49,834 nt of DNA from positions 1 to 49,834 of IMG/VR virus record IMGVR_UViG_3300017991_000022; one strand, given 5' to 3'. Within the stretch, counting starts at the first letter, position 1, and the number at the start of each line of letters is the position of its first letter. The DNA comes from a virus. A program made the translations under genes and the position numbers. This document shows positions 1 to 49,834 of this stretch, piece after piece. A model generated the notes under the pieces. It saw only the letters and a program-made list of their open reading frames with translations. It did no database searches and had not been told where the DNA came from.

Positions 1-123
1 CTACTCTGGTCCAAGTATCATCCACTACCATATTAGCGTTGGATTGAACCGAACCTGTAGCATAGAACATGAACTTCATAGACAGGTCAGACTCAACAAC
101 ATACCAAGACCATCCGGTGTTAA
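1..123. repeat. Terminal direct repeat, left copy (circular overlap)
   Basis: These 123 bases are identical to 49712-49834, the last 123 of the window. Both copies fall inside one continuous minus-strand reading frame that stays in phase when the copies are merged. This favours an assembly overlap of a circular or circularly permuted genome over a true packaged terminal repeat. Confidence 0.95.
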
Positions 124-2236
124 CAGTACCATTATCTATGATACGAGGATATGCTTCTGTTCCGGTCGAGTCGATTTTTACCCACGCCGATAATGTAATA
201 GAACCATCCCACTGGAAGCTAGAATCTGCTGTAGCCAGTCCATAATCATCTGTGCCATCAAAGGCCAACGCACCTGTAGAGATAGCACCAGAAGCATCCC
301 ACGATGGTGTACCATACAGCGTAAGGTTGTTACCATTACTAGAGCTGTCACCAGCGGTCGTACCTACGCCCTCATTAAACTGGTATCGTACAACCAAAGG
401 AGAGTTGTAGGTAAACTGAATGGTGGAGTCGGTAGCAATGGTGTTACTACTCAGGTCATTGATATTGTTAACAGTCAGGGTGTATTGAGTTCCTTCATCC
501 AATGTAGATGTAACCAACCGAACTGTGCGGTCATCAGTCTGTAAGGTAGCGGATGAGATAGTTTCGCTGTTATCCAATGCATAGTTACCTGTGGTCTCTG
601 CGTCTGTCTCCACCACATCCTCTGAGAATAGGAGGTCAATAGTAGTAGCATCTTGGACCGTCACAGAAACTAGGGTAGGAGCTGTTGTATCTGCACCATA
701 TTGGAATTCGTAACAACCAGCTTCGATGCCATCACCACCACCACGAGTATTACCTTCGATATCATAGGTAGGTGCATAAGTAGCGTCACCATAACCAATA
801 GCAGCAGAACCCACCGCCAGTTTGAACTGACCAAGTGAGTGACAGTCTGCTGTTGTGCCGGTAGCTAATTCGGCTCGGTAGTAAGGATTGGATGAACCTG
901 CTGGCCAACCACCCACGAAAAATTCATTATCTGTTTCAAAGACCAGAGGCTCATAAGATGAGCTATCTGTATAGCAAGTATTATCTGGCATGTTAGAAGC
1001 CAACCACGTAGCATCCCTATACGCACCATCAGCAAACCAAGAGTAAGCGATATTACCTTTAACATGGCCGAGGAAGTTTGGACTTAGACTTAAACATCCC
1101 ACCCATACATTGTTACAGAACTCTGCATCAGCCATACTAACCGGGAACGACCCATTAAGCTGCCAACGTGGAGAAGGTGAACCATAATTATTACGCCCTG
1201 TGCGGTCATCCTCTGCCGGGGGAGCTGTGGTGCTGTGCCTACCAACAACGGTGTTATTATTGAACTTAAAACCTGTTCCGAGATAATCAAAGTCAAACAT
1301 GAAGTATTCATTCCAAGGAGCATAGAACAGGTTGTTCTCGATGACAATATTACTAAAACCATTGGTCACATAATAGGATACCGCAGTACCATAATAGGTC
1401 TTAATCAGAGATGAACCACCAGTAGAACGAATGACGTTTCTACGAATGTCCATGTTATCCATACGCAGGGAGATACCAGAAGAGTGGTCGCTTTCTTCAC
1501 CACTATTCCAGAGTCTCTGTGAATTCCAGAGGTCATTGTCGTGAATATAAACAGTACCACCCACAGCACCATTGTACTCAAACTGCATGATAGAACCAGA
1601 GGCATCATACATTTGGTTGTTGGTATACCAGATGTTGCCATCATGATTAGCATCCAATCGGGTGATACGTCTACAATCGTGCATGTAGTTGTTATCAATA
1701 TAGATATATTTAGAGTTAGAGCCGGTAATGTCGATACAAAAACCTGTTGCTGATTCTGCAGGATAGCTTCCACCAATATCCTCAAGCTCATCCCAACCCA
1801 TAATCTCGCAGTTCTGTATCTTGATATAGTCAGAGTTCTCTATAGTGACCACCGCATTAGCACCATTACCAAAGTCCTCCTGCATCTCGATGTTATCAAA
1901 GATGAGGTATCGGCTATAGTTTCCTGTGATGGTGAGAGAATCAAAGTGTGGGGTCTCACCTACGTACTCAGTAAAGGTGATGGCATCATCCCAATCAATA
2001 CGACCGTAGTTGGAAGTAGAACCAACCACCACATCCCCATAGTCACCCCCTCGGAGATATATAGTGGAGCCGGGTGACGCAGTGGATTCGGCATGGCCTA
2101 TGGTCTGCCAAGGAGCTGCCTCTGTACCGGCGTTAGAGTCACTACCAGAGGGAGATACATAAAAGGTTCCCGCTAAACTAATCGAACATATGAAGCTGAC
2201 CATCAAGGTCAAGAGGAGGTTTCTTTTTCTTTTCAT
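1..2236 (-). CDS. Giant secreted beta-helix/LamG/FN3 protein, N-terminal part
   Basis: First 745 codons of a 1,927-residue protein that continues through the circular join into 46164-49834. The chosen start at 2236 gives a basic N-terminus (MKRKRN), the hydrophobic run LLLTLMVSFICSISLA and a likely signal peptidase I site before GTFYVSP. Residues about 23-520 begin FYVSPSGSDSNAGT and repeat short Ile/Asn-rich strands, as in DUF1565-type right-handed parallel beta-helices. They close with a GNTRGGGDGIEAGCYEF-type strand. Residues about 521-617 resemble the Big_5/SbsA Ig-like domain (DTTAPTLVSV, LLFSEDVVET). A LamG-type lectin fold begins near 618. I translated the frame to the window edge and found no stop. 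No clear Shine-Dalgarno is visible, and the gene overlaps the 3' end of 2178-2408 by 59 bases, so coupling is likely. It may be a receptor-binding fibre or an exported adhesin; the signal peptide favours export. Confidence 0.85.
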   Translation of the reverse strand, partial: MKRKRNLLLTLMVSFICSISLAGTFYVSPSGSDSNAGTEAAPWQTIGHAESTASPGSTIYLRGGDYGDVVVGSTSNYGRIDWDDAITFTEYVGETPHFDSLTITGNYSRYLIFDNIEMQEDFGNGANAVVTIENSDYIKIQNCEIMGWDELEDIGGSYPAESATGFCIDITGSNSKYIYIDNNYMHDCRRITRLDANHDGNIWYTNNQMYDASGSIMQFEYNGAVGGTVYIHDNDLWNSQRLWNSGEESDHSSGISLRMDNMDIRRNVIRSTGGSSLIKTYYGTAVSYYVTNGFSNIVIENNLFYAPWNEYFMFDFDYLGTGFKFNNNTVVGRHSTTAPPAEDDRTGRNNYGSPSPRWQLNGSFPVSMADAEFCNNVWVGCLSLSPNFLGHVKGNIAYSWFADGAYRDATWLASNMPDNTCYTDSSSYEPLVFETDNEFFVGGWPAGSSNPYYRAELATGTTADCHSLGQFKLAVGSAAIGYGDATYAPTYDIEGNTRGGGDGIEAGCYEFQYGADTTAPTLVSVTVQDATTIDLLFSEDVVETDAETTGNYALDNSETISSATLQTDDRTVRLVTSTLDEGTQYTLTVNNINDLSSNTIATDSTIQFTYNSPLVVRYQFNEGVGTTAGDSSSNGNNLTLYGTPSWDASGAISTGALAFDGTDDYGLATADSSFQWDGSITLSAWVKIDSTGTEAYPRIIDNGTVNTGWSWYVVESDLSMKFMFYATGSVQSNANMVVDDTWTRV

Positions 2237-2408
2237 GTTTGTACCAAGCCCAATTAACTGCAATAAAATTTTGTAAAGCTTCTTCATCGCTTACGTTACG
2301 GCACGTTGCCTTCTTGTACCAATCGATAGCTTGCCGTTCTGTCAGCTCAATCCTACAAACCCCACCAGATACGTGAGGCTCCACAAAAACAAGCTTTCGG
2401 TTATACAT
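2178..2408 (-). CDS. Hypothetical protein, 76 aa
   Basis: Soluble small protein with an Ile-Glu-Leu/Trp-rich core and a Lys-rich stretch (KHEKKKKPPLD) near the C-terminus. No family recognised. The structured RNA at 2526-2654 lies 5' of it. Its last 59 bases also encode the start of the giant adhesin in another frame, so the two are probably translationally coupled. Confidence 0.6.
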   Translation of the reverse strand: MYNRKLVFVEPHVSGGVCRIELTERQAIDWYKKATCRNVSDEEALQNFIAVNWAWYKHEKKKKPPLDLDGQLHMFD

Positions 2409-2525
2409 TATGACCCCTCTGTGTAGAGTAAAAATGAGGAGCGTGGTTCCTCAGTGAAGCCTTACCGTAATCCCCGCACTGAAAGATACCACGCCCCCGG
2501 ACCTAAGGTAGCGAATCTCAGGTAA

Positions 2526-2654
2526 GTACACGGGCTAGGATTTGCACCTAGCATGGTAGTGGACGTTCTAGTTTGGCATCAGACTTGTTATAGCTGGGTT
2601 CCAGCGTCCACACCTAGCCAATTTTTAGCGTCTACCTATTCCGCCACCGTGTAC
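2526..2654 (-). ncRNA. Structured RNA with tRNA-Leu-like ends, no normal anticodon arm
   Basis: Read on the minus strand, an 8-bp closing stem GTACACGG/CCGTGTAC is followed by TG and a textbook class-II D-arm (GCGGAATAGGTAGACGC). The 3' side is a T-arm-like hairpin, GCTAGG-TGCAAAT-CCTAGC (6 bp, 7-base loop), stacked on the acceptor. Between them is about 75 nt with no 5-bp/7-base anticodon arm. It has a 7-bp stem GTGGACG/CGTCCAC, an internal GCTGG-AAC-CCAGC hairpin and a TTGGC/GCCAA pairing that would make a pseudoknot. GGCTAGG near the middle can also pair perfectly with CCTAGCC of the T-arm, an alternative fold. No CCA is encoded. It may be a tRNA relic, an RNase P processing site or a regulatory element. 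Confidence 0.6.
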
Positions 2655-2658
2655 AGTA

Positions 2659-2874
2659 CTATTTCGTTACAACCGTCTTGGCTTTGATTCTGCCAATCAG
2701 AGTCATGACACCGGATAAAACGATGAAGCCTCCGGTAACCAGCTCTGTAATGTTCTCACTCTCACCCTGTAGCGTTTCTCCGAGGCCAGCGTCAGCCATC
2801 CGAATAAGGCCGAGTATCAAAGTTACCACCCCAGCCCACATGGTCTTACTCGTGTACCACTTCTTAGTTTCCAT
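2659..2874 (-). CDS. Holin-like membrane protein, 71 aa
   Basis: Starts METKKWYTSKTMWAGVV, a WYxSKTxWAG opening often seen in small phage holin-like proteins. Two hydrophobic segments (about residues 13-28 and 46-63) are separated by a polar linker, and the tail is basic (RIKAKTVVTK). Size and topology fit a two-pass holin that opens the inner membrane at lysis. It lies 2 bases after another two-pass mini-protein (2877-3014). No classical lysozyme or amidase is adjacent. Family assignment is by pattern only. Confidence 0.6.
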   Translation of the reverse strand: METKKWYTSKTMWAGVVTLILGLIRMADAGLGETLQGESENITELVTGGFIVLSGVMTLIGRIKAKTVVTK

Positions 2875-2876
2875 AA

Positions 2877-3014
2877 CTACCCCAATATCAAAGCATTAAC
2901 AATTAACAGCATCCATGAAACTAACGCCAATCTGACGTTACCATCCATGAGGTCTATTATACCAATCATGAAATAAGATGCAAGCATTATCCAAACAAAA
3001 GGTGTTTTACCCAT
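2877..3014 (-). CDS. Small two-pass membrane protein, 45 aa (holin partner candidate)
   Basis: Short frame starting MGKTPFVWIMLASYFM and ending LLIVNALILG, with two predicted membrane segments around a polar DLMDGN turn. An AGAGGA Shine-Dalgarno precedes the ATG, and the stop lies 2 bases from the start of the holin-like gene, so the two are likely co-translated. A holin/antiholin or pinholin pair is possible but unproven. Confidence 0.5.
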   Translation of the reverse strand: MGKTPFVWIMLASYFMIGIIDLMDGNVRLALVSWMLLIVNALILG

Positions 3015-3029
3015 AAAATTTTTCCTCTT

Positions 3030-3063
3030 AAAAATGGGCGAGAGCGGTGAAGCACCCTCGCCC
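3030..3063 (-). terminator. Rho-independent terminator-like hairpin
   Basis: Minus-strand stem GGGCGAG/CTCGCCC (7 bp, 14-base loop) followed by ATTTTTAAG. It lies downstream of thyX and just before the small membrane genes, so it could separate or attenuate thyX and lysis-gene transcription. Confidence 0.5.
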
Positions 3064-3095
3064 GCTATGAAAGGAGGTACTTGCAGAAATATTTA

Positions 3096-3166
3096 AGAGC
3101 TTCTGCAGCAAGCTCTGCCCGATGTTATTGCCCTACAACTAGGCCCGCCACTATCGGGTAGGCGGG
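3096..3166. other. Gene-free spacer with two hairpins
   Basis: Between thyX and the terminator-like hairpin are two inverted repeats: AGAGCTT/AAGCTCT (3096-3116, 7 bp) and CCCGCC/GGCGGG (3144-3166, 6 bp). Neither has a T-run. They may stabilise the thyX 3' end or act in processing. Confidence 0.35.
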
Positions 3167-3173
3167 AATCACT

Positions 3174-3848
3174 TTATATCGTTTCTGGTATACTAAAAGT
3201 TATACCGAGAGTAGCATAAATATTTGTCAGTACGTGAGATGCAACACCTCTAATCATTGGATGGGCTTTGTCGCTGTAGCGTAGGTTGACAAAGTGTAGC
3301 CACTCACGTAGGTTAGCTGTCATAACCAGCTCCGTTTTGAGAGCCAGAGGTAGTACATATCTAGCTGTATCAGTATCCACCCCCATCTCACGAAGCCTCT
3401 TGTATGCCCGCTCTGCTTGCAACCATGCCACCAGCATATCGCTATGGTGTGGAAGCATCCTGAACTTCTTATCTGGTGTTTTATATAGAGGAGCCTCTGC
3501 GTTACCAAGCTGCATCAGCTCATACTCGCCGGTAGGAATCTCAATTTGTGGTTCCAAACACACAGTAAAACCCTTCTTATAGCTGACATATCTGGTAGAC
3601 TCTTGCGAGAAGGAAGCCAAGCGATGGCGTACCAGCTCATGGGAGCATCCTCTGTTGCATATGATTCTGAAGGTAAACTTAACGTGTTCCAGCACAGAGA
3701 AGTGGCCTCTCTCTAATAACATCTTGAAGAACTCTTCCTCGCCGGAAAGTTTCTGAGATTGGTAGCACGTCCTACCCGCACGAGCTATTAACTGTAGCGG
3801 ATTGTCTGTGAAATCTTCAAGTATAACCTGTGGATAAATTACGTACAT
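3174..3848 (-). CDS. thyX: Flavin-dependent thymidylate synthase ThyX
   Basis: 224 residues, normal for ThyX. The signature RHRxxSxxxxSxRY is present as RHRLASFSQESTRY (residues 74-87), with conserved H and E residues upstream (GHFSVLEHVKF). ThyX converts dUMP to dTMP using methylene-tetrahydrofolate, FAD and NADPH, and supplies dTTP for phage DNA. It ends the replication module. The next gene upstream stops 2 bases from its start. Confidence 0.95.
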   Translation of the reverse strand: MYVIYPQVILEDFTDNPLQLIARAGRTCYQSQKLSGEEEFFKMLLERGHFSVLEHVKFTFRIICNRGCSHELVRHRLASFSQESTRYVSYKKGFTVCLEPQIEIPTGEYELMQLGNAEAPLYKTPDKKFRMLPHHSDMLVAWLQAERAYKRLREMGVDTDTARYVLPLALKTELVMTANLREWLHFVNLRYSDKAHPMIRGVASHVLTNIYATLGITFSIPETI

Positions 3849-3849
3849 G

Positions 3850-4059
3850 TTAATCCTTCACCAAATGTGCCGTAGCTTTTAGTATGTTCCCCATCTTTTC
3901 CACCTTGTCTTTCATCCGTCCTCGCAAAGCCTCTAAGTCGGAATCGCCATCACTTAACTCCTGTAGTCGCCAGACCGCCTCATCCGCTAAATCCATAACT
4001 GCCATCGTCTCGGCTAAGGTTTGCCGGATATCTTCCAGTAGTGTTCTTTCTCTACTCAT
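3850..4059 (-). CDS. Hypothetical helical protein, 69 aa
   Basis: Start taken at MSRERTLLEDIRQTL (4059) because AAGGGAT lies upstream. A longer frame to 4131 would overlap the HNH gene further. The product is acidic and almost all helix-forming (heptad-like LEDIRQTLAETMAVMDLADEAV), probably a coiled coil. No family recognised. Confidence 0.55.
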   Translation of the reverse strand: MSRERTLLEDIRQTLAETMAVMDLADEAVWRLQELSDGDSDLEALRGRMKDKVEKMGNILKATAHLVKD

Positions 4060-4066
4060 ATACGTA

Positions 4067-4525
4067 TTATCCCTTATAAAGTTCGAGGCGGGTACGAAAT
4101 TTTGATTGAGAATTTTTCGGTAGCTGGTCATACGTAATATCTAGTTCGATAGCAGCTTCCATAAGTACCTTCTCGACAGCCAAAAAATCATCTTCTTTCC
4201 AAGGGTGGGGCGTGTACTCTCGGCGTTTCTCTTCAAGCCTTTCCTGTCTCTCAGGGAACAGTTCAGCAAACCATACACCTGATTCCGATGGACACGCACC
4301 CCACCACGTGTGGCAAGTACCGCACAAAACCTTAGAATTATCTAAATCCCAGCGGGTTTCATTCCATTTGCGGGAGTACACATGCGACCATTGGCAGTTG
4401 TACCCGCTCACCTTTGTATGACAGCGTTGACACCTGTGGTTGTCTCTGACTTTAACCACTGTCTTACAGAGGTCATCAAGCCAAGCCTTAAACGCTTTCG
4501 CTTTGAACTTTTTCTTTCCTGCCAA
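4067..4525 (-). CDS. HNH / NinG(Rap)-like nuclease
   Basis: 152 residues. Zinc and active-site pattern: C32-x2-C35, then WSHVYSRKW with H48, LDN (N63), and C68-x2-C71-H72. This matches HNH nucleases and the lambda NinG/Rap Holliday-junction nuclease group, suggesting processing of recombination or replication intermediates. The start is a TTG (4525) behind a strong GGGAGG Shine-Dalgarno; no ATG fits. It overlaps the upstream gene by 38 bases. A homing nuclease is less likely because the gene is embedded in the replication operon. Confidence 0.65.
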   Translation of the reverse strand: MAGKKKFKAKAFKAWLDDLCKTVVKVRDNHRCQRCHTKVSGYNCQWSHVYSRKWNETRWDLDNSKVLCGTCHTWWGACPSESGVWFAELFPERQERLEEKRREYTPHPWKEDDFLAVEKVLMEAAIELDITYDQLPKNSQSKFRTRLELYKG

Positions 4526-4814
4526 GGTATGCCTCCCAAACTAATCTACGTTCATGTTTGGAAAGTGTACTATTTTGCATAGCTCTTGTCAAGGAAATTT
4601 TCCTACCAGTTTCCCGGCAGTAGTTATCATTCTCATGGCACTTGGCGATGCCAATGTACAGCTCTTCGCTTTCGTCTGGATGCACCAGCTTAAGATTACA
4701 GATACACGCCCGAGAGCCAATCATCTGCTTAGACATAGGAATTTCACGCTGATATACAGCGTGCTGGAATCTCATGTTCACGGAACTACCCTGTCCAATA
4801 TCTACTGTCAACAT
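4488..4814 (-). CDS. Hypothetical protein, 108 aa, replication module
   Basis: Start placed at MLTVDIGQGSSVNMRF (4814) because AAGGAG lies 8 bases upstream. It directly follows the helicase, whose stop is 2 bases away. Contains CICNLKLVHPDESEELYIGIAKCHENDNYC with several Cys/His residues, possibly metal-binding. The basic C-terminus (GRKEKVQSESV) overlaps the HNH gene. No family recognised. Confidence 0.55.
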   Translation of the reverse strand: MLTVDIGQGSSVNMRFQHAVYQREIPMSKQMIGSRACICNLKLVHPDESEELYIGIAKCHENDNYCRETGRKISLTRAMQNSTLSKHERRLVWEAYLGRKEKVQSESV

Positions 4815-4815
4815 A

Positions 4816-6216
4816 CTAAATCTCCTTAATTTTCCCTGTGTCGGGTTGAAAGTTAAGATGGATGGTTTCACATGGCCCCATCTTCTGTTTACTAATAATA
4901 AACTCAAACTGGTTGTTGTCTATCCAGTTCGGGTCATCCCTGTGATAATAGTCCTCACGATAACAAAACGCTATAATATCAGCATCCTGTTCTATATGTC
5001 CTGACTCACGCAGGTCACTCATCCTTGGGCGATGGTCCTCTCTCTGCTCACAAGCCCTGTTAAGCTGGCATAATGTGATGATAGGTATACCGCACTCCAT
5101 AGCCAAACCTTTGAGGGTGTTAGAAATCTCAGTACCTTTGGAGTAATCGGTAGTCTTGGAGTGACCAGCCTGTATTAGCTGGAGGTAATCGATGAACACA
5201 GCCTCGACCTGTCCTCTGGCTCGCATACGCCTAACCTTCTGTACCAGTGAGGTTAGTGAGCGAGTCTCATCGTCAATGGTGAGATTCAATTCACTGAGCC
5301 GGGCCATCGTCCTGCCTACGTTATCCCACTGCTTACTGGTAAGAGTGTCACCACGTAGATTAGTGATGGTAAATATCTCATCGATGTTAGCGGTCTCCTG
5401 CATACGTGTAGCCAGCAGGGAACATATCTGGTGTTTGCTAGTCTCCATTGTAAAGAACAGAGACTTGTGTGATACGGAAATACGTGCTATGAGATTGAGC
5501 ATGAAGGCTGTCTTACCCATTGAGGGGCGACCAGCAATAACCACAAAGTTCGTGGGAGCAAAACCACGCAGAGCCTCATCGATACGCTTGTAGCCAGTTG
5601 GTATACCTACAATCTTCTTACCCTCATTGGCTTTGAGCTGTAAGTATACTTCCCGGCCTACCTCTTGTAAGTCATCCACCTCAGTGTCGGTATTGTATAG
5701 ATGGATAATCTTTTTATGTTCCTTCTCGATATCTGAGATAACATCGTCCAAACTTTTATCCATATCCGAGGCGTACCTGTCCATGTTGTCACTGGCATCT
5801 TGGTACGCCCGGCGAATATGGTACTCCTTTAGATGCTCAAAGGCTCTTTCTAATGGAGCTTCACCCTCATCCTCATCATCTGTTAGGTTATGCCCAGCGT
5901 CAGCTAGGTCTTTTATATAAGAGAACAACGCTTCCTTTTCTTTACCATACACCTCTCCGTAGGTAGCCAGTAAATCCTCGTGAGCGTTGAAGTATTCTAG
6001 CAAAGCTCCCCATCCACCGGGGGCATCCTTGAGCTGCTGCAAAGCTTTATATATCTCCTGATTCTCCCACCAATAAAACATCTCCGGCTCGACCGTACAA
6101 TAGGTCTGCCGGAAATGTGGTTTGCAGATGAGGATAGCCAGAACACCCTGCTCGTAGCTCTCATTCTTCGGAATATAATATCCATGTTTGGAGTATTCTT
6201 TATAGAACTCTCGCAT
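4816..6216 (-). CDS. dnaB: Replicative DNA helicase, DnaB family
   Basis: 466 residues. The N-terminal helical domain (about 1-165) resembles DnaB-N (YEQGVLAILI...). The RecA-like domain has Walker A GRPSMGKTAF (229-238), a catalytic TMETS block, VFIDYLQLIQ (Walker B/H3) and SDLRESGHIEQDAD with DAD typical of DnaB motif H4. It unwinds DNA ahead of the PolA-type polymerase as a hexamer. Its neighbours are SSB, the nuclease and ThyX. The start overlaps nothing; the upstream gene stops at 6217. Confidence 0.95.
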   Translation of the reverse strand: MREFYKEYSKHGYYIPKNESYEQGVLAILICKPHFRQTYCTVEPEMFYWWENQEIYKALQQLKDAPGGWGALLEYFNAHEDLLATYGEVYGKEKEALFSYIKDLADAGHNLTDDEDEGEAPLERAFEHLKEYHIRRAYQDASDNMDRYASDMDKSLDDVISDIEKEHKKIIHLYNTDTEVDDLQEVGREVYLQLKANEGKKIVGIPTGYKRIDEALRGFAPTNFVVIAGRPSMGKTAFMLNLIARISVSHKSLFFTMETSKHQICSLLATRMQETANIDEIFTITNLRGDTLTSKQWDNVGRTMARLSELNLTIDDETRSLTSLVQKVRRMRARGQVEAVFIDYLQLIQAGHSKTTDYSKGTEISNTLKGLAMECGIPIITLCQLNRACEQREDHRPRMSDLRESGHIEQDADIIAFCYREDYYHRDDPNWIDNNQFEFIISKQKMGPCETIHLNFQPDTGKIKEI

Positions 6217-6753
6217 TTAATCCATCTCGTCAATCGGTGTGATATCGATACCCAAGTCCTGCATCATCCAAGCACGTACAGCATCGATGAATGCAAGGTA
6301 CGCACCACGACCCATGCGTTCGGTACTTTTCAGAGGCAGTACTACACCAGCCCTGATGTACCTATCCACCACGTCAATATGTTCTTTGAGCAATGGAAGC
6401 AGAGGACGTTTACGGTTCGCCCTACGCCCATCATCGGCATCCTTCATCAGTTTGTAAGCCCAATGCTCTTCATCCCATCCAAGGAAGTGGGCCTTGAGAA
6501 ACGACTTGATGGTCTCATGTGAGTAAGCATAGCCTTCCTCTTTGTAGTAGTCCATAAGTGTTCGGATTATAGGGCCGTGAAACAGATTACGCAACTCCGC
6601 TATATCCTTACGCTCCTGCTTACGGATGATAAGCTCGAACTTCTCCCCATCTTTGAGGTTCATGACAGTCTCGGTGACAACCTTCATCAAGTCCTCACCT
6701 AGAACCTCAGGCAAACTCAGTGCCCCATTCTCTTTCTTAAATGTTATCTTCAT
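6217..6753 (-). CDS. Replication/recombination accessory protein, 178 aa
   Basis: Immediately 5' of dnaB with no gap. The middle (RKQERKDIAELRNLFHGPIIRTL ... YSHETIKSFLKAHFLG) resembles a phage family in which an N-terminal beta region precedes an RSxxQNRxxxG-like helix, often annotated as NinB-like or hypothetical. It may be a helicase loader or recombination mediator; this is inferred from position. Ends acidic (DITPIDEMD). Confidence 0.5.
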   Translation of the reverse strand: MKITFKKENGALSLPEVLGEDLMKVVTETVMNLKDGEKFELIIRKQERKDIAELRNLFHGPIIRTLMDYYKEEGYAYSHETIKSFLKAHFLGWDEEHWAYKLMKDADDGRRANRKRPLLPLLKEHIDVVDRYIRAGVVLPLKSTERMGRGAYLAFIDAVRAWMMQDLGIDITPIDEMD

Positions 6754-6785
6754 TTCGCTACCTGTCCTTTCATAAAAACTACGCA

Positions 6786-6828
6786 GGAGAGCCGGGCCAC
6801 AGGGGGTGTGAAAACCCAGCCCTCCCGC
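6786..6828 (-). other. Imperfect hairpin between ssb and the helicase-partner gene
   Basis: In the 86-base gap, GGGAGGGCTGGG pairs imperfectly with CCCGGCTCTCC around a loop. No T-run follows, so it is more likely a processing or attenuation structure than a terminator. Confidence 0.3.
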
Positions 6829-6839
6829 TATATCACAAC

Positions 6840-7442
6840 TTAAAATGGTATATCATCATCTTCAGCGGGGCCACCGCCTGTTTCATCGACAGGCTCATAA
6901 GTAGGTTCCCCTAAATCTTCTACGCATTCCATAGTGCCTGTGTTCACGTATTCACCCATAGCATCCATGAAAAGTTTTGCACCCTGCAGTGCTGTGGGCA
7001 AATCATCGCCCTGCTCAATCAGATGCGGAACCAAGGTGGTAGCACATCGCATGAGCTGGATACGCAGGTCTCTCTCGCCAAGGTTCTGACCCTGCTGGGC
7101 TGCTCGCTGAACCTCGCCACCGCCCTGAGCCTGATTCTTTTTCTTGGCCTCGGTCTGGTCGTCTGCCCAGTTAGCATTGACGTAAGTCTTGCCATATGAC
7201 CCCTTCTTAGAGTACACGCCCTGCAACGTGAGATACCTACCAACATAATCCGGTGTAACTGTATGTCTTGTATCCCCTGCGTCCGTCCACAGCGTAACCT
7301 TGGAAGTCTCACCGAAGGAGTCCTTCACTGTAAGAAGCTGTGATTTCCTGTCGCTTTGGTGAGCTTTTATATCGCCCACCTGCAACACCTGTACCGTCAT
7401 CTGCGGTACTTTCTTTCCTGATAACACTTCGCTAAAGCTCAT
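6840..7442 (-). CDS. ssb: Single-stranded DNA-binding protein
   Basis: 200 residues from MSFSEVLSGKKVPQ, chosen for its AAGGAAAG Shine-Dalgarno. An upstream start at 7529 overlaps the nuclease stop (TAATG) and would add 29 residues by coupling. N-terminal OB-fold-like beta region (MTVQVLQVGDIKAHQ ... YLTLQGVYSKK), Gln/Gly-rich linker (QAQGGGEVQRAAQQ) and the diagnostic acidic tip DDDIPF at the C-terminus. It coats ssDNA and recruits polymerase and repair partners through the tip. Confidence 0.85.
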   Translation of the reverse strand: MSFSEVLSGKKVPQMTVQVLQVGDIKAHQSDRKSQLLTVKDSFGETSKVTLWTDAGDTRHTVTPDYVGRYLTLQGVYSKKGSYGKTYVNANWADDQTEAKKKNQAQGGGEVQRAAQQGQNLGERDLRIQLMRCATTLVPHLIEQGDDLPTALQGAKLFMDAMGEYVNTGTMECVEDLGEPTYEPVDETGGGPAEDDDIPF

Positions 7443-7528
7443 AGCACTTTCCTTTCCAAGCCAGTAGTTGGCTTCCATTTCGTCTCGGCATTCTCTGCCG
7501 TACCCATAATCTTCATCTACGAAACACA

Positions 7529-8446
7529 TTAGAAACCGTTCTCGGTTAAATTAAAAAATCTACAAATATGGATGAAAGCTTCCTGATAGTACTGCCATCC
7601 AACAAACTTCTTGTTACCGCCAATGGTAATTACGTTCTCATTGAAGTCTTTGTAGTTAATGGTCGCAACCTCTCGACCCATCCTGAGTACGCCCATTGCC
7701 TCTATAGCTCCGGTCAATCTTTTTTGTAGCACAGGGTCTTTGTCTGCTGCCCTGCGGTACGCAGCCAACTGGAGAGGGAAGGTATCGTAGTAGCTCTTTG
7801 AGGTCTTAACATCCACCAGCACCCATATTGGTTTGTCTGGTAGTGGTTTCCATTTTTTGTTGACCTTCTTACGAGCGTTCACTGTTCTAGTATCCTGCCA
7901 TGCAGCCGGAGAAATCAAAGCAATGAGGTCACAAGTACCCGCATACTTCTCCTCGTCCTCGTAGAGGGTGTACTCCACAGCAACTACATCAACTACGTAC
8001 TCATTAATCCATAGGTCGAGGTTCGCCATACGCTTAACCATGTTAGCGTCAGCACCTTGTAACATAAACTCTATGGCCCTGTTACAGTACGCTACCAAAC
8101 TCTCGTCATCCTTCTGAACTACCCCCTCAATCTCCGGTGGGTGGGCAGTCAGTGCATCCGGGAACTTTCGTAGAATCTTAAGTTGGAACAGGTCGTGAAT
8201 AAATGTACCATCATCTGCTGCTGAGTCCGTCTTATCTTTGTAGGCGTAAGCAGCTTCATTAAGGGCATCTTCAAGATTAAATAGCGTATGCTCATCAGCT
8301 ACTCTCTCTTTAATATACTCACATGCACAATTAGCTGCCCATTGTATTAGCTGTGGCTTAGCTATCTTTGCAAGTATAGTGGTAACTGAAGCATACTCCT
8401 CGTTACCCTTCTCATATGTTCTACCTATTTGGTCGTGAAAACTCAT
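7529..8446 (-). CDS. RecB/Cas4-like PD-(D/E)XK nuclease
   Basis: 305 residues. An N-terminal helical segment (YASVTTILAKIAKPQLIQWA) is followed by the nuclease core YAGTCDLIAL ... WVLVDVKTSKSYYDTFPLQLAAY. This fits the D-(E/V)xK plus QxxxY pattern of RecB/Cas4-like phage exonucleases. It probably resects DNA ends for recombination with SSB and the accessory gene downstream. The start overlaps the upstream stop as ATGA, and the stop overlaps a possible ssb start as TAATG, so these genes are coupled. Confidence 0.8.
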   Translation of the reverse strand: MSFHDQIGRTYEKGNEEYASVTTILAKIAKPQLIQWAANCACEYIKERVADEHTLFNLEDALNEAAYAYKDKTDSAADDGTFIHDLFQLKILRKFPDALTAHPPEIEGVVQKDDESLVAYCNRAIEFMLQGADANMVKRMANLDLWINEYVVDVVAVEYTLYEDEEKYAGTCDLIALISPAAWQDTRTVNARKKVNKKWKPLPDKPIWVLVDVKTSKSYYDTFPLQLAAYRRAADKDPVLQKRLTGAIEAMGVLRMGREVATINYKDFNENVITIGGNKKFVGWQYYQEAFIHICRFFNLTENGF

Positions 8447-8964
8447 GCTACCACCTCTTTCACAAAATAATATCCGTCTTTCATAACGGTGACATCTTTT
8501 ACATCTTGAACAAACCGGGTATCAAATGCCGGTACGATGTAATGCCAACCTTTTGGGGATTCATGTTTCTCAATTATCTCAACACCCCTGTCAGAAAGTA
8601 CGGATTCTAACTCATCTGTGTTCTTTGTGTCAAGGTCAATCATAAATTTTTTCTTACCAAACCGACAACAATCTTGAAGCAGGGCGGTACGCCACTCAAC
8701 ATCGATGTAGCCAGCCTTCTCAGGGAAATCGATTAACCTCTTCATCAACCACTTCATAGCCTTAACGGTATCTCTGGCGTTCACTGTGTGGTGGATACGC
8801 CAAGTTCCGCCCAGCATGATACACTTGTTCTCCAGCATCATCAGGTCTTGTATCTCGTCCTTGATGACCGTCCTCAAGCACATCCGCTGGCCGGGAGTCC
8901 TACGCAGAGCCAAGTACATATGTACGAAGTTCCGCTCTTCTTTTATCTCACTGTTACCTGCCAT
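8443..8964 (-). CDS. Candidate AEP-like small primase
   Basis: 173 residues from MAGNSEIKEER, chosen for GGAAGGAAATC before the ATG; 8994 is an alternative start without a good site. KKFMIDLDTKN (D110, D112) resembles AEP primase motif I, and SPKGWHYIVPAFD (H141) resembles motif II. A convincing motif III is not seen, and the protein is short. The phage has a DnaB helicase but no DnaG or other primase, and this gene heads the replication operon, so priming is a reasonable guess. WRIHHTVNARDTVKAMKWLMK precedes the motifs. Confidence 0.35.
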   Translation of the reverse strand: MAGNSEIKEERNFVHMYLALRRTPGQRMCLRTVIKDEIQDLMMLENKCIMLGGTWRIHHTVNARDTVKAMKWLMKRLIDFPEKAGYIDVEWRTALLQDCCRFGKKKFMIDLDTKNTDELESVLSDRGVEIIEKHESPKGWHYIVPAFDTRFVQDVKDVTVMKDGYYFVKEVVA

Positions 8965-9032
8965 GATTTCCTTCCCATACCAAACTGTTTTCATTTAGAG
9001 CTTCTTTTTTTAAAAAATAGAATAAATAATAC

Positions 9033-9061
9033 TTGACAGATTATACCGAGTGTGGTATCGT
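9033..9061 (+). promoter_or_regulatory. Sigma70-type promoter for the plus-strand island
   Basis: TTGACA (9033-9038), exactly 17 bases, then TATCGT (9056-9061; 4 of 6 consensus). Expected transcription start is near 9068, at the ATG (9069) of the HTH gene, which implies a leaderless message. On the opposite strand, TATAAT occurs in the same spacer and may be the -10 for the divergent replication operon, with a weak -35. Confidence 0.55.
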
Positions 9062-9068
9062 ATCGTGC

Positions 9069-9278
9069 ATGCCAAAACAACCAACAGAAAAACAGATTGA
9101 GGCGTATAAACTCTATGCCGAGGGTCTTACCTACAGAGAGATAGGTGAGAGGTGTGGTGGTGTAACCCGATTCGCCATCTACATGCGTCTGCGTCCGCTC
9201 TTTGAACAATACCCTCAGCTTCGCAGGAATATCAAACGCCCCCATGTTTTTCGCCTTTCAGATTGTAATCTTTTTTAA
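9069..9278 (+). CDS. Small HTH DNA-binding protein, 69 aa
   Basis: Starts MPKQPTEKQIEAYKLYAEG, then LTYREIGERCGGVTRFAIYMRL, an HTH of sigma-4/ResD-like spacing. Basic C-terminus (RRNIKRPHVFRL). One of only two plus-strand genes inside the minus-strand early arm. No Shine-Dalgarno is visible, and the promoter places transcription start at the ATG. Likely a regulator of the divergent operons; its target is unknown. Confidence 0.6.
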   Translation: MPKQPTEKQIEAYKLYAEGLTYREIGERCGGVTRFAIYMRLRPLFEQYPQLRRNIKRPHVFRLSDCNLF

Positions 9279-9287
9279 GGATATACG

Positions 9288-9461
9288 ATGCACAAAGAAC
9301 GCCGTTCGGGTTTTTCTAGTCATCTCGACCAAGAAATCCCAAGGGCTACTACAGAAGAGATAGCTGAGGCCAAGGAAACAAAAACGTGCCCACGTTGTGA
9401 TGCTCCACTCGACCTCGCTACCTTCGGTGCTACCTGCCCCGATTGCCCTTTTACATTTTAG
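9288..9461 (+). CDS. Zinc-ribbon mini-protein, 57 aa
   Basis: Starts MHKERRSGFSSHLDQE behind AAGGA. The C-terminal half has KTCPRCDAPLDL and GATCPDCPF, two CxxC pairs of a zinc ribbon. It follows the HTH gene by 9 bases as a two-gene unit and ends 4 bases inside the convergent SPFH gene. The role may be transcriptional (nucleic acid or RNA polymerase binding), inferred from fold only. Confidence 0.6.
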   Translation: MHKERRSGFSSHLDQEIPRATTEEIAEAKETKTCPRCDAPLDLATFGATCPDCPFTF

Positions 9462-10690
9462 TTGATGCTGCCCGGATTGACGATGACTGGAGGCATTTCT
9501 CCACCTGCCATCCATCTTGGGTATGCACCATCCCACTTACGGATACGTTCCTGCTCAACTTCAAGACGCTTTAGAGTTATGAACGCAGGATTCTCCTGTG
9601 CTTCAGCAGCAGCTTCAGCTATCACACGGATACGTTCTGCATCAGCGTTAGCCAGAATCTCAATCTGACGAGCCTTCGCTCCTGCCTCAACCTCGATACG
9701 CTCTTTCTCGATGACCGATGCTTGTTTCTTGGCCATCTCCACGTTCTTAAGCTGCTGAGCCTCAAACACTTTATCAATAGCCTGCTGTACCGCAGGGTTC
9801 TCATATGTAAAACCACCAAACATACCGATAGCTGTCACAGTGATACCTCGGTCTTGGTAGTAGGGCAAAATATCATCTCGTACTGCTTGAATAATCTCGC
9901 CCTTCTTCGCTCGCAGTTCATCCATATCGTACTCAGCACAGATTTCTGCTGCCTTGGCCTGAATCCTAGCCCTGATTTCAGAGTCCATAACAGTAGCCAA
10001 ACTGGTAGAAGCATAGGTATACAAGAACTTCGCTGCATTATCTGCCTCAATCATGGCAGTGCAGTTAAACCCAACAGAGAACCCTACCGAGTCTCTGGAT
10101 TCTACCCAAATCGCCTCGTCTTTGTTACCTGTGCCTTTGTTCGCTTCCGCTACCCACTCTCTGGTCACTGGTCTGCGATTGACCTTGATAACCTTGTGGG
10201 TTGGGATGTATTTACCGTTCCAGCTTCCACGTCCGGTCTGCACCCACTGGTGTAGGATACGTACCCGCTTGGTAGCTACTTGATTGGCTGCCAGATATTC
10301 CTCGCTGGCAAACTTCAACTGCTCAGAAGTCTTACCCTGCATCGGCAGCATGAAAGCTGTCTCGTAGCTCTCGATTTCCACGTACTCTGGCTCGTCATAC
10401 GGTTTGATACAACCTGTCATTGGTAGTACAATCAACAGAGCCAGCACTAGCATCATAATCTTTTTCATGTTCTCAAATCCTAACAATTTTTTCCACCATA
10501 TCGGTATTAACAACAACAGAGGGAGCCATAAAAATTTCTGCAATCGGGCAAGCCCCTCACTAATCAGGTAGCCTTCGTTACTGTCTTGCAACTGCTCAAC
10601 ACCACCCTGATACACGACCACCGGGAAGGTGTAATACAGTACTCCTACCACTGCCAGAATCAGCAGCGTTAACATAATCCTTAACTTCAT
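9458..10690 (-). CDS. SPFH/band-7 (prohibitin/HflK-like) membrane protein
   Basis: 410 residues from MKLRIMLTLLILAVVG (10690), preceded by AAGGAG. Transmembrane segments lie at about 4-22 and 54-66. A second signal-like stretch follows: MKKIMMLVLALLIVLPMTGC, with Cys94 in a lipobox. The SPFH core is EADNAAKFLYTYASTSLATVMDSEIRARIQAKAAE and DILPYYQDRGITVTAIGMFG. It ends in a long Ala/Glu coiled coil (KARQIEILANADAERIRVIAEAAAEA), as in prohibitin/HflC. Such proteins form ring assemblies on membranes. An internal ATG at 10468 behind TAGGAT could yield a separate lipoprotein form. Its phage role is unknown; it may modulate host proteases or membrane integrity. Confidence 0.75.
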   Translation of the reverse strand: MKLRIMLTLLILAVVGVLYYTFPVVVYQGGVEQLQDSNEGYLISEGLARLQKFLWLPLLLLIPIWWKKLLGFENMKKIMMLVLALLIVLPMTGCIKPYDEPEYVEIESYETAFMLPMQGKTSEQLKFASEEYLAANQVATKRVRILHQWVQTGRGSWNGKYIPTHKVIKVNRRPVTREWVAEANKGTGNKDEAIWVESRDSVGFSVGFNCTAMIEADNAAKFLYTYASTSLATVMDSEIRARIQAKAAEICAEYDMDELRAKKGEIIQAVRDDILPYYQDRGITVTAIGMFGGFTYENPAVQQAIDKVFEAQQLKNVEMAKKQASVIEKERIEVEAGAKARQIEILANADAERIRVIAEAAAEAQENPAFITLKRLEVEQERIRKWDGAYPRWMAGGEMPPVIVNPGSIN

Positions 10691-10700
10691 GTCGTTCTCC

Positions 10701-11090
10701 TTAAGCTTCAGCTTGTGGTGGGTCACACCACGTCTCAAATTCTTCGGGATGGGTAGGTATAACCTTTACACCTGTTTCTGTCAACTCTAATTCAAGTTCT
10801 CCAATAAGAAAACCTGCCATAGCTGTGACATTGGTGAACACACTCTCCATAAACTGGTGCAGCTTGTCTATTTCCTCGGATGGCACACTCACCTTACTAG
10901 TCTCTTTGTCGTACGCTCCTTTCCTACCCTTTTGGAGGGCATAGCTAAACCGGGCACACTCTCCGGTCTTTTCTTCAAGCATCAGGTAGGCCAGCTTGTT
11001 GGCTGTCTCTACCACCTTATCCCTGTGTTTCTTCAGGCCATCGATGTACTTCTTATCTGCAACAACATTTATATCTTGGTCAGGTTTCAT
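10701..11090 (-). CDS. Hypothetical protein, 129 aa
   Basis: Soluble, charged and helix-rich (KKYIDGLKKHRDKVVETANKLAYLMLEEKTGE) with an acidic beta-like C-terminal part (GELELELTETGVKVIPTHPEEFETW). It heads the SPFH pair behind AAGGAGATACC, and its stop is 10 bases from the SPFH start. No family recognised. Confidence 0.6.
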   Translation of the reverse strand: MKPDQDINVVADKKYIDGLKKHRDKVVETANKLAYLMLEEKTGECARFSYALQKGRKGAYDKETSKVSVPSEEIDKLHQFMESVFTNVTAMAGFLIGELELELTETGVKVIPTHPEEFETWCDPPQAEA

Positions 11091-11129
11091 GGTATCTCCT
11101 TTATACTACAAAAAAATTTTATTTTTCTC

Positions 11130-11160
11130 TTGACTTTATACTTGACAAGGTTATTATAAT
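11130..11160 (+). promoter_or_regulatory. Possible plus-strand promoter
   Basis: TTGACT (11130-11135) and a perfect TATAAT (11155-11160) are separated by 19 bases, longer than optimal. A second TTGACA lies in between. No convincing plus-strand gene follows, so if active it would make a short or antisense RNA. Confidence 0.3.
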
Positions 11161-11248
11161 GAGCCTTCAAGCCTTTAAGCATTCGCTCATAGCATCATTC
11201 GCTCATAGCAAGTTAAAAATAATTAAGCCTTTAAAGTCTTTCAGGCTC
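11161..11248. repeat. Repeat cluster in gene-free spacer
   Basis: Tandem 16-base units CATTCGCTCATAGCAT at 11180-11195 and 11196-11210 (second copy lacks the last base). A direct repeat AAGCCTTTAA occurs at 11169 and 11225. Inverted GAGCCT/AGGCTC flank the cluster (11161, 11243). This looks like a binding-site array or origin-type element. No coding sequence in this spacer is supported. Confidence 0.5.
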
Positions 11249-11275
11249 TTAACCTCCAATGGAAAAGTCCACCTA

Positions 11276-11521
11276 TTAATTAATGTGGGTTCCCTCGGCG
11301 TAATATTTCAAGACCTCCTCGGTCATGATTTGCCTTTTGAGGGTATCCAACGCACAGATGGCTGAACCACGAAGGTTTGCCGATTTTTCATCCTCGGTTT
11401 CGATGGCCAACAATAACCAACGAATACTGATAAGACCTTGGATGATGTGGTCAGCAGTTTTGCTATCAAGTTCCAACGCACTGGTAATCTCATTAATATC
11501 TTTGATTTTCTCAGAATTCAT
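11276..11521 (-). CDS. Hypothetical protein, 81 aa
   Basis: Start taken at MNSEKIKDINEITSAL (11521) behind ATGGAG, overlapping the upstream gene by 11 bases. All-helical, with leucine-rich heptads and the pattern ADHIIQGLISIRWLLLAIETEDEKSANLRG. No family recognised. It ends the 11.7-11.3 kb gene string before the repeat spacer. Confidence 0.6.
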   Translation of the reverse strand: MNSEKIKDINEITSALELDSKTADHIIQGLISIRWLLLAIETEDEKSANLRGSAICALDTLKRQIMTEEVLKYYAEGTHIN

Positions 11522-11741
11522 CGTTATCTCCATGATAAAAGAACTTAGCTGCTACGTCTGCTCTGATAATCTTCTTGGCTCGCAAGTCCTCGACGTAGTT
11601 ATCCCATTTCTCCAAAACCTCACAGGGGGAGTCCGTTTTCTTCTTGATATTCTCCATGAAGTGGTCGTGCAACTCCTTTAGCTTCCCCCTATGAAGTTTC
11701 TTATGCTTCTTTTTCAAATAACTTGGTAGCTTCTCTGTCAT
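11511..11741 (-). CDS. Hypothetical basic protein, 76 aa
   Basis: Very Lys-rich N-terminus (PSYLKKKHKKLHRGKLKEL) suggests nucleic-acid contact. The remainder is helical (DNYVEDLRAKKIIRADVAAKFF). It overlaps the upstream gene as ATGA (11738) and the downstream gene by 11 bases. No family recognised. Confidence 0.6.
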   Translation of the reverse strand: MTEKLPSYLKKKHKKLHRGKLKELHDHFMENIKKKTDSPCEVLEKWDNYVEDLRAKKIIRADVAAKFFYHGDNDEF

Positions 11742-12196
11742 AGAACCTCAAGAACATCTGACAATATCCTGACTGCCCTTTGAACAGCCTCTTTGTCCAG
11801 CGGAATCATATCCTCGACCTCAAAACCTTCTGAGGTACGCCTGATAAATACATCACCTGAACCAAACAGGTCAGCACGAGATTCCCAATAGTAATCACGT
11901 GTTGCCACTGCTTTTACTTCCATAGCTGGCCTTTGGCTCAGCTTCCTATTGGTGTTGTACGCTGGATGGCCCTTCATGTTCTCAACATTTTTATAACCCT
12001 CTGGATGGGGATTATTTGGGGCATCATTACTGAGCAAAAGCTCTCTGCCTATCCTACACTTAGTACCATGATGACGATACACGTGATGTTGTGCTGCATG
12101 GTATAACTTCTTCGGATAAACCATATCACAATCTGGATGGGCACACTTTAAGCTCTGATACCCTGATTTCTGAACAAACTTTGGAACTACTGGCAT
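11738..12196 (-). CDS. Zinc-finger/HNH-like protein, 152 aa
   Basis: N-terminal CAHPDCDMVYPKKLYHAAQHH has two Cys and clustered His residues as in C2H2 or HNH-type zinc sites. NPHPEGYKN follows, as in some phage HNH relatives. The C-terminal half is beta/acidic (GDVFIRRTSEGFEVEDMIPLD). It overlaps the Cys-rich gene upstream by 10 bases. Function is not assigned; a DNA-binding role is plausible. Confidence 0.5.
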   Translation of the reverse strand: MPVVPKFVQKSGYQSLKCAHPDCDMVYPKKLYHAAQHHVYRHHGTKCRIGRELLLSNDAPNNPHPEGYKNVENMKGHPAYNTNRKLSQRPAMEVKAVATRDYYWESRADLFGSGDVFIRRTSEGFEVEDMIPLDKEAVQRAVRILSDVLEVL

Positions 12197-12447
12197 CTTG
12201 TTATATCTCCTATTTCATATAGCCTAATACATTCGGGGCAAAGGTCAGCCCCTTCTTCATACCTCTGCTTGAGGGTTTCTGGATACTCTTGGTCAGCTTC
12301 ACTACGACAGCCTTCGCAGAAAAGAGCATCACAGGAATCACAACGCCTCACGCATTGGTCACAACATAGCTCTTCGCAAACGTCACAACGTCTGGCATCG
12401 AAAAGCTCTCTACCACACACTCCACAGTCAGGGCCGGGTTCACACAT
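12187..12447 (-). CDS. Cys-rich multi-zinc protein, 86 aa
   Basis: Packed CxxC knuckles: CGVCGREL, CDVCEELCCDQCVRRCDSC, CEGC and a late CPEC, mixed with acidic residues. The spacing resembles B-box/RING or double zinc-ribbon folds more than ferredoxin. It lies between two small genes with short overlaps at both ends. Protein-protein or host-protein binding is a guess. Confidence 0.65.
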   Translation of the reverse strand: MCEPGPDCGVCGRELFDARRCDVCEELCCDQCVRRCDSCDALFCEGCRSEADQEYPETLKQRYEEGADLCPECIRLYEIGDITRCQ

Positions 12448-12649
12448 GAAATGACCTCCTTTCTAATCGTCTTTTCCAAAGCTCTGCTGTGTTCCATACC
12501 TTAGTCCACTTAGCGATAGAACGTGCTGAGCGTTCCAGTTTCTTGATACAATAGCCGGGCATAATATTTTGCAGCATGTTAACAAGTGCTGTGCTGTTCT
12601 CGGCTATCTCGATTTTGTCCATAGCTATTAGTTGTAGTTTGGTAAACAT
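12440..12649 (-). CDS. Hypothetical basic protein, 69 aa
   Basis: Behind AAAGGAG. Contains IAENSTALVNMLQNIMPGYCIKKLERSARSI, then WTKVWNTAELWKRRLERR. The basic, Trp-rich helical C-terminus suggests nucleic acid or membrane contact. It directly follows the SprT-like gene, whose stop is 1 base away. Confidence 0.55.
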   Translation of the reverse strand: MFTKLQLIAMDKIEIAENSTALVNMLQNIMPGYCIKKLERSARSIAKWTKVWNTAELWKRRLERRSFHV

Positions 12650-12650
12650 G

Positions 12651-13169
12651 TTAAACTCCTTTCACTTTGGCAACATAGTATTGTACGCCCACAGGCAATT
12701 GTTGTTCGTGACTACAACACCTCGCTTTACCCAGAGCCAGAGAAGGCTTCATGTAGGTACGTATCACCACACCACATTTCTTACAAGTGAGGATGTGACG
12801 AGCCGGAATGTCAACAACATCACCATCTCCAGCGTGAGCAGATACATGCTGAGAGCCTATTCTCCGGGCGATTGATTCCCACTCAGGGCCATGTGGCCTA
12901 ATATATTCCCGGCTAAGCTCTCCCCATGTTATCATCTGGTCGATAATAGCATGGGCTACCTCGTGGAGGAATATTGACCACATGGTGGCGTAGGTGTTAA
13001 ATTTACCATACGAGTACGATATTTCTATCAGGTGCTTTTTGCGGTAGCAAAGACCTATTGGATGCTCAAAGAAAGCCCACCAAAAGGAGTAAAGGTAATG
13101 CCTACCATCAGCGACACGTAGATACTCGTTTGCTTTTTTCTCAAATGTTCTTAGCTCTGCTTTGGTCAT
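12651..13169 (-). CDS. SprT-like zinc metalloprotease (copy A)
   Basis: 172 residues. HEVAHA at 69-74 is the HExxH zinc motif, and HGPEW at 93-97 gives the third ligand and the SprT-typical HGxxW. C-terminal zinc ribbon CKKCGVVI ... CCSH. SprT/Spartan-type proteins cleave DNA-protein crosslinks; the phage copy could clear proteins from DNA. It overlaps the radical SAM stop as ATGA and shares the family with 15663-16136. Confidence 0.8.
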   Translation of the reverse strand: MTKAELRTFEKKANEYLRVADGRHYLYSFWWAFFEHPIGLCYRKKHLIEISYSYGKFNTYATMWSIFLHEVAHAIIDQMITWGELSREYIRPHGPEWESIARRIGSQHVSAHAGDGDVVDIPARHILTCKKCGVVIRTYMKPSLALGKARCCSHEQQLPVGVQYYVAKVKGV

Positions 13170-13717
13170 GTCAAAATCTCCCTCAAACTTTTTGACAGTA
13201 TAAACAAATCCTCGTTCTGCTGCTCACGTGGAGGACAACCACCGGGCTGTTGTATCTTGTGATAGCCCACGTAGCTCCAACCAGTGTTAAGCTCGGCATC
13301 GACCATACGCTCTTCCTTGGTAGGATGTAGCACCCACAAGCGATAGCTGGCATCAATCATGTTGACAATATCCTGCTCAAATTGAGCAAGCTCGCCATAG
13401 TCTCTGCTGTTGTGCAGGGCGAAGGTAATACCATCGCACAGAGAACATGCCCGGAAAAGCTCGTTGTCATAGCGTGAGATGTACATGAAGATTTTCTTGT
13501 TGACCATATACTTTCTGACGTGCATAATGAAAGCTTCTGTAAGCTCAGCAAACTCCAGAGGCTCACCACCTGTGACAATGATTTCCTCATAGTTATTTAG
13601 AACATCCATTGTCGGCAATACCTGTAATCCTTCCATCTGGTCAGGGTGGGTGTTGCAGCAGTAGTCACACCCCCTGCTGCACACCGTACTCAACATTACC
13701 CTTGCTTTTTTTCTCAT
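13166..13717 (-). CDS. Radical SAM protein (QueE-like size class)
   Basis: 183 residues. Cys13-x3-Cys17-x2-Cys20 (CSRGCDYC) binds the [4Fe-4S] cluster, and VTGGEPLEF is the SAM-binding GGEP motif. The length is a little short for QueE (7-carboxy-7-deazaguanine synthase), and no queC/queD/folE partners are seen. An activating enzyme or a nucleotide-modifying role is equally possible. It is coupled to the SprT-like gene by an ATGA overlap. Confidence 0.75.
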   Translation of the reverse strand: MRKKARVMLSTVCSRGCDYCCNTHPDQMEGLQVLPTMDVLNNYEEIIVTGGEPLEFAELTEAFIMHVRKYMVNKKIFMYISRYDNELFRACSLCDGITFALHNSRDYGELAQFEQDIVNMIDASYRLWVLHPTKEERMVDAELNTGWSYVGYHKIQQPGGCPPREQQNEDLFILSKSLREILT

Positions 13718-13719
13718 GG

Positions 13720-13944
13720 CTATCCCCTAACCTTTTCGCAGTATTCTATGCTACCCTTTGTACCCGGCTTAACTTCGTATTTGCTAGGAACGTAGTTACC
13801 ATAGTAGTCGTAATGGCCTTCTTCCCCCAGCGTACAATAGCCAGCTTCAATCATGGACATACAGAAACGTCCTACCGAGCCTTCCAGCTTCCAAGCCATA
13901 CCGGAATCGATAAGCTCCTGTGCTTGTTTAATTTGTTCGTTCAT
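13720..13944 (-). CDS. Hypothetical protein, 74 aa
   Basis: Helical N-terminus (MNEQIKQAQELIDSG) followed by SVGRFCMSMIEAGYCTLGEEGHYDYYGNYVPSKYEV. It starts with a TAATG overlap after the 13944-14225 stop and has an AGGGGGT ribosome-binding site. No family recognised. Confidence 0.6.
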   Translation of the reverse strand: MNEQIKQAQELIDSGMAWKLEGSVGRFCMSMIEAGYCTLGEEGHYDYYGNYVPSKYEVKPGTKGSIEYCEKVRG

Positions 13945-14225
13945 TAGTTACCCCCTTTTTTGTATTCATCTAATTCCCAACCAAAATCAAAGAAATATCC
14001 AAGTATTTCTTCTTTAGTTCCACCATAATTATGTGTTACAAAAATGTTTAGCTCTTGGTTAGTTACATCCCAATCAAAAACTTTCTCCACGTCTACCCAT
14101 AACCCATCCTCTTCTTCATGCAAAGGCTGCCAGTAGATTTGAAATTCTGGTGGTGGACAAAAAGGTAGCTCAATTCTTTTTACCAGAGTCCTGCCGTGAA
14201 CATCTAGTAACAATTTACATTGCAT
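13944..14225 (-). CDS. Hypothetical protein, 93 aa
   Basis: Beta-rich small protein (CKLLLDVHGRTLVKRIELPFCPPPEFQIYW) with an acidic C-terminal part (YFFDFGWELDEYKKGGN). AGGGGGT site upstream. Possibly a structural or immunity-type protein; no family recognised. Confidence 0.6.
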   Translation of the reverse strand: MQCKLLLDVHGRTLVKRIELPFCPPPEFQIYWQPLHEEEDGLWVDVEKVFDWDVTNQELNIFVTHNYGGTKEEILGYFFDFGWELDEYKKGGN

Positions 14226-14248
14226 AATTTGTACCCCCTTAATTCAAT

Positions 14249-14470
14249 TTACACTCTTGCCAGCATTACTGCGGTTTTAATCACTTCCCAATTAATCCCG
14301 ACATCGGGGTCATGATTTCTCTCAACCATCGTCAAAACACGCTCTGCTTGGCTCTTTGTTAGATTTGGGGCAACTTCAAGAACATCCTCTACAACCCACA
14401 TGGATGTAGCTATGATATCATATGGGTTATAAAAGCTTTTCAGAAATTCTATTAGTTCTTTAACGGTCAT
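14249..14470 (-). CDS. Hypothetical protein, 73 aa
   Basis: Starts MTVKELIEFLKSFYNPYD, then a helical middle, and ends with VIKTAVMLARV. The terminal AVMLAR also occurs near the end of 14547-14852, so the two may be distant duplicates. An AAGGAG site precedes it. Confidence 0.6.
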   Translation of the reverse strand: MTVKELIEFLKSFYNPYDIIATSMWVVEDVLEVAPNLTKSQAERVLTMVERNHDPDVGINWEVIKTAVMLARV

Positions 14471-14503
14471 GGTTTGTCTCCTTTAGTTAGATTTCTATTT
14501 AAT

Positions 14504-14547
14504 AGCGGTGGGCAGGAATCGAACCTGCCCTTAGCCCTTGCACCGCT
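14504..14547 (-). ncRNA. Mini-tRNA-like element (acceptor + T-arm only)
   Basis: On the minus strand AGCGGTG pairs with CACCGCT (7 bp). Inside is an 11-nt linker, then a perfect T-arm GGCAGG-TTCGATT-CCTGCC with the universal TTCRA loop. D and anticodon arms are absent. The 5' base is the last base of the upstream gene's stop codon. A discriminator-like A follows, with no CCA and no T-run, so it is not a plain terminator. Acceptor/T-arm minihelices are known minimal RNase P substrates; an mRNA processing site or a tRNA relic is plausible. Confidence 0.55.
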
Positions 14548-14852
14548 CATATCCTTGGCAAAAAACTGTCCAGTTTCTTTATCTCTCTTGCCAGCATTAC
14601 AGCACCTTCGTTTCTGGCATCATAGCCGACCTGCTCAGCCATTGGCGTTATGAAGTACTCCATCAAATAACGCACAAAGTCCTGCTGTAATGTTCTATGT
14701 GTTTTGAATGCTATTTGTTCAAAAAACCCTTCCACAAAATCGTCATTACCTCGGTTAATTTCATTTATCAAGGCATCTGCCAGTTTGTGGCCTTCCTGCC
14801 TGATGTTAGCCTTTTCAATTTGTTCTTTTACCCAAGGGTCTATGTCTTTCAT
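14547..14852 (-). CDS. Hypothetical helical protein, 101 aa
   Basis: Charged, helix-rich (DPWVKEQIEKANIRQEGHKLADALI) with a Phe-rich middle and the C-terminal motif EGAVMLAREIKKLDSFLPRI, echoing the AVMLAR end of 14249-14470. It overlaps the upstream gene as ATGA. Its stop abuts the mini-tRNA-like element. Confidence 0.6.
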   Translation of the reverse strand: MKDIDPWVKEQIEKANIRQEGHKLADALINEINRGNDDFVEGFFEQIAFKTHRTLQQDFVRYLMEYFITPMAEQVGYDARNEGAVMLAREIKKLDSFLPRI

Positions 14853-15304
14853 TTTACGATTCTCCTGTACTCTACAACGCTGCCATACTCCGGCAGGTTT
14901 ACCAATACGTTTGTTACGCTCCTGACGCTCAAAGGCCAGCCCCCATCTTTGCCCACCAGCACATGGTCATCGCCGACTTCTGCTACCAGTGTGGCATGCT
15001 GAAGGCATTCTTCGCCAAGCTCCAAGATACCATCATAGAGGTCGTCATCTTCTTCTTCCAATTCTCCGTAGAAGCAGCAAATATCGCCAACCTCAACTTC
15101 ATCTTCATTGATGACTTCGGTATGCTCTTCGAGGTACTCCAACATATCCGAACGATTAACCCAATCAAGCTCGTCAATCCAGTTGAGAGAATAGGCCACA
15201 AAGCCCCAGCAGTTATACCAGTTATCTTTGGTTTCTTCTGTGACCTGATTCTGGACTACTTTCTTCTCAAATAGCTCATTGATTACTGTTAGTGGTGTGT
15301 TCAT
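14849..15304 (-). CDS. Candidate NlpC/P60-like cysteine peptidase
   Basis: 151 residues from MNTPLTVINEL behind AGGGGGTTAGC; an upstream in-frame ATG at 15331 lacks such a site. NCWGFVAYSL (Cys32) looks like the DCSGFV nucleophile block. VGDICCFYG (72-80) resembles GDLVFF, and LQHATLVAEVGDDHVLVGKDG (His103) resembles HVGIYLG. The order and spacing fit a small NlpC/P60 or CHAP-like fold, which can cut cell-wall peptides. It may be the missing endolysin, but an acidic insert (ELEEEDDDLYDG) and the lack of a signal leave this open. Confidence 0.4.
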   Translation of the reverse strand: MNTPLTVINELFEKKVVQNQVTEETKDNWYNCWGFVAYSLNWIDELDWVNRSDMLEYLEEHTEVINEDEVEVGDICCFYGELEEEDDDLYDGILELGEECLQHATLVAEVGDDHVLVGKDGGWPLSVRSVTNVLVNLPEYGSVVEYRRIVK

Positions 15305-15378
15305 GCTAACCCCCTGTGACTTCAAAAACACTGTCGATAAGATTTATAAACTCTACATGGCTAATCTTACCCTTAGCC

Positions 15379-15663
15379 TTAAACCTGAAACTGTCCAGCT
15401 TCGATAATGGCATAATACTTACCAGCTTTGACTTTGTTCAAAAATTGTTCAAAAGTTAATGCTGGTTCTCCCGGACTACCAAAACCGCTGCTGTCCACAA
15501 AAAGCTCTTCTTCAAGCTCAAAACCTGCCGGGCGGTAGTCACCGAAGTTTGGCATACTGCGTACACCTGTATCACCATCAGCTTTTGCCTTATACGGTTT
15601 CTTGCCTTTAGCTGCCTGAGCAGCTTTCCTGTTCATGTCCTGAATTACACTTAAACTGTACAT
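15379..15663 (-). CDS. Hypothetical protein, 94 aa
   Basis: N-terminal Lys/Ala-rich segment (NRKAAQAAKGKKPYKAKADG), a low-complexity acidic middle (FELEEELFVDSSGFGSPGE) and a short helix (FEQFLNKVKAGKYYAIIEAG). Its start overlaps the stop of the SprT-like copy B by 1 base. No family recognised. Confidence 0.6.
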   Translation of the reverse strand: MYSLSVIQDMNRKAAQAAKGKKPYKAKADGDTGVRSMPNFGDYRPAGFELEEELFVDSSGFGSPGEPALTFEQFLNKVKAGKYYAIIEAGQFQV

Positions 15664-16136
15664 TATTTTCTCCTTTTGATAATAAACGCTGCTTTACTTT
15701 TGTGTTCACCATAACAATCCCTGCATGCGTAAGCTCTCTGCGGATGTTTGTAGAAGGGATGTTCCTGTCTGCATATCGGGCAAACTCCTATCCATTTGCT
15801 GGTCTTAGCCGGGCTAATGGTTTTCTCTGATAGAGCATCAGATGTTACCCTGCTGTCTGGTATGCCCAATTCCCTGCACTTAGCTTTCCAAACCCTGTCA
15901 TGCCCATGTCCGGGCGTAAGAGCATGGGCTATTTCATGCATTAGCGTAACATGCATCCGCTCAAAGGTATTAAGCTTGGCGAAAGCTTTGGATATGCTGA
16001 TTTTCTTGATACCATTACAGCAATAGCCCAATCTTTTTTTGGCATTATCCCAAGCAAAATCCCAATGCGAAAGCCCATATTCCTGTAAGGTTTTTTCCGC
16101 ATGCTGCTCGAAGCGTTTTAGCTCCTGTGTGTTCAT
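15663..16136 (-). CDS. SprT-like zinc metalloprotease (copy B)
   Basis: 157 residues from MNTQELKRFEQHAEK, behind AGGGGGTAAG; the longer frame to 16232 lacks a ribosome site. HEIAHA at 67-72 and GHGHDRVW (76-83) form the zinc site. The C-terminal ribbon is CPICRQEH ... CRDCYG. Same family as 12651-13169 but with different spacing. It probably acts on DNA-bound proteins. Whether the two copies are duplicates or independently acquired is not clear. Confidence 0.8.
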   Translation of the reverse strand: MNTQELKRFEQHAEKTLQEYGLSHWDFAWDNAKKRLGYCCNGIKKISISKAFAKLNTFERMHVTLMHEIAHALTPGHGHDRVWKAKCRELGIPDSRVTSDALSEKTISPAKTSKWIGVCPICRQEHPFYKHPQRAYACRDCYGEHKSKAAFIIKRRK

Positions 16137-16219
16137 ACTTACCCCCTGTATTAAATTGTCAAATTGACCTGCCATCCTCAGGAGGAACCCGGTCAGTGAT
16201 TCCCCGACTAAGCATCGGG
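16137..16219. other. Small gene-free spacer with palindrome
   Basis: Contains TCGGGTTAAACCCGA, nearly perfectly palindromic, and a nearby CCCGA/TCGGG pair. No T-run and no start codon. It may be a protein-binding site or a processing hairpin. Confidence 0.25.
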
Positions 16220-16480
16220 TTAAACCCGACACTCAGTTTCGGCTCTACGCCTGATTCTACCATCAGCAAAAATAGTATCTCCGGCGTATAAATGCGTAGC
16301 AGTAAACTGTTTACCCGGAGCTTTGTGGGCTAATTCGTTGATTTTCCTATGTGCCCAGCCTTTAGTTTTATACATTTTCAAGCACCAGTTTTCTGTACCA
16401 ATGTTAGCAAAACCCCTAAATAACCCATCTTTACATAATCGTTCGTGGTTTTCGTTGCTAATTATTGAACACCAATACAT
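16220..16480 (-). CDS. Hypothetical protein, 86 aa
   Basis: Starts MYWCSIISNENHERLCKDG, with 3 Cys and basic C-terminal GRIRRRAETECRV. LYAGDTIFADGRIRRR may be a small beta-hairpin. The upstream frame (16480-16644) ends with TAATG overlapping this start by 1 base. No family recognised. Confidence 0.5.
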   Translation of the reverse strand: MYWCSIISNENHERLCKDGLFRGFANIGTENWCLKMYKTKGWAHRKINELAHKAPGKQFTATHLYAGDTIFADGRIRRRAETECRV

Positions 16481-16644
16481 TATTCGTTATCCTCTCTTAT
16501 CATATCGTCAATATCTAACTGTTCATCCCGGCTTAGCTCTGCATAAGGTTTACCGAAAAACTTTATAGCTCTCTTATCCGCAAAGCTGGCATTTACTGCC
16601 TGAATATCCCGGATATAATCTTTGAAGGTATACTCTTTTTCCAT
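16480..16644 (-). CDS. Hypothetical acidic protein, 54 aa
   Basis: Starts MEKEYTFKDYIRDIQAVNAS and ends DDMIREDNE; mostly helical and acidic. An AGGGGGTAGGTAC site lies upstream, and the stop overlaps the next start (TAATG). Supported by the ribosome site and coupling. Confidence 0.55.
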   Translation of the reverse strand: MEKEYTFKDYIRDIQAVNASFADKRAIKFFGKPYAELSRDEQLDIDDMIREDNE

Positions 16645-16649
16645 TGTAC

Positions 16650-16820
16650 CTACCCCCTTTTTTCCAATTCATAGCCCATAGCATTAGCAGCCTTTTCCAG
16701 CTTTTCCAAAAAATAGCTATCTTCAAAATCGCTGCCAGCTTTTGCCTTGTCTACAGCACATTTCATGCTTTTGAGTAGACCGGCTAAATATCCTGCATTG
16801 TTTTTTACCTTACTGTTCAT
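16650..16820 (-). CDS. Hypothetical helical protein, 56 aa
   Basis: Starts MNSKVKNNAGYLAGLLKSM and ends EKLEKAANAMGYELEKRG; a Lys/Ala-rich helix pair. The preceding AGGGGGTAAAA gives a good start, and its stop overlaps the next gene's ribosome site. No family recognised. Confidence 0.55.
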   Translation of the reverse strand: MNSKVKNNAGYLAGLLKSMKCAVDKAKAGSDFEDSYFLEKLEKAANAMGYELEKRG

Positions 16821-16833
16821 TTTTTACCCCCTG

Positions 16834-17094
16834 TTATACTAGACAAGTTTTTGCTTCAGGTATAGCAGTAATTAAAACAGCTTCCTGCCTTAGAGCATGT
16901 TTTATCCTGCTACCAGCTTCCTGTACGATATTTTCTATTTCCTGTTCGCCTACTATTTCGATAATTATTGAATTTTCTTTTGCCCCCTGCCAATATCCTG
17001 TTGCATTGTAAATTGTGAAGCCATCAAAAAATTCGACCATGATACTTTCGACCGTATCCCGCATAATATCTTCAGTGAAAATTCTGTAAACCAT
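16834..17094 (-). CDS. Hypothetical protein, 86 aa
   Basis: Start at MVYRIFTEDIMRDTVES (17094) behind AGGGGGTAAC; 17151 is the longer alternative. The middle FFDGFTIYNATGYWQGAKENS is a TGYWxG-type block recalling small plasmid/phage proteins such as DUF3574, with a beta-strand IIIEIVGE. Assignment is weak. Confidence 0.5.
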   Translation of the reverse strand: MVYRIFTEDIMRDTVESIMVEFFDGFTIYNATGYWQGAKENSIIIEIVGEQEIENIVQEAGSRIKHALRQEAVLITAIPEAKTCLV

Positions 17095-17120
17095 TGTTAC
17101 CCCCTGTTTTACGTTAAAAA

Positions 17121-17708
17121 CTACTCTTTTCCTGTACGCCAATATTCCCATGTTACCGATTGTACCATTTCAGGTTTTACCTGATATTTATCAGCTAATG
17201 CCTTATAGCAATCTTCAAAAAACTTGTACTGGTTATCGGTGATACCCCTGAGCTTGTCCTCAGGTAATTTCCTACCCATTGCGATAGAGACAGCATGCCT
17301 ATCAATTGTTACGTATTCTCCCCTACCCGGATGCCGGATATTCATGTAGAAGGAGCTAATCTTATTCCCTGATAGAATTGATAGTATTTCCCCATCAGTA
17401 CCATTAGAAGCTAAAATCCTATGGCATTTATCCTCGAAAGCCTTAGTATGCTTACAGCGTTTTGTCTTAATAAACTGAGTAGCAATTTTCTTATTTTCAT
17501 CCCAGTTTTTTAGAGGAGACAATGCTGCGATAATCCCGCATGCTTTACTAAGGGAATTCCCTGATGGTATAGCTACCGATAAACCTTGTGCGAATTCATG
17601 GGCGTTTTGATACCAGTCTCTACGTAAATTAGCAGGTACTTTTAGCCATATTTTCTCAATATTGGCTATTGCCTTTTCACGTGTTATTTGCTCATTTTTA
17701 AATTTCAT
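17121..17708 (-). CDS. HhH/GPD-like DNA-binding or glycosylase-like protein, 195 aa
   Basis: Pattern: CGIIAALSPLKNWDENKKIA early, then ILSGNKISSFYMNIRHPG, then YVTIDRHAVSIAMG. The ALSP...N...ITIDRHA layout resembles a DUF7178-type phage family with helix-hairpin-helix glycosylase-like folds. A catalytic Lys/Asp pair is not clearly identifiable. It may recognise or remove altered bases. No second copy is seen. Confidence 0.4.
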   Translation of the reverse strand: MKFKNEQITREKAIANIEKIWLKVPANLRRDWYQNAHEFAQGLSVAIPSGNSLSKACGIIAALSPLKNWDENKKIATQFIKTKRCKHTKAFEDKCHRILASNGTDGEILSILSGNKISSFYMNIRHPGRGEYVTIDRHAVSIAMGRKLPEDKLRGITDNQYKFFEDCYKALADKYQVKPEMVQSVTWEYWRTGKE

Positions 17709-17721
17709 GATAAACCTCCTG

Positions 17722-18009
17722 TTAGCGTACGTTCGCTGATATATCGGTATTAGCTTTTAGCTCTTCTAATTCAGTACGCAATTCGCTATTTTCTTGTTCA
17801 AGCTTGTTTATCTGAAGATAAAGAGTATCGATAAGTTTAGCTGCTGCCATTTCCCCGGCGTAGCTTTCGTCTGCTACCCATATAAGCTTTTGAATAAGCT
17901 TTTTAACTACGTAAATTTCCGTTTCTTTGGTGCAGCTTGTCAAAACTACGTGTAAACCATCGATACAATGTTTAGCGAATTCTAAATCTTTTTTTGCCAT
18001 CGGTTTCAT
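17722..18009 (-). CDS. Coiled-coil protein, 95 aa
   Basis: Behind AGGGGGTTTATC, starting MKPMAKKDLEFAKHC. C-terminal heptads (INKLEQENSELRTELEEL) form a clear coiled coil, so it is likely oligomeric. First AGGGGGT-type gene after the divergent spacer to terS. Confidence 0.65.
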   Translation of the reverse strand: MKPMAKKDLEFAKHCIDGLHVVLTSCTKETEIYVVKKLIQKLIWVADESYAGEMAAAKLIDTLYLQINKLEQENSELRTELEELKANTDISANVR

Positions 18010-18064
18010 GATAAACCCCCTGTCTTTTCTAAAAGGTTTTAACTTGTCAATCCGCTATTATATA

Positions 18065-18223
18065 CTAACAAGCTATAGGATTGTGCAGCTTTTTTTCACT
18101 TTTTTTACACCCGATACAAAAAGCTCTACAAACACTATGCTTAGTGAGGGGCATGTCTGTACAGCTCATAGTACAATCCCCTATAAAATCCTCGTTTTCG
18201 CCGTGATAGTAAGGATAATGCAT
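18065..18223 (-). CDS. Possible Cys-rich mini-protein, 52 aa
   Basis: Starts MHYPYYHGENEDFIGD, then DCTMSCTDMPLTKHS and VCRAFCIGCKK. Seven Cys in a short region suggest a zinc or redox mini-protein. No Shine-Dalgarno is visible and it sits in the divergent spacer, so it may be chance. It would be the first gene of the leftward arm. Confidence 0.3.
   Translation of the reverse strand: MHYPYYHGENEDFIGDCTMSCTDMPLTKHSVCRAFCIGCKKSEKKLHNPIAC
18147..18182. promoter_or_regulatory. Inverted repeat, possible operator
   Basis: AGGGG (18147-18151) and CCCCT (18178-18182) enclose TGTAC/GTACA (18158-18162, 18171-18175) in the divergent spacer between the two arms. A TATAAA lies just to the right (18182). 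It could bind a regulator or fold as RNA. Confidence 0.3.
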
Positions 18224-18228
18224 ATATA

Positions 18229-18696
18229 ATGAGTAAGAGAAAAAAGCTAACAACAAAACAGGAAGCTTTCGTATTTCACTATGCTGATAGAGGTAGTGAA
18301 AGCTTTGGCAATGCCACTAAGGCTGCTGAGCTAGCTGGCTATAGTGGTAATGCTGATACTCTGAAAAGCATAGGCTGTGAGAACTTGACTAAACCTTACA
18401 TAATGGAAGCTATACAAGCTCGCATCAGGGAATCGGAGCATAAATTTGAGCTAAAGCAGGAAATGATATTAGAGGAACTATGGAACAATGCTATGCTAGC
18501 AAGGCAGCAAGGCAAGATAGGGGATTCTAATAATGCACTTATAAAGCTTGGAGAGCATCTAGCATTGTTTAAAGCCGGGGGGGATATCAGTATTAATAAC
18601 TATGCTCAACCGGAGAAAATTACTGAGGAAGCTGAAGCTAAAAGACTACAACGTATTAAGCGATTAGCTGATGCTGGTGATGCTATTGTTGATTAA
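18229..18696 (+). CDS. terS: Terminase small subunit
   Basis: 155 residues. LTTKQEAFVFHYADRG ... NATKAAELAGYS is the HTH opening of Terminase_2-type small subunits, followed by KSIGCENLTKPYIMEAIQ and a helical oligomerisation region. TerS recognises the packaging site and loads TerL. The start ATG overlaps a TATAAT sequence (18225-18230). An AGGAT lies 14 bases upstream, further than usual. Confidence 0.85.
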   Translation: MSKRKKLTTKQEAFVFHYADRGSESFGNATKAAELAGYSGNADTLKSIGCENLTKPYIMEAIQARIRESEHKFELKQEMILEELWNNAMLARQQGKIGDSNNALIKLGEHLALFKAGGDISINNYAQPEKITEEAEAKRLQRIKRLADAGDAIVD

Positions 18697-19071
18697 TAGG
18701 CTAAACGGCGGAAAGCTAAGCCATCCGGCGTAGTGGATTTTACTAACCGAGCTATCAGGTAATCTACTAATGCAGCGAGCTAATGCTAGGCTAGTCCATA
18801 AGGAGTAGGGGATATTACTACTGAATGCATCAGGTAAAGTACTATGCGTAGCTGGCGTGATGCTGGCGTTATAGTGGAATAGCGTAGCATAGCATAGGCA
18901 AATGCCTTAGGCTTATAGCGAGCGAGGGCTTTCCCCGATAGCATGCATAGGGCATTGCACTACCCCGGTGGGGAGGGGGGAGTATGACCCCCATAGGGTA
19001 AAAGATACTAAAGCCTCTTCTAAAAAATATTTCTAAAAATTTTACTATTACTGGACATGTGAGGTCGTATT
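18697..19071. repeat. Gene-free block with diverged repeats (pac/cos candidate)
   Basis: 375 bases between terS and the SEC-C gene have no supported ORF. A diverged ~60-base direct repeat occurs, with matching cores ATCAGGTAAtcTACTA (18754-18769) and ATCAGGTAAagTACTA (18829-18844), 75 bases apart. TAGCATAGCATAGG and a CCCC-GGT-GGGG hairpin before a G-run are also present. Position beside terS makes a packaging or terminase-binding site plausible. Confidence 0.45.
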
Positions 19072-19290
19072 ATGGCATTTACTACAAAGAAAGCATCAGA
19101 GCTGATAAAGCGTCACAGGCTGCTTAAAAAGTACACTGAGTACCTGAACACCCATCCAGCTACGAACGCCTTACACAGGGCACGTGAGCAGGGTAGAAAC
19201 GAGCCTTGTGCATGTGGCAGTGGCCTCAAATACAAGAAGTGCTGCCTCCATCCCCTTAAACTAGATTTCAAAGAGCTATTAGATGACTGA
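19072..19290 (+). CDS. SEC-C zinc-motif protein, 72 aa
   Basis: GRNEPCACGSGLKYKKCC (Cys46, Cys48, Cys57, Cys58) is the SEC-C metal-binding motif found at the SecA C-terminus. The N-terminus is basic (KKASELIKRHRLLKKYTE). A GAGGTCG site precedes the ATG, and the stop overlaps the TerL start by 8 bases. Its role in packaging is unknown; nucleic acid or protein docking is possible. Confidence 0.8.
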   Translation: MAFTTKKASELIKRHRLLKKYTEYLNTHPATNALHRAREQGRNEPCACGSGLKYKKCCLHPLKLDFKELLDD

Positions 19291-20995
19291 ACAACTATCT
19301 GACATTAACTGGATAGCTGAATATCTCTACATTGTTTCCAAGACCCAAGGCTTATGCCTCTTGGAGCCTAATGTAGGTCAGCTCTTGCTGTACAACTCAA
19401 TGATGGCTCAGGTCCGTAGGAACTTGCCTATCCGTATCCTTCTGCTTAAACCTCGTCAGGTAGGATGGTCTACTTTTATCGCTTCGTGGATTTTCTGTCA
19501 AGTATACCGTCAGCCTTTTAAGACAGGTATGGTGATATCGCTTGATAGGGCTAAGACTTACAACATCTTCCGTATGGTACAAATCTTTGATGAGTACCTT
19601 CCAGACCACATGAAGAGACCTAAAAAGACTTCATCTCGTAACGAAATTCTTTATGCTAAGCCCCATGAATCCCGCTTTATCCCCGATACTCAGGGTGCTG
19701 GCGGTAGACTTCGTGGTGGTACAGCTCACTATCTCCACTGCTCTGAGGTGTCTTGGTGGGATAATACCAATGATACTCTTGGTGAAGTATTCCAGTGGGT
19801 TCCGGATAGCCCTGATACAGCTATCTTCCTTGAGACTACTGCTAATGGTATAGGTGAGCCTTTCGAGGAGAGGTTTACCAGAGCTTGTGAGAAAAGACGC
19901 AGAGACCCCAATAATTATCAAGGCTTCTTGCCAGTGTTCTTTCCTTGGTATCAGTTCCCTGAATACCAGACTCCGCTGCAGCCCGGTCAGATTATAACGC
20001 CTCAGGATGCCGATGAGGACTATCTTATCGAGGTGGGCTGTAAGCCTCAGCAGCTACTCTGGCGAAGGCTCAGGATTGAAGGATTTGATAATGATGTTGC
20101 GTTTTTCAAACAGGAGTACCCGGCTACGGCGAAGGAAGCGTTCCAGTCTACCGGTCGTAATGTGTTCCCGCCTGCTACCATCGAGCGTATGGAACGCCGG
20201 ACGAGAAAGGGCGTTGGCTTTGTACGGTTCGAGAAGGAAGGCGGTTTTATCAAACCAAAGAAACAAGACCGCTTCGAGGAATGTTGGGAAATCTTCAAGT
20301 ACCCCGAACCCACGCACGAATACGTAATCGGCGGTGATACTATGGAAGGCCAGCTCTCTGACTCTCAAGATGAAAAGAGTGAGCCTGATTTTCATGGTAT
20401 AGTGATATTTGACAAGATGACCTTTGAGGTGGTGGCTGTTTATGAAGGCCGGTGCAACCAGCTTGAACTTGGCAGACAAATTGAGATGGCTGGTTATTTC
20501 TACAATGAGGCTATGATAGCCATCGAGATGCCTAATGGTATAGGAGTTATCACATACCTCCAGAGTATTAACTACTCTAATCTATTCCACAGAGATACCA
20601 ATGAAGAGTCTGAGGATAACCAAGAGTCTAACCTCATCGGGTGGAAAACCACCACTCGCACGAGGCCGATGATGATTGACCTGACCAGAGACCTTCTTCG
20701 TGATGATGAGTTAATCATACCATCCGAGCGGATTGTGTCTCAGATGAAAACCTTCGTGAGAAACAAACAGGGTAAGCCCGAACACATGAGAAACAAACAT
20801 GACGATATGCTGTTCGGTTTGATGATAGCTCTACAAGTAACGTACAAGGTAGGTTTTAATCCAACACTAGACATGGGGAGCCATACTTATGAGTCAAAAG
20901 AAGAAAACAAACAGCTCGAAGACCTCGCCCAGTTCGGAGCTATCGATACGTGGGAGCCGGGGTCTGAGGATGAGCAGGGAAGCCATACTCTCTAA
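19283..20995 (+). CDS. terL: Terminase large subunit
   Basis: 570 residues. Walker A KPRQVGWST (56-64) and a Walker B-like block HYLHCSEVSWW with catalytic Glu near 155 form the ATPase motor. The nuclease part has YVIGGDTMEG, IAIEMPNGIG and HDDMLFGLMIAL, with acidic residues for metal-dependent cleavage. It pumps and cuts DNA during packaging. It overlaps the downstream Cys-rich gene by 107 bases. Confidence 0.93.
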   Translation: MTEQLSDINWIAEYLYIVSKTQGLCLLEPNVGQLLLYNSMMAQVRRNLPIRILLLKPRQVGWSTFIASWIFCQVYRQPFKTGMVISLDRAKTYNIFRMVQIFDEYLPDHMKRPKKTSSRNEILYAKPHESRFIPDTQGAGGRLRGGTAHYLHCSEVSWWDNTNDTLGEVFQWVPDSPDTAIFLETTANGIGEPFEERFTRACEKRRRDPNNYQGFLPVFFPWYQFPEYQTPLQPGQIITPQDADEDYLIEVGCKPQQLLWRRLRIEGFDNDVAFFKQEYPATAKEAFQSTGRNVFPPATIERMERRTRKGVGFVRFEKEGGFIKPKKQDRFEECWEIFKYPEPTHEYVIGGDTMEGQLSDSQDEKSEPDFHGIVIFDKMTFEVVAVYEGRCNQLELGRQIEMAGYFYNEAMIAIEMPNGIGVITYLQSINYSNLFHRDTNEESEDNQESNLIGWKTTTRTRPMMIDLTRDLLRDDELIIPSERIVSQMKTFVRNKQGKPEHMRNKHDDMLFGLMIALQVTYKVGFNPTLDMGSHTYESKEENKQLEDLAQFGAIDTWEPGSEDEQGSHTL

Positions 20996-21164
20996 GATAG
21001 TATCTGGCAAGCTTAAGTGTCCAACCTGCCCATACTTTGATGAGGTTGATAAAGACTGTAAGAGGTATCCGAAGAGCCATGTCGTTTATGATGGCATGTA
21101 CTGTGGCGAACATCCTCTTCTCAAGGCAGAGGTAGAGAAGTTCCTGAAGAAGGAGCTTGAGTAA
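20889..21164 (+). CDS. Cys-rich small protein, 91 aa
   Basis: Start 20889 is preceded by GGGGAG; an internal start at 20970 would be shorter. C-terminal CPTCPYFDEVDKDCKRYP ... YCGEHP gives a treble-clef or zinc-ribbon-like Cys set. N-terminus Ser/Lys-rich and probably disordered. Lies within the packaging module; no family recognised. Confidence 0.55.
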   Translation: MSQKKKTNSSKTSPSSELSIRGSRGLRMSREAILSKIVSGKLKCPTCPYFDEVDKDCKRYPKSHVVYDGMYCGEHPLLKAEVEKFLKKELE

Positions 21165-21346
21165 TGGAAATACTATATCTGCTTATAGGAGCTTTGGGTG
21201 GGGCCATAATCGGAGCCTACATCTATCATAGTGGTGTCAAGACAGGCAGTAAGGTCCAGCACCATGCCGGTAAAGGATTCGACCCCTTCGAGGAAATAGA
21301 AGAATTTGACCAGACCCATACCTACGAAATAGAGGAGTTAGATTAA
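21164..21346 (+). CDS. Single-pass membrane protein, 60 aa
   Basis: Hydrophobic N-terminus (LYLLIGALGGAIIGAYIY), then an acidic tail FEEIEEFDQTHTYEIEELD. It starts on the last base of the upstream stop and its stop meets the next start at 21346. Function unknown. Confidence 0.6.
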   Translation: MEILYLLIGALGGAIIGAYIYHSGVKTGSKVQHHAGKGFDPFEEIEEFDQTHTYEIEELD

Positions 21347-21834
21347 TGGCTACATATCAGAGAATCTTTGAGACCGTCAGAAATGCAGTGACGACAGATG
21401 ACACGCTGCTTGATGGCACAACTGCTGGTGCTACCTACAAGAATGCGGACAAACCTTCGCATGCTTTCCAACTGGACCAAGATACCGAGTATCTGGAGCT
21501 TATTGTGCAGGGTAAGGCTGCTAATGATAAGACCTTTACCCTCACATTGTTTGGATATGCCGAGAATGGTCCTGCATGCCGAATGGCCTCGGTTGCAGGG
21601 GCACTTGGTACAGCGGTTACAGGCAATACCAACGAATTCTTTGCCGATACCATGACCGTCACAGACGATAACTTGGTAGCGGTTACAGAGAAAGACACTG
21701 CAGATAATGCGGTTTGTAAGCTTTTGGTTCCTACCGTTGGTTATAAGTACATCGCTGTATTTGTTACTGACCTCGGTGGTGCTGCAGAGTGTAGTGAAGT
21801 CACAGTTAAGGTTCGTCAATACGGAAATAGATAA
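21346..21834 (+). CDS. Virion protein, likely capsid decoration type, 162 aa
   Basis: Beta-rich with little charge clustering (TLLDGTTAGATYKNADKPSH, ELIVQGKAANDKTFTLTLFG, KYIAVFVTDLGG), consistent with a small jelly-roll or decoration protein. Directly precedes the portal with a 1-base overlap. Assignment is from position and composition. Confidence 0.5.
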   Translation: MATYQRIFETVRNAVTTDDTLLDGTTAGATYKNADKPSHAFQLDQDTEYLELIVQGKAANDKTFTLTLFGYAENGPACRMASVAGALGTAVTGNTNEFFADTMTVTDDNLVAVTEKDTADNAVCKLLVPTVGYKYIAVFVTDLGGAAECSEVTVKVRQYGNR

Positions 21835-23858
21835 TGGAACAGACACAGCCTAACACAGCAGAAAATCCGCTAGTTGACAAGCTGGAAAAGCTGGAAAAAG
21901 CAGGGATGGGAGTCACCAAAGAGTGGGTGGATATGTGGCAAACCTCCCTTCGGTACTTCTTTTCTGACCAGCTAAAAGGTAAAAAGCGTCATGCAGACTG
22001 GGATTGGGTGGTTATCAACTACATTTGGCCCTCGGCCATGCAGGAGATAGCTAAATTGTCCAAGAATCACCCCCGAATCATCGCTAATGGGTGGTCAACA
22101 GACGATGCTGACGGTGCGGAAGTCTGGCAAAATGGTACTCAATGGCAGTGGGAGAACGGTTTGCAGATGCGTCTGCAGCATATAGCTGCTATTTTGGACG
22201 GAAAACTGTTTGGATACCGTGTTTCCAAGGTTTATTGGGAAGATAAGGTCCGATGGGATAACCGAGAGCAGAGATGGGTCGGAGATGTCAAGTATAAACT
22301 GTGGCATCCGGCCATGTTTTGGGTTTCTCCCGAAGCTGAGCGGGTCCAAGATGCTAATGCCTGTGGTACTATCCGTCTGATTGAGGTGGAAGAGGCAGTT
22401 AAGAAGTGGCCAAAGAAGGCTGCTGCTATCCGTGAACAAGGCCGTACCATGAAAGAGTGGATGGCTAATGGCGTTCATGGTGGTGAAGCTATCGCTAGCT
22501 CCAAGCAGACAGGTACGACCAGTGGTAGTGGGGGTGCTGATAACTGGGAGCCGGGTAGTTCTACCCAGCTTATGGAGATTGTCAGTACTCGTGTGACCGG
22601 TAATGGGAAAAAAGAACTCGATAAGAACAAAAAGTACGTTAAAGTCTCCGAAACCTATTTTAAGGACTACTCAGAGGAAAAAGCTACGCAGGAAGAGCCT
22701 TATACAGCCAGAGAATTGATAGAGGCTGGGGCTGCTAGCCAAAGTCCTACAGGTGAAATCGTGGGTCTTGATGGCACAGCACTGAACAGAGACACTTGGC
22801 CTATGAAGATGGTTCGGGATTACAAGCGTCCTAAGTTCCCCTTTGGTCGGCATGTGCTGCGAGTAGGCGATGTTATTATCAATGATAAGGAAGAGGACCA
22901 AGTATGGCCTTATGAGAACTGGCCTTTTGTGGTAACTCCTCATTATCTGCTGCCTCACACATGGCAGGGTATCAATGCGGTAACAATGTACAAAGATACA
23001 CAGGATATGATTAACGTGTCCGTATCATATCTCCTGAATCACATGAAGATGCATGGTGACCCCAAGCATGTATTTGAAACTGATGCTATCGCTAAAGACC
23101 CAAACACCAAGAAAGCTTACAAGATATTCGCCGGTGCAGGTTCTCTTATCAAGCTCGCACGTGGCGGTTTGAAGAAATTCCAGCAGCTAGACCCTCCAAA
23201 TATGAGTCCGTCTATTCCGCTGCTGTACAACATCCTGACCCAAGAATTCAAGAATTTGACCGGTCTACACGGTATTGCGATGGGTGAACCGCTTAAATCG
23301 GATACCACCGCAACCGAAGCTTCTGTGGTCGCTATGAGTTCCACAGATAGGGTGGCTCTACAAAGTGTATACGAAGATGAGTGGGTGCGACAAGTTGCAA
23401 TGCGTATCGCTGAGATAATGCAATACCATTATGACGAAGGTCGCTGGGTCCGCATTGTGGGTGAGGATAAGATTGATAGTGTTGTCCAGATAACCCAAGG
23501 TGCTAAGGAAGCCCGCTTCGATATTAAGGTTGAGCTGGGAGCTATGCTTCCCTTCGATGAGAAGGAAAAGATAGCGAAGTATCAATCAGCCTATACGCTG
23601 TTGGAAAATCCCACCTACAACCCGATGTTGCCAGATATGCTCAGAGTTTATGAGATACCAAACTGGCAGAAACTATTAGAGCAGTATGAACCTTATGTTC
23701 AGTATAAACAATTCGTCCAACTTTACCAGCAGGTGAAGGAAGGACAGATTGACCCGCAGCAAGCTGTACAAATGTTGGTACAGAAAGCTACGGAAATATA
23801 CCAAAGTGAGGGGATAACTTCCGAACCGGAGACTAAAGGGCCACGAGCCAATCAGTAA
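21834..23858 (+). CDS. Portal protein
   Basis: 674 residues, the usual podovirus portal size. It follows TerL and precedes scaffold and capsid. Recognisable portal-type features: YIWPSAMQEIAKLSKNHPRI (wing/stem), YSLLNHMKMHGDPKH-type region, GMLP/ELGAMLPFDEKEKIAKYQ, and a Gln-rich C-terminal crown (LYQQVKEGQIDPQQAVQML). Forms the dodecameric DNA channel. Called from order and size. Confidence 0.85.
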   Translation: MEQTQPNTAENPLVDKLEKLEKAGMGVTKEWVDMWQTSLRYFFSDQLKGKKRHADWDWVVINYIWPSAMQEIAKLSKNHPRIIANGWSTDDADGAEVWQNGTQWQWENGLQMRLQHIAAILDGKLFGYRVSKVYWEDKVRWDNREQRWVGDVKYKLWHPAMFWVSPEAERVQDANACGTIRLIEVEEAVKKWPKKAAAIREQGRTMKEWMANGVHGGEAIASSKQTGTTSGSGGADNWEPGSSTQLMEIVSTRVTGNGKKELDKNKKYVKVSETYFKDYSEEKATQEEPYTARELIEAGAASQSPTGEIVGLDGTALNRDTWPMKMVRDYKRPKFPFGRHVLRVGDVIINDKEEDQVWPYENWPFVVTPHYLLPHTWQGINAVTMYKDTQDMINVSVSYLLNHMKMHGDPKHVFETDAIAKDPNTKKAYKIFAGAGSLIKLARGGLKKFQQLDPPNMSPSIPLLYNILTQEFKNLTGLHGIAMGEPLKSDTTATEASVVAMSSTDRVALQSVYEDEWVRQVAMRIAEIMQYHYDEGRWVRIVGEDKIDSVVQITQGAKEARFDIKVELGAMLPFDEKEKIAKYQSAYTLLENPTYNPMLPDMLRVYEIPNWQKLLEQYEPYVQYKQFVQLYQQVKEGQIDPQQAVQMLVQKATEIYQSEGITSEPETKGPRANQ

Positions 23859-23928
23859 TCCGGGGGTGCAGAGACCTCTTCGCTGAAAACAGACGATGTG
23901 CTGAAAATGAAAGTGAAAGGATAGTTTT

Positions 23929-24666
23929 ATGTCTGATGAACAGAAAGTAGAAGAAGGACAGCAGCAAGAGCCTGAGAAGCAGGAAGGCGATTGGAATAAG
24001 GAAAAGCAAAGAGCTGACCAGCTCGAAGCTAACCTTAGGAAGAAACAGCAGGAACTTGACTACGCCCTGAACCGTGTGGCTGACAATGAGCAGAAACTCC
24101 AGACGATTCAGAAAAAGCTCGAAGAGGCCAGTGCTTCTAAACAGAAGCAGGAAAAACGCAGCGACAGGCTGCCGGTCGATGAGTATGGACAGCCCTTGAT
24201 TAAAGTTATCGAAGAGCTTGAATCAGAGCTTAGTGCCATTAAGACTCAGAACAAAGAGCTTGTGGATAAAGCCAAAAGCTTCGAGGAGGAACAGCAGCTA
24301 ACTAAGCAGCAGCAGCTACAGAGGGAACGTGAGAACAAAATCCTCGATGCTATGGATAAAGAGTTTGGTGCTAAGTTCCGTAACGAAGCTCGTGAGTTGG
24401 CGGTCAAGAAGTACAACGAGATGACAACCAGAGAACGAGAAGGCTGGTCCGATGCTGATGCTGTTATCCTAGTTCGTGACTGTTACAGGGAGCTGGCAGA
24501 AGCGGACAAACAGAAGAAGAAAGCTCCTGTGCAAGACACCGGTGATGGTGGAACTGCACCAATGTTTGATAATATTCTTCCTGAAGCAGGTAAACCGAGA
24601 GACCTCGCTAACAAGCTTCTGGAAGGAGATAACCTAGAAAAACTGTTGGGTCGTGTGAAGAAGTAA
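23929..24666 (+). CDS. Scaffolding protein
   Basis: 245 residues, very Glu/Lys/Gln-rich and coiled-coil (QLEANLRKKQQELDYALNRV), with an acidic start and a C-terminal basic helix (NLEKLLGRVKK), the classic capsid-binding end. It lies between portal and major capsid, as scaffold genes usually do. Confidence 0.85.
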   Translation: MSDEQKVEEGQQQEPEKQEGDWNKEKQRADQLEANLRKKQQELDYALNRVADNEQKLQTIQKKLEEASASKQKQEKRSDRLPVDEYGQPLIKVIEELESELSAIKTQNKELVDKAKSFEEEQQLTKQQQLQRERENKILDAMDKEFGAKFRNEARELAVKKYNEMTTREREGWSDADAVILVRDCYRELAEADKQKKKAPVQDTGDGGTAPMFDNILPEAGKPRDLANKLLEGDNLEKLLGRVKK

Positions 24667-24693
24667 TCACAGCCCGCTATAAAGGAGGTTACA

Positions 24694-25755
24694 ATGGCTT
24701 ACTCTAATGCTGACCTTAGCATTGTAACGAGAGAGCTTTTGACCAAAGGCCGGATTAATCAGGTCTACTTGGCTATGCCGTTCCTTGAGTCTCTTCAGCA
24801 GAGGAATCAGATTATCACTCGTGGTGGTAAGACAATCGATAAGATTGTAGACACTGTAGAGATTGATGACCTCGCTCAGACTTATCGCCTCGGTTCTGGT
24901 GATATCCTGACTGACAGCGAGAAGGAAGTTAAGGCCCAGCCTAGTTTTGGTTGGAAGGCAGCTCAGTTGCCTCTGCGTTATGGTTCTGACGTAGAGATTA
25001 TGAACGTCTTTGCTGGTTCTCGTGAACAGCTCGTAGCGTATGCAGAAGACCTCGCAAATCGTGGTCTTCGTGGTATGCGTATCAAGCTGGAAAAGATGAT
25101 TTTTAACAACGGTTCTACTACCACTACTGATTACAACGACAGTGGTGAGAACTTCCAGAGCCTTGTCAATGCCCTCAAGCATGATGACACCTATGGTGGA
25201 ATCACTAGGACAATGGCAAGTGGTGTTGCCAACTATTGGCAGTCGGCTAACCCGACCTTCAACCCTGCAACGACTGCAGAGGGCACTAGCCCCGGCACAA
25301 GTACTCAGGGTACTGCTACCAACTTCACCGTAAACAACCTGCGTAACTGGTTGATTTATGTGAAGCTTCATTCTGACGCTAAGAATGATATTGAAGTTTA
25401 CACCTGCTCGACTCTGTTTAACAAGATGAAGGCTGAAGCGGAAGCCAAGGGCGTTTACTCTCCGGGTAAGGGCCGTATGGATATCGGTTTCGATGACATG
25501 TATGTTGACGGATACCGTATCGTGGAAGTACCAAGGCTGCAGACAGACTCTACCATGCAGAACTGGGTATTCATCTGTAACATGTCGAAGTGGGAGCTGA
25601 GGGTTCACCCTGAGCGTAACTTCAAGATGACTGACTTCAAGCATCAGGCAGAGCAGATTAACGGCGTGGACCAGTACCTCGCTCGTATCTTCCTCGCTGG
25701 TAACCTGATGTGCTGGCAGCCAAATGCTAACATGTTCCTTAGCAACGTAAGCTAA
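24694..25755 (+). CDS. Major capsid protein
   Basis: 353 residues with a perfect AAAGGAGGT site. HK97-like arrangement is suggested by the N-terminal helix (LAMPFLESLQQRNQII), QPSFGWKAAQLPLRYGSDVEI, a glycine/Thr loop (NPATTAEGTSPGTSTQ) and a C-terminal beta block ending WQPNANMFLSNVS. It follows the scaffold and precedes a terminator-like hairpin, as expected for the most abundant protein. Confidence 0.88.
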   Translation: MAYSNADLSIVTRELLTKGRINQVYLAMPFLESLQQRNQIITRGGKTIDKIVDTVEIDDLAQTYRLGSGDILTDSEKEVKAQPSFGWKAAQLPLRYGSDVEIMNVFAGSREQLVAYAEDLANRGLRGMRIKLEKMIFNNGSTTTTDYNDSGENFQSLVNALKHDDTYGGITRTMASGVANYWQSANPTFNPATTAEGTSPGTSTQGTATNFTVNNLRNWLIYVKLHSDAKNDIEVYTCSTLFNKMKAEAEAKGVYSPGKGRMDIGFDDMYVDGYRIVEVPRLQTDSTMQNWVFICNMSKWELRVHPERNFKMTDFKHQAEQINGVDQYLARIFLAGNLMCWQPNANMFLSNVS

Positions 25756-25762
25756 GTTTAAC

Positions 25763-25789
25763 GTGGCCCTGACGTTGGGTTGGGGCCAC
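25763..25789 (+). terminator. Hairpin after the capsid gene
   Basis: Stem GTGGCCC/GGGCCAC (7 bp) with a 13-base loop, then AAATTTTAA. The T-run is weak; it may be a partial terminator or an mRNA-stabilising hairpin that raises capsid message levels. Confidence 0.55.
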
Positions 25790-25847
25790 AAATTTTAACC
25801 TTTATTGCCACCCGCACGTTTGTGCTTGGGGCAGAAGGAGATGTTAA

Positions 25848-26456
25848 ATGAGTCTTTCTACTATTGATGATAGCAAGATTTTCCTTTACGACCGCTTTCC
25901 CGGCGAAGTAAATAGGAATATCGGTGAGCCTACCGGTGGTTTCACTGGCAGCTCGCATCACAATGTAGCGTCTGCAACCCAGTATAAGGTTGGAACCAAG
26001 ATTATGGTGTACGACACCACTAACAAAGGTTACGCAACCTTTATCTACCTCCAGTATGTAGCTGGTACGGTTGCAGGTATCGCTGCGAAAAAGCCGGTAG
26101 CGATTCATACCGCTAATCAGGCTTCAACCACAAATGCCACGACTTCGGTCTGGTATCAGGTGACTACTGACGGTGGTGAGTCACTGGTAAATGGTCCTCT
26201 GGCAATCGCTCTGTCGAGCATGACCACCCTGTATTATGGTTGGTTCTGGTGTGGCGGTGTTTGTCCTGTTAGTAAGGTCAGTGGCCTTGGTGGAAACTAC
26301 ACCACAGACACGTCTGTAGCTGCAGGTCGTCCGTTCACAGGTGCGGACAGCTCTACTGGTTACATCGACCTCGTAGTAGCTGGCCTTGGTGCTGCTCATG
26401 CGACAACTTCTGCGGACTACATGCCCGCTGGTTTCGCACTTAAGGCAGATGCGTAA
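25848..26456 (+). CDS. Virion structural protein, 202 aa
   Basis: Starts MSLSTIDDSKIFLYDRF behind AGAAGGAG. Ser/Thr/Gly-rich with beta propensity (TSVWYQVTTDGGESLVNG, GWFWCGGVCP). No family recognised; position suggests a capsid-associated protein. Confidence 0.55.
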   Translation: MSLSTIDDSKIFLYDRFPGEVNRNIGEPTGGFTGSSHHNVASATQYKVGTKIMVYDTTNKGYATFIYLQYVAGTVAGIAAKKPVAIHTANQASTTNATTSVWYQVTTDGGESLVNGPLAIALSSMTTLYYGWFWCGGVCPVSKVSGLGGNYTTDTSVAAGRPFTGADSSTGYIDLVVAGLGAAHATTSADYMPAGFALKADA

Positions 26457-26497
26457 TTGAACCTCTTTATTAACCTTTATTGAAAGGAGGTTCGATT

Positions 26498-26785
26498 ATG
26501 GGCTTTGACCTTGATAATATGAAGATGGGTGGTTTCCGCAACGGACAGGTTGCGTTTGGAGTCGTCACTTTCGAGGCTGATTCGCTTACGGCTACCGTAG
26601 CGACACAGCTAACCAAGGTCGATTTTGCAATAGGTATCCTTACCAGTGGAAGTCTCGGTTCGGGCGAAAACGCTCCGGTCGCTACTTTTGCTACCAGTAT
26701 CTCTGATGGTAACGTAACACTTACCAGACAGACGATGGATGCCAGTACCACCCCTACCTACTTTGTAATGTTGGTAGGCTGTTAA
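26498..26785 (+). CDS. Small virion protein, 95 aa
   Basis: Start at MGFDLDNMKMGGFRNGQ (26498) behind a perfect AAAGGAGG; the longer frame to 26480 would begin inside it. Thr/Ala/Ser-rich with low charge and beta-rich, fitting a capsid decoration or fibre-like protein. No family recognised. Confidence 0.55.
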   Translation: MGFDLDNMKMGGFRNGQVAFGVVTFEADSLTATVATQLTKVDFAIGILTSGSLGSGENAPVATFATSISDGNVTLTRQTMDASTTPTYFVMLVGC

Positions 26786-26827
26786 GAAAACCCGATGGGG
26801 TACAAATTCCCCTCATGTGTCCGGTGG

Positions 26828-26851
26828 CGTGGGGAGCTTCGGCTCCTCACG
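26828..26851 (+). terminator. UUCG-capped hairpin
   Basis: CGTGGGGAGC-TTCG-GCTCCTCACG (10 bp, one G.T pair) with the very stable UUCG tetraloop, after the small virion gene. No clear T-run follows; possible mRNA end or stabiliser. Confidence 0.45.
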
Positions 26852-26917
26852 TTCACTGTATAAACATGTGCTGGGAATGTGTCGATTTTTTTAACTTTTA
26901 TAGACATGAGGGATAAT

Positions 26918-28171
26918 ATGAAGATTGTAGTTCTGAACATGAACGTCCAGAGAGACTGGGTTCTGGACACCTTTATCGCCGAGCATCTACAAGAAATGGG
27001 GCATGATGCTGTTGTAAGAAAGTACCTGCAAGATGGCCGAGATGCTATCATCCTTGAGAAACCAGATGTTGTGGTACTTCCTCCAGTAAGATGTGCTTAC
27101 ACACGTGACTTCGCTCAGAGACTAAAAGACTGGGGCGTATCTGTCGTGGTACGCAGGAGTGAAGCCGGTGTCAGCCGTGAGAAGTTCAATAGCCTCGATG
27201 CTATGTGGCGTACTGACCACCTCGGTCGCTACGAGTACGATAGCCTTATTGATGCTGAATGTATATGGGGTCCAGAGTTTGCTGAGATTCTGGTAGAGCG
27301 TGGTAAGGTATCGGCTCACAAGGTACATATCGTAGGTGGTGTCACACTTGACCCCTACTTCAGATATGACATAAAAGAAGCAGTAGAGAAAGCTAGGACA
27401 CTCGAATGTGAGAATCCCGGCAAGGTTATTCTGTTCGCTGCTGGCTTCTTGCATGCTGATAACTCACCTGACTATTCACTTCCAGAAGCTCCATACAAAG
27501 ACCCAATTCATGGCGTATTGGTAGAGCGTGACCGCAAGATAAGAGACCTGTGGTTCGAGGTCATCCCTGAGATAGCAAAGCACCACAACGTCCTGCTGCG
27601 TCCTCACCCCGGTGAGAATCTGGATAAGTACCAGTGCTTGTATGGTATCAAGAACGTGTACATCGATAACTCTCTGGAGACTGCTGCAGCTCTTAAGGTA
27701 GCAGACTTTCTTGTACACTGTGGTAGCACAATGGCGGTTGAGGCACACCTGCTGGATATGCCATCCGCTATGCTGGGAGACACATCGCAGGATGATGTAA
27801 TCGGAACACTTGCACCACGAGTCGAGAATGCACGAGAACTTCTGGACCTGATAGAGAAGGCTAAAGGAACCACAGCGAGGATTAAAGACCTCTCTGAACT
27901 AGAAGAAAGCTTCTATGGTCCTATTGATGGACAAGCTACCAGAAGGATAGCTACTGTTGTTGATGAGGTGGCTAAGAGCAGAAAGAAAGCTCCGAACATC
28001 CCACAACAGTGGCCTCAAGAAGAGATGGCTAACTATACCACTCCGGGCGTGGAGAAGATTGACCACGAAGAAGTATGGCGTTGTAACTGCTGCAAGAAGC
28101 TGTATGTCAATGCTACTGGATGGAGAATGCGTCCTTGCCCACACTGTGGAATAGCGACAACTATAAAATAG
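26918..28171 (+). CDS. GT-B-like glycosyltransferase with C-terminal zinc ribbon
   Basis: 417 residues from MKIVVLNMNVQRDWV (26918), behind GAGGG. Rossmann start (KIVVLNM...GHDAVVRKYL), a second domain start PGKVILFAAGF, LLRPHPGENLDKY, and FLVHCGSTMAVEAHLLDMPSAMLGD, which is the GT-B donor-site region (compare surface-carbohydrate transferases). C-terminal CNCCKKLY ... PCPHCG is a zinc ribbon. It may glycosylate a virion protein or a host glycan. It sits among structural genes. Confidence 0.7.
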   Translation: MKIVVLNMNVQRDWVLDTFIAEHLQEMGHDAVVRKYLQDGRDAIILEKPDVVVLPPVRCAYTRDFAQRLKDWGVSVVVRRSEAGVSREKFNSLDAMWRTDHLGRYEYDSLIDAECIWGPEFAEILVERGKVSAHKVHIVGGVTLDPYFRYDIKEAVEKARTLECENPGKVILFAAGFLHADNSPDYSLPEAPYKDPIHGVLVERDRKIRDLWFEVIPEIAKHHNVLLRPHPGENLDKYQCLYGIKNVYIDNSLETAAALKVADFLVHCGSTMAVEAHLLDMPSAMLGDTSQDDVIGTLAPRVENARELLDLIEKAKGTTARIKDLSELEESFYGPIDGQATRRIATVVDEVAKSRKKAPNIPQQWPQEEMANYTTPGVEKIDHEEVWRCNCCKKLYVNATGWRMRPCPHCGIATTIK

Positions 28172-28180
28172 GAGTAGGAT

Positions 28181-28858
28181 ATGTCTTGGACAGGTATGCA
28201 GCTTGATGCGATGATTGACGAGATTCAGGCTAGGGTCGGTCGTGAAGATGACACAGCTCTCATCACTGACGCTCGCCTGACTTTGTTTATCAACGAAGCA
28301 CAGCGTTACATCGCAAAGAAGGTTAAAGGTATTCCTGAGCTATATAGTAAAGATACCTCACTGACCACAGTGACAGACCAAGTAGAGTACTCGATATCCA
28401 CTATTGACCCCTGCCATATCCTTGGGGTGTGGTACATCGATGGCTCTGAGTCTAAGAGGCTGACGTATCTCTATCATGATGTGTTTGATGACAAAGCTCC
28501 AGACCCTACTCATGCGGACTTTGCAGCTACCAAGCCCGCCTACTACACGAGGCGAGGCAGTAACATCCAGATATGGCCTCGGCCCTCTGCCAGCTACGCA
28601 AGTAAGACCTTGCGGGTCGATTATCAGAAATGGCCGACAGACCTTAGTGGAACAGCTACCTCAGACCTCGAACGAATGGACGAGGGGCTGCTGCTTTATG
28701 GTGAGTTCAAGGCATGGATTGCGATAGGTGGTCCGACAGGCCAAGAACAGTCAGAGCAGAAGTGGGCACTGTTTCAGGATTGGCTCAGGGAGCTGCGGGA
28801 TTATCTATATAATAATATGGATGATGACGACAACATTCCCTTTGATGGAGATTACTAA
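28181..28858 (+). CDS. Head-tail adaptor protein
   Basis: 225 residues. N-terminus MIDEIQARVGREDDTALITD followed by LTLFINEAQRYIAKKVKGI resembles phage adaptor/gp4-like connector proteins. The C-terminal part has YGEFKAWIAIGG and an acidic NMDDDDNIPFDGDY tail. It follows the capsid genes and probably attaches the tail below the portal. Confidence 0.7.
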   Translation: MSWTGMQLDAMIDEIQARVGREDDTALITDARLTLFINEAQRYIAKKVKGIPELYSKDTSLTTVTDQVEYSISTIDPCHILGVWYIDGSESKRLTYLYHDVFDDKAPDPTHADFAATKPAYYTRRGSNIQIWPRPSASYASKTLRVDYQKWPTDLSGTATSDLERMDEGLLLYGEFKAWIAIGGPTGQEQSEQKWALFQDWLRELRDYLYNNMDDDDNIPFDGDY

Positions 28859-29424
28859 TGAGTTCAAGTACTCCTTGGCTAGGTAAGAAACTATACTTGA
28901 GTTATCCTACTTCGGATGAGCCACATGGTAATGATTACCTAGAACATCAGAATACAAAGAAGGCTATCAATTACCTGATATCCAAAGAGCATATCGCTCC
29001 TGATGACGATACTGGTTTAGACCAAGATGGTGGAGGTGGTGAACACCTCAATGGCTCTGGTGTCAACTATCAGGGTACGTCAACTCCGGGTTACAAACCA
29101 GACGGAGCTACGGCCCTAGGTGACAATACCTATGATAAAGGTCGCCTGTGGATTGATACCAATTATAGCCCACCCATTCTACGTAGGTGGACTGGTTCTA
29201 CGTGGGAGGCTCTTGGTTTGCTCATCTCAAATGATAGCTTCCTGACCGCTATCGATAATGCCGGTACAGGAACTATCAATGTGTTCAAGGTCAATACCTC
29301 AGATGATGTAGAGATTGGTGATGGTACTCCCAACATTAAACCAAAGAACCTTGTCATTGAGAATAGGACCGACGACCCTAGTTCACCAGTAGCGGGGCAG
29401 CTATGGTTCAGGACAGATATATAA
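28858..29424 (+). CDS. Tail/virion protein, 188 aa
   Basis: Gly/Asp-rich middle (DDDTGLDQDGGGGEHLNGSG) and a C-terminal TDDPSSPVAGQLWFRTD, a fibre- or adaptor-like motif that recurs in phage tail proteins. It overlaps the adaptor stop by 1 base. No family recognised. Confidence 0.55.
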   Translation: MSSSTPWLGKKLYLSYPTSDEPHGNDYLEHQNTKKAINYLISKEHIAPDDDTGLDQDGGGGEHLNGSGVNYQGTSTPGYKPDGATALGDNTYDKGRLWIDTNYSPPILRRWTGSTWEALGLLISNDSFLTAIDNAGTGTINVFKVNTSDDVEIGDGTPNIKPKNLVIENRTDDPSSPVAGQLWFRTDI

Positions 29425-29696
29425 TATACTTGGTTTTTGATGATGGTTCTTACAAAGTAACTGGGATGTTCTCACATAAGTCAACAGGTTTAGATGAACT
29501 CGCTCGTGTTCAGTTGGATAAAGAGAACCTGATGATTGACTATAAAGGAGAATATCCTAATCAGGAAATGGTGAGGACGTTCCAAAGAATAGCGGATAAA
29601 CATAAACCAGAAACAATTTCTTATTGTTCTATCACAAGACTCAATGTAGTGACTATAGAATATAACGGAGTAGTAGAGTGGCCTTCAGCAATCTAA
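29403..29696 (+). CDS. Hypothetical protein, 97 aa
   Basis: Overlaps both neighbours by about 20 bases. Beta-rich (IYLVFDDGSYKVTGMFSHK) and helical end (TFQRIADKHKPE). A GGGG site lies before the ATG. Function unknown. Confidence 0.5.
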   Translation: MVQDRYIIYLVFDDGSYKVTGMFSHKSTGLDELARVQLDKENLMIDYKGEYPNQEMVRTFQRIADKHKPETISYCSITRLNVVTIEYNGVVEWPSAI

Positions 29697-30358
29697 TAAC
29701 AACTTCATACGGCTCTTGGGCGGTAGCACAGAATGCTATAACCTCTGAAGGCGGAGAACAGTCTAATACTGCCCGTATTATTGATGGTAGTGATTCGACA
29801 GCTTGGGGTGTATCTGTAGGTTCAACAAACCACACTCGATACTGCTTGCTAAATGCGACCCTTACATTTAATGCTGCAAATCAGTACAACTTTATCGACT
29901 CGTTTAGAGCGAGATTCAAACTATATGTTTCCGGTGCAGTGAACTACAGAAAGTTTCAAGTTCGTATCCTTCAGAATGGTGTATGGAGTAATGTATTCTA
30001 CACTACCAGTAATTATGGTCTGGCTACAATGACCTCAACAACTGGATGGGCTAATGTCGAAGGGGTCAATATCATTGCACAGGCAGGGCACTCATCTGCT
30101 GGTGGTACTTTGCAACTGTGGGTCTACGATGTGTCTGCTCAAGGTGAAGTATACGCCCCGACAGGATTGCGTTATTCTGATGGAACTAATGAATATGATA
30201 TCATGGGTAATAGTTCTGTTAGTGACAAAGGCTTGAGAGTATATGATGGTTCGCAAGTACTTGGTATACCTTTGATAGCAACAGACAGAGTGGATGCAGG
30301 TGGGATAAGACTGTATGATGGAAGCACCATAAAGAGTGTTCCGGTAAAACAGGTGTAA
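29678..30358 (+). CDS. Jelly-roll-like tail protein, 226 aa (GTG start)
   Basis: Starts at a GTG (29678) with GGAG 8 bases upstream. Fold-like repeats of Ser/Asn-rich beta strands (RYCLLNATLTFNAANQYNFI, FKLYVSGAVNYRKFQVRI, GGTLQLWVYDVSAQG), as in lectin or CBM-like receptor modules. C-terminal repeats of LRVYDGSQV and IRLYDGSTI are near duplicates. Likely tail fibre or receptor-binding. Confidence 0.6.
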   Translation: MAFSNLITTSYGSWAVAQNAITSEGGEQSNTARIIDGSDSTAWGVSVGSTNHTRYCLLNATLTFNAANQYNFIDSFRARFKLYVSGAVNYRKFQVRILQNGVWSNVFYTTSNYGLATMTSTTGWANVEGVNIIAQAGHSSAGGTLQLWVYDVSAQGEVYAPTGLRYSDGTNEYDIMGNSSVSDKGLRVYDGSQVLGIPLIATDRVDAGGIRLYDGSTIKSVPVKQV

Positions 30359-30359
30359 A

Positions 30360-32000
30360 ATGGCTGATAATGTTTATGTATTCCATCCAGATATGGGAGT
30401 CAATGGTAACCTTCCTGACCATCTTATCGATGACAGAGAGGTCACTGAGGACTCTAAGAATATACTTGTAGACAGGGGTGTCCTCAAGACAGCCTTCGGT
30501 CTCGAAGATATTGACACTGAATCCGCATTGGACGGAAAGATATTGGGGCTATATAACTATGAAGAACTCGACAAATACGACAGCATGGTGGCGGTCACAG
30601 AAAATAAAATCTACAAAAGAAATCCTTCCGCTGGTACTTGGAGCGATATTACTCAATCTGGTCTTAGCTGGAACGCTATTATGTTTAACCCTGTTTCTTT
30701 TGTCGGTATTCCCCACACTGATAGTATTAGTGGGTATTATCATCATTGCGTTATCTGTGATGGCGGTAGGTCAGATATTCAAGTGTGGGCGGGTCACGAG
30801 CAGGCCAACACGGAATCGCTAAGTGGCGGTGGTGGATACCATGACTACGAATTCCATAGGGCTTGGCAGGTAGCCACATCTTATAACAGGCTGATATTGA
30901 TTAACCCCAAAGCATGGGATGGCACGAGCTGGAATGAGAACAACCAGAGAGTCAGATGGACCCAAGTAGGTGAGCTGTTAGATTGGCATGGAACAGGCTC
31001 CGGGTTCGCTGACCTCAACGATACTGGCGGTCATAATGTATGGGCAGCAAGGCTGGGAGCTACCCTGTACGTGTATCAGAACAATTCTATTTGGGCACTA
31101 AATTACCTCGGCGGTAAGACCGTCTTTTCTCCTAGCATTGCCGTAGAAGAGCTAGGGCTGCTAGCCCCCCATGCCCTAGCCTCTACTGGCAATATACATT
31201 ATTTCATTGGGCATGACTATAACATCTATGCCTTCTATGGAGGCTCGGTTAAGAAGAACATCTCAGAAGGCAAGATACAGAAGGCTTTTGAGGAGGACTT
31301 CCACAATGGTAGGGAGAACTTCGCTTGGTGTGCGTTGGATGCATATATGGAGCGTCTGTGGGTATTTATAGCCTCTGGTATAGGACAGTATCCAAATAAA
31401 GCTTACATCTACGACAGGCGTACAGAGAAGTGGATGATACGTGATTTTACTCACCTGTTCACTGGTGGTCAGGGTATCACAGCTTGTAACCTCTTTGGTA
31501 GTGCAACCTTCACCACAGGTGATATCTATCAGGATGATGCAACCACAACCTATGCTGCAGCAGCTTCAGCCGGTACGACCTATGACTCTACTCTGACAGA
31601 GCAGCGAGTAGCTGAAACGATGGCTCTTGGTACATCCGAAGGATACATCTACTCTTGTAACGAAGGTCTGCTGGATGATGACGGAACCAATATACCAACA
31701 GAGGCATATACCAAAAGGTTCGACCTTGGTGACCCAACAGTTGATAAGAGATGGCCGGGCATAGCTATTACCGCTAAGGGTGGCCAGATGAAGGTTCAGT
31801 GGCGTTTTGATGATGATACCACTTGGTCAACCGGCATAACCCGAACATTCAGTAGCTCAGCCTATAGTACCGAGAGGTTCTATATTAACAGAACAGGTAA
31901 GACTATACAATTTAGGTTCTCTAATGTAAGCGGTTCTCAATGGGAGATTTCGCAGTTTACTATTATGAGACCACAGATTGAGAGGGATAGAGATGCCTGA
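30360..32000 (+). CDS. Tail hub/nozzle-like protein, 546 aa
   Basis: Repeated blade-like strands, for example KILGLYNYEELDKYDSMVAV, HCVICDGGRSDIQVW, LYVYQNNSIWAL, YFIGHDYNIYAFYGG and KAYIYDRRTEKWMI, suggest a beta-propeller-type podovirus tail tube or stabilisation protein (P22 gp10/T7 gp12 role). Size and position after the tail proteins support this. Confidence 0.65.
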   Translation: MADNVYVFHPDMGVNGNLPDHLIDDREVTEDSKNILVDRGVLKTAFGLEDIDTESALDGKILGLYNYEELDKYDSMVAVTENKIYKRNPSAGTWSDITQSGLSWNAIMFNPVSFVGIPHTDSISGYYHHCVICDGGRSDIQVWAGHEQANTESLSGGGGYHDYEFHRAWQVATSYNRLILINPKAWDGTSWNENNQRVRWTQVGELLDWHGTGSGFADLNDTGGHNVWAARLGATLYVYQNNSIWALNYLGGKTVFSPSIAVEELGLLAPHALASTGNIHYFIGHDYNIYAFYGGSVKKNISEGKIQKAFEEDFHNGRENFAWCALDAYMERLWVFIASGIGQYPNKAYIYDRRTEKWMIRDFTHLFTGGQGITACNLFGSATFTTGDIYQDDATTTYAAAASAGTTYDSTLTEQRVAETMALGTSEGYIYSCNEGLLDDDGTNIPTEAYTKRFDLGDPTVDKRWPGIAITAKGGQMKVQWRFDDDTTWSTGITRTFSSSAYSTERFYINRTGKTIQFRFSNVSGSQWEISQFTIMRPQIERDRDA

Positions 32001-32163
32001 GACTAATGTACCTCCGACACCGGAGAATAATCCTATGAACGCTCAGTACATTGAGGCCCAGCTTGCGGAGATAAGGCGTGAGATAGAGAAGATTAAACAG
32101 TTCTTAGCTCCTATGATTGAGGATGCTGGAACGGTTGGTCCAAAACCAGATATTGAAGTTTAA
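31993..32163 (+). CDS. Small coiled-coil virion-region protein, 56 aa
   Basis: Start at the ATG MPETNVPPTPENNP (31993) with GAGGG upstream; an upstream TTG is possible. C-terminal coil AQLAEIRREIEKIKQFL. Overlaps the tail hub by 8 bases. No family recognised. Confidence 0.5.
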   Translation: MPETNVPPTPENNPMNAQYIEAQLAEIRREIEKIKQFLAPMIEDAGTVGPKPDIEV

Positions 32164-32177
32164 AGGGGAGCTGACAC

Positions 32178-32675
32178 ATGAAGGTTTGTATATTTAAAGG
32201 GTCGCCAGCATACCTAATGCCGGTAGCCTTGCGTTGGAAAGATGAGACGAACATTGATAAGTTTGGTTTCGAGGAAAGCTATACTCAGTTTATCGATACA
32301 CTCAGAGAGTTGATAAATGATGAGGACAAGGAAGTTCTTGTTCTTCTCGATAAAGAAGAAAATCCAGTTGGTTTCTTAGGTCTTTATCTTTATCAGCTTC
32401 CTCTATCCAAGGAACTTATCTGCAGTGAACATATGTGGTATGTCCTGCCGGAATATCGCAGGGCCGGTGGATTACTGGTTAAGGTAGCTCTGCAATGGGC
32501 AAAGGAAAAAGGTTGCCAATACTTCCAGAGCAGTGCCTCTAAACTTTCAAGTGACCTGCACGACCACTTATGCCAGATGTATGAGAAGTTTGGGATGCAG
32601 CATTTTGAAACTATTTATATAAAGAGTCTAAAAGATGAGCAGCGGAAGCAGCAAACAGAAAAGCACATCGACTAG
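32178..32675 (+). CDS. GNAT-family acetyltransferase
   Basis: 165 residues. VLPEYRRAGGLLVKVALQWAKEKG is the acetyl-CoA binding P-loop (YRRAGG), with the donor strand VGFLGLYLYQL before it. GNATs occur near ejection proteins in several podovirus-type phages. The target is unknown; a virion or host protein is possible. Overlaps the next gene by 41 bases. Confidence 0.7.
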   Translation: MKVCIFKGSPAYLMPVALRWKDETNIDKFGFEESYTQFIDTLRELINDEDKEVLVLLDKEENPVGFLGLYLYQLPLSKELICSEHMWYVLPEYRRAGGLLVKVALQWAKEKGCQYFQSSASKLSSDLHDHLCQMYEKFGMQHFETIYIKSLKDEQRKQQTEKHID

Positions 32676-33315
32676 CACCAGTTATATTCCTTCGCAGAAG
32701 AAGGGTATAACCACAGCTATCGATACCTACATGCCCACACTAGGGCAGGGTCAGCCCAGCTACAGCGGTCAAAGGGTAGCTGGCTTTTCGCCGTTGCAGC
32801 AGGAGGTTTTCCAACAGGCCGGTACGAATATGTTTATGACACCGGAACAGACGGAGGACTATTACAAGAAAACTATTCATGACCCAGCTATCAAACAGTT
32901 TGGTGATGAGGTAGCTCCTGCTATACGAGAAGAGTATGCTGGTCCGGGTTACTGGTCCTCTGCTAGAGCTAACGCAGTAGCGGATGCCAGAGCGGACCTC
33001 GATACGGCTCTTAGTAGCCAGCGTGCTGATTTGATGTGGAACACTAAACAGAGTAATAACGCCCTACTGCCGGTGATATACAGCTTCGGTGAAGCCCAAC
33101 AGCAGCAGCAACAGCAGCAGATTAATGCAATGATGCAGCAGTTTGTTGAGGAAAATAGGCTAACCAATCCTGAGGATATGGAGATACTTCTATCCTTGTT
33201 TGGTATTCCTATGAGCAAGAGCGAGCAAAAGTATACCGCTAACAGTGGCAACCCATTTGTCAATAGCTTCCTCGGTGGCTATGGTGCTAATTGGGCAAAC
33301 GCTCTGTTTGCATAA
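32635..33315 (+). CDS. Internal virion/ejection protein, 226 aa
   Basis: Ser-rich start, a Gln run (EAQQQQQQQQINAMMQQF, from CAG-type codons) and helices; no signal. Located before two larger internal proteins, typical of the ejection protein set. DNA encoding the Gln run is a short repeat tract. Confidence 0.6.
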   Translation: MSSGSSKQKSTSTSTSYIPSQKKGITTAIDTYMPTLGQGQPSYSGQRVAGFSPLQQEVFQQAGTNMFMTPEQTEDYYKKTIHDPAIKQFGDEVAPAIREEYAGPGYWSSARANAVADARADLDTALSSQRADLMWNTKQSNNALLPVIYSFGEAQQQQQQQQINAMMQQFVEENRLTNPEDMEILLSLFGIPMSKSEQKYTANSGNPFVNSFLGGYGANWANALFA

Positions 33316-33324
33316 GGAGGTTAT

Positions 33325-34488
33325 ATGGGTCTCTTTGATTTTTTTAAAGGGGTGGGAAAAGCTGTAGGCTCCCCTATAGGTGGTCTGCATGCTGGCCTAC
33401 TGGAAGGAGCAGCACCGGGTCACGTAGCTAATCGGAGACTCGAACGCCAAGCTGCCAACCAAGACATTATGTTCAATAAGCAGACCATGCGTTTGCGTCA
33501 GAATGACGAGGAGCGTAGGGCTGAGATGCATGAGCTTGAGAAGCGTAGGCAGGTCTTTGAACAGATGACCAGCCTTCCTGATGCTCTGGCCAGATATAGT
33601 GAAGCTATTCACAATAATGAAGCTGTTGCAGTTCCTATGCGTCAACTCTTTAAGACATTGGATTATCCGGAGGAACTTCTCAATGTAGCCGAAACAATGA
33701 CACCGGATGAGACAAGGATGAATATCCAGCAGATGCTCGAACAGGCTGACACCTTCGCTGGTGATAGAAACATGGAGCTTAAGAGTTTTGGTATGGGGGC
33801 ACAAGGTAAGCCCTTCTATGAGATGGCTCAGATTCCAGACGAGGCTGAGATAGAGCAGGAACGCAACATCCAGAATGCTTCCCAGTTTGCTGGTGCTATG
33901 AGTGAACTCAGTGGTGCAGTATCGCAGGGGCAGATGTCTCCGCAGATGGCTCAGTCTTTGGCTGATATCATGGGTCAGGCTGTGGGTATGAAGGCTCCTA
34001 CTGATATGTTCAAGGAACCTGAGAAGGATGATAGCAACGAACTTAAACGTGAAGCTGCTAATACCAAAACTGGTACAGCTCTTATCAAAGAAGGCATGGC
34101 TCTTATCCAGCAAGCTTCTGGCGGTGGCGATGCTTTCAATCCGCTCGACCCGGCTACCCAAAAAGAGATGAAGGAGATGGGTGAAGCCATGATACAGCGT
34201 GGACGAAAGCTGCTGGGGATTGAAGCTCAGCAGGAGGCTGTAGGTGAGCCACAAAAGACTCAGAAGTCAACCAGTGAGCCACAACAGAGTAACACCTTCC
34301 TCGGCGGTAGTCTGCAGATAGGTGGTGGAGAAAAGCGTGATATGTACTTCGATGCCCTGCCTCTACAGTGGCGTAACAAGGTAAAAGGTAGCTGGGATAA
34401 TCTGACTGATGTTGAGAAACAACAGCTTGTTATACTGGCTAATGACCCAACTACGGATATAGACGAAGTACTCAAGAGACTGGAGTAA
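33325..34488 (+). CDS. Internal virion protein, 387 aa
   Basis: Starts MGLFDFFKGVGKAVGSPIGG, a hydrophobic amphipathic N-terminus, then long helices (RLERQAANQDIMFNKQTMRL) and Gln/Met-rich stretches. Likely part of the ejection assembly with its two neighbours; no enzymatic motif seen. Confidence 0.6.
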   Translation: MGLFDFFKGVGKAVGSPIGGLHAGLLEGAAPGHVANRRLERQAANQDIMFNKQTMRLRQNDEERRAEMHELEKRRQVFEQMTSLPDALARYSEAIHNNEAVAVPMRQLFKTLDYPEELLNVAETMTPDETRMNIQQMLEQADTFAGDRNMELKSFGMGAQGKPFYEMAQIPDEAEIEQERNIQNASQFAGAMSELSGAVSQGQMSPQMAQSLADIMGQAVGMKAPTDMFKEPEKDDSNELKREAANTKTGTALIKEGMALIQQASGGGDAFNPLDPATQKEMKEMGEAMIQRGRKLLGIEAQQEAVGEPQKTQKSTSEPQQSNTFLGGSLQIGGGEKRDMYFDALPLQWRNKVKGSWDNLTDVEKQQLVILANDPTTDIDEVLKRLE

Positions 34489-34491
34489 TCT

Positions 34492-37400
34492 ATGAGCAGG
34501 TTTGATGACCTGATGAAAGAACGTAGAAAGAAGATGCTACTGGAATCTCCGATGTGGGAAAAGCCGGAAGGCTATAGGGAGATAGACGGAGAAGTAGTAT
34601 CTGAAGCGGAGATGGTACGCAAGGGGGTTCCGAAGCTGGACAAACCTATCTACCTTAGTGACCTCACAGGCTCTCGCCCTCTGGATTTTAAGAAGAGTGA
34701 AGAGGGCGATAAAAAAGAGATGGGGTTCTTGGATACTTGGGCTGACGAGTGGACCGGGCAGAAAGGTTACTACAAGGTTCCATTCGCCGGAGGTCTCTTG
34801 GCAGTCGGTGATAACAAGCAGGTGCAGTGGGCAGCAGAACGTCTGGAAGAATACAAAAAGAATCCTAACCTATACAAGGAGAAGATTGTCCGGAAGAAGA
34901 AAGGTCTGCTCGGTGAGAAGTGGGATTGGTATGGTAAGCGTCAGATGGAAGGTGTCACTGATGAGGACATAGAAAAAGAAGCCACCTCCATGTACCTCGA
35001 TGATATGTTCAAGGTACAGCAGTTTGTCAAACACCAGCAGGAAGAAGCTCAGAAGGAATACACGTTTTGGGGAAAGACAATGCGTGGTGTTTCTCAGCTT
35101 CCCACACTGGCTGTAGAGTTCTATGCTACTGGTCCTATAACCGGTAGTGTCAAGGCCGGTACAGCCAAAACTGCCACCAAGATGATAGGACATCAAGTAA
35201 AAAGTAAAGCGGGTAGGTTTGCTCTCGAAGCTACAAAGACCGCTACTGGTGCAGCGGTTCGTACCGCTCTGCGTCCAGAGGCATACGAGGGTATCACTAA
35301 CCTTCAGGCACAGGAAGCTCTTGGAGCTGACGTAAAAAGTAAAGACTATGTACGTGCTGTAGGTGAAGCATATATCGAAAACTTCTCTGAGGATTTGGGT
35401 GAACACCTGACCAGAGGTGGTGTCGCTCTGGCACGTGGGGCCAAGTTCAAAAAGCTGGTAGATAAAAGTAAGTTCGGTCGAAAGGTATTCAGGGGTCTGG
35501 AAAAGCTGGCTCTCAGTGAGGGTGGTGACACCAAGAGTTTCTGGAATAAGGTTTCCACTAAGGCCGGTTTCTCAAGCTTTGTCGCTGAGCATGGAGAGGA
35601 ACGTATCAGTACAATCCTGAGAAGTGCTGCAGGTTTCCAAGGCGAGGGTAACATAGCCCAGCGTATCATGCAAGGTATGGCTGAGGACTACTCTTGGGAG
35701 AACCTTGGCCCTGAAACTGTGGTCCTCGGTGGTATGCAGCTCAGCAAGGTCAAGAGCGAATTCAGCAACAACCGCTGGCTTAACCATGAGGCTAAGAGAA
35801 TCCTCGACCCGGAGAGCTATAAGAAGTTCACACCGGAAGAGAGAAGGCAAGCCGTACAGGAATACGCCATCAATAAGTTAGCCGAAGGTCAAAGACCATT
35901 TTCCCCTGAGAGCATATTGGCCGGTCACCTTAATGAGGTAACTGCCGAAGAGCTGTCTCCATATACTCCCCCAGCTAAGCTGACTCAGCGTATCCGAGAT
36001 GCTAAGCTCGAACGAAAGGCTACAGAAGAAGAGCTGCACAAAGGTCGCCAGCGTCAAGCTGCTATTGCAGAAGAGATAATGTCTCGTGAGGATATACCTT
36101 ATGATATCCGGCACAAACAAGCTAAGTCTGCTCTGCGAGGTAAACTCTCAGATAGAAGGCTTTCTCCTATTGTTGATAAAATGTCGCCAACAGAGGTGAA
36201 GGCTCTTCATGATAAGATACAAAACTCCAACCTCAGGACGTTCGAGAGGATGAGGGCACATGGTGCATTGCTGGACCTGATGAATCCGGATGGTGCTATC
36301 GTACCGACCAATAGCGAGATACAACTACTGGGTAAGGTACTAGGTAGTGATGTAGCCAAAGCTCTGGTGGATAAGAGAAGCTTCGGTCGAAAGGCCAGAG
36401 ATGTGGCACTCGACTTAGGTCACTTGCCTCGTACCTTCAAGGCTTCACTTGATAACTCATTTGCTTTGAGACAGGGAATCTTTCTGGCTACCAGTCACCC
36501 GCTGCAGTTCGCTAAGTGGTGGGGTAAATCTTGGGTAGCCTTTGCCGACAAAACATATACAGTAGAACAACAGGAGATGATTCGTAACCACGACTTCTAC
36601 CAGTTGGCTATGAATGCCGGGCTGTACGAAGCTCCTATCATGGACGAATACACCTCTTCCACAGAGCGTTCGGAAGAATACATGAGTAGGTACGCAGAGG
36701 ATGTTCCGGGTATTGCCGGTTCCAATAGGTCATACGCTACCTTTGGTAATCAGGCTAGGTTCAACCTGTTCTATAAGTTTGCTTATGAGATGCAGCAGAG
36801 AGGACAGACCTACGAGAACAACCCCGCTGCTTATAACCAGATGGCTAAGCTATTGAATCTGGCTACTGGTCGTGGTGACCTCAAAGGTTTGGAAAAGTAT
36901 GGTAGTATCCTGAACCTTGGATTCTTCGCTCCAAGATATACGCTGTCGCGTATCCAGTATGCTAACATGGGAATAAAGAGTACCTTCTCTAAGAACATGG
37001 ACCCGATGGTGCGGAAGGAAGCCCTGAGGCAGTGGGGCAGCTTCTTGACAATGGGATTCTCTATCCTTGGTCTGCTGATGGCTAATGGAGCAGACGTAGA
37101 GAAAGACCCAAAGAGTAGCGACTTTGGTAAGATTAAGGTTGGTGAAGATGGTAACACCCGCATTGATATATGGGGTGGCTACCAGCAGTACGCCCGCTAT
37201 TTCGCCCAGTTCGCTTCGGGTAAGGGTAAGTCCACAGGCACAGGCAGAGAGTATGATAAGAGCAGGGGCGAGACAGCCTTCCAGTTCTTCCGCTCTAAAG
37301 CTTCTCCGCTGGCCGGGCTAACAATCGATACGCTGATAACTAAACGAACCATGATGGGCGAGCCTATGACCAAACAACAGTTCGCTAAAGAGCTGGGTAA

Positions 37401-38043
37401 GTTCGCCGTGCCTATCAGTTTTGAGGATATGTATGATATTTACCAGATTGAAGGGTTTAACTCTACAAGTATCCCTGTTATTGGGGCGATGATTCATGGT
37501 GCTGGCGTAGGTACATGGGAGCCAACAGCTCAGGCTAAGTATTCTAATGCCAAAACAGATATAGCTATGGAACGATTCGGTATGGCTTTTGAAGATTTGG
37601 CTCCGAGTCAGGCCAAAGCTCTAATGGCTAACAATGTTTATCTGGATACCTTGAAGAAGGCTTCAGACTTTGAGCGTAATGGCACACCGCAGATGGTAGC
37701 TAGGGTTGTCGCTTCCAATGAGAAAGAAGCTGCGGACGTATATAATCGGCTTGGTACTAAAGCCAAGAAGATTATGAATGATTTTAAAGTGAAGATGCCG
37801 GGAGTTCCAAGTAGGCTCGGTGATTGGTATATTAACGATGAGAGGTTCGAGATATACAAAGAGTATATGGCAAGAACCATCACGCACTATCTAAATAGGA
37901 TAGACACCAGTAAACTGGACCCATCTAATCCGGCTCATAGTGATGCCATAAAAGAGGTGATTAACGATGCCAGAAAACACGCAAGAGAATACATCAAGGC
38001 TTACGCAGAACGAGAGGTGCAGAGCCAGAAAGGTGGAAAGTGA
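34492..38043 (+). CDS. Large internal virion (ejection) protein, 1,183 aa
   Basis: Long, mostly helical, Lys-rich protein following two ejection-type proteins. Contains segments such as VEFYATGPITGSVKAGTAKT and FSILGLLMANGA (possible membrane-interacting stretch). No lysozyme or transglycosylase motif was recognised, unlike T7 gp16. Size and order fit the DNA-ejection protein of podoviruses. Confidence 0.65.
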   Translation: MSRFDDLMKERRKKMLLESPMWEKPEGYREIDGEVVSEAEMVRKGVPKLDKPIYLSDLTGSRPLDFKKSEEGDKKEMGFLDTWADEWTGQKGYYKVPFAGGLLAVGDNKQVQWAAERLEEYKKNPNLYKEKIVRKKKGLLGEKWDWYGKRQMEGVTDEDIEKEATSMYLDDMFKVQQFVKHQQEEAQKEYTFWGKTMRGVSQLPTLAVEFYATGPITGSVKAGTAKTATKMIGHQVKSKAGRFALEATKTATGAAVRTALRPEAYEGITNLQAQEALGADVKSKDYVRAVGEAYIENFSEDLGEHLTRGGVALARGAKFKKLVDKSKFGRKVFRGLEKLALSEGGDTKSFWNKVSTKAGFSSFVAEHGEERISTILRSAAGFQGEGNIAQRIMQGMAEDYSWENLGPETVVLGGMQLSKVKSEFSNNRWLNHEAKRILDPESYKKFTPEERRQAVQEYAINKLAEGQRPFSPESILAGHLNEVTAEELSPYTPPAKLTQRIRDAKLERKATEEELHKGRQRQAAIAEEIMSREDIPYDIRHKQAKSALRGKLSDRRLSPIVDKMSPTEVKALHDKIQNSNLRTFERMRAHGALLDLMNPDGAIVPTNSEIQLLGKVLGSDVAKALVDKRSFGRKARDVALDLGHLPRTFKASLDNSFALRQGIFLATSHPLQFAKWWGKSWVAFADKTYTVEQQEMIRNHDFYQLAMNAGLYEAPIMDEYTSSTERSEEYMSRYAEDVPGIAGSNRSYATFGNQARFNLFYKFAYEMQQRGQTYENNPAAYNQMAKLLNLATGRGDLKGLEKYGSILNLGFFAPRYTLSRIQYANMGIKSTFSKNMDPMVRKEALRQWGSFLTMGFSILGLLMANGADVEKDPKSSDFGKIKVGEDGNTRIDIWGGYQQYARYFAQFASGKGKSTGTGREYDKSRGETAFQFFRSKASPLAGLTIDTLITKRTMMGEPMTKQQFAKELGKFAVPISFEDMYDIYQIEGFNSTSIPVIGAMIHGAGVGTWEPTAQAKYSNAKTDIAMERFGMAFEDLAPSQAKALMANNVYLDTLKKASDFERNGTPQMVARVVASNEKEAADVYNRLGTKAKKIMNDFKVKMPGVPSRLGDWYINDERFEIYKEYMARTITHYLNRIDTSKLDPSNPAHSDAIKEVINDARKHAREYIKAYAEREVQSQKGGK

Positions 38044-38044
38044 T

Positions 38045-38266
38045 ATGGATAGTCTACGTAAGATAGCTTTGCTGTTCGGTATAGCAATGGGTATCATGGG
38101 TATCGTATTCGCTGCAGGCTCAGCACACTCCCGCCTCAACGCTATGGAAGGTCGTATCGAAAAGAAGGTTAACACCGAACGATACGAAGCAGATATGAAC
38201 TACGTAAAGGAGTCCTTGTTCGAGATTAAGTCTCTTCTGAAGGAACGTCAGGGGCGAGATGACTAA
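38045..38266 (+). CDS. Spanin-like inner-membrane protein, 73 aa
   Basis: Start at MDSLRKIALLFGIAMG (38045); an upstream frame to 37967 is unlikely. One membrane span (ALLFGIAMGIMGIVFAAGS) near the N-terminus, then a charged coiled-coil tail (YVKESLFEIKSLLKERQGRDD). N-in single-pass plus periplasmic coil is i-spanin topology. Called by topology only. Confidence 0.5.
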   Translation: MDSLRKIALLFGIAMGIMGIVFAAGSAHSRLNAMEGRIEKKVNTERYEADMNYVKESLFEIKSLLKERQGRDD

Positions 38267-38387
38267 TAGCCTTCTCAATATAATAGCGTACTAGGGCTTC
38301 TGCTCCTTTTTGGTTTATTATACCATCATCAAGCATATCGCATATTTCTGCTAAATACTCAGGAGGAACTAGACAAATTGGATTCAT
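38226..38387 (-). CDS. Small protein, 53 aa (end of right module)
   Basis: MNPICLVPPEYLAEICDM, helical, starting 3 bases after the upstream stop (coupled). Its 3' end overlaps the spanin-like gene in antisense. Not certain; supported by coupling and coding-like composition. Confidence 0.45.
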   Translation of the reverse strand: MNPICLVPPEYLAEICDMLDDGIINQKGAEALVRYYIEKAISHLAPDVPSEET

Positions 38388-38390
38388 CAC

Positions 38391-38834
38391 TTAAGCTTCC
38401 CTCTTTGGAGGCTCGAACTTAAGAGCCTCTAACTCCCCTACCATAGATGCTACATCCAAATCTCCAAGGACAAGGAACTGTTCTGGATATAGAGGAACCA
38501 GCATCCACTCGCCTTTATAGTACACCTTCGCTCCCCAGCCTCCGGGAACCTTCTCTGCTATACCAATGACAGAGCATACAGGTTTGTTGCGGTTATTGTA
38601 CAAATCTGTCTGAACCCATTCTCCCTCACTGACAGGAACCTGATTAGCAGATACAAAAGGACCAACAAAGAAAGTATCTCGCAATAGGCCAACAACCTCT
38701 GTGGCTTTTTCAAACCGCTGGGCGTTTGCTTTGAGAAGCTGTATCTGGTGTACAATATCCTTCTCTGCAGGTGTAAGTTTTTCTACCTCGATAGACTGCC
38801 CCTCAATGGCCTTCTTCACGATATCTATTTTCAT
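38391..38834 (-). CDS. Hypothetical protein, 147 aa
   Basis: Helical start (EKLTPAEKDIVHQIQLLKAN) and a beta-rich middle (VCSVIGIAEKVPGGWGAKVYYKG). No family recognised. It overlaps the upstream gene by 32 bases and is coupled to the small gene downstream. Confidence 0.6.
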   Translation of the reverse strand: MKIDIVKKAIEGQSIEVEKLTPAEKDIVHQIQLLKANAQRFEKATEVVGLLRDTFFVGPFVSANQVPVSEGEWVQTDLYNNRNKPVCSVIGIAEKVPGGWGAKVYYKGEWMLVPLYPEQFLVLGDLDVASMVGELEALKFEPPKREA

Positions 38835-38967
38835 TGTGCCAATCCTCTGCTATTCTCATCATCTCATCTATAAAAACACCATCCACGTATCCTTTGGTGT
38901 AGACTTCAAACCAAATGAACTCCGATAACTCCTGCCGATATTTATCCGCTGGGTTCTCTGTGGTCAT
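38803..38967 (-). CDS. Hypothetical protein, 54 aa
   Basis: From MTTENPADKYRQELSEF, acidic and helical (VDGVFIDEMMRIAEDWHN). Overlaps both neighbours. A longer frame to 38997 is less likely. No family recognised. Confidence 0.5.
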   Translation of the reverse strand: MTTENPADKYRQELSEFIWFEVYTKGYVDGVFIDEMMRIAEDWHNENRYREEGH

Positions 38968-39886
38968 AATCTGGTAGTACCATATGCTGGTGTTCAAACA
39001 CTTCTATAACTTCATGCCAGTCAATATCAGATATCCTATTAGCGTGGTATGGGATATCCATCCACAGCAGACCTGTGTTAACCACGCCTTCACACTGGCG
39101 TTCCCCGAACTTACTACCCCATGTCTGAAGAGCTGGCAGACAGAAAGCCAAGAAGGTATTGTCACCACAGAAATCAAAGTAGTGAACGTGGCCTCTAAGA
39201 AATACATCAGCCTTAGCCTGTCCTTCTCTTTCGGCCCACTCTCTATTCCAGAGCTTCGCTTTGGCAAGAGCGGTGAACCGCCCATGTGGGATAGTTGAGC
39301 TACTAATCTTATGTTTGAGGTCAAATACAAAACCGTTTACCTTTATTTGTTCGTGGCTTCCAAGAACTATCTTACATTGATGATGGGAGGGAAGCCGGTA
39401 GGCAAGGATACTTTCCCAGTCCTCTTTGTCGCCGGTATGATATCCTGTTCCGTACACCATTGTGTACACGGAAGCTTTGACAGTAGCTAACACCTCGGCA
39501 GCCATCTCAACCTGTTCAAGCCTGTCAGTTGTGATTAGCTCTGTACTACCTGACCGCTCTCCCCGCCCATCTAACATATCGCCCAAGACAAAGCAGTGGG
39601 TAATTGGCTGTAGGTTCTCGACAGTCCTTTGGAACCACTCCCACACTTCCTTTTGGAGTCTACCCCATTTTGTGTGAGGGCCATACTGCCACTTGGGTGG
39701 CGTTAATCCAGCTCTGTGCCCACAGTGAGCATCAGAGATAATTAGTATCCTAGCATTTCCTTTATGATTAAGGATGTTATTTAGTGTACGCCGAGGTATG
39801 CATGTTTGTTCTGATATTTCTTTCAGGGATTTCCCCATACGGCGTAGTTCAAGGGCGAGGGCAATCTTAGCGGGTGAATGAGCCAT
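38942..39886 (-). CDS. HTH-metallophosphoesterase fusion
   Basis: 314 residues. N-terminal HTH (LRRMGKSLKEISEQTCIP, about 15-42), then a calcineurin-like fold: ISDAHCGH, GDMLDG, GTGYHTGDKED, LRGHVHYFD with metal ligands D, H, N-like and H. The fold hydrolyses phosphodiesters; the substrate is unknown. The HTH fusion could direct it to DNA or make it regulatory. Confidence 0.75.
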   Translation of the reverse strand: MAHSPAKIALALELRRMGKSLKEISEQTCIPRRTLNNILNHKGNARILIISDAHCGHRAGLTPPKWQYGPHTKWGRLQKEVWEWFQRTVENLQPITHCFVLGDMLDGRGERSGSTELITTDRLEQVEMAAEVLATVKASVYTMVYGTGYHTGDKEDWESILAYRLPSHHQCKIVLGSHEQIKVNGFVFDLKHKISSSTIPHGRFTALAKAKLWNREWAEREGQAKADVFLRGHVHYFDFCGDNTFLAFCLPALQTWGSKFGERQCEGVVNTGLLWMDIPYHANRISDIDWHEVIEVFEHQHMVLPDYDHREPSG

Positions 39887-39889
39887 CCA

Positions 39890-40099
39890 TTAGTCCTCCG
39901 GTTTAAGAGTGATTGGGATACTGATGTAGCTATACCAATCATTATGATGTATCTTTACACGTAGAAGCGTATCTGTAGAGCGTGTAACAAACACCCTCAT
40001 TGTGCCCGATGTAACTGGACCCTCGAATACAACGTAGTCGTGAGTACCATCTTCTTGTCGCCTTTCCCCCACCCTTCTCCATTGTTTTTCGCTAGCCAT
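39890..40099 (-). CDS. Hypothetical protein, 69 aa
   Basis: Starts MASEKQWRRVGERRQEDG; beta-rich (TMRVFVTRSTDTLLRVKIHH). Three bases from each neighbour. No family recognised. Confidence 0.55.
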   Translation of the reverse strand: MASEKQWRRVGERRQEDGTHDYVVFEGPVTSGTMRVFVTRSTDTLLRVKIHHNDWYSYISIPITLKPED

Positions 40100-40102
40100 A
40101 TA

Positions 40103-40366
40103 TCACCCCTTGATAGCATAGTGCAGATGTTCAATAAGCTCAGGCAGTTTTTCTTCTTCTGCTCTGTTGAGGATAAGATGCCAAGCTGCCTCACGAATCC
40201 TCTCGCCAGCGTTAATCCTTTTACCCATCTCCCGCAGACGCTCGTTCTTTTCCTCGATACGTTTTTCGAGAATGTCGATGACCCTCAGAATATCTTCTTG
40301 CCCCATAGACATATCGAGCTGCTTCTTGACGTTCTCAATGAATCTTTCTGTTTCTGTTCCAAACAT
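40103..40366 (-). CDS. Coiled-coil protein, 87 aa
   Basis: Behind AAAGGAGTGACACATG, starting MFGTETERF. Mostly helix with a heptad (ILRVIDILEKRIEEKNERLRE). The upstream ribosome-site block is repeated at 45348 with the same first codons (MFG). Function unknown. Confidence 0.55.
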   Translation of the reverse strand: MFGTETERFIENVKKQLDMSMGQEDILRVIDILEKRIEEKNERLREMGKRINAGERIREAAWHLILNRAEEEKLPELIEHLHYAIKG

Positions 40367-40377
40367 GTGTCACTCCT

Positions 40378-40500
40378 TTATCTTTGTTTCCATACATCCC
40401 AAAACATAAATAATGCAACAGCACCATACATTAAAATAACTGTTGTCATAATAACACAGAAATAAATAATACCAACAAACTTCAATAGAGTTAGTATCAT
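40378..40500 (-). CDS. Single-pass membrane mini-protein, 40 aa
   Basis: MILTLLKFVGIIYFCVIMT and a second hydrophobic stretch, ending FMFWDVWKQR. The ATG overlaps the DNA polymerase stop as TGATG, so it would be coupled to polymerase translation. A membrane span is clear; function unknown. Confidence 0.5.
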   Translation of the reverse strand: MILTLLKFVGIIYFCVIMTTVILMYGAVALFMFWDVWKQR

Positions 40501-42341
40501 CAGTGTGTCTCCGCCCAATTATAACCAATCTTGTATTCTCCGTCAAGCGGAATACGTAGGTCGTAATACTTCCCCGCCCGCTTGATACACTTAACACTAA
40601 GCTGACCAAAGCTCTCAGCATAGTCAGGCTTGGACTCGAACTGGTGTTCATCGTGGACCCATACAACCTGTGCCCAGTCTCTACCATACTCGATACCAGT
40701 GAGCCTTCTCATTTCCTCGTGCCACATACGCAGCCAGCGTTTACACACAATAGCTCCGGCACTCTGGAGATACAGGTTTAGAACCAGATGGTCCGAGCGA
40801 ACTGGTAACATCCTACCATCCAAAGCTTCAATCTGCCCACCCGATGCTGCTTGGGTAGCGAATTGTTTAAGTTCCCTGAGACCTTTAATACCGTCATAGA
40901 AGCGATTAATTATGTTGCGGGCCTCATTGAACCCACACTTACACGTTGTCGCAATAGCGGGCAAGCCAGCCCCATAGATGAAGGCGTATATGAACGTCTT
41001 GGCCATGTCTCTGGAGGCCAAACCCGCAGCTTCTTGGTTAGCAGTATGAACATCACCCTCAAGAACTATCTCTTTATACCTACCACCATCGTATGGTTCC
41101 AGATAGTGGGCCAGCATTCGTAGCTCCAGACCGCTGGCATCACAACCTACCAGAACCATATCCTCTGAGGGAAGGAAGCATTCTCTGAACTGCTTCTCGT
41201 CCTTTGGTATCTGACCGAGGTTCGGAGAGGAGTGGCTAGCTCTGTGGCTGACTGTTCCCAAGGTGTTGACCCCACCATGAATCCTGCCCTCTGGTGTAAC
41301 GCATTTCAGTAGGGCGTTATCGCCATCAGCCAGTTGGCCGAGGTGTTTTGATAACGTGAGGTATCGAGCCAGAGCCGGAGCCTCCTCAAAAGGCAGAGCA
41401 TCCATAATCTCTTCGTCAAGTTTTGGATTACCCTTATCGGTCTTATGCTCTGGCTTCCAGTCATATTTCTCTATGAACCTATCGACAATCTGCTTACGTG
41501 AGTTGGGGTTAAAGGGAACCTCTTTGAACTTCAATGGACCCGGCTGAAGTTTATCCTTGTAATGAGCCATTACCCGCCCGGTCTTACCAATCTTTTTTAA
41601 AAGAGCGGTCTTGGTGGTGTCTTTGTACATCATCCCACTTATCTCCACGAAGTAGTATTGTGGAGTTTTCAAATATTCTTTAGTCGGCGGGAAAATGGTT
41701 TGGAGGTTTTCTTCGAGGGTGTCTTTCTCTTTGCGGAGCTGCTTCTCATACGTGCGAGCGATGTCTGCGTTAAAGCGGAAGCCTCGTTCAATCTGTAGCT
41801 GGATATCTGCTGCCAGTACGTGTTCAAGAAGCATTCCGTCACGGGGAAAGGGTAGCTTCATAAGATGGGCGAAGAGCTTCATGGTTAGTGCTACGTCATT
41901 AGCACAGTACTCCATCATCTCAGGCGTGAATTCTTCCCACGCCCCATCTTCTTTGCCATACTCACCTTTATGAAAGTTAAGCCTGTGGCCCCACGCCTCT
42001 AAGGAGTGAGACCCAATCAGGCTCTTCGGGTATTCATCTGTTCTTTTAACATCACACAGAGAAATGTCTGGATACAAGAACTGACTCATCAGTAATGTAT
42101 CTACAATCTTCTGCTCCGGTCTTGGCTGCCAGCCGTGTATCTTCTTGAGAACTGGCAGGTCATAGCCAATGATGTTATGACCAATAAGATACTCTGCTTC
42201 TTCCAGTTCTTTGAGATAGTCTTGACTCTCCTGAGCCTTATGGCGAGAGCATCCTTTCTCATGTGCTGTACAAACGCACCAGATGGTATCGACCTCCGGC
42301 ATCAGTCCGTTCGTTTCTATATCAAAGAATAGTTTACGCAT
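40500..42341 (-). CDS. T7-type family A DNA polymerase with 3'-5' exonuclease
   Basis: 613 residues. Exo I FDIETNG with D7 and E9; Pol motif A VGCDASGLELRMLAHYL, motif B MAKTFIYAFIYGAG, motif C VWVHDEH (HDE at 563-565). In motif B the position equivalent to E. coli Phe762 is Tyr (KTFIYAFIYG), as in T7. Somewhat shorter than T7 gp5. No thioredoxin-binding loop was recognised. It replicates the genome together with the distant DnaB and SSB. Confidence 0.93.
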   Translation of the reverse strand: MRKLFFDIETNGLMPEVDTIWCVCTAHEKGCSRHKAQESQDYLKELEEAEYLIGHNIIGYDLPVLKKIHGWQPRPEQKIVDTLLMSQFLYPDISLCDVKRTDEYPKSLIGSHSLEAWGHRLNFHKGEYGKEDGAWEEFTPEMMEYCANDVALTMKLFAHLMKLPFPRDGMLLEHVLAADIQLQIERGFRFNADIARTYEKQLRKEKDTLEENLQTIFPPTKEYLKTPQYYFVEISGMMYKDTTKTALLKKIGKTGRVMAHYKDKLQPGPLKFKEVPFNPNSRKQIVDRFIEKYDWKPEHKTDKGNPKLDEEIMDALPFEEAPALARYLTLSKHLGQLADGDNALLKCVTPEGRIHGGVNTLGTVSHRASHSSPNLGQIPKDEKQFRECFLPSEDMVLVGCDASGLELRMLAHYLEPYDGGRYKEIVLEGDVHTANQEAAGLASRDMAKTFIYAFIYGAGLPAIATTCKCGFNEARNIINRFYDGIKGLRELKQFATQAASGGQIEALDGRMLPVRSDHLVLNLYLQSAGAIVCKRWLRMWHEEMRRLTGIEYGRDWAQVVWVHDEHQFESKPDYAESFGQLSVKCIKRAGKYYDLRIPLDGEYKIGYNWAETH

Positions 42342-42693
42342 TTAAGCCCCCTTCATTTTCTCGTATTATATCAGAAGGGTCAAATGGTGTCCAGTAAATT
42401 TCGTAAACTATGCTGTCAGATAAAGCCTCAAACTTGTGGAATACATCCGGGCATACGAAGGTACTACCGCTATCAAATAACACCTCGGAAGCCACTTGTC
42501 CACCCCTCCACCGTAGTATGCGGACAGACCCGGTTTCCACGTAGAAGAAGTTGAACTTATGTTTGTGCTTGTGTTTAGAACAATACCCGCCTTGTTTAAT
42601 TTCAATCCGGTGTACCTCGACATTATCGTTACCAAAAATGCGTTGCGTCAAGCCCCAAATCTTTTCCTGTTTGTTACCTATCTGTTCTATCAT
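42334..42693 (-). CDS. Cupin-fold protein, 119 aa
   Basis: Start at MIEQIGNKQEKIWG (42693). GGYCSKHKHKHKFNFFYVETGSVRI ... FHKFEAL is a double-stranded beta-helix cupin with clustered His metal ligands. It overlaps the polymerase start by 8 bases. Possibly a sugar or small-molecule enzyme; a host-surface role is only a guess. Confidence 0.65.
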   Translation of the reverse strand: MIEQIGNKQEKIWGLTQRIFGNDNVEVHRIEIKQGGYCSKHKHKHKFNFFYVETGSVRILRWRGGQVASEVLFDSGSTFVCPDVFHKFEALSDSIVYEIYWTPFDPSDIIRENEGGLNA

Positions 42694-42694
42694 G

Positions 42695-43078
42695 TCAATC
42701 TTCACCAATCCCTTCTCTTTCCCACTGCTCAAGTGCCATCATAGCTCTGGCTGCAAAGTGAGATAGCTCTTCGGACATCCAATCCAATTTTTCCAACTCG
42801 TCAGCAGGATAGTCGTCATTGCCATTGCCATCCACTCTTGGGCCACCATTGCGAAGAGTAAGGAAGTTCTCCAGATGTTCTCCAGCATGGTCAAGGTTAC
42901 TCAGACAGGATATCTTATACCAGTTCGGGCTGCCATCTTCCTCACGTGGGTATTTAATACGCCCCTCAGCCATTACCCCGCTAACTATCCGCAGAGCGAT
43001 AGGAGGAACTTCCGTTATCCTACCAAATATCTTTGACTGCTTGCCACCCTTGCTGTTGACAATAATCTCTTCACTCAT
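42695..43078 (-). CDS. dATP/dGTP diphosphohydrolase-like (DUF5664 / MazZ-like)
   Basis: 127 residues from MSEEIIVNSKGGKQ (43078). The PPIALRIVSGVMAEGRIKYP ... NWYKISCLSNLDHAGEHLENFL ... EELSHFAARAMMALEQWE pattern matches DUF5664 dATP/dGTP diphosphohydrolase N-terminal families, called MazZ-like in Z-genome phages. Here no PurZ or DatZ was found, so ordinary purine-pool control is more likely. Longer frame to 43255 is less likely. Confidence 0.6.
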   Translation of the reverse strand: MSEEIIVNSKGGKQSKIFGRITEVPPIALRIVSGVMAEGRIKYPREEDGSPNWYKISCLSNLDHAGEHLENFLTLRNGGPRVDGNGNDDYPADELEKLDWMSEELSHFAARAMMALEQWEREGIGED

Positions 43079-43290
43079 CTTTTTCTCCTTAGTTTTTCCC
43101 AGCCACAGACAGTCAGGTATAAAATCCCCAGCCCTACTAGTATCAATAGCAAGATAGCGATAGGTATCCAGAATGGAGCCAGCACCCACCACCATGACCA
43201 GTTGATAACGCCTATCAGTCTGAGTACCACGAATGCTACAGTCAGCAGTTCGCATACTCCCAAAACAGGTCCACTACTTCCCTTACTCAT
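43075..43290 (-). CDS. Two-pass membrane protein, fragile-X-F type, 71 aa
   Basis: Two hydrophobic segments with WSWWWVLAPFWIPIAILLLIL, resembling transmembrane fragile-X-F phage proteins. Starts near the coiled-coil gene stop and overlaps the DUF5664 start by 4 bases. Role unknown. Confidence 0.6.
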   Translation of the reverse strand: MSKGSSGPVLGVCELLTVAFVVLRLIGVINWSWWWVLAPFWIPIAILLLILVGLGILYLTVCGWEKLRRKR

Positions 43291-43504
43291 CTTTATCTCC
43301 TGTTATTTTGTGAATTTTCACCATCGTGTGGTTGGTTCTATCAATAGCACGTCTAAGAACATCTCGCTTGTCCTCAAGCTTCACTATGGTTGCTGTGATG
43401 TCACTTCTTTCCCTAGACATCTCTTCACGGGCACGGCCCAGTTCTTCAAACATAGCCTCAAACTTGCCAATGATTTTCTCAGCTCTCTTAATACCTCTGC
43501 TCAT
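43283..43504 (-). CDS. Coiled-coil protein, 73 aa
   Basis: Behind AGAGGTGACACATG. Heptads throughout (AEKIIGKFEAMFEELGRARE, IVKLEDKRDVLRRAIDRT). Overlaps the next gene by 8 bases. Function unknown. Confidence 0.55.
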   Translation of the reverse strand: MSRGIKRAEKIIGKFEAMFEELGRAREEMSRERSDITATIVKLEDKRDVLRRAIDRTNHTMVKIHKITGDKDE

Positions 43505-43513
43505 GTGTCACCT

Positions 43514-43873
43514 CTAAAATCTTTTACCATGTTTGTTACCACGAGTCTCATTAAAGGTTGCCTTATCTGCGAGAACACTTCCAATATCAATCCTCAATGC
43601 ACCACAGAGGTCCAATAGCCATATCATAGTATCAGCCAGCTCTACCTCGAAGTTGGTGCGGGCAGGGCAGTGTTCATCACATGCATTCAATCCACGTTTA
43701 CGCAACCCCTCGTAAGCCTCGCCAAGTTCACTGACAGCAGACATGAGCTTGCGGATGATAACGTCATCAGTGACCCCATCTTCCCAAAAGCCTCTGCGTT
43801 CTGCTGATTGGTGGAGAGCTGCCGAAAGGACAGTCAGCTCACGTTTAAGGTTGGTGTTATTCCATACACTCAT
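43514..43873 (-). CDS. MazG-like nucleotide pyrophosphohydrolase
   Basis: 119 residues. MSAVSELGEAYEGLR (ExxE-type) and FEVELADTMIWLLDLCGALRIDI with the second acidic pair are the MazG helix motifs; HGKRF ends it. Hydrolyses NTPs/dNTPs or ppGpp-like substrates. Coupled by ATGA to the small gene upstream. Confidence 0.8.
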   Translation of the reverse strand: MSVWNNTNLKRELTVLSAALHQSAERRGFWEDGVTDDVIIRKLMSAVSELGEAYEGLRKRGLNACDEHCPARTNFEVELADTMIWLLDLCGALRIDIGSVLADKATFNETRGNKHGKRF

Positions 43874-44040
43874 GTTGTGCCCTCAGTTTTTTCGTAATAA
43901 TACTTCTGTGGGTCATTACCTTTTATCTGACCCCGCTTCATTGGACGGTGCTTATGTTTGTAAGCTTCCCAGTCATCCTGCGTCCACGCCGGTCTGTTTA
44001 GACTTTCCGGGTTCGACAGAATTATCTCGTCCTTTTCCAT
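43870..44040 (-). CDS. Small nested protein, 56 aa
   Basis: Starts MEKDEIILSNPESLNRPAWT, then KHKHRPMKRGQIKGNDPQKY and ends in YYYEKTEGTT. It overlaps the deoxyribosyltransferase-like gene by 68 bases in another frame, and its stop and the MazG start share ATGA. Composition and coupling suggest a real gene. Confidence 0.5.
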   Translation of the reverse strand: MEKDEIILSNPESLNRPAWTQDDWEAYKHKHRPMKRGQIKGNDPQKYYYEKTEGTT

Positions 44041-44494
44041 GTTCCATCTCCAAATACAAGCCGGTTTTCAAGAAGGTATCCTCGAACTCTTGGTGGCTCT
44101 TAAAGATACCGGTGGTAAATTGTCTAAGCCAAGGATGCTCATGGTGTCCGTTGTCACAGACACAGAGCGTCAAGGTTCTTGGGTTCCGTTGGTTGAGCCG
44201 TGAGATTGTCATCTCAATGATAGTACCAATAGAGAAAGCATTGGTTACATAAGCCAAGAGGTTGTAGTTACAAACCTTCTCAATCAAACCAATGTCTCGC
44301 TGTACTATTGTCAGAGGGTCGAACTGGTAACGCTCCAACCGGCCTTCATCAATACCAACTACCTCATCACGCTCGACATCATAGAAGGGATTGATAAGCT
44401 CAAAGCCCGGATACTTCTTTTCCATCTCCAGCTCCCACTGACGAAGCTTGTGACGTGTATCAAATGGGTGTGCTAAGTACATCTTCATTGCCAA
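43973..44494 (-). CDS. Nucleoside 2-deoxyribosyltransferase-like protein
   Basis: 173 residues. MKMYLAHPFDTRHKLRQWE, then INPFYDVERDE, DIGLIEKVCNYNLLAYVT and SIGTIIEMTISRLN (GTxxE with the catalytic Glu) match nucleoside deoxyribosyltransferase folds. It may exchange bases on deoxynucleosides or break glycosidic bonds. The C-terminal region (GRDNSVEPGKSKQTGVDAG) is overlapped by the nested gene. Confidence 0.7.
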   Translation of the reverse strand: MAMKMYLAHPFDTRHKLRQWELEMEKKYPGFELINPFYDVERDEVVGIDEGRLERYQFDPLTIVQRDIGLIEKVCNYNLLAYVTNAFSIGTIIEMTISRLNQRNPRTLTLCVCDNGHHEHPWLRQFTTGIFKSHQEFEDTFLKTGLYLEMEHGKGRDNSVEPGKSKQTGVDAG

Positions 44495-44784
44495 TCCTCC
44501 GCCTCATCTTTAGCTAGAATCAAAGCAGCACCAAGAGCTGTGCGGATAACTTCCTTCTGTAAGTCTATCCACTGAGCATTCTTCTTATTAAGGGCTTTGA
44601 GTTTGAGGTTAACCGCATTAAGCAGTGACAGAAGTTCCTCGGTCCGAAGTTCATCAATAAGCTGGTTGAATACCTCATCGTGCTTGCCATCCAGAAGGTT
44701 GTTGACCACAAAGGTTATCTCTTCTTCTGTCTGGTTGATGAGAGCGAACTTAACCTTTTCTAATGCATTAGATATATCACTCAT
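44485..44784 (-). CDS. Hypothetical helical protein, 99 aa
   Basis: Start at MSDISNALEKVKFAL (44784), overlapping the lipoprotein stop by 8 bases; a longer frame to 44811 is less likely. Leucine-rich helices (FVVNNLLDGKHDEVFNQLID). No family recognised. Confidence 0.55.
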   Translation of the reverse strand: MSDISNALEKVKFALINQTEEEITFVVNNLLDGKHDEVFNQLIDELRTEELLSLLNAVNLKLKALNKKNAQWIDLQKEVIRTALGAALILAKDEAEDWQ

Positions 44785-45025
44785 CTGTTTCTCCATACAT
44801 ACCATCGACAATCAACTGCAGGGTTTCGTTGGCTACTTCCAAGCCAGCCTCGCACGCCCTCTGGTCACCGTTCTGACAGCGGGTGTTCAGCTCGTCCACA
44901 AGGATAGCAGCCTTCTCAATCTCTGCTCTATACTGGGGTGTAGCATTGACCTGTGAGCAACCACTGATGATACTAACACCACCCATACCAAAGATTACGA
45001 TTCCAATAATAAGATTTCTCATCAT
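44777..45025 (-). CDS. Lipoprotein, 82 aa
   Basis: MMRNLIIGIVIFGMGGV followed by SIISGC, a lipobox with Cys23 (I-S-G-C). After cleavage, a short Cys- and acid-containing domain remains (ELNTRCQNGDQRACEAGL). Candidates: o-spanin partner of 38045-38266 or a superinfection-exclusion lipoprotein. Confidence 0.7.
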   Translation of the reverse strand: MMRNLIIGIVIFGMGGVSIISGCSQVNATPQYRAEIEKAAILVDELNTRCQNGDQRACEAGLEVANETLQLIVDGMYGETDE

Positions 45026-45348
45026 CCATTCTCCTTTTGTTTTTCTACCAGCTTCTTCTCTTCAAGCTCTCTCTTCTCGGCCAACTTTTCACTGGCCACT
45101 GAGATGTGAGCATTAAGGACGTTACGAATAACCGCAAGACGCTTTAGATATTCTTCAGTCTCCTCTACACTCTCAAGGTCGTAGGCGTAGCTAGCAAAGA
45201 GAATACTGTCGCTACCATCGGAGAGACCAAACTCAAATTCTAAATCCCCATCTTCGTCTGCAGTGACCAAAGCTCTAACCGCATCGAAAGTTTTCTCATT
45301 GAGCCAGAGCTTGGTACTGTGTAGCACCTTACTGTAATTCCCAAACAT
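45022..45348 (-). CDS. Hypothetical protein, 108 aa
   Basis: Starts MFGNYSKVLHSTKLW behind AAAGGAGTGACACATG. Acidic middle (DEDGDLEFEFGLSDGSDSI) and C-terminal coiled coil (SEKLAEKRELEEKKLVEKQK). The ribosome site and first codons match 40366. No family recognised. Confidence 0.55.
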   Translation of the reverse strand: MFGNYSKVLHSTKLWLNEKTFDAVRALVTADEDGDLEFEFGLSDGSDSILFASYAYDLESVEETEEYLKRLAVIRNVLNAHISVASEKLAEKRELEEKKLVEKQKENG

Positions 45349-45351
45349 GTG

Positions 45352-45720
45352 TCACTCCTTTATCTTTTTAAATTCTTGTTGTAAGAACTGCTTGAGTGTA
45401 ATCCACTCGCCTTTTTCTGTCAAGAGTTTTTCGTCTTTGAACCAGCCCAAAACCTTTTCGAGTACCTCGACATGCTTACGGAACTTCTTAATATATTGAG
45501 GACTCCTACCAGCGAACTCCCCCATAGCATCCATAAACTCCTCGCCGTAGTAATCACGGCTGTTCCAGTACTCATTGAGAAGTTTAAGGCTTGAAAAGGC
45601 ACGAGTCTGCAGACCACAGCCCATGCATACCCGCCAAACTAGACCGGTAGCTGGGTTGCTTTCTGTGACAAGGTTTGTGCTGCCACAATAAAGACATGGT
45701 AGTAATTCTTCTTTCTGCAC
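45352..45720 (-). CDS. Lar-like restriction-alleviation zinc ribbon protein
   Basis: N-terminal LLPCLYCGSTNLV ... VWRVCMGCG, Cys9/12 and Cys32/35, followed by LLNEYWNSRDYY, matches Lar-family zinc ribbons (P-CxxCGS...CxxCG...WN-R). The C-terminal part is a helical, Lys-rich extension. Lar in E. coli reduces Type I restriction; here this is inferred. Confidence 0.65.
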   Translation of the reverse strand: MQKEELLPCLYCGSTNLVTESNPATGLVWRVCMGCGLQTRAFSSLKLLNEYWNSRDYYGEEFMDAMGEFAGRSPQYIKKFRKHVEVLEKVLGWFKDEKLLTEKGEWITLKQFLQQEFKKIKE

Positions 45721-45722
45721 GA

Positions 45723-46058
45723 TTAACCTCCCATAATCTCAAGGACTTTATCGTACACGGCTTGAGCGAGATGATAGTCATAGTCATCTTTGGAGACAGG
45801 TTTAACTTCCTTCTCCAGAATCTCTCGCCAATCAGGTGTGCCGGTCAGCGTTGCAGCATCAAGCGGACCGTAACAAGAACAGTGACCAAGGTTTTCTACA
45901 CCGTAGTTACCATCCTTGAGCTTGTAGAACATAATGCCTGAGCCTTCCCATGAACCAATCTCATAGGCGTACACAGCCCATTCTACGTTGTTAATACCAT
46001 CCCAGTCGTAGTCACTTAGTTCATCTGGACCGACCTTGTGTAATACCATAGGTTCCAT
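45723..46058 (-). CDS. Hypothetical protein, 111 aa, first gene of right module
   Basis: Behind GAGGTGAAATT, starting MEPMVLHKVGPDEL. YDWDGINNVEWAVYAYEIGS and GHCSCYGPLDAATL; mixed alpha/beta. It is the first gene downstream of the strong promoter, the position often taken by host-takeover genes. No family recognised. Confidence 0.55.
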   Translation of the reverse strand: MEPMVLHKVGPDELSDYDWDGINNVEWAVYAYEIGSWEGSGIMFYKLKDGNYGVENLGHCSCYGPLDAATLTGTPDWREILEKEVKPVSKDDYDYHLAQAVYDKVLEIMGG

Positions 46059-46091
46059 AATTTCACCTCATGTGTTAAAAAGTTTGGGCTG

Positions 46092-46120
46092 ATTATAGGC
46101 TCAGCCCTAGCCTTTGTCAA
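46092..46120 (-). promoter_or_regulatory. Perfect-consensus sigma70 promoter with operator-like repeat
   Basis: Minus-strand TTGACA (46115-46120), exactly 17 bases, TATAAT (46092-46097). Inverted GGGCTGA/TCAGCCC (46086-46092, 46101-46107) spans the -10. It drives the right module (46058 to 38226) and looks repressible. Confidence 0.9.
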
Positions 46121-46158
46121 GAGCCTTACGGCTCTGTCGTCAGCTCGCATCGTGCGAG
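46120..46158 (-). terminator. Twin hairpins after the giant adhesin gene
   Basis: AGAGCC-TTAC-GGCTCT (46120-46135) and CTCGCA-TCG-TGCGAG (46144-46158) lie between the adhesin stop and the promoter. Neither has a strong T-run. They may end adhesin transcripts or insulate the promoter. Confidence 0.45.
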
Positions 46159-46163
46159 TTGGG

Positions 46164-49100
46164 TTAAGCACCTTGAACATAGATGATAACAACCTGCGAG
46201 TCTGTCGCACCTGCATCATCTTCTGCTATGAACTCCACTTCCCAAATACCTTCTGCACCTGTGGTTGGTGTCCATGTGAAGATACCCCCACTGAAGGTAG
46301 CTCCGGGAGGAAGCTCTTTGACTCTGGTATTATAACTTCCATCATCACTTCCTACAACCTCAAACTGTAAAGTACGACCAACAGTTATAGCCAAAGTGTA
46401 TAGGATACTTGGAGGTTGGTTGGTAGCTGTGATGTTCATGGTCACAATCTCAGAGTCGGTATCGGTTCCATCATCCACTGTGAAGGTAACCAGATGTGCC
46501 CCAGCCTGTGAATCTGTGGGTCTCCAGTAGAAGTACCGGTTAAAGGTATTAAAGGTAGCACCAGAAGGTAGCCCTGTAGCAGAGTACGTCAGGCTGTCAC
46601 CATCTGCATCTGTAGCCGATACTTGGAAAGAGAGCAGTTCATCAGCGTATCCGTTTTTGGTTCCAATAGAAGCCAGTACCGGAGCGTTGTTCTCACTCGC
46701 CGGAGCATTGGTGGTCACAGACTTTGAGGACGAATAGGTCGTCTCGTTACCATTGGTATCCTTCGCTTTGACACGATAGATATAGGTGGTCGAAGCAGTC
46801 AGCCCTGTATCACTATACGTAGGCGATTCTTGCCATCCACTATCTGTTCCACCGGAATTTCCAGAGGTCTCATCAAAGTAATACATAATACCACCAGATG
46901 GGTCTGTAGCTACCGAACATTCCATACTTACAGCGTTAACGTCCGTAGCATATGGAACCAGTTGCCAGCTCATCGGATTAGGTGTGGGAGCAATGGTATC
47001 TGCCCAAGTAGTAGCTGAGCATGGGTCACTGGCAGCGGTTTCATTGTACGCTGTTGATGTATCCCTCGCTTTAACTGTAAAGGTATAACTGGTGTTCGGG
47101 TCAAGACCTGTTACCGTATACACAGTACCACTCTGCCAGCCGGAGTCAGGAGCATCACCAGAGGTACAGGTAAAGTAGTACTGTACCGAGTTCTGCGTAT
47201 CCGTAGCTGTAGTAGCTTGCATTGTGATAGATGTCAAAGACACACCGTTTGGGTCCAATGCAAACGTCATTGGGTCAGGTGTTGGTGCAGTAACATCCTC
47301 ATATGGTGTAGTCGCCGAACATGGGTCGCTCGCTGTCGTTGTATTCTGCCCTGCTGACTTATCCCTAGCAGTAACCGTGTATGTATACGTGGTATTCTCC
47401 GAGAGTCCGGTATCCGTATACGATGTGGAATCTTGCCAATCACTTGTAGTACCTCCTGAATTTCCTGTAGTTTCCGTGAACTTATACTCGACACCAGAAG
47501 CATCGCTAGCTGTGGTTGCTGTCATCGTTATAGATGAATACGAAGCAGCAGCAGGGTCGCTGGCGAAGGTCATTGGGTCCGGCGTAGGAGCCGTAGTATC
47601 CGTATAGTTCGTGGTTGCATAACAAGGGTCAGAAGGTGCGGTCATATTAAGGTTACTGGAATCATCACGCATGTAAACCTGATAACCATACTGAGTGTTC
47701 TGGCTGAGTCCGCTGTCTGTGTAAGAAGCAGAGGCTTGCCAATCAGAATCAGTAGCACCAGAGTTACCTGTGATTTCAACAAACTTATAATTAACAGTAC
47801 CATCATCAGTACCAGTTGTCGCTGTCATAGAGATGGCTGTGTCACTATCAGCAGCCGGGTCAGTAGTGAAGGTAGCTGGGTTTGGTGTAGGAGCTGTCTG
47901 GTCAGTCTCGCAGCTACCACCACCAAAGGTTTCATCAGCCGTGATGGTATCCATCTCCGTTTTATCAAGCTCACGATTATAGATACGCAAATCGTCAATA
48001 TAACCATTGAATGGGTTGTATCCATTAGTACGTTCTGCACCAATTACCAAAGTAGCATCGGCATTGTAGTCGGCAGTACCACCATCAGAACCATCTGTAT
48101 ACTTAGTACCATCAATCCAGATTTCCCACGCTGAGTCGGACTGGTCATATGTCACGTACAGTTTATACCAAGTGCTTGTCGTAAGTGATGGGTTAACTGA
48201 GAAGATGTTTGGAGTACCAGCCTCGAACCAACACTTGATAAGGCCACCATCCTCGATAACCATCCAACCATTGGAACCATCAGTTTTAGATACAATGGTG
48301 TTATTATCACCCTGACCGGTTAGGTAAAACCAACACACAATAGTCATGTCACCAGTGAAGTCCACCGTTGCGGAAGAACCTAGTTCGATACGGTCACCAT
48401 TGGAGTTGCCAAACTCAGCAGCATACGAGCCACCATTGACCTCAGTACCTTCCCAAGTAGCTCCGCCACCGAGTGTACCATCAATACTATTTGATGATTC
48501 ATCTGTTGACGTGGAGCCTGTGCCATCTTCAAATCTGTGGTACACGATAAGGTTAGAAGGCTCGCTCGCTCCACAAGAAGCCAAGGTTGTGGCATTACAT
48601 GGGTCAGAATACGCCGTAGTATTACCATAGGTATCCTTAGCTCTAACCTTGTAAGTGTATTGTGTATCAGCAGTTAGGCCAGTATCAATGTAATAAGGAC
48701 TATCCTGCCACCCTGAACTTGTGGCTCCGGGGTTGCCGGACGTTTCTTCAAATTGATACTGAACTCCCAAGCTAGCATCACTAGCTATGGTAGCTGTCAT
48801 GGAGATAGCGGTATCCGATGTACCATTAGGGTCAACCGCAAAGGTCATCGGGTCTGGACTTGGAGCAGTTGTCTCCTGAGCATCTGTAGTCACACTACAA
48901 GGGTCGCTGTATGAACTCTCATTGTTACTTGGTGAGGTGTCACGTACCTTAACTCTGTATGTGTATTCAGTACTTGCTGACAAACCACTGTCTGTATAGG
49001 TAGGAGATGACTGCCAACCGGAATCGGTAGCTCCTGCACCGCCTGTCGTTTCGTCAAAGTAGTACTGAACAGAGGCACTGTCATCGGTCGCTGTATTGGC

Positions 49101-49834
49101 TGTCATGGACACGGACGTACCACTTGCTGCTGGGTCAGAAGAGAACCCTGCTGTCCACGTAGGGGCGGTAGCGTCATCAACCGAGGTGTTCACAGCAGAG
49201 GTACTAGAGTAAGCCGTTTCGTTTAGGTTATCTGAGAGGTCACGAGCTTTCACCCTATAGGTATAAGTAGTATTAGGTGTAAGCCCTGTATCGGTGTACG
49301 TAGTCGAAGCTTGCCAGCCCGAATCGTTACCGCCGTCCGTAGCATCAAAGTAGTATTCTACTCCATTATCTTCGGCATCTGTCGCTGTAGAAGCTGTCAT
49401 CACAATGGAGGTATAACTTCCAACAACAGCATCAGGAGCGGTAGCGAAGGTCATAGGGTCTGGCGTAGGTGCATTCGTATCACCTGTTGGTGCTTCATCA
49501 TCCAAAGCATCCACCTCACCCTGAGTCAGAGCTATGTCATAGACACGTACCTCGTCAATACTGCCTTTGAAATGTCTCGCTGTATCAAAGTGTCTATGGC
49601 CTATAGCAAGGTCTGCAGTATTAGATAAAGAACCAGACACACTACCAGTACCATGAGCTACGCCATCTTTGTAGAATGTATACGTTCCAGTAGCATCATC
49701 ATAAACAAAAGCTACTCTGGTCCAAGTATCATCCACTACCATATTAGCGTTGGATTGAACCGAACCTGTAGCATAGAACATGAACTTCATAGACAGGTCA
49801 GACTCAACAACATACCAAGACCATCCGGTGTTAA
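46164..49834 (-). CDS. Giant secreted protein, C-terminal part
   Basis: Continuation of the protein that begins at 2236. Full-protein residues: LamG 1 ends about 817; seven FN3-like repeats of about 100 residues at 824-1124 (three) and 1350-1747 (four); a second LamG at about 1125-1349; two Ig-like (He_PIG-type) domains at 1748-1927. FN3 units share APTPDPMTFA starts, GWQxSxxYTDTGL and NTTYTYRVKARD. Repeats with GLPSGATFN and ELPPGATFSGG end the protein. The domain set fits a surface adhesin or glycan-binding fibre. Bases 49712-49834 duplicate 1-123. Confidence 0.88.
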   Translation of the reverse strand, partial: NTGWSWYVVESDLSMKFMFYATGSVQSNANMVVDDTWTRVAFVYDDATGTYTFYKDGVAHGTGSVSGSLSNTADLAIGHRHFDTARHFKGSIDEVRVYDIALTQGEVDALDDEAPTGDTNAPTPDPMTFATAPDAVVGSYTSIVMTASTATDAEDNGVEYYFDATDGGNDSGWQASTTYTDTGLTPNTTYTYRVKARDLSDNLNETAYSSTSAVNTSVDDATAPTWTAGFSSDPAASGTSVSMTANTATDDSASVQYYFDETTGGAGATDSGWQSSPTYTDSGLSASTEYTYRVKVRDTSPSNNESSYSDPCSVTTDAQETTAPSPDPMTFAVDPNGTSDTAISMTATIASDASLGVQYQFEETSGNPGATSSGWQDSPYYIDTGLTADTQYTYKVRAKDTYGNTTAYSDPCNATTLASCGASEPSNLIVYHRFEDGTGSTSTDESSNSIDGTLGGGATWEGTEVNGGSYAAEFGNSNGDRIELGSSATVDFTGDMTIVCWFYLTGQGDNNTIVSKTDGSNGWMVIEDGGLIKCWFEAGTPNIFSVNPSLTTSTWYKLYVTYDQSDSAWEIWIDGTKYTDGSDGGTADYNADATLVIGAERTNGYNPFNGYIDDLRIYNRELDKTEMDTITADETFGGGSCETDQTAPTPNPATFTTDPAADSDTAISMTATTGTDDGTVNYKFVEITGNSGATDSDWQASASYTDSGLSQNTQYGYQVYMRDDSSNLNMTAPSDPCYATTNYTDTTAPTPDPMTFASDPAAASYSSITMTATTASDASGVEYKFTETTGNSGGTTSDWQDSTSYTDTGLSENTTYTYTVTARDKSAGQNTTTASDPCSATTPYEDVTAPTPDPMTFALDPNGVSLTSITMQATTATDTQNSVQYYFTCTSGDAPDSGWQSGTVYTVTGLDPNTSYTFTVKARDTSTAYNETAASDPCSATTWADTIAPTPNPMSWQLVPYATDVNAVSMECSVATDPSGGIMYYFDETSGNSGGTDSGWQESPTYSDTGLTASTTYIYRVKAKDTNGNETTYSSSKSVTTNAPASENNAPVLASIGTKNGYADELLSFQVSATDADGDSLTYSATGLPSGATFNTFNRYFYWRPTDSQAGAHLVTFTVDDGTDTDSEIVTMNITATNQPPSILYTLAITVGRTLQFEVVGSDDGSYNTRVKELPPGATFSGGIFTWTPTTGAEGIWEVEFIAEDDAGATDSQVVIIYVQGA
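49712..49834. repeat. Terminal direct repeat, right copy
   Basis: Identical to 1-123. With one copy removed the genome is 49,711 bp, and the giant adhesin is an intact 1,928-codon frame including the stop. Confidence 0.95.

Follow-up and report, generated by a model that had tools for sequence, protein, structure and literature searches.

A tRNA-like RNA shell with exchangeable inserts recurs in phages and plasmids of the Bacillota

Which kind of RNA carries the D-arm and T-arm of a tRNA-Leu around something other than an anticodon arm? A first-pass annotation of the viral record IMGVR_UViG_3300017991_000022 (positions 1 to 49,834, here referred to as the window) raised this question by reporting a structured RNA of that description at 2526-2654. 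The observation is real, and its interpretation is partly supported: both arms are present in the sequence at those positions, and the anticodon arm is missing. The strand, left unstated by the annotation, was assigned in our analysis as minus (2654-2526), and so were the nearest neighboring ORFs. In the 5'-to-3' direction the layout is G-TACACGG-TG-GCG-GAATAGGTAGA-CGC-(72-nt payload)-CAT-GCTAGG-TGCAAAT-CCTAGC-CCGTGTA-C (Table 1). We refer to the tRNA-like parts as the shell and to the insert as the payload. The element is flanked upstream by the gene for a 71-amino-acid (aa) small protein and downstream by a 76-aa ORF; genes for thymidylate synthase and DnaB lie further upstream.

Table 1. 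Features of the tRNA-like RNA and its surroundings in the window
Feature	Position	Strand	Basis or remark
Whole tRNA-like RNA, shell and payload	2526..2654	-	Shell of the same kind in 200 unique relatives; z = -3.5
Acceptor stem, 5' strand, TACACGG	2647..2653	-	7 bp; acceptor positions covary in relatives
U8-G9 and D-arm TGGCGGAATAGGTAGACGC, 3-bp D-stem, tRNA-Leu-type loop	2628..2646	-	Exact match, single copy in window; near-invariant in family
72-nt payload replacing anticodon and variable arms	2556..2627	-	Hypervariable, exchanged region in relatives
Payload stem, 5' strand, GGTGTGGACG	2605..2614	-	MFE fold
Payload stem, 3' strand, CGTCCACTACC, with bulged T	2555..2565	-	MFE fold; stem end in family is exactly the C of CATGC
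Small hairpin CTGG-AAC-CCAG within payload stem	2594..2604	-	MFE fold
TTGGC, possible pseudoknot partner of GCCAA	2617..2621	-	Sequence only
GCCAA, possible pseudoknot partner of TTGGC	2573..2577	-	Sequence only
T-arm: 6-bp stem GCTAGG/CCTAGC, loop TGCAAAT, G55 in place of U/psi55	2534..2552	-	Single copy in window
Acceptor stem, 3' strand, CCGTGTA	2527..2533	-	No CCA encoded
Discriminator base C	2526	-	Next base after acceptor 3' strand
Intrinsic-terminator-like hairpin TGAGGAACCACGCTCCTCA-TTTTT, ~70 nt downstream	2435..2453	-	Weak: 2 found versus 1.0 expected in region

Searches of the window for the D-arm (2646-2628) and for the T-arm CATGCTAGGTGCAAATCCTAGC (2555-2534) found a single match to each at a tolerance of 3 mismatches, against ~0.01 to 0.02 matches expected by chance, and the family versions of these arms (GGCGGAANAGGTAGAC and ATGCNNGGTGCAAATCCNNGC) together with the 7-bp acceptor all fall within 2526-2654 with zero mismatches. 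For the minus strand the folding energy is -44.9 kcal/mol (z = -3.5), and 0 of 200 shuffles were as stable. A good fold was obtained for the plus strand too (z = -4.1), as long helices would predict; since energy alone cannot choose between the two, we took the strand from the tRNA signature motifs. In the window the payload stem pairs GGU+GUGGACG with CGUCCAC+(U)+ACC, and its last base is the C of CAUGC, as in the family. Of the 8-bp closing stem first described here, 7 bp covary as an acceptor in relatives, whereas the eighth pair, G2654-C2526, corresponds to the -1 and discriminator positions and is unpaired in most of them. A promoter scan around the window element gave no more matches than chance.

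We compared the element with known RNA classes. ARAGORN called neither a tRNA nor a tmRNA at the window element, and among 4227 Rfam families the element was unmatched at gathering and the region unmatched at an E value of up to 10. The parts that define a tRNA, namely, a 7-bp acceptor, a D-arm, and a T-arm, are there in tRNA order, while the anticodon arm (5-bp stem and 7-nt loop) is replaced by the payload in all elements read. The idea of a tRNA mimic was right, whereas that of a tRNA merely carrying an insertion was not supported: no member read has an anticodon arm, ARAGORN made no call over the element in any of 143 related loci with introns of 0 to 300 nt allowed, and no intron family was matched in Rfam. 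A tmRNA-like RNA, also proposed, fared no better. The tmRNA model (RF00023) gave no match, ARAGORN in tmRNA mode overlapped no element, and payload lengths, checked for a tag ORF, fall in all three classes modulo 3; moreover, two Enterococcus phages have a separate, real tmRNA directly upstream, its 3' end at most 3 nt from the element start, as in tRNA arrays. In the loci scanned with Rfam 15, no family overlapped any element; ROOL was adjacent to the element in two loci and never overlapped it. At these loci, both of which have an Rfam ROOL match (L017:667-1248 and L081:709-1287), ROOL ends 10 to 13 nt before the element, a spacing that suggests cotranscription of the two.

When the region of the element was used as a blastn query, the D- and T-arms matched together in Bacillus phage SPP1, Enterococcus Schiekvirus phages, Paenibacillus phage Pd_22F, and others, with no RNA annotated there. 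A T-arm pattern scan yielded at least 119 loci in IMG/VR and 64 in species genomes; in a second IMG/VR scan the D-arm and T-stem frame were fixed, and the T-loop and acceptor were left free. Pooled, these scans gave 200 unique elements among the matches listed. The shell recurs in SPP1, SBSphiJ-type, Listeria, Enterococcus, and Paenibacillus phages, in Bacillota prophages, and in Enterococcus faecalis plasmids. Nearly every host with a verified shell belongs to the Bacillota (Bacillus, Paenibacillus, Listeria, Enterococcus, Leuconostoc, Lachnospiraceae, and others); the exceptions, a pair of metagenome bins labeled Saprospirales and Neomarinimicrobiota (L149 and L151), may be contamination. 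In the phage and plasmid records that we opened, the element is not annotated as RNA, and a few of them have a hypothetical-protein call that covers part of it. Queries with the 71-aa neighbor and the DnaB protein found no close relative of the window phage, so no natural swap can be demonstrated at the exact site of the window.

Selection maintains the tRNA-like structure of the shell. Family members have an acceptor of 7 bp, a T-stem of 6 bp, and D- and T-arms that hardly vary; about half of them have A as the discriminator, and CCA is not encoded. In a set found through D- and T-arm matches, without an acceptor criterion, 102 of 106 elements pair at 6 or more of the 7 acceptor positions. 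For covariation we removed the payload and used 50 of the 85 distinct-acceptor shells of that set, chosen regardless of acceptor pairing. In these 50 sequences, 98.5% of cells were paired, and the score was 0.569, compared to 0.127 for shuffled sequences and no more than 0.129 with the partners slid; changes on both sides of a pair occurred in 177 cells versus 47.6 in shuffles. Because the search pattern fixed them, the D-stem and four of the six T-stem pairs are uninformative in this set; compensatory GC-to-UA changes in the D-stem were found in the set collected with the T-arm only. Compensatory changes in relatives, the comparison on which the first-pass annotation had staked its reading, are present in the acceptor, the T-stem, and several payload stems.

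In an unbiased set, the T-loop is TGCAAAT in 86 of 102 elements and the canonical TTCAAAT in 3 of 102. Considering that the former dominates and the canonical UUC form is rare, we regard G at position 55 as a family trait. An altered T-loop also occurs in some tRNA-Gly species of staphylococci with a role in cell-wall synthesis. The weak EF-Tu binding of those tRNAs has been ascribed chiefly to pairs of the T-stem and to positions 18/19 (PMC4052509). A link between the altered T-loop and escape from translation may exist in our family by analogy and is only a lead. A clostridial subclass (L037, L107, L146, L158, L161, L172, L178, L184, and L187) carries a second insertion, within the D-loop (GGCGGAATAGAC...GGTAAAGC...AATAGTAGACGC), and two sites of the shell can therefore carry payload.

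In contrast to the near-invariant shell, the payload is hypervariable. The 200 unique elements hold 182 different payloads, which form 131 unrelated families at ~70% identity; a Chao1 estimate of ~470 payload families is rough, since sampling was by pattern. The inserts, of ~26 to 300 nt, have no shared sequence, no coding signal, and no common ends beyond the shell. A stem of at least 5 bp ending at the C of CATGC is nevertheless found in 78% of family representatives versus 33% of shuffles, an excess that disappears three bases away. Where a payload family has divergent members, this stem changes by compensation: at 4 of 5 pairs for L010, at 3 of 7 for Pd_22F, and at 2 of 7 for the family of L152. 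Because several insert families show such changes, we regard the inserts as structured RNAs under selection.

A crossing helix covaries in the L083/L152/L191 and Pd_22F families (GGGC/GCCC to GCCC/GGGC and CGGGTG/CACCCG to CGAGTG/CACTCG), which identifies these payloads as pseudoknots. A pseudoknot common to all payloads was rejected: 11 of 69 payloads had one at p values of up to 0.1, compared to 6.9 expected, and given this modest enrichment we claim pseudoknots only for families with covarying pairs. The pseudoknot proposed for the window (TTGGC with GCCAA) can form there, but pairing of this kind covaries only in some other payload families. A similar limit applies to the proposed switch between GGCTAGG and CCTAGCC of the T-arm, a perfect 7-bp alternative in the window (1.3% of shuffles reach at least 7 bp) that is not a family trait, being present in 3.1% of elements versus 3.9% of shuffles.

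Two further features of payloads were seen in passing. In Listeria payloads (L038, L347, and L348 versus L025), the loop of an internal hairpin occurs either as AAACGTATGT or as its reverse complement, ACATACGTTT, and the inverted-looking loop sits between the same stem arms, as if flipped. Six payloads (L018, L028, L034, L045, L052, and L055) contain a further TpsiC-type hairpin (GGTTCGA...), like a tRNA-like piece nested in the shell.

Payloads are exchanged as cassettes. In 19 locus pairs both 60-nt flanks are alike and the payloads are unrelated, and in 138 pairs the payload is shared and the flanks are unrelated; the pairs in both counts are not independent and derive from fewer lineages. 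Laboratory phages of B. subtilis provide the clearest example: SBSphiJ5 has an SPP1-type payload, while SBSphiJ1 and SBSphiJ7 have a Goe3-type payload at the same site, and the SPP1 payload also occurs in B. subtilis Herelleviridae. Payloads are likewise shared across temperate and virulent phages of Listeria and between myoviruses and 30- to 40-kb temperate-type phages of Enterococcus, and E. faecalis plasmids carry payloads found in Enterococcus phages. Plasmid NZ_CP138650 has an intact element; the 230-nt payload of pKUB3006-2 is identical at 226 of 230 positions to that of viral contig L081; and the version at this plasmid site in pMG2200 differs from it, is shorter, and has partly decayed. 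For the payloads searched, no copies outside a shell were found in 105 Enterococcaceae and 80 Bacillaceae genomes, a search run with no positive control, and the copies that we read in Listeriaceae were all in a shell except for one weak, AT-rich match. Decayed copies are found in P70, phiFL2A, phiNIT1, and pMG2200. Natural deletions in phiNIT1 (L340) and phiFL2A (L006) leave the D-arm joined to the 3' strand of the acceptor or to the T-arm; phiNIT1 has lost the payload and T-arm, and the phage still exists. At least some phages can thus do without the payload.

The element is, with high confidence, a tRNA scaffold with an exchangeable payload. In the explanation that we favor, it would be transcribed in a late or transfer operon or within a tRNA array, and RNase P at the 5' end and RNase Z at the 3' end would cut at the acceptor ends, a cleavage that we infer from tRNA biology and the close spacing to tmRNA. 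The tRNA-Leu-type shell would make the transcript a substrate for host tRNA maturation, giving a short, stable, discrete RNA. Its D- and T-arms, docked as in a tRNA, would hold a compact body with the payload stem in the place of the variable arm, an arrangement seen at the level of sequence, and the G55 T-loop and missing anticodon would keep the RNA out of translation. The payload would be the active part, swapped as a cassette between phages and plasmids of the same host as the shell stays fixed; to a processed, tRNA-scaffolded RNA that acts in trans through its payload we give even odds. It may bind and neutralize, or divert, a host factor, most plausibly in defense or counter-defense. Because a fixed carrier with exchangeable inserts across same-host replicons resembles anti-defense and host-interaction genes, counter-defense is the role that we favor, tentatively. 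No target emerged from the comparison with Abi_2/ToxN loci, the Rfam scans, or the search for payload copies outside a shell.

The genomic surroundings could also be read in another way. Among 71 proteins encoded around the elements, mostly by the first upstream gene, late transcription activators and sigma factors predominate, and terminase genes are the commonest class downstream; in E. faecalis plasmids the element lies between the surface-exclusion and aggregation genes. A typical site after the late activator and before the terminase genes, like the plasmid site, would suit a cis-acting leader or punctuation element, in which RNase P and RNase Z cut the shell and so separate or stabilize late or transfer operon transcripts, or prevent termination, and the insert hardly matters. 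However, other copies lie in tRNA/tmRNA arrays, between unrelated genes, or beside opposite-strand genes, and a cis role would leave the conserved, covarying, and exchanged payloads unexplained. We consider it unlikely, though the strongest of the alternatives.

Somewhat less likely again is a carrier of antisense RNA, stabilized by the shell, whose payload base-pairs with host or phage mRNA: this would account for hypervariability and for sharing within a host, but the payloads are strongly structured, and it is their stems, not single-stranded stretches, that covary. It is improbable that the payload is a selfish element of RNA or DNA, intron-like or transposing, that inserts as a passenger into a tRNA-like target; many different inserts at one site with sharp boundaries at the D-arm and CATGC would fit, but inserts so diverse in size lack any sequence, coding signal, or ends of their own in common, and we saw no payload-free shell with a normal anticodon arm. 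Neutral drift in the middle of degenerate phage tRNA genes, suggested by the tRNA-Leu-like D-arm and the clearly decayed P70, phiFL2A, phiNIT1, and pMG2200 copies, is the least probable reading and is already contradicted by a strongly covarying shell almost invariant across Bacillota, with D- and T-arms that decay would not have spared, by covarying payload stems, and by long payloads near-identical between unrelated replicons (226/230 nt).

Several other observations concern the neighborhood of the element. A conserved, covarying hairpin, G(T/A)TCGGGG(A/T)TAGCCCGG(A/T)C, lies directly 5' of the acceptor in SPP1, SBSphiJ phages, and L083 (L002, L331, and L083). Downstream of the element, L334, L335, L336, and L007 have another tRNA-like sequence, TGGCGTG...CACGCCA, whose T-loop is standard; it is present in both plasmids and a phage and is called tRNA-Arg in VEsP-1. 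In Nitunavirus phages (L331, L338, and L339), the element is followed by unannotated, structured-looking repeats (GGGTAGTGGTCAAGGGCTGTATCC... and GGGTAGCTGCGATCC...). Two candidate connections were rejected. The Listeria small RNA rliG was set aside as evidence of expression, as phage A118 has no element at the syntenic site. PrgU was reportedly studied on pCF10; we dropped a role in PrgU/prgB regulation on pheromone plasmids because the prgA-prgB gap of pCF10, annotated at just 192 bp, is too short for the pMG2200 arrangement.

To return to the scaffold with its exchangeable payload, we found no description of such RNAs in the open-access literature; an earlier one is possible in subscription journals or preprints, which lay outside that scope. 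These RNAs of phages and plasmids form a widespread class that apparently has not been described before. While tRNA-like RNAs as such are known, we know of no natural counterpart of a fixed tRNA shell carrying exchangeable effector-like RNAs. It is conceivable, though we would not yet bet on it, that Bacillota phages and conjugative plasmids share a natural, modular RNA weapon system, a fixed tRNA scaffold with hundreds of exchanged effectors, each of which would neutralize a host defense or take over a host function, like anti-defense protein islands. If this is right, a large class of phage and plasmid RNAs has been missed by standard annotation, even in SPP1 and the SBSphiJ family, which are well-studied laboratory phages, and mobile elements would be shown to swap RNA cargo, as well as protein, in their arms race with bacteria. 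The natural swap pairs in B. subtilis phages are ready material for finding the function of the inserts, and the conserved shell could serve as a natural scaffold for short-RNA expression in Bacillota.

Among known systems, class II tRNAs (tRNA-Leu) share with the element the 7-bp acceptor, U8-G9, a D-stem GCG/CGC with A14, a G18G19-type loop, the T-arm, and, in about half of the elements, discriminator A. In contrast to them, the element has a structured payload of ~26 to 300 nt instead of an anticodon arm and class II variable arm, a 6-bp T-stem, and the T-loop UGCAAAU, and it is missed by ARAGORN and Rfam RF00005. With tmRNA (RF00023) it shares tRNA-like ends around a non-tRNA middle and, in some members, pseudoknots; unlike tmRNA, it has no visible tag reading frame or Rfam match, and it coexists beside real tmRNA in phages. 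The large ROOL and GOLLD RNAs are structured and noncoding and are found in phages and prophages near tRNAs (PMC12286853), whereas the element is unrelated to them in sequence, is small, and combines a constant shell with a variable core. The RNA antitoxins of type III toxin-antitoxin and AbiF systems and their phage mimics resemble the payloads as short, structured, and often pseudoknotted RNAs. They lack a tRNA shell, and in a comparison of sequence, as distinct from structure-only mimicry, the 131 payload families scored no better against a limited sample of 41 Abi_2/ToxN loci than shuffled payloads did. The closest parallel in design is the engineered tRNA scaffold for RNA production, in which a foreign RNA placed in a tRNA body gains stability and processing; the element differs in being natural and of the Leu type, with the payload replacing the anticodon and variable arms.
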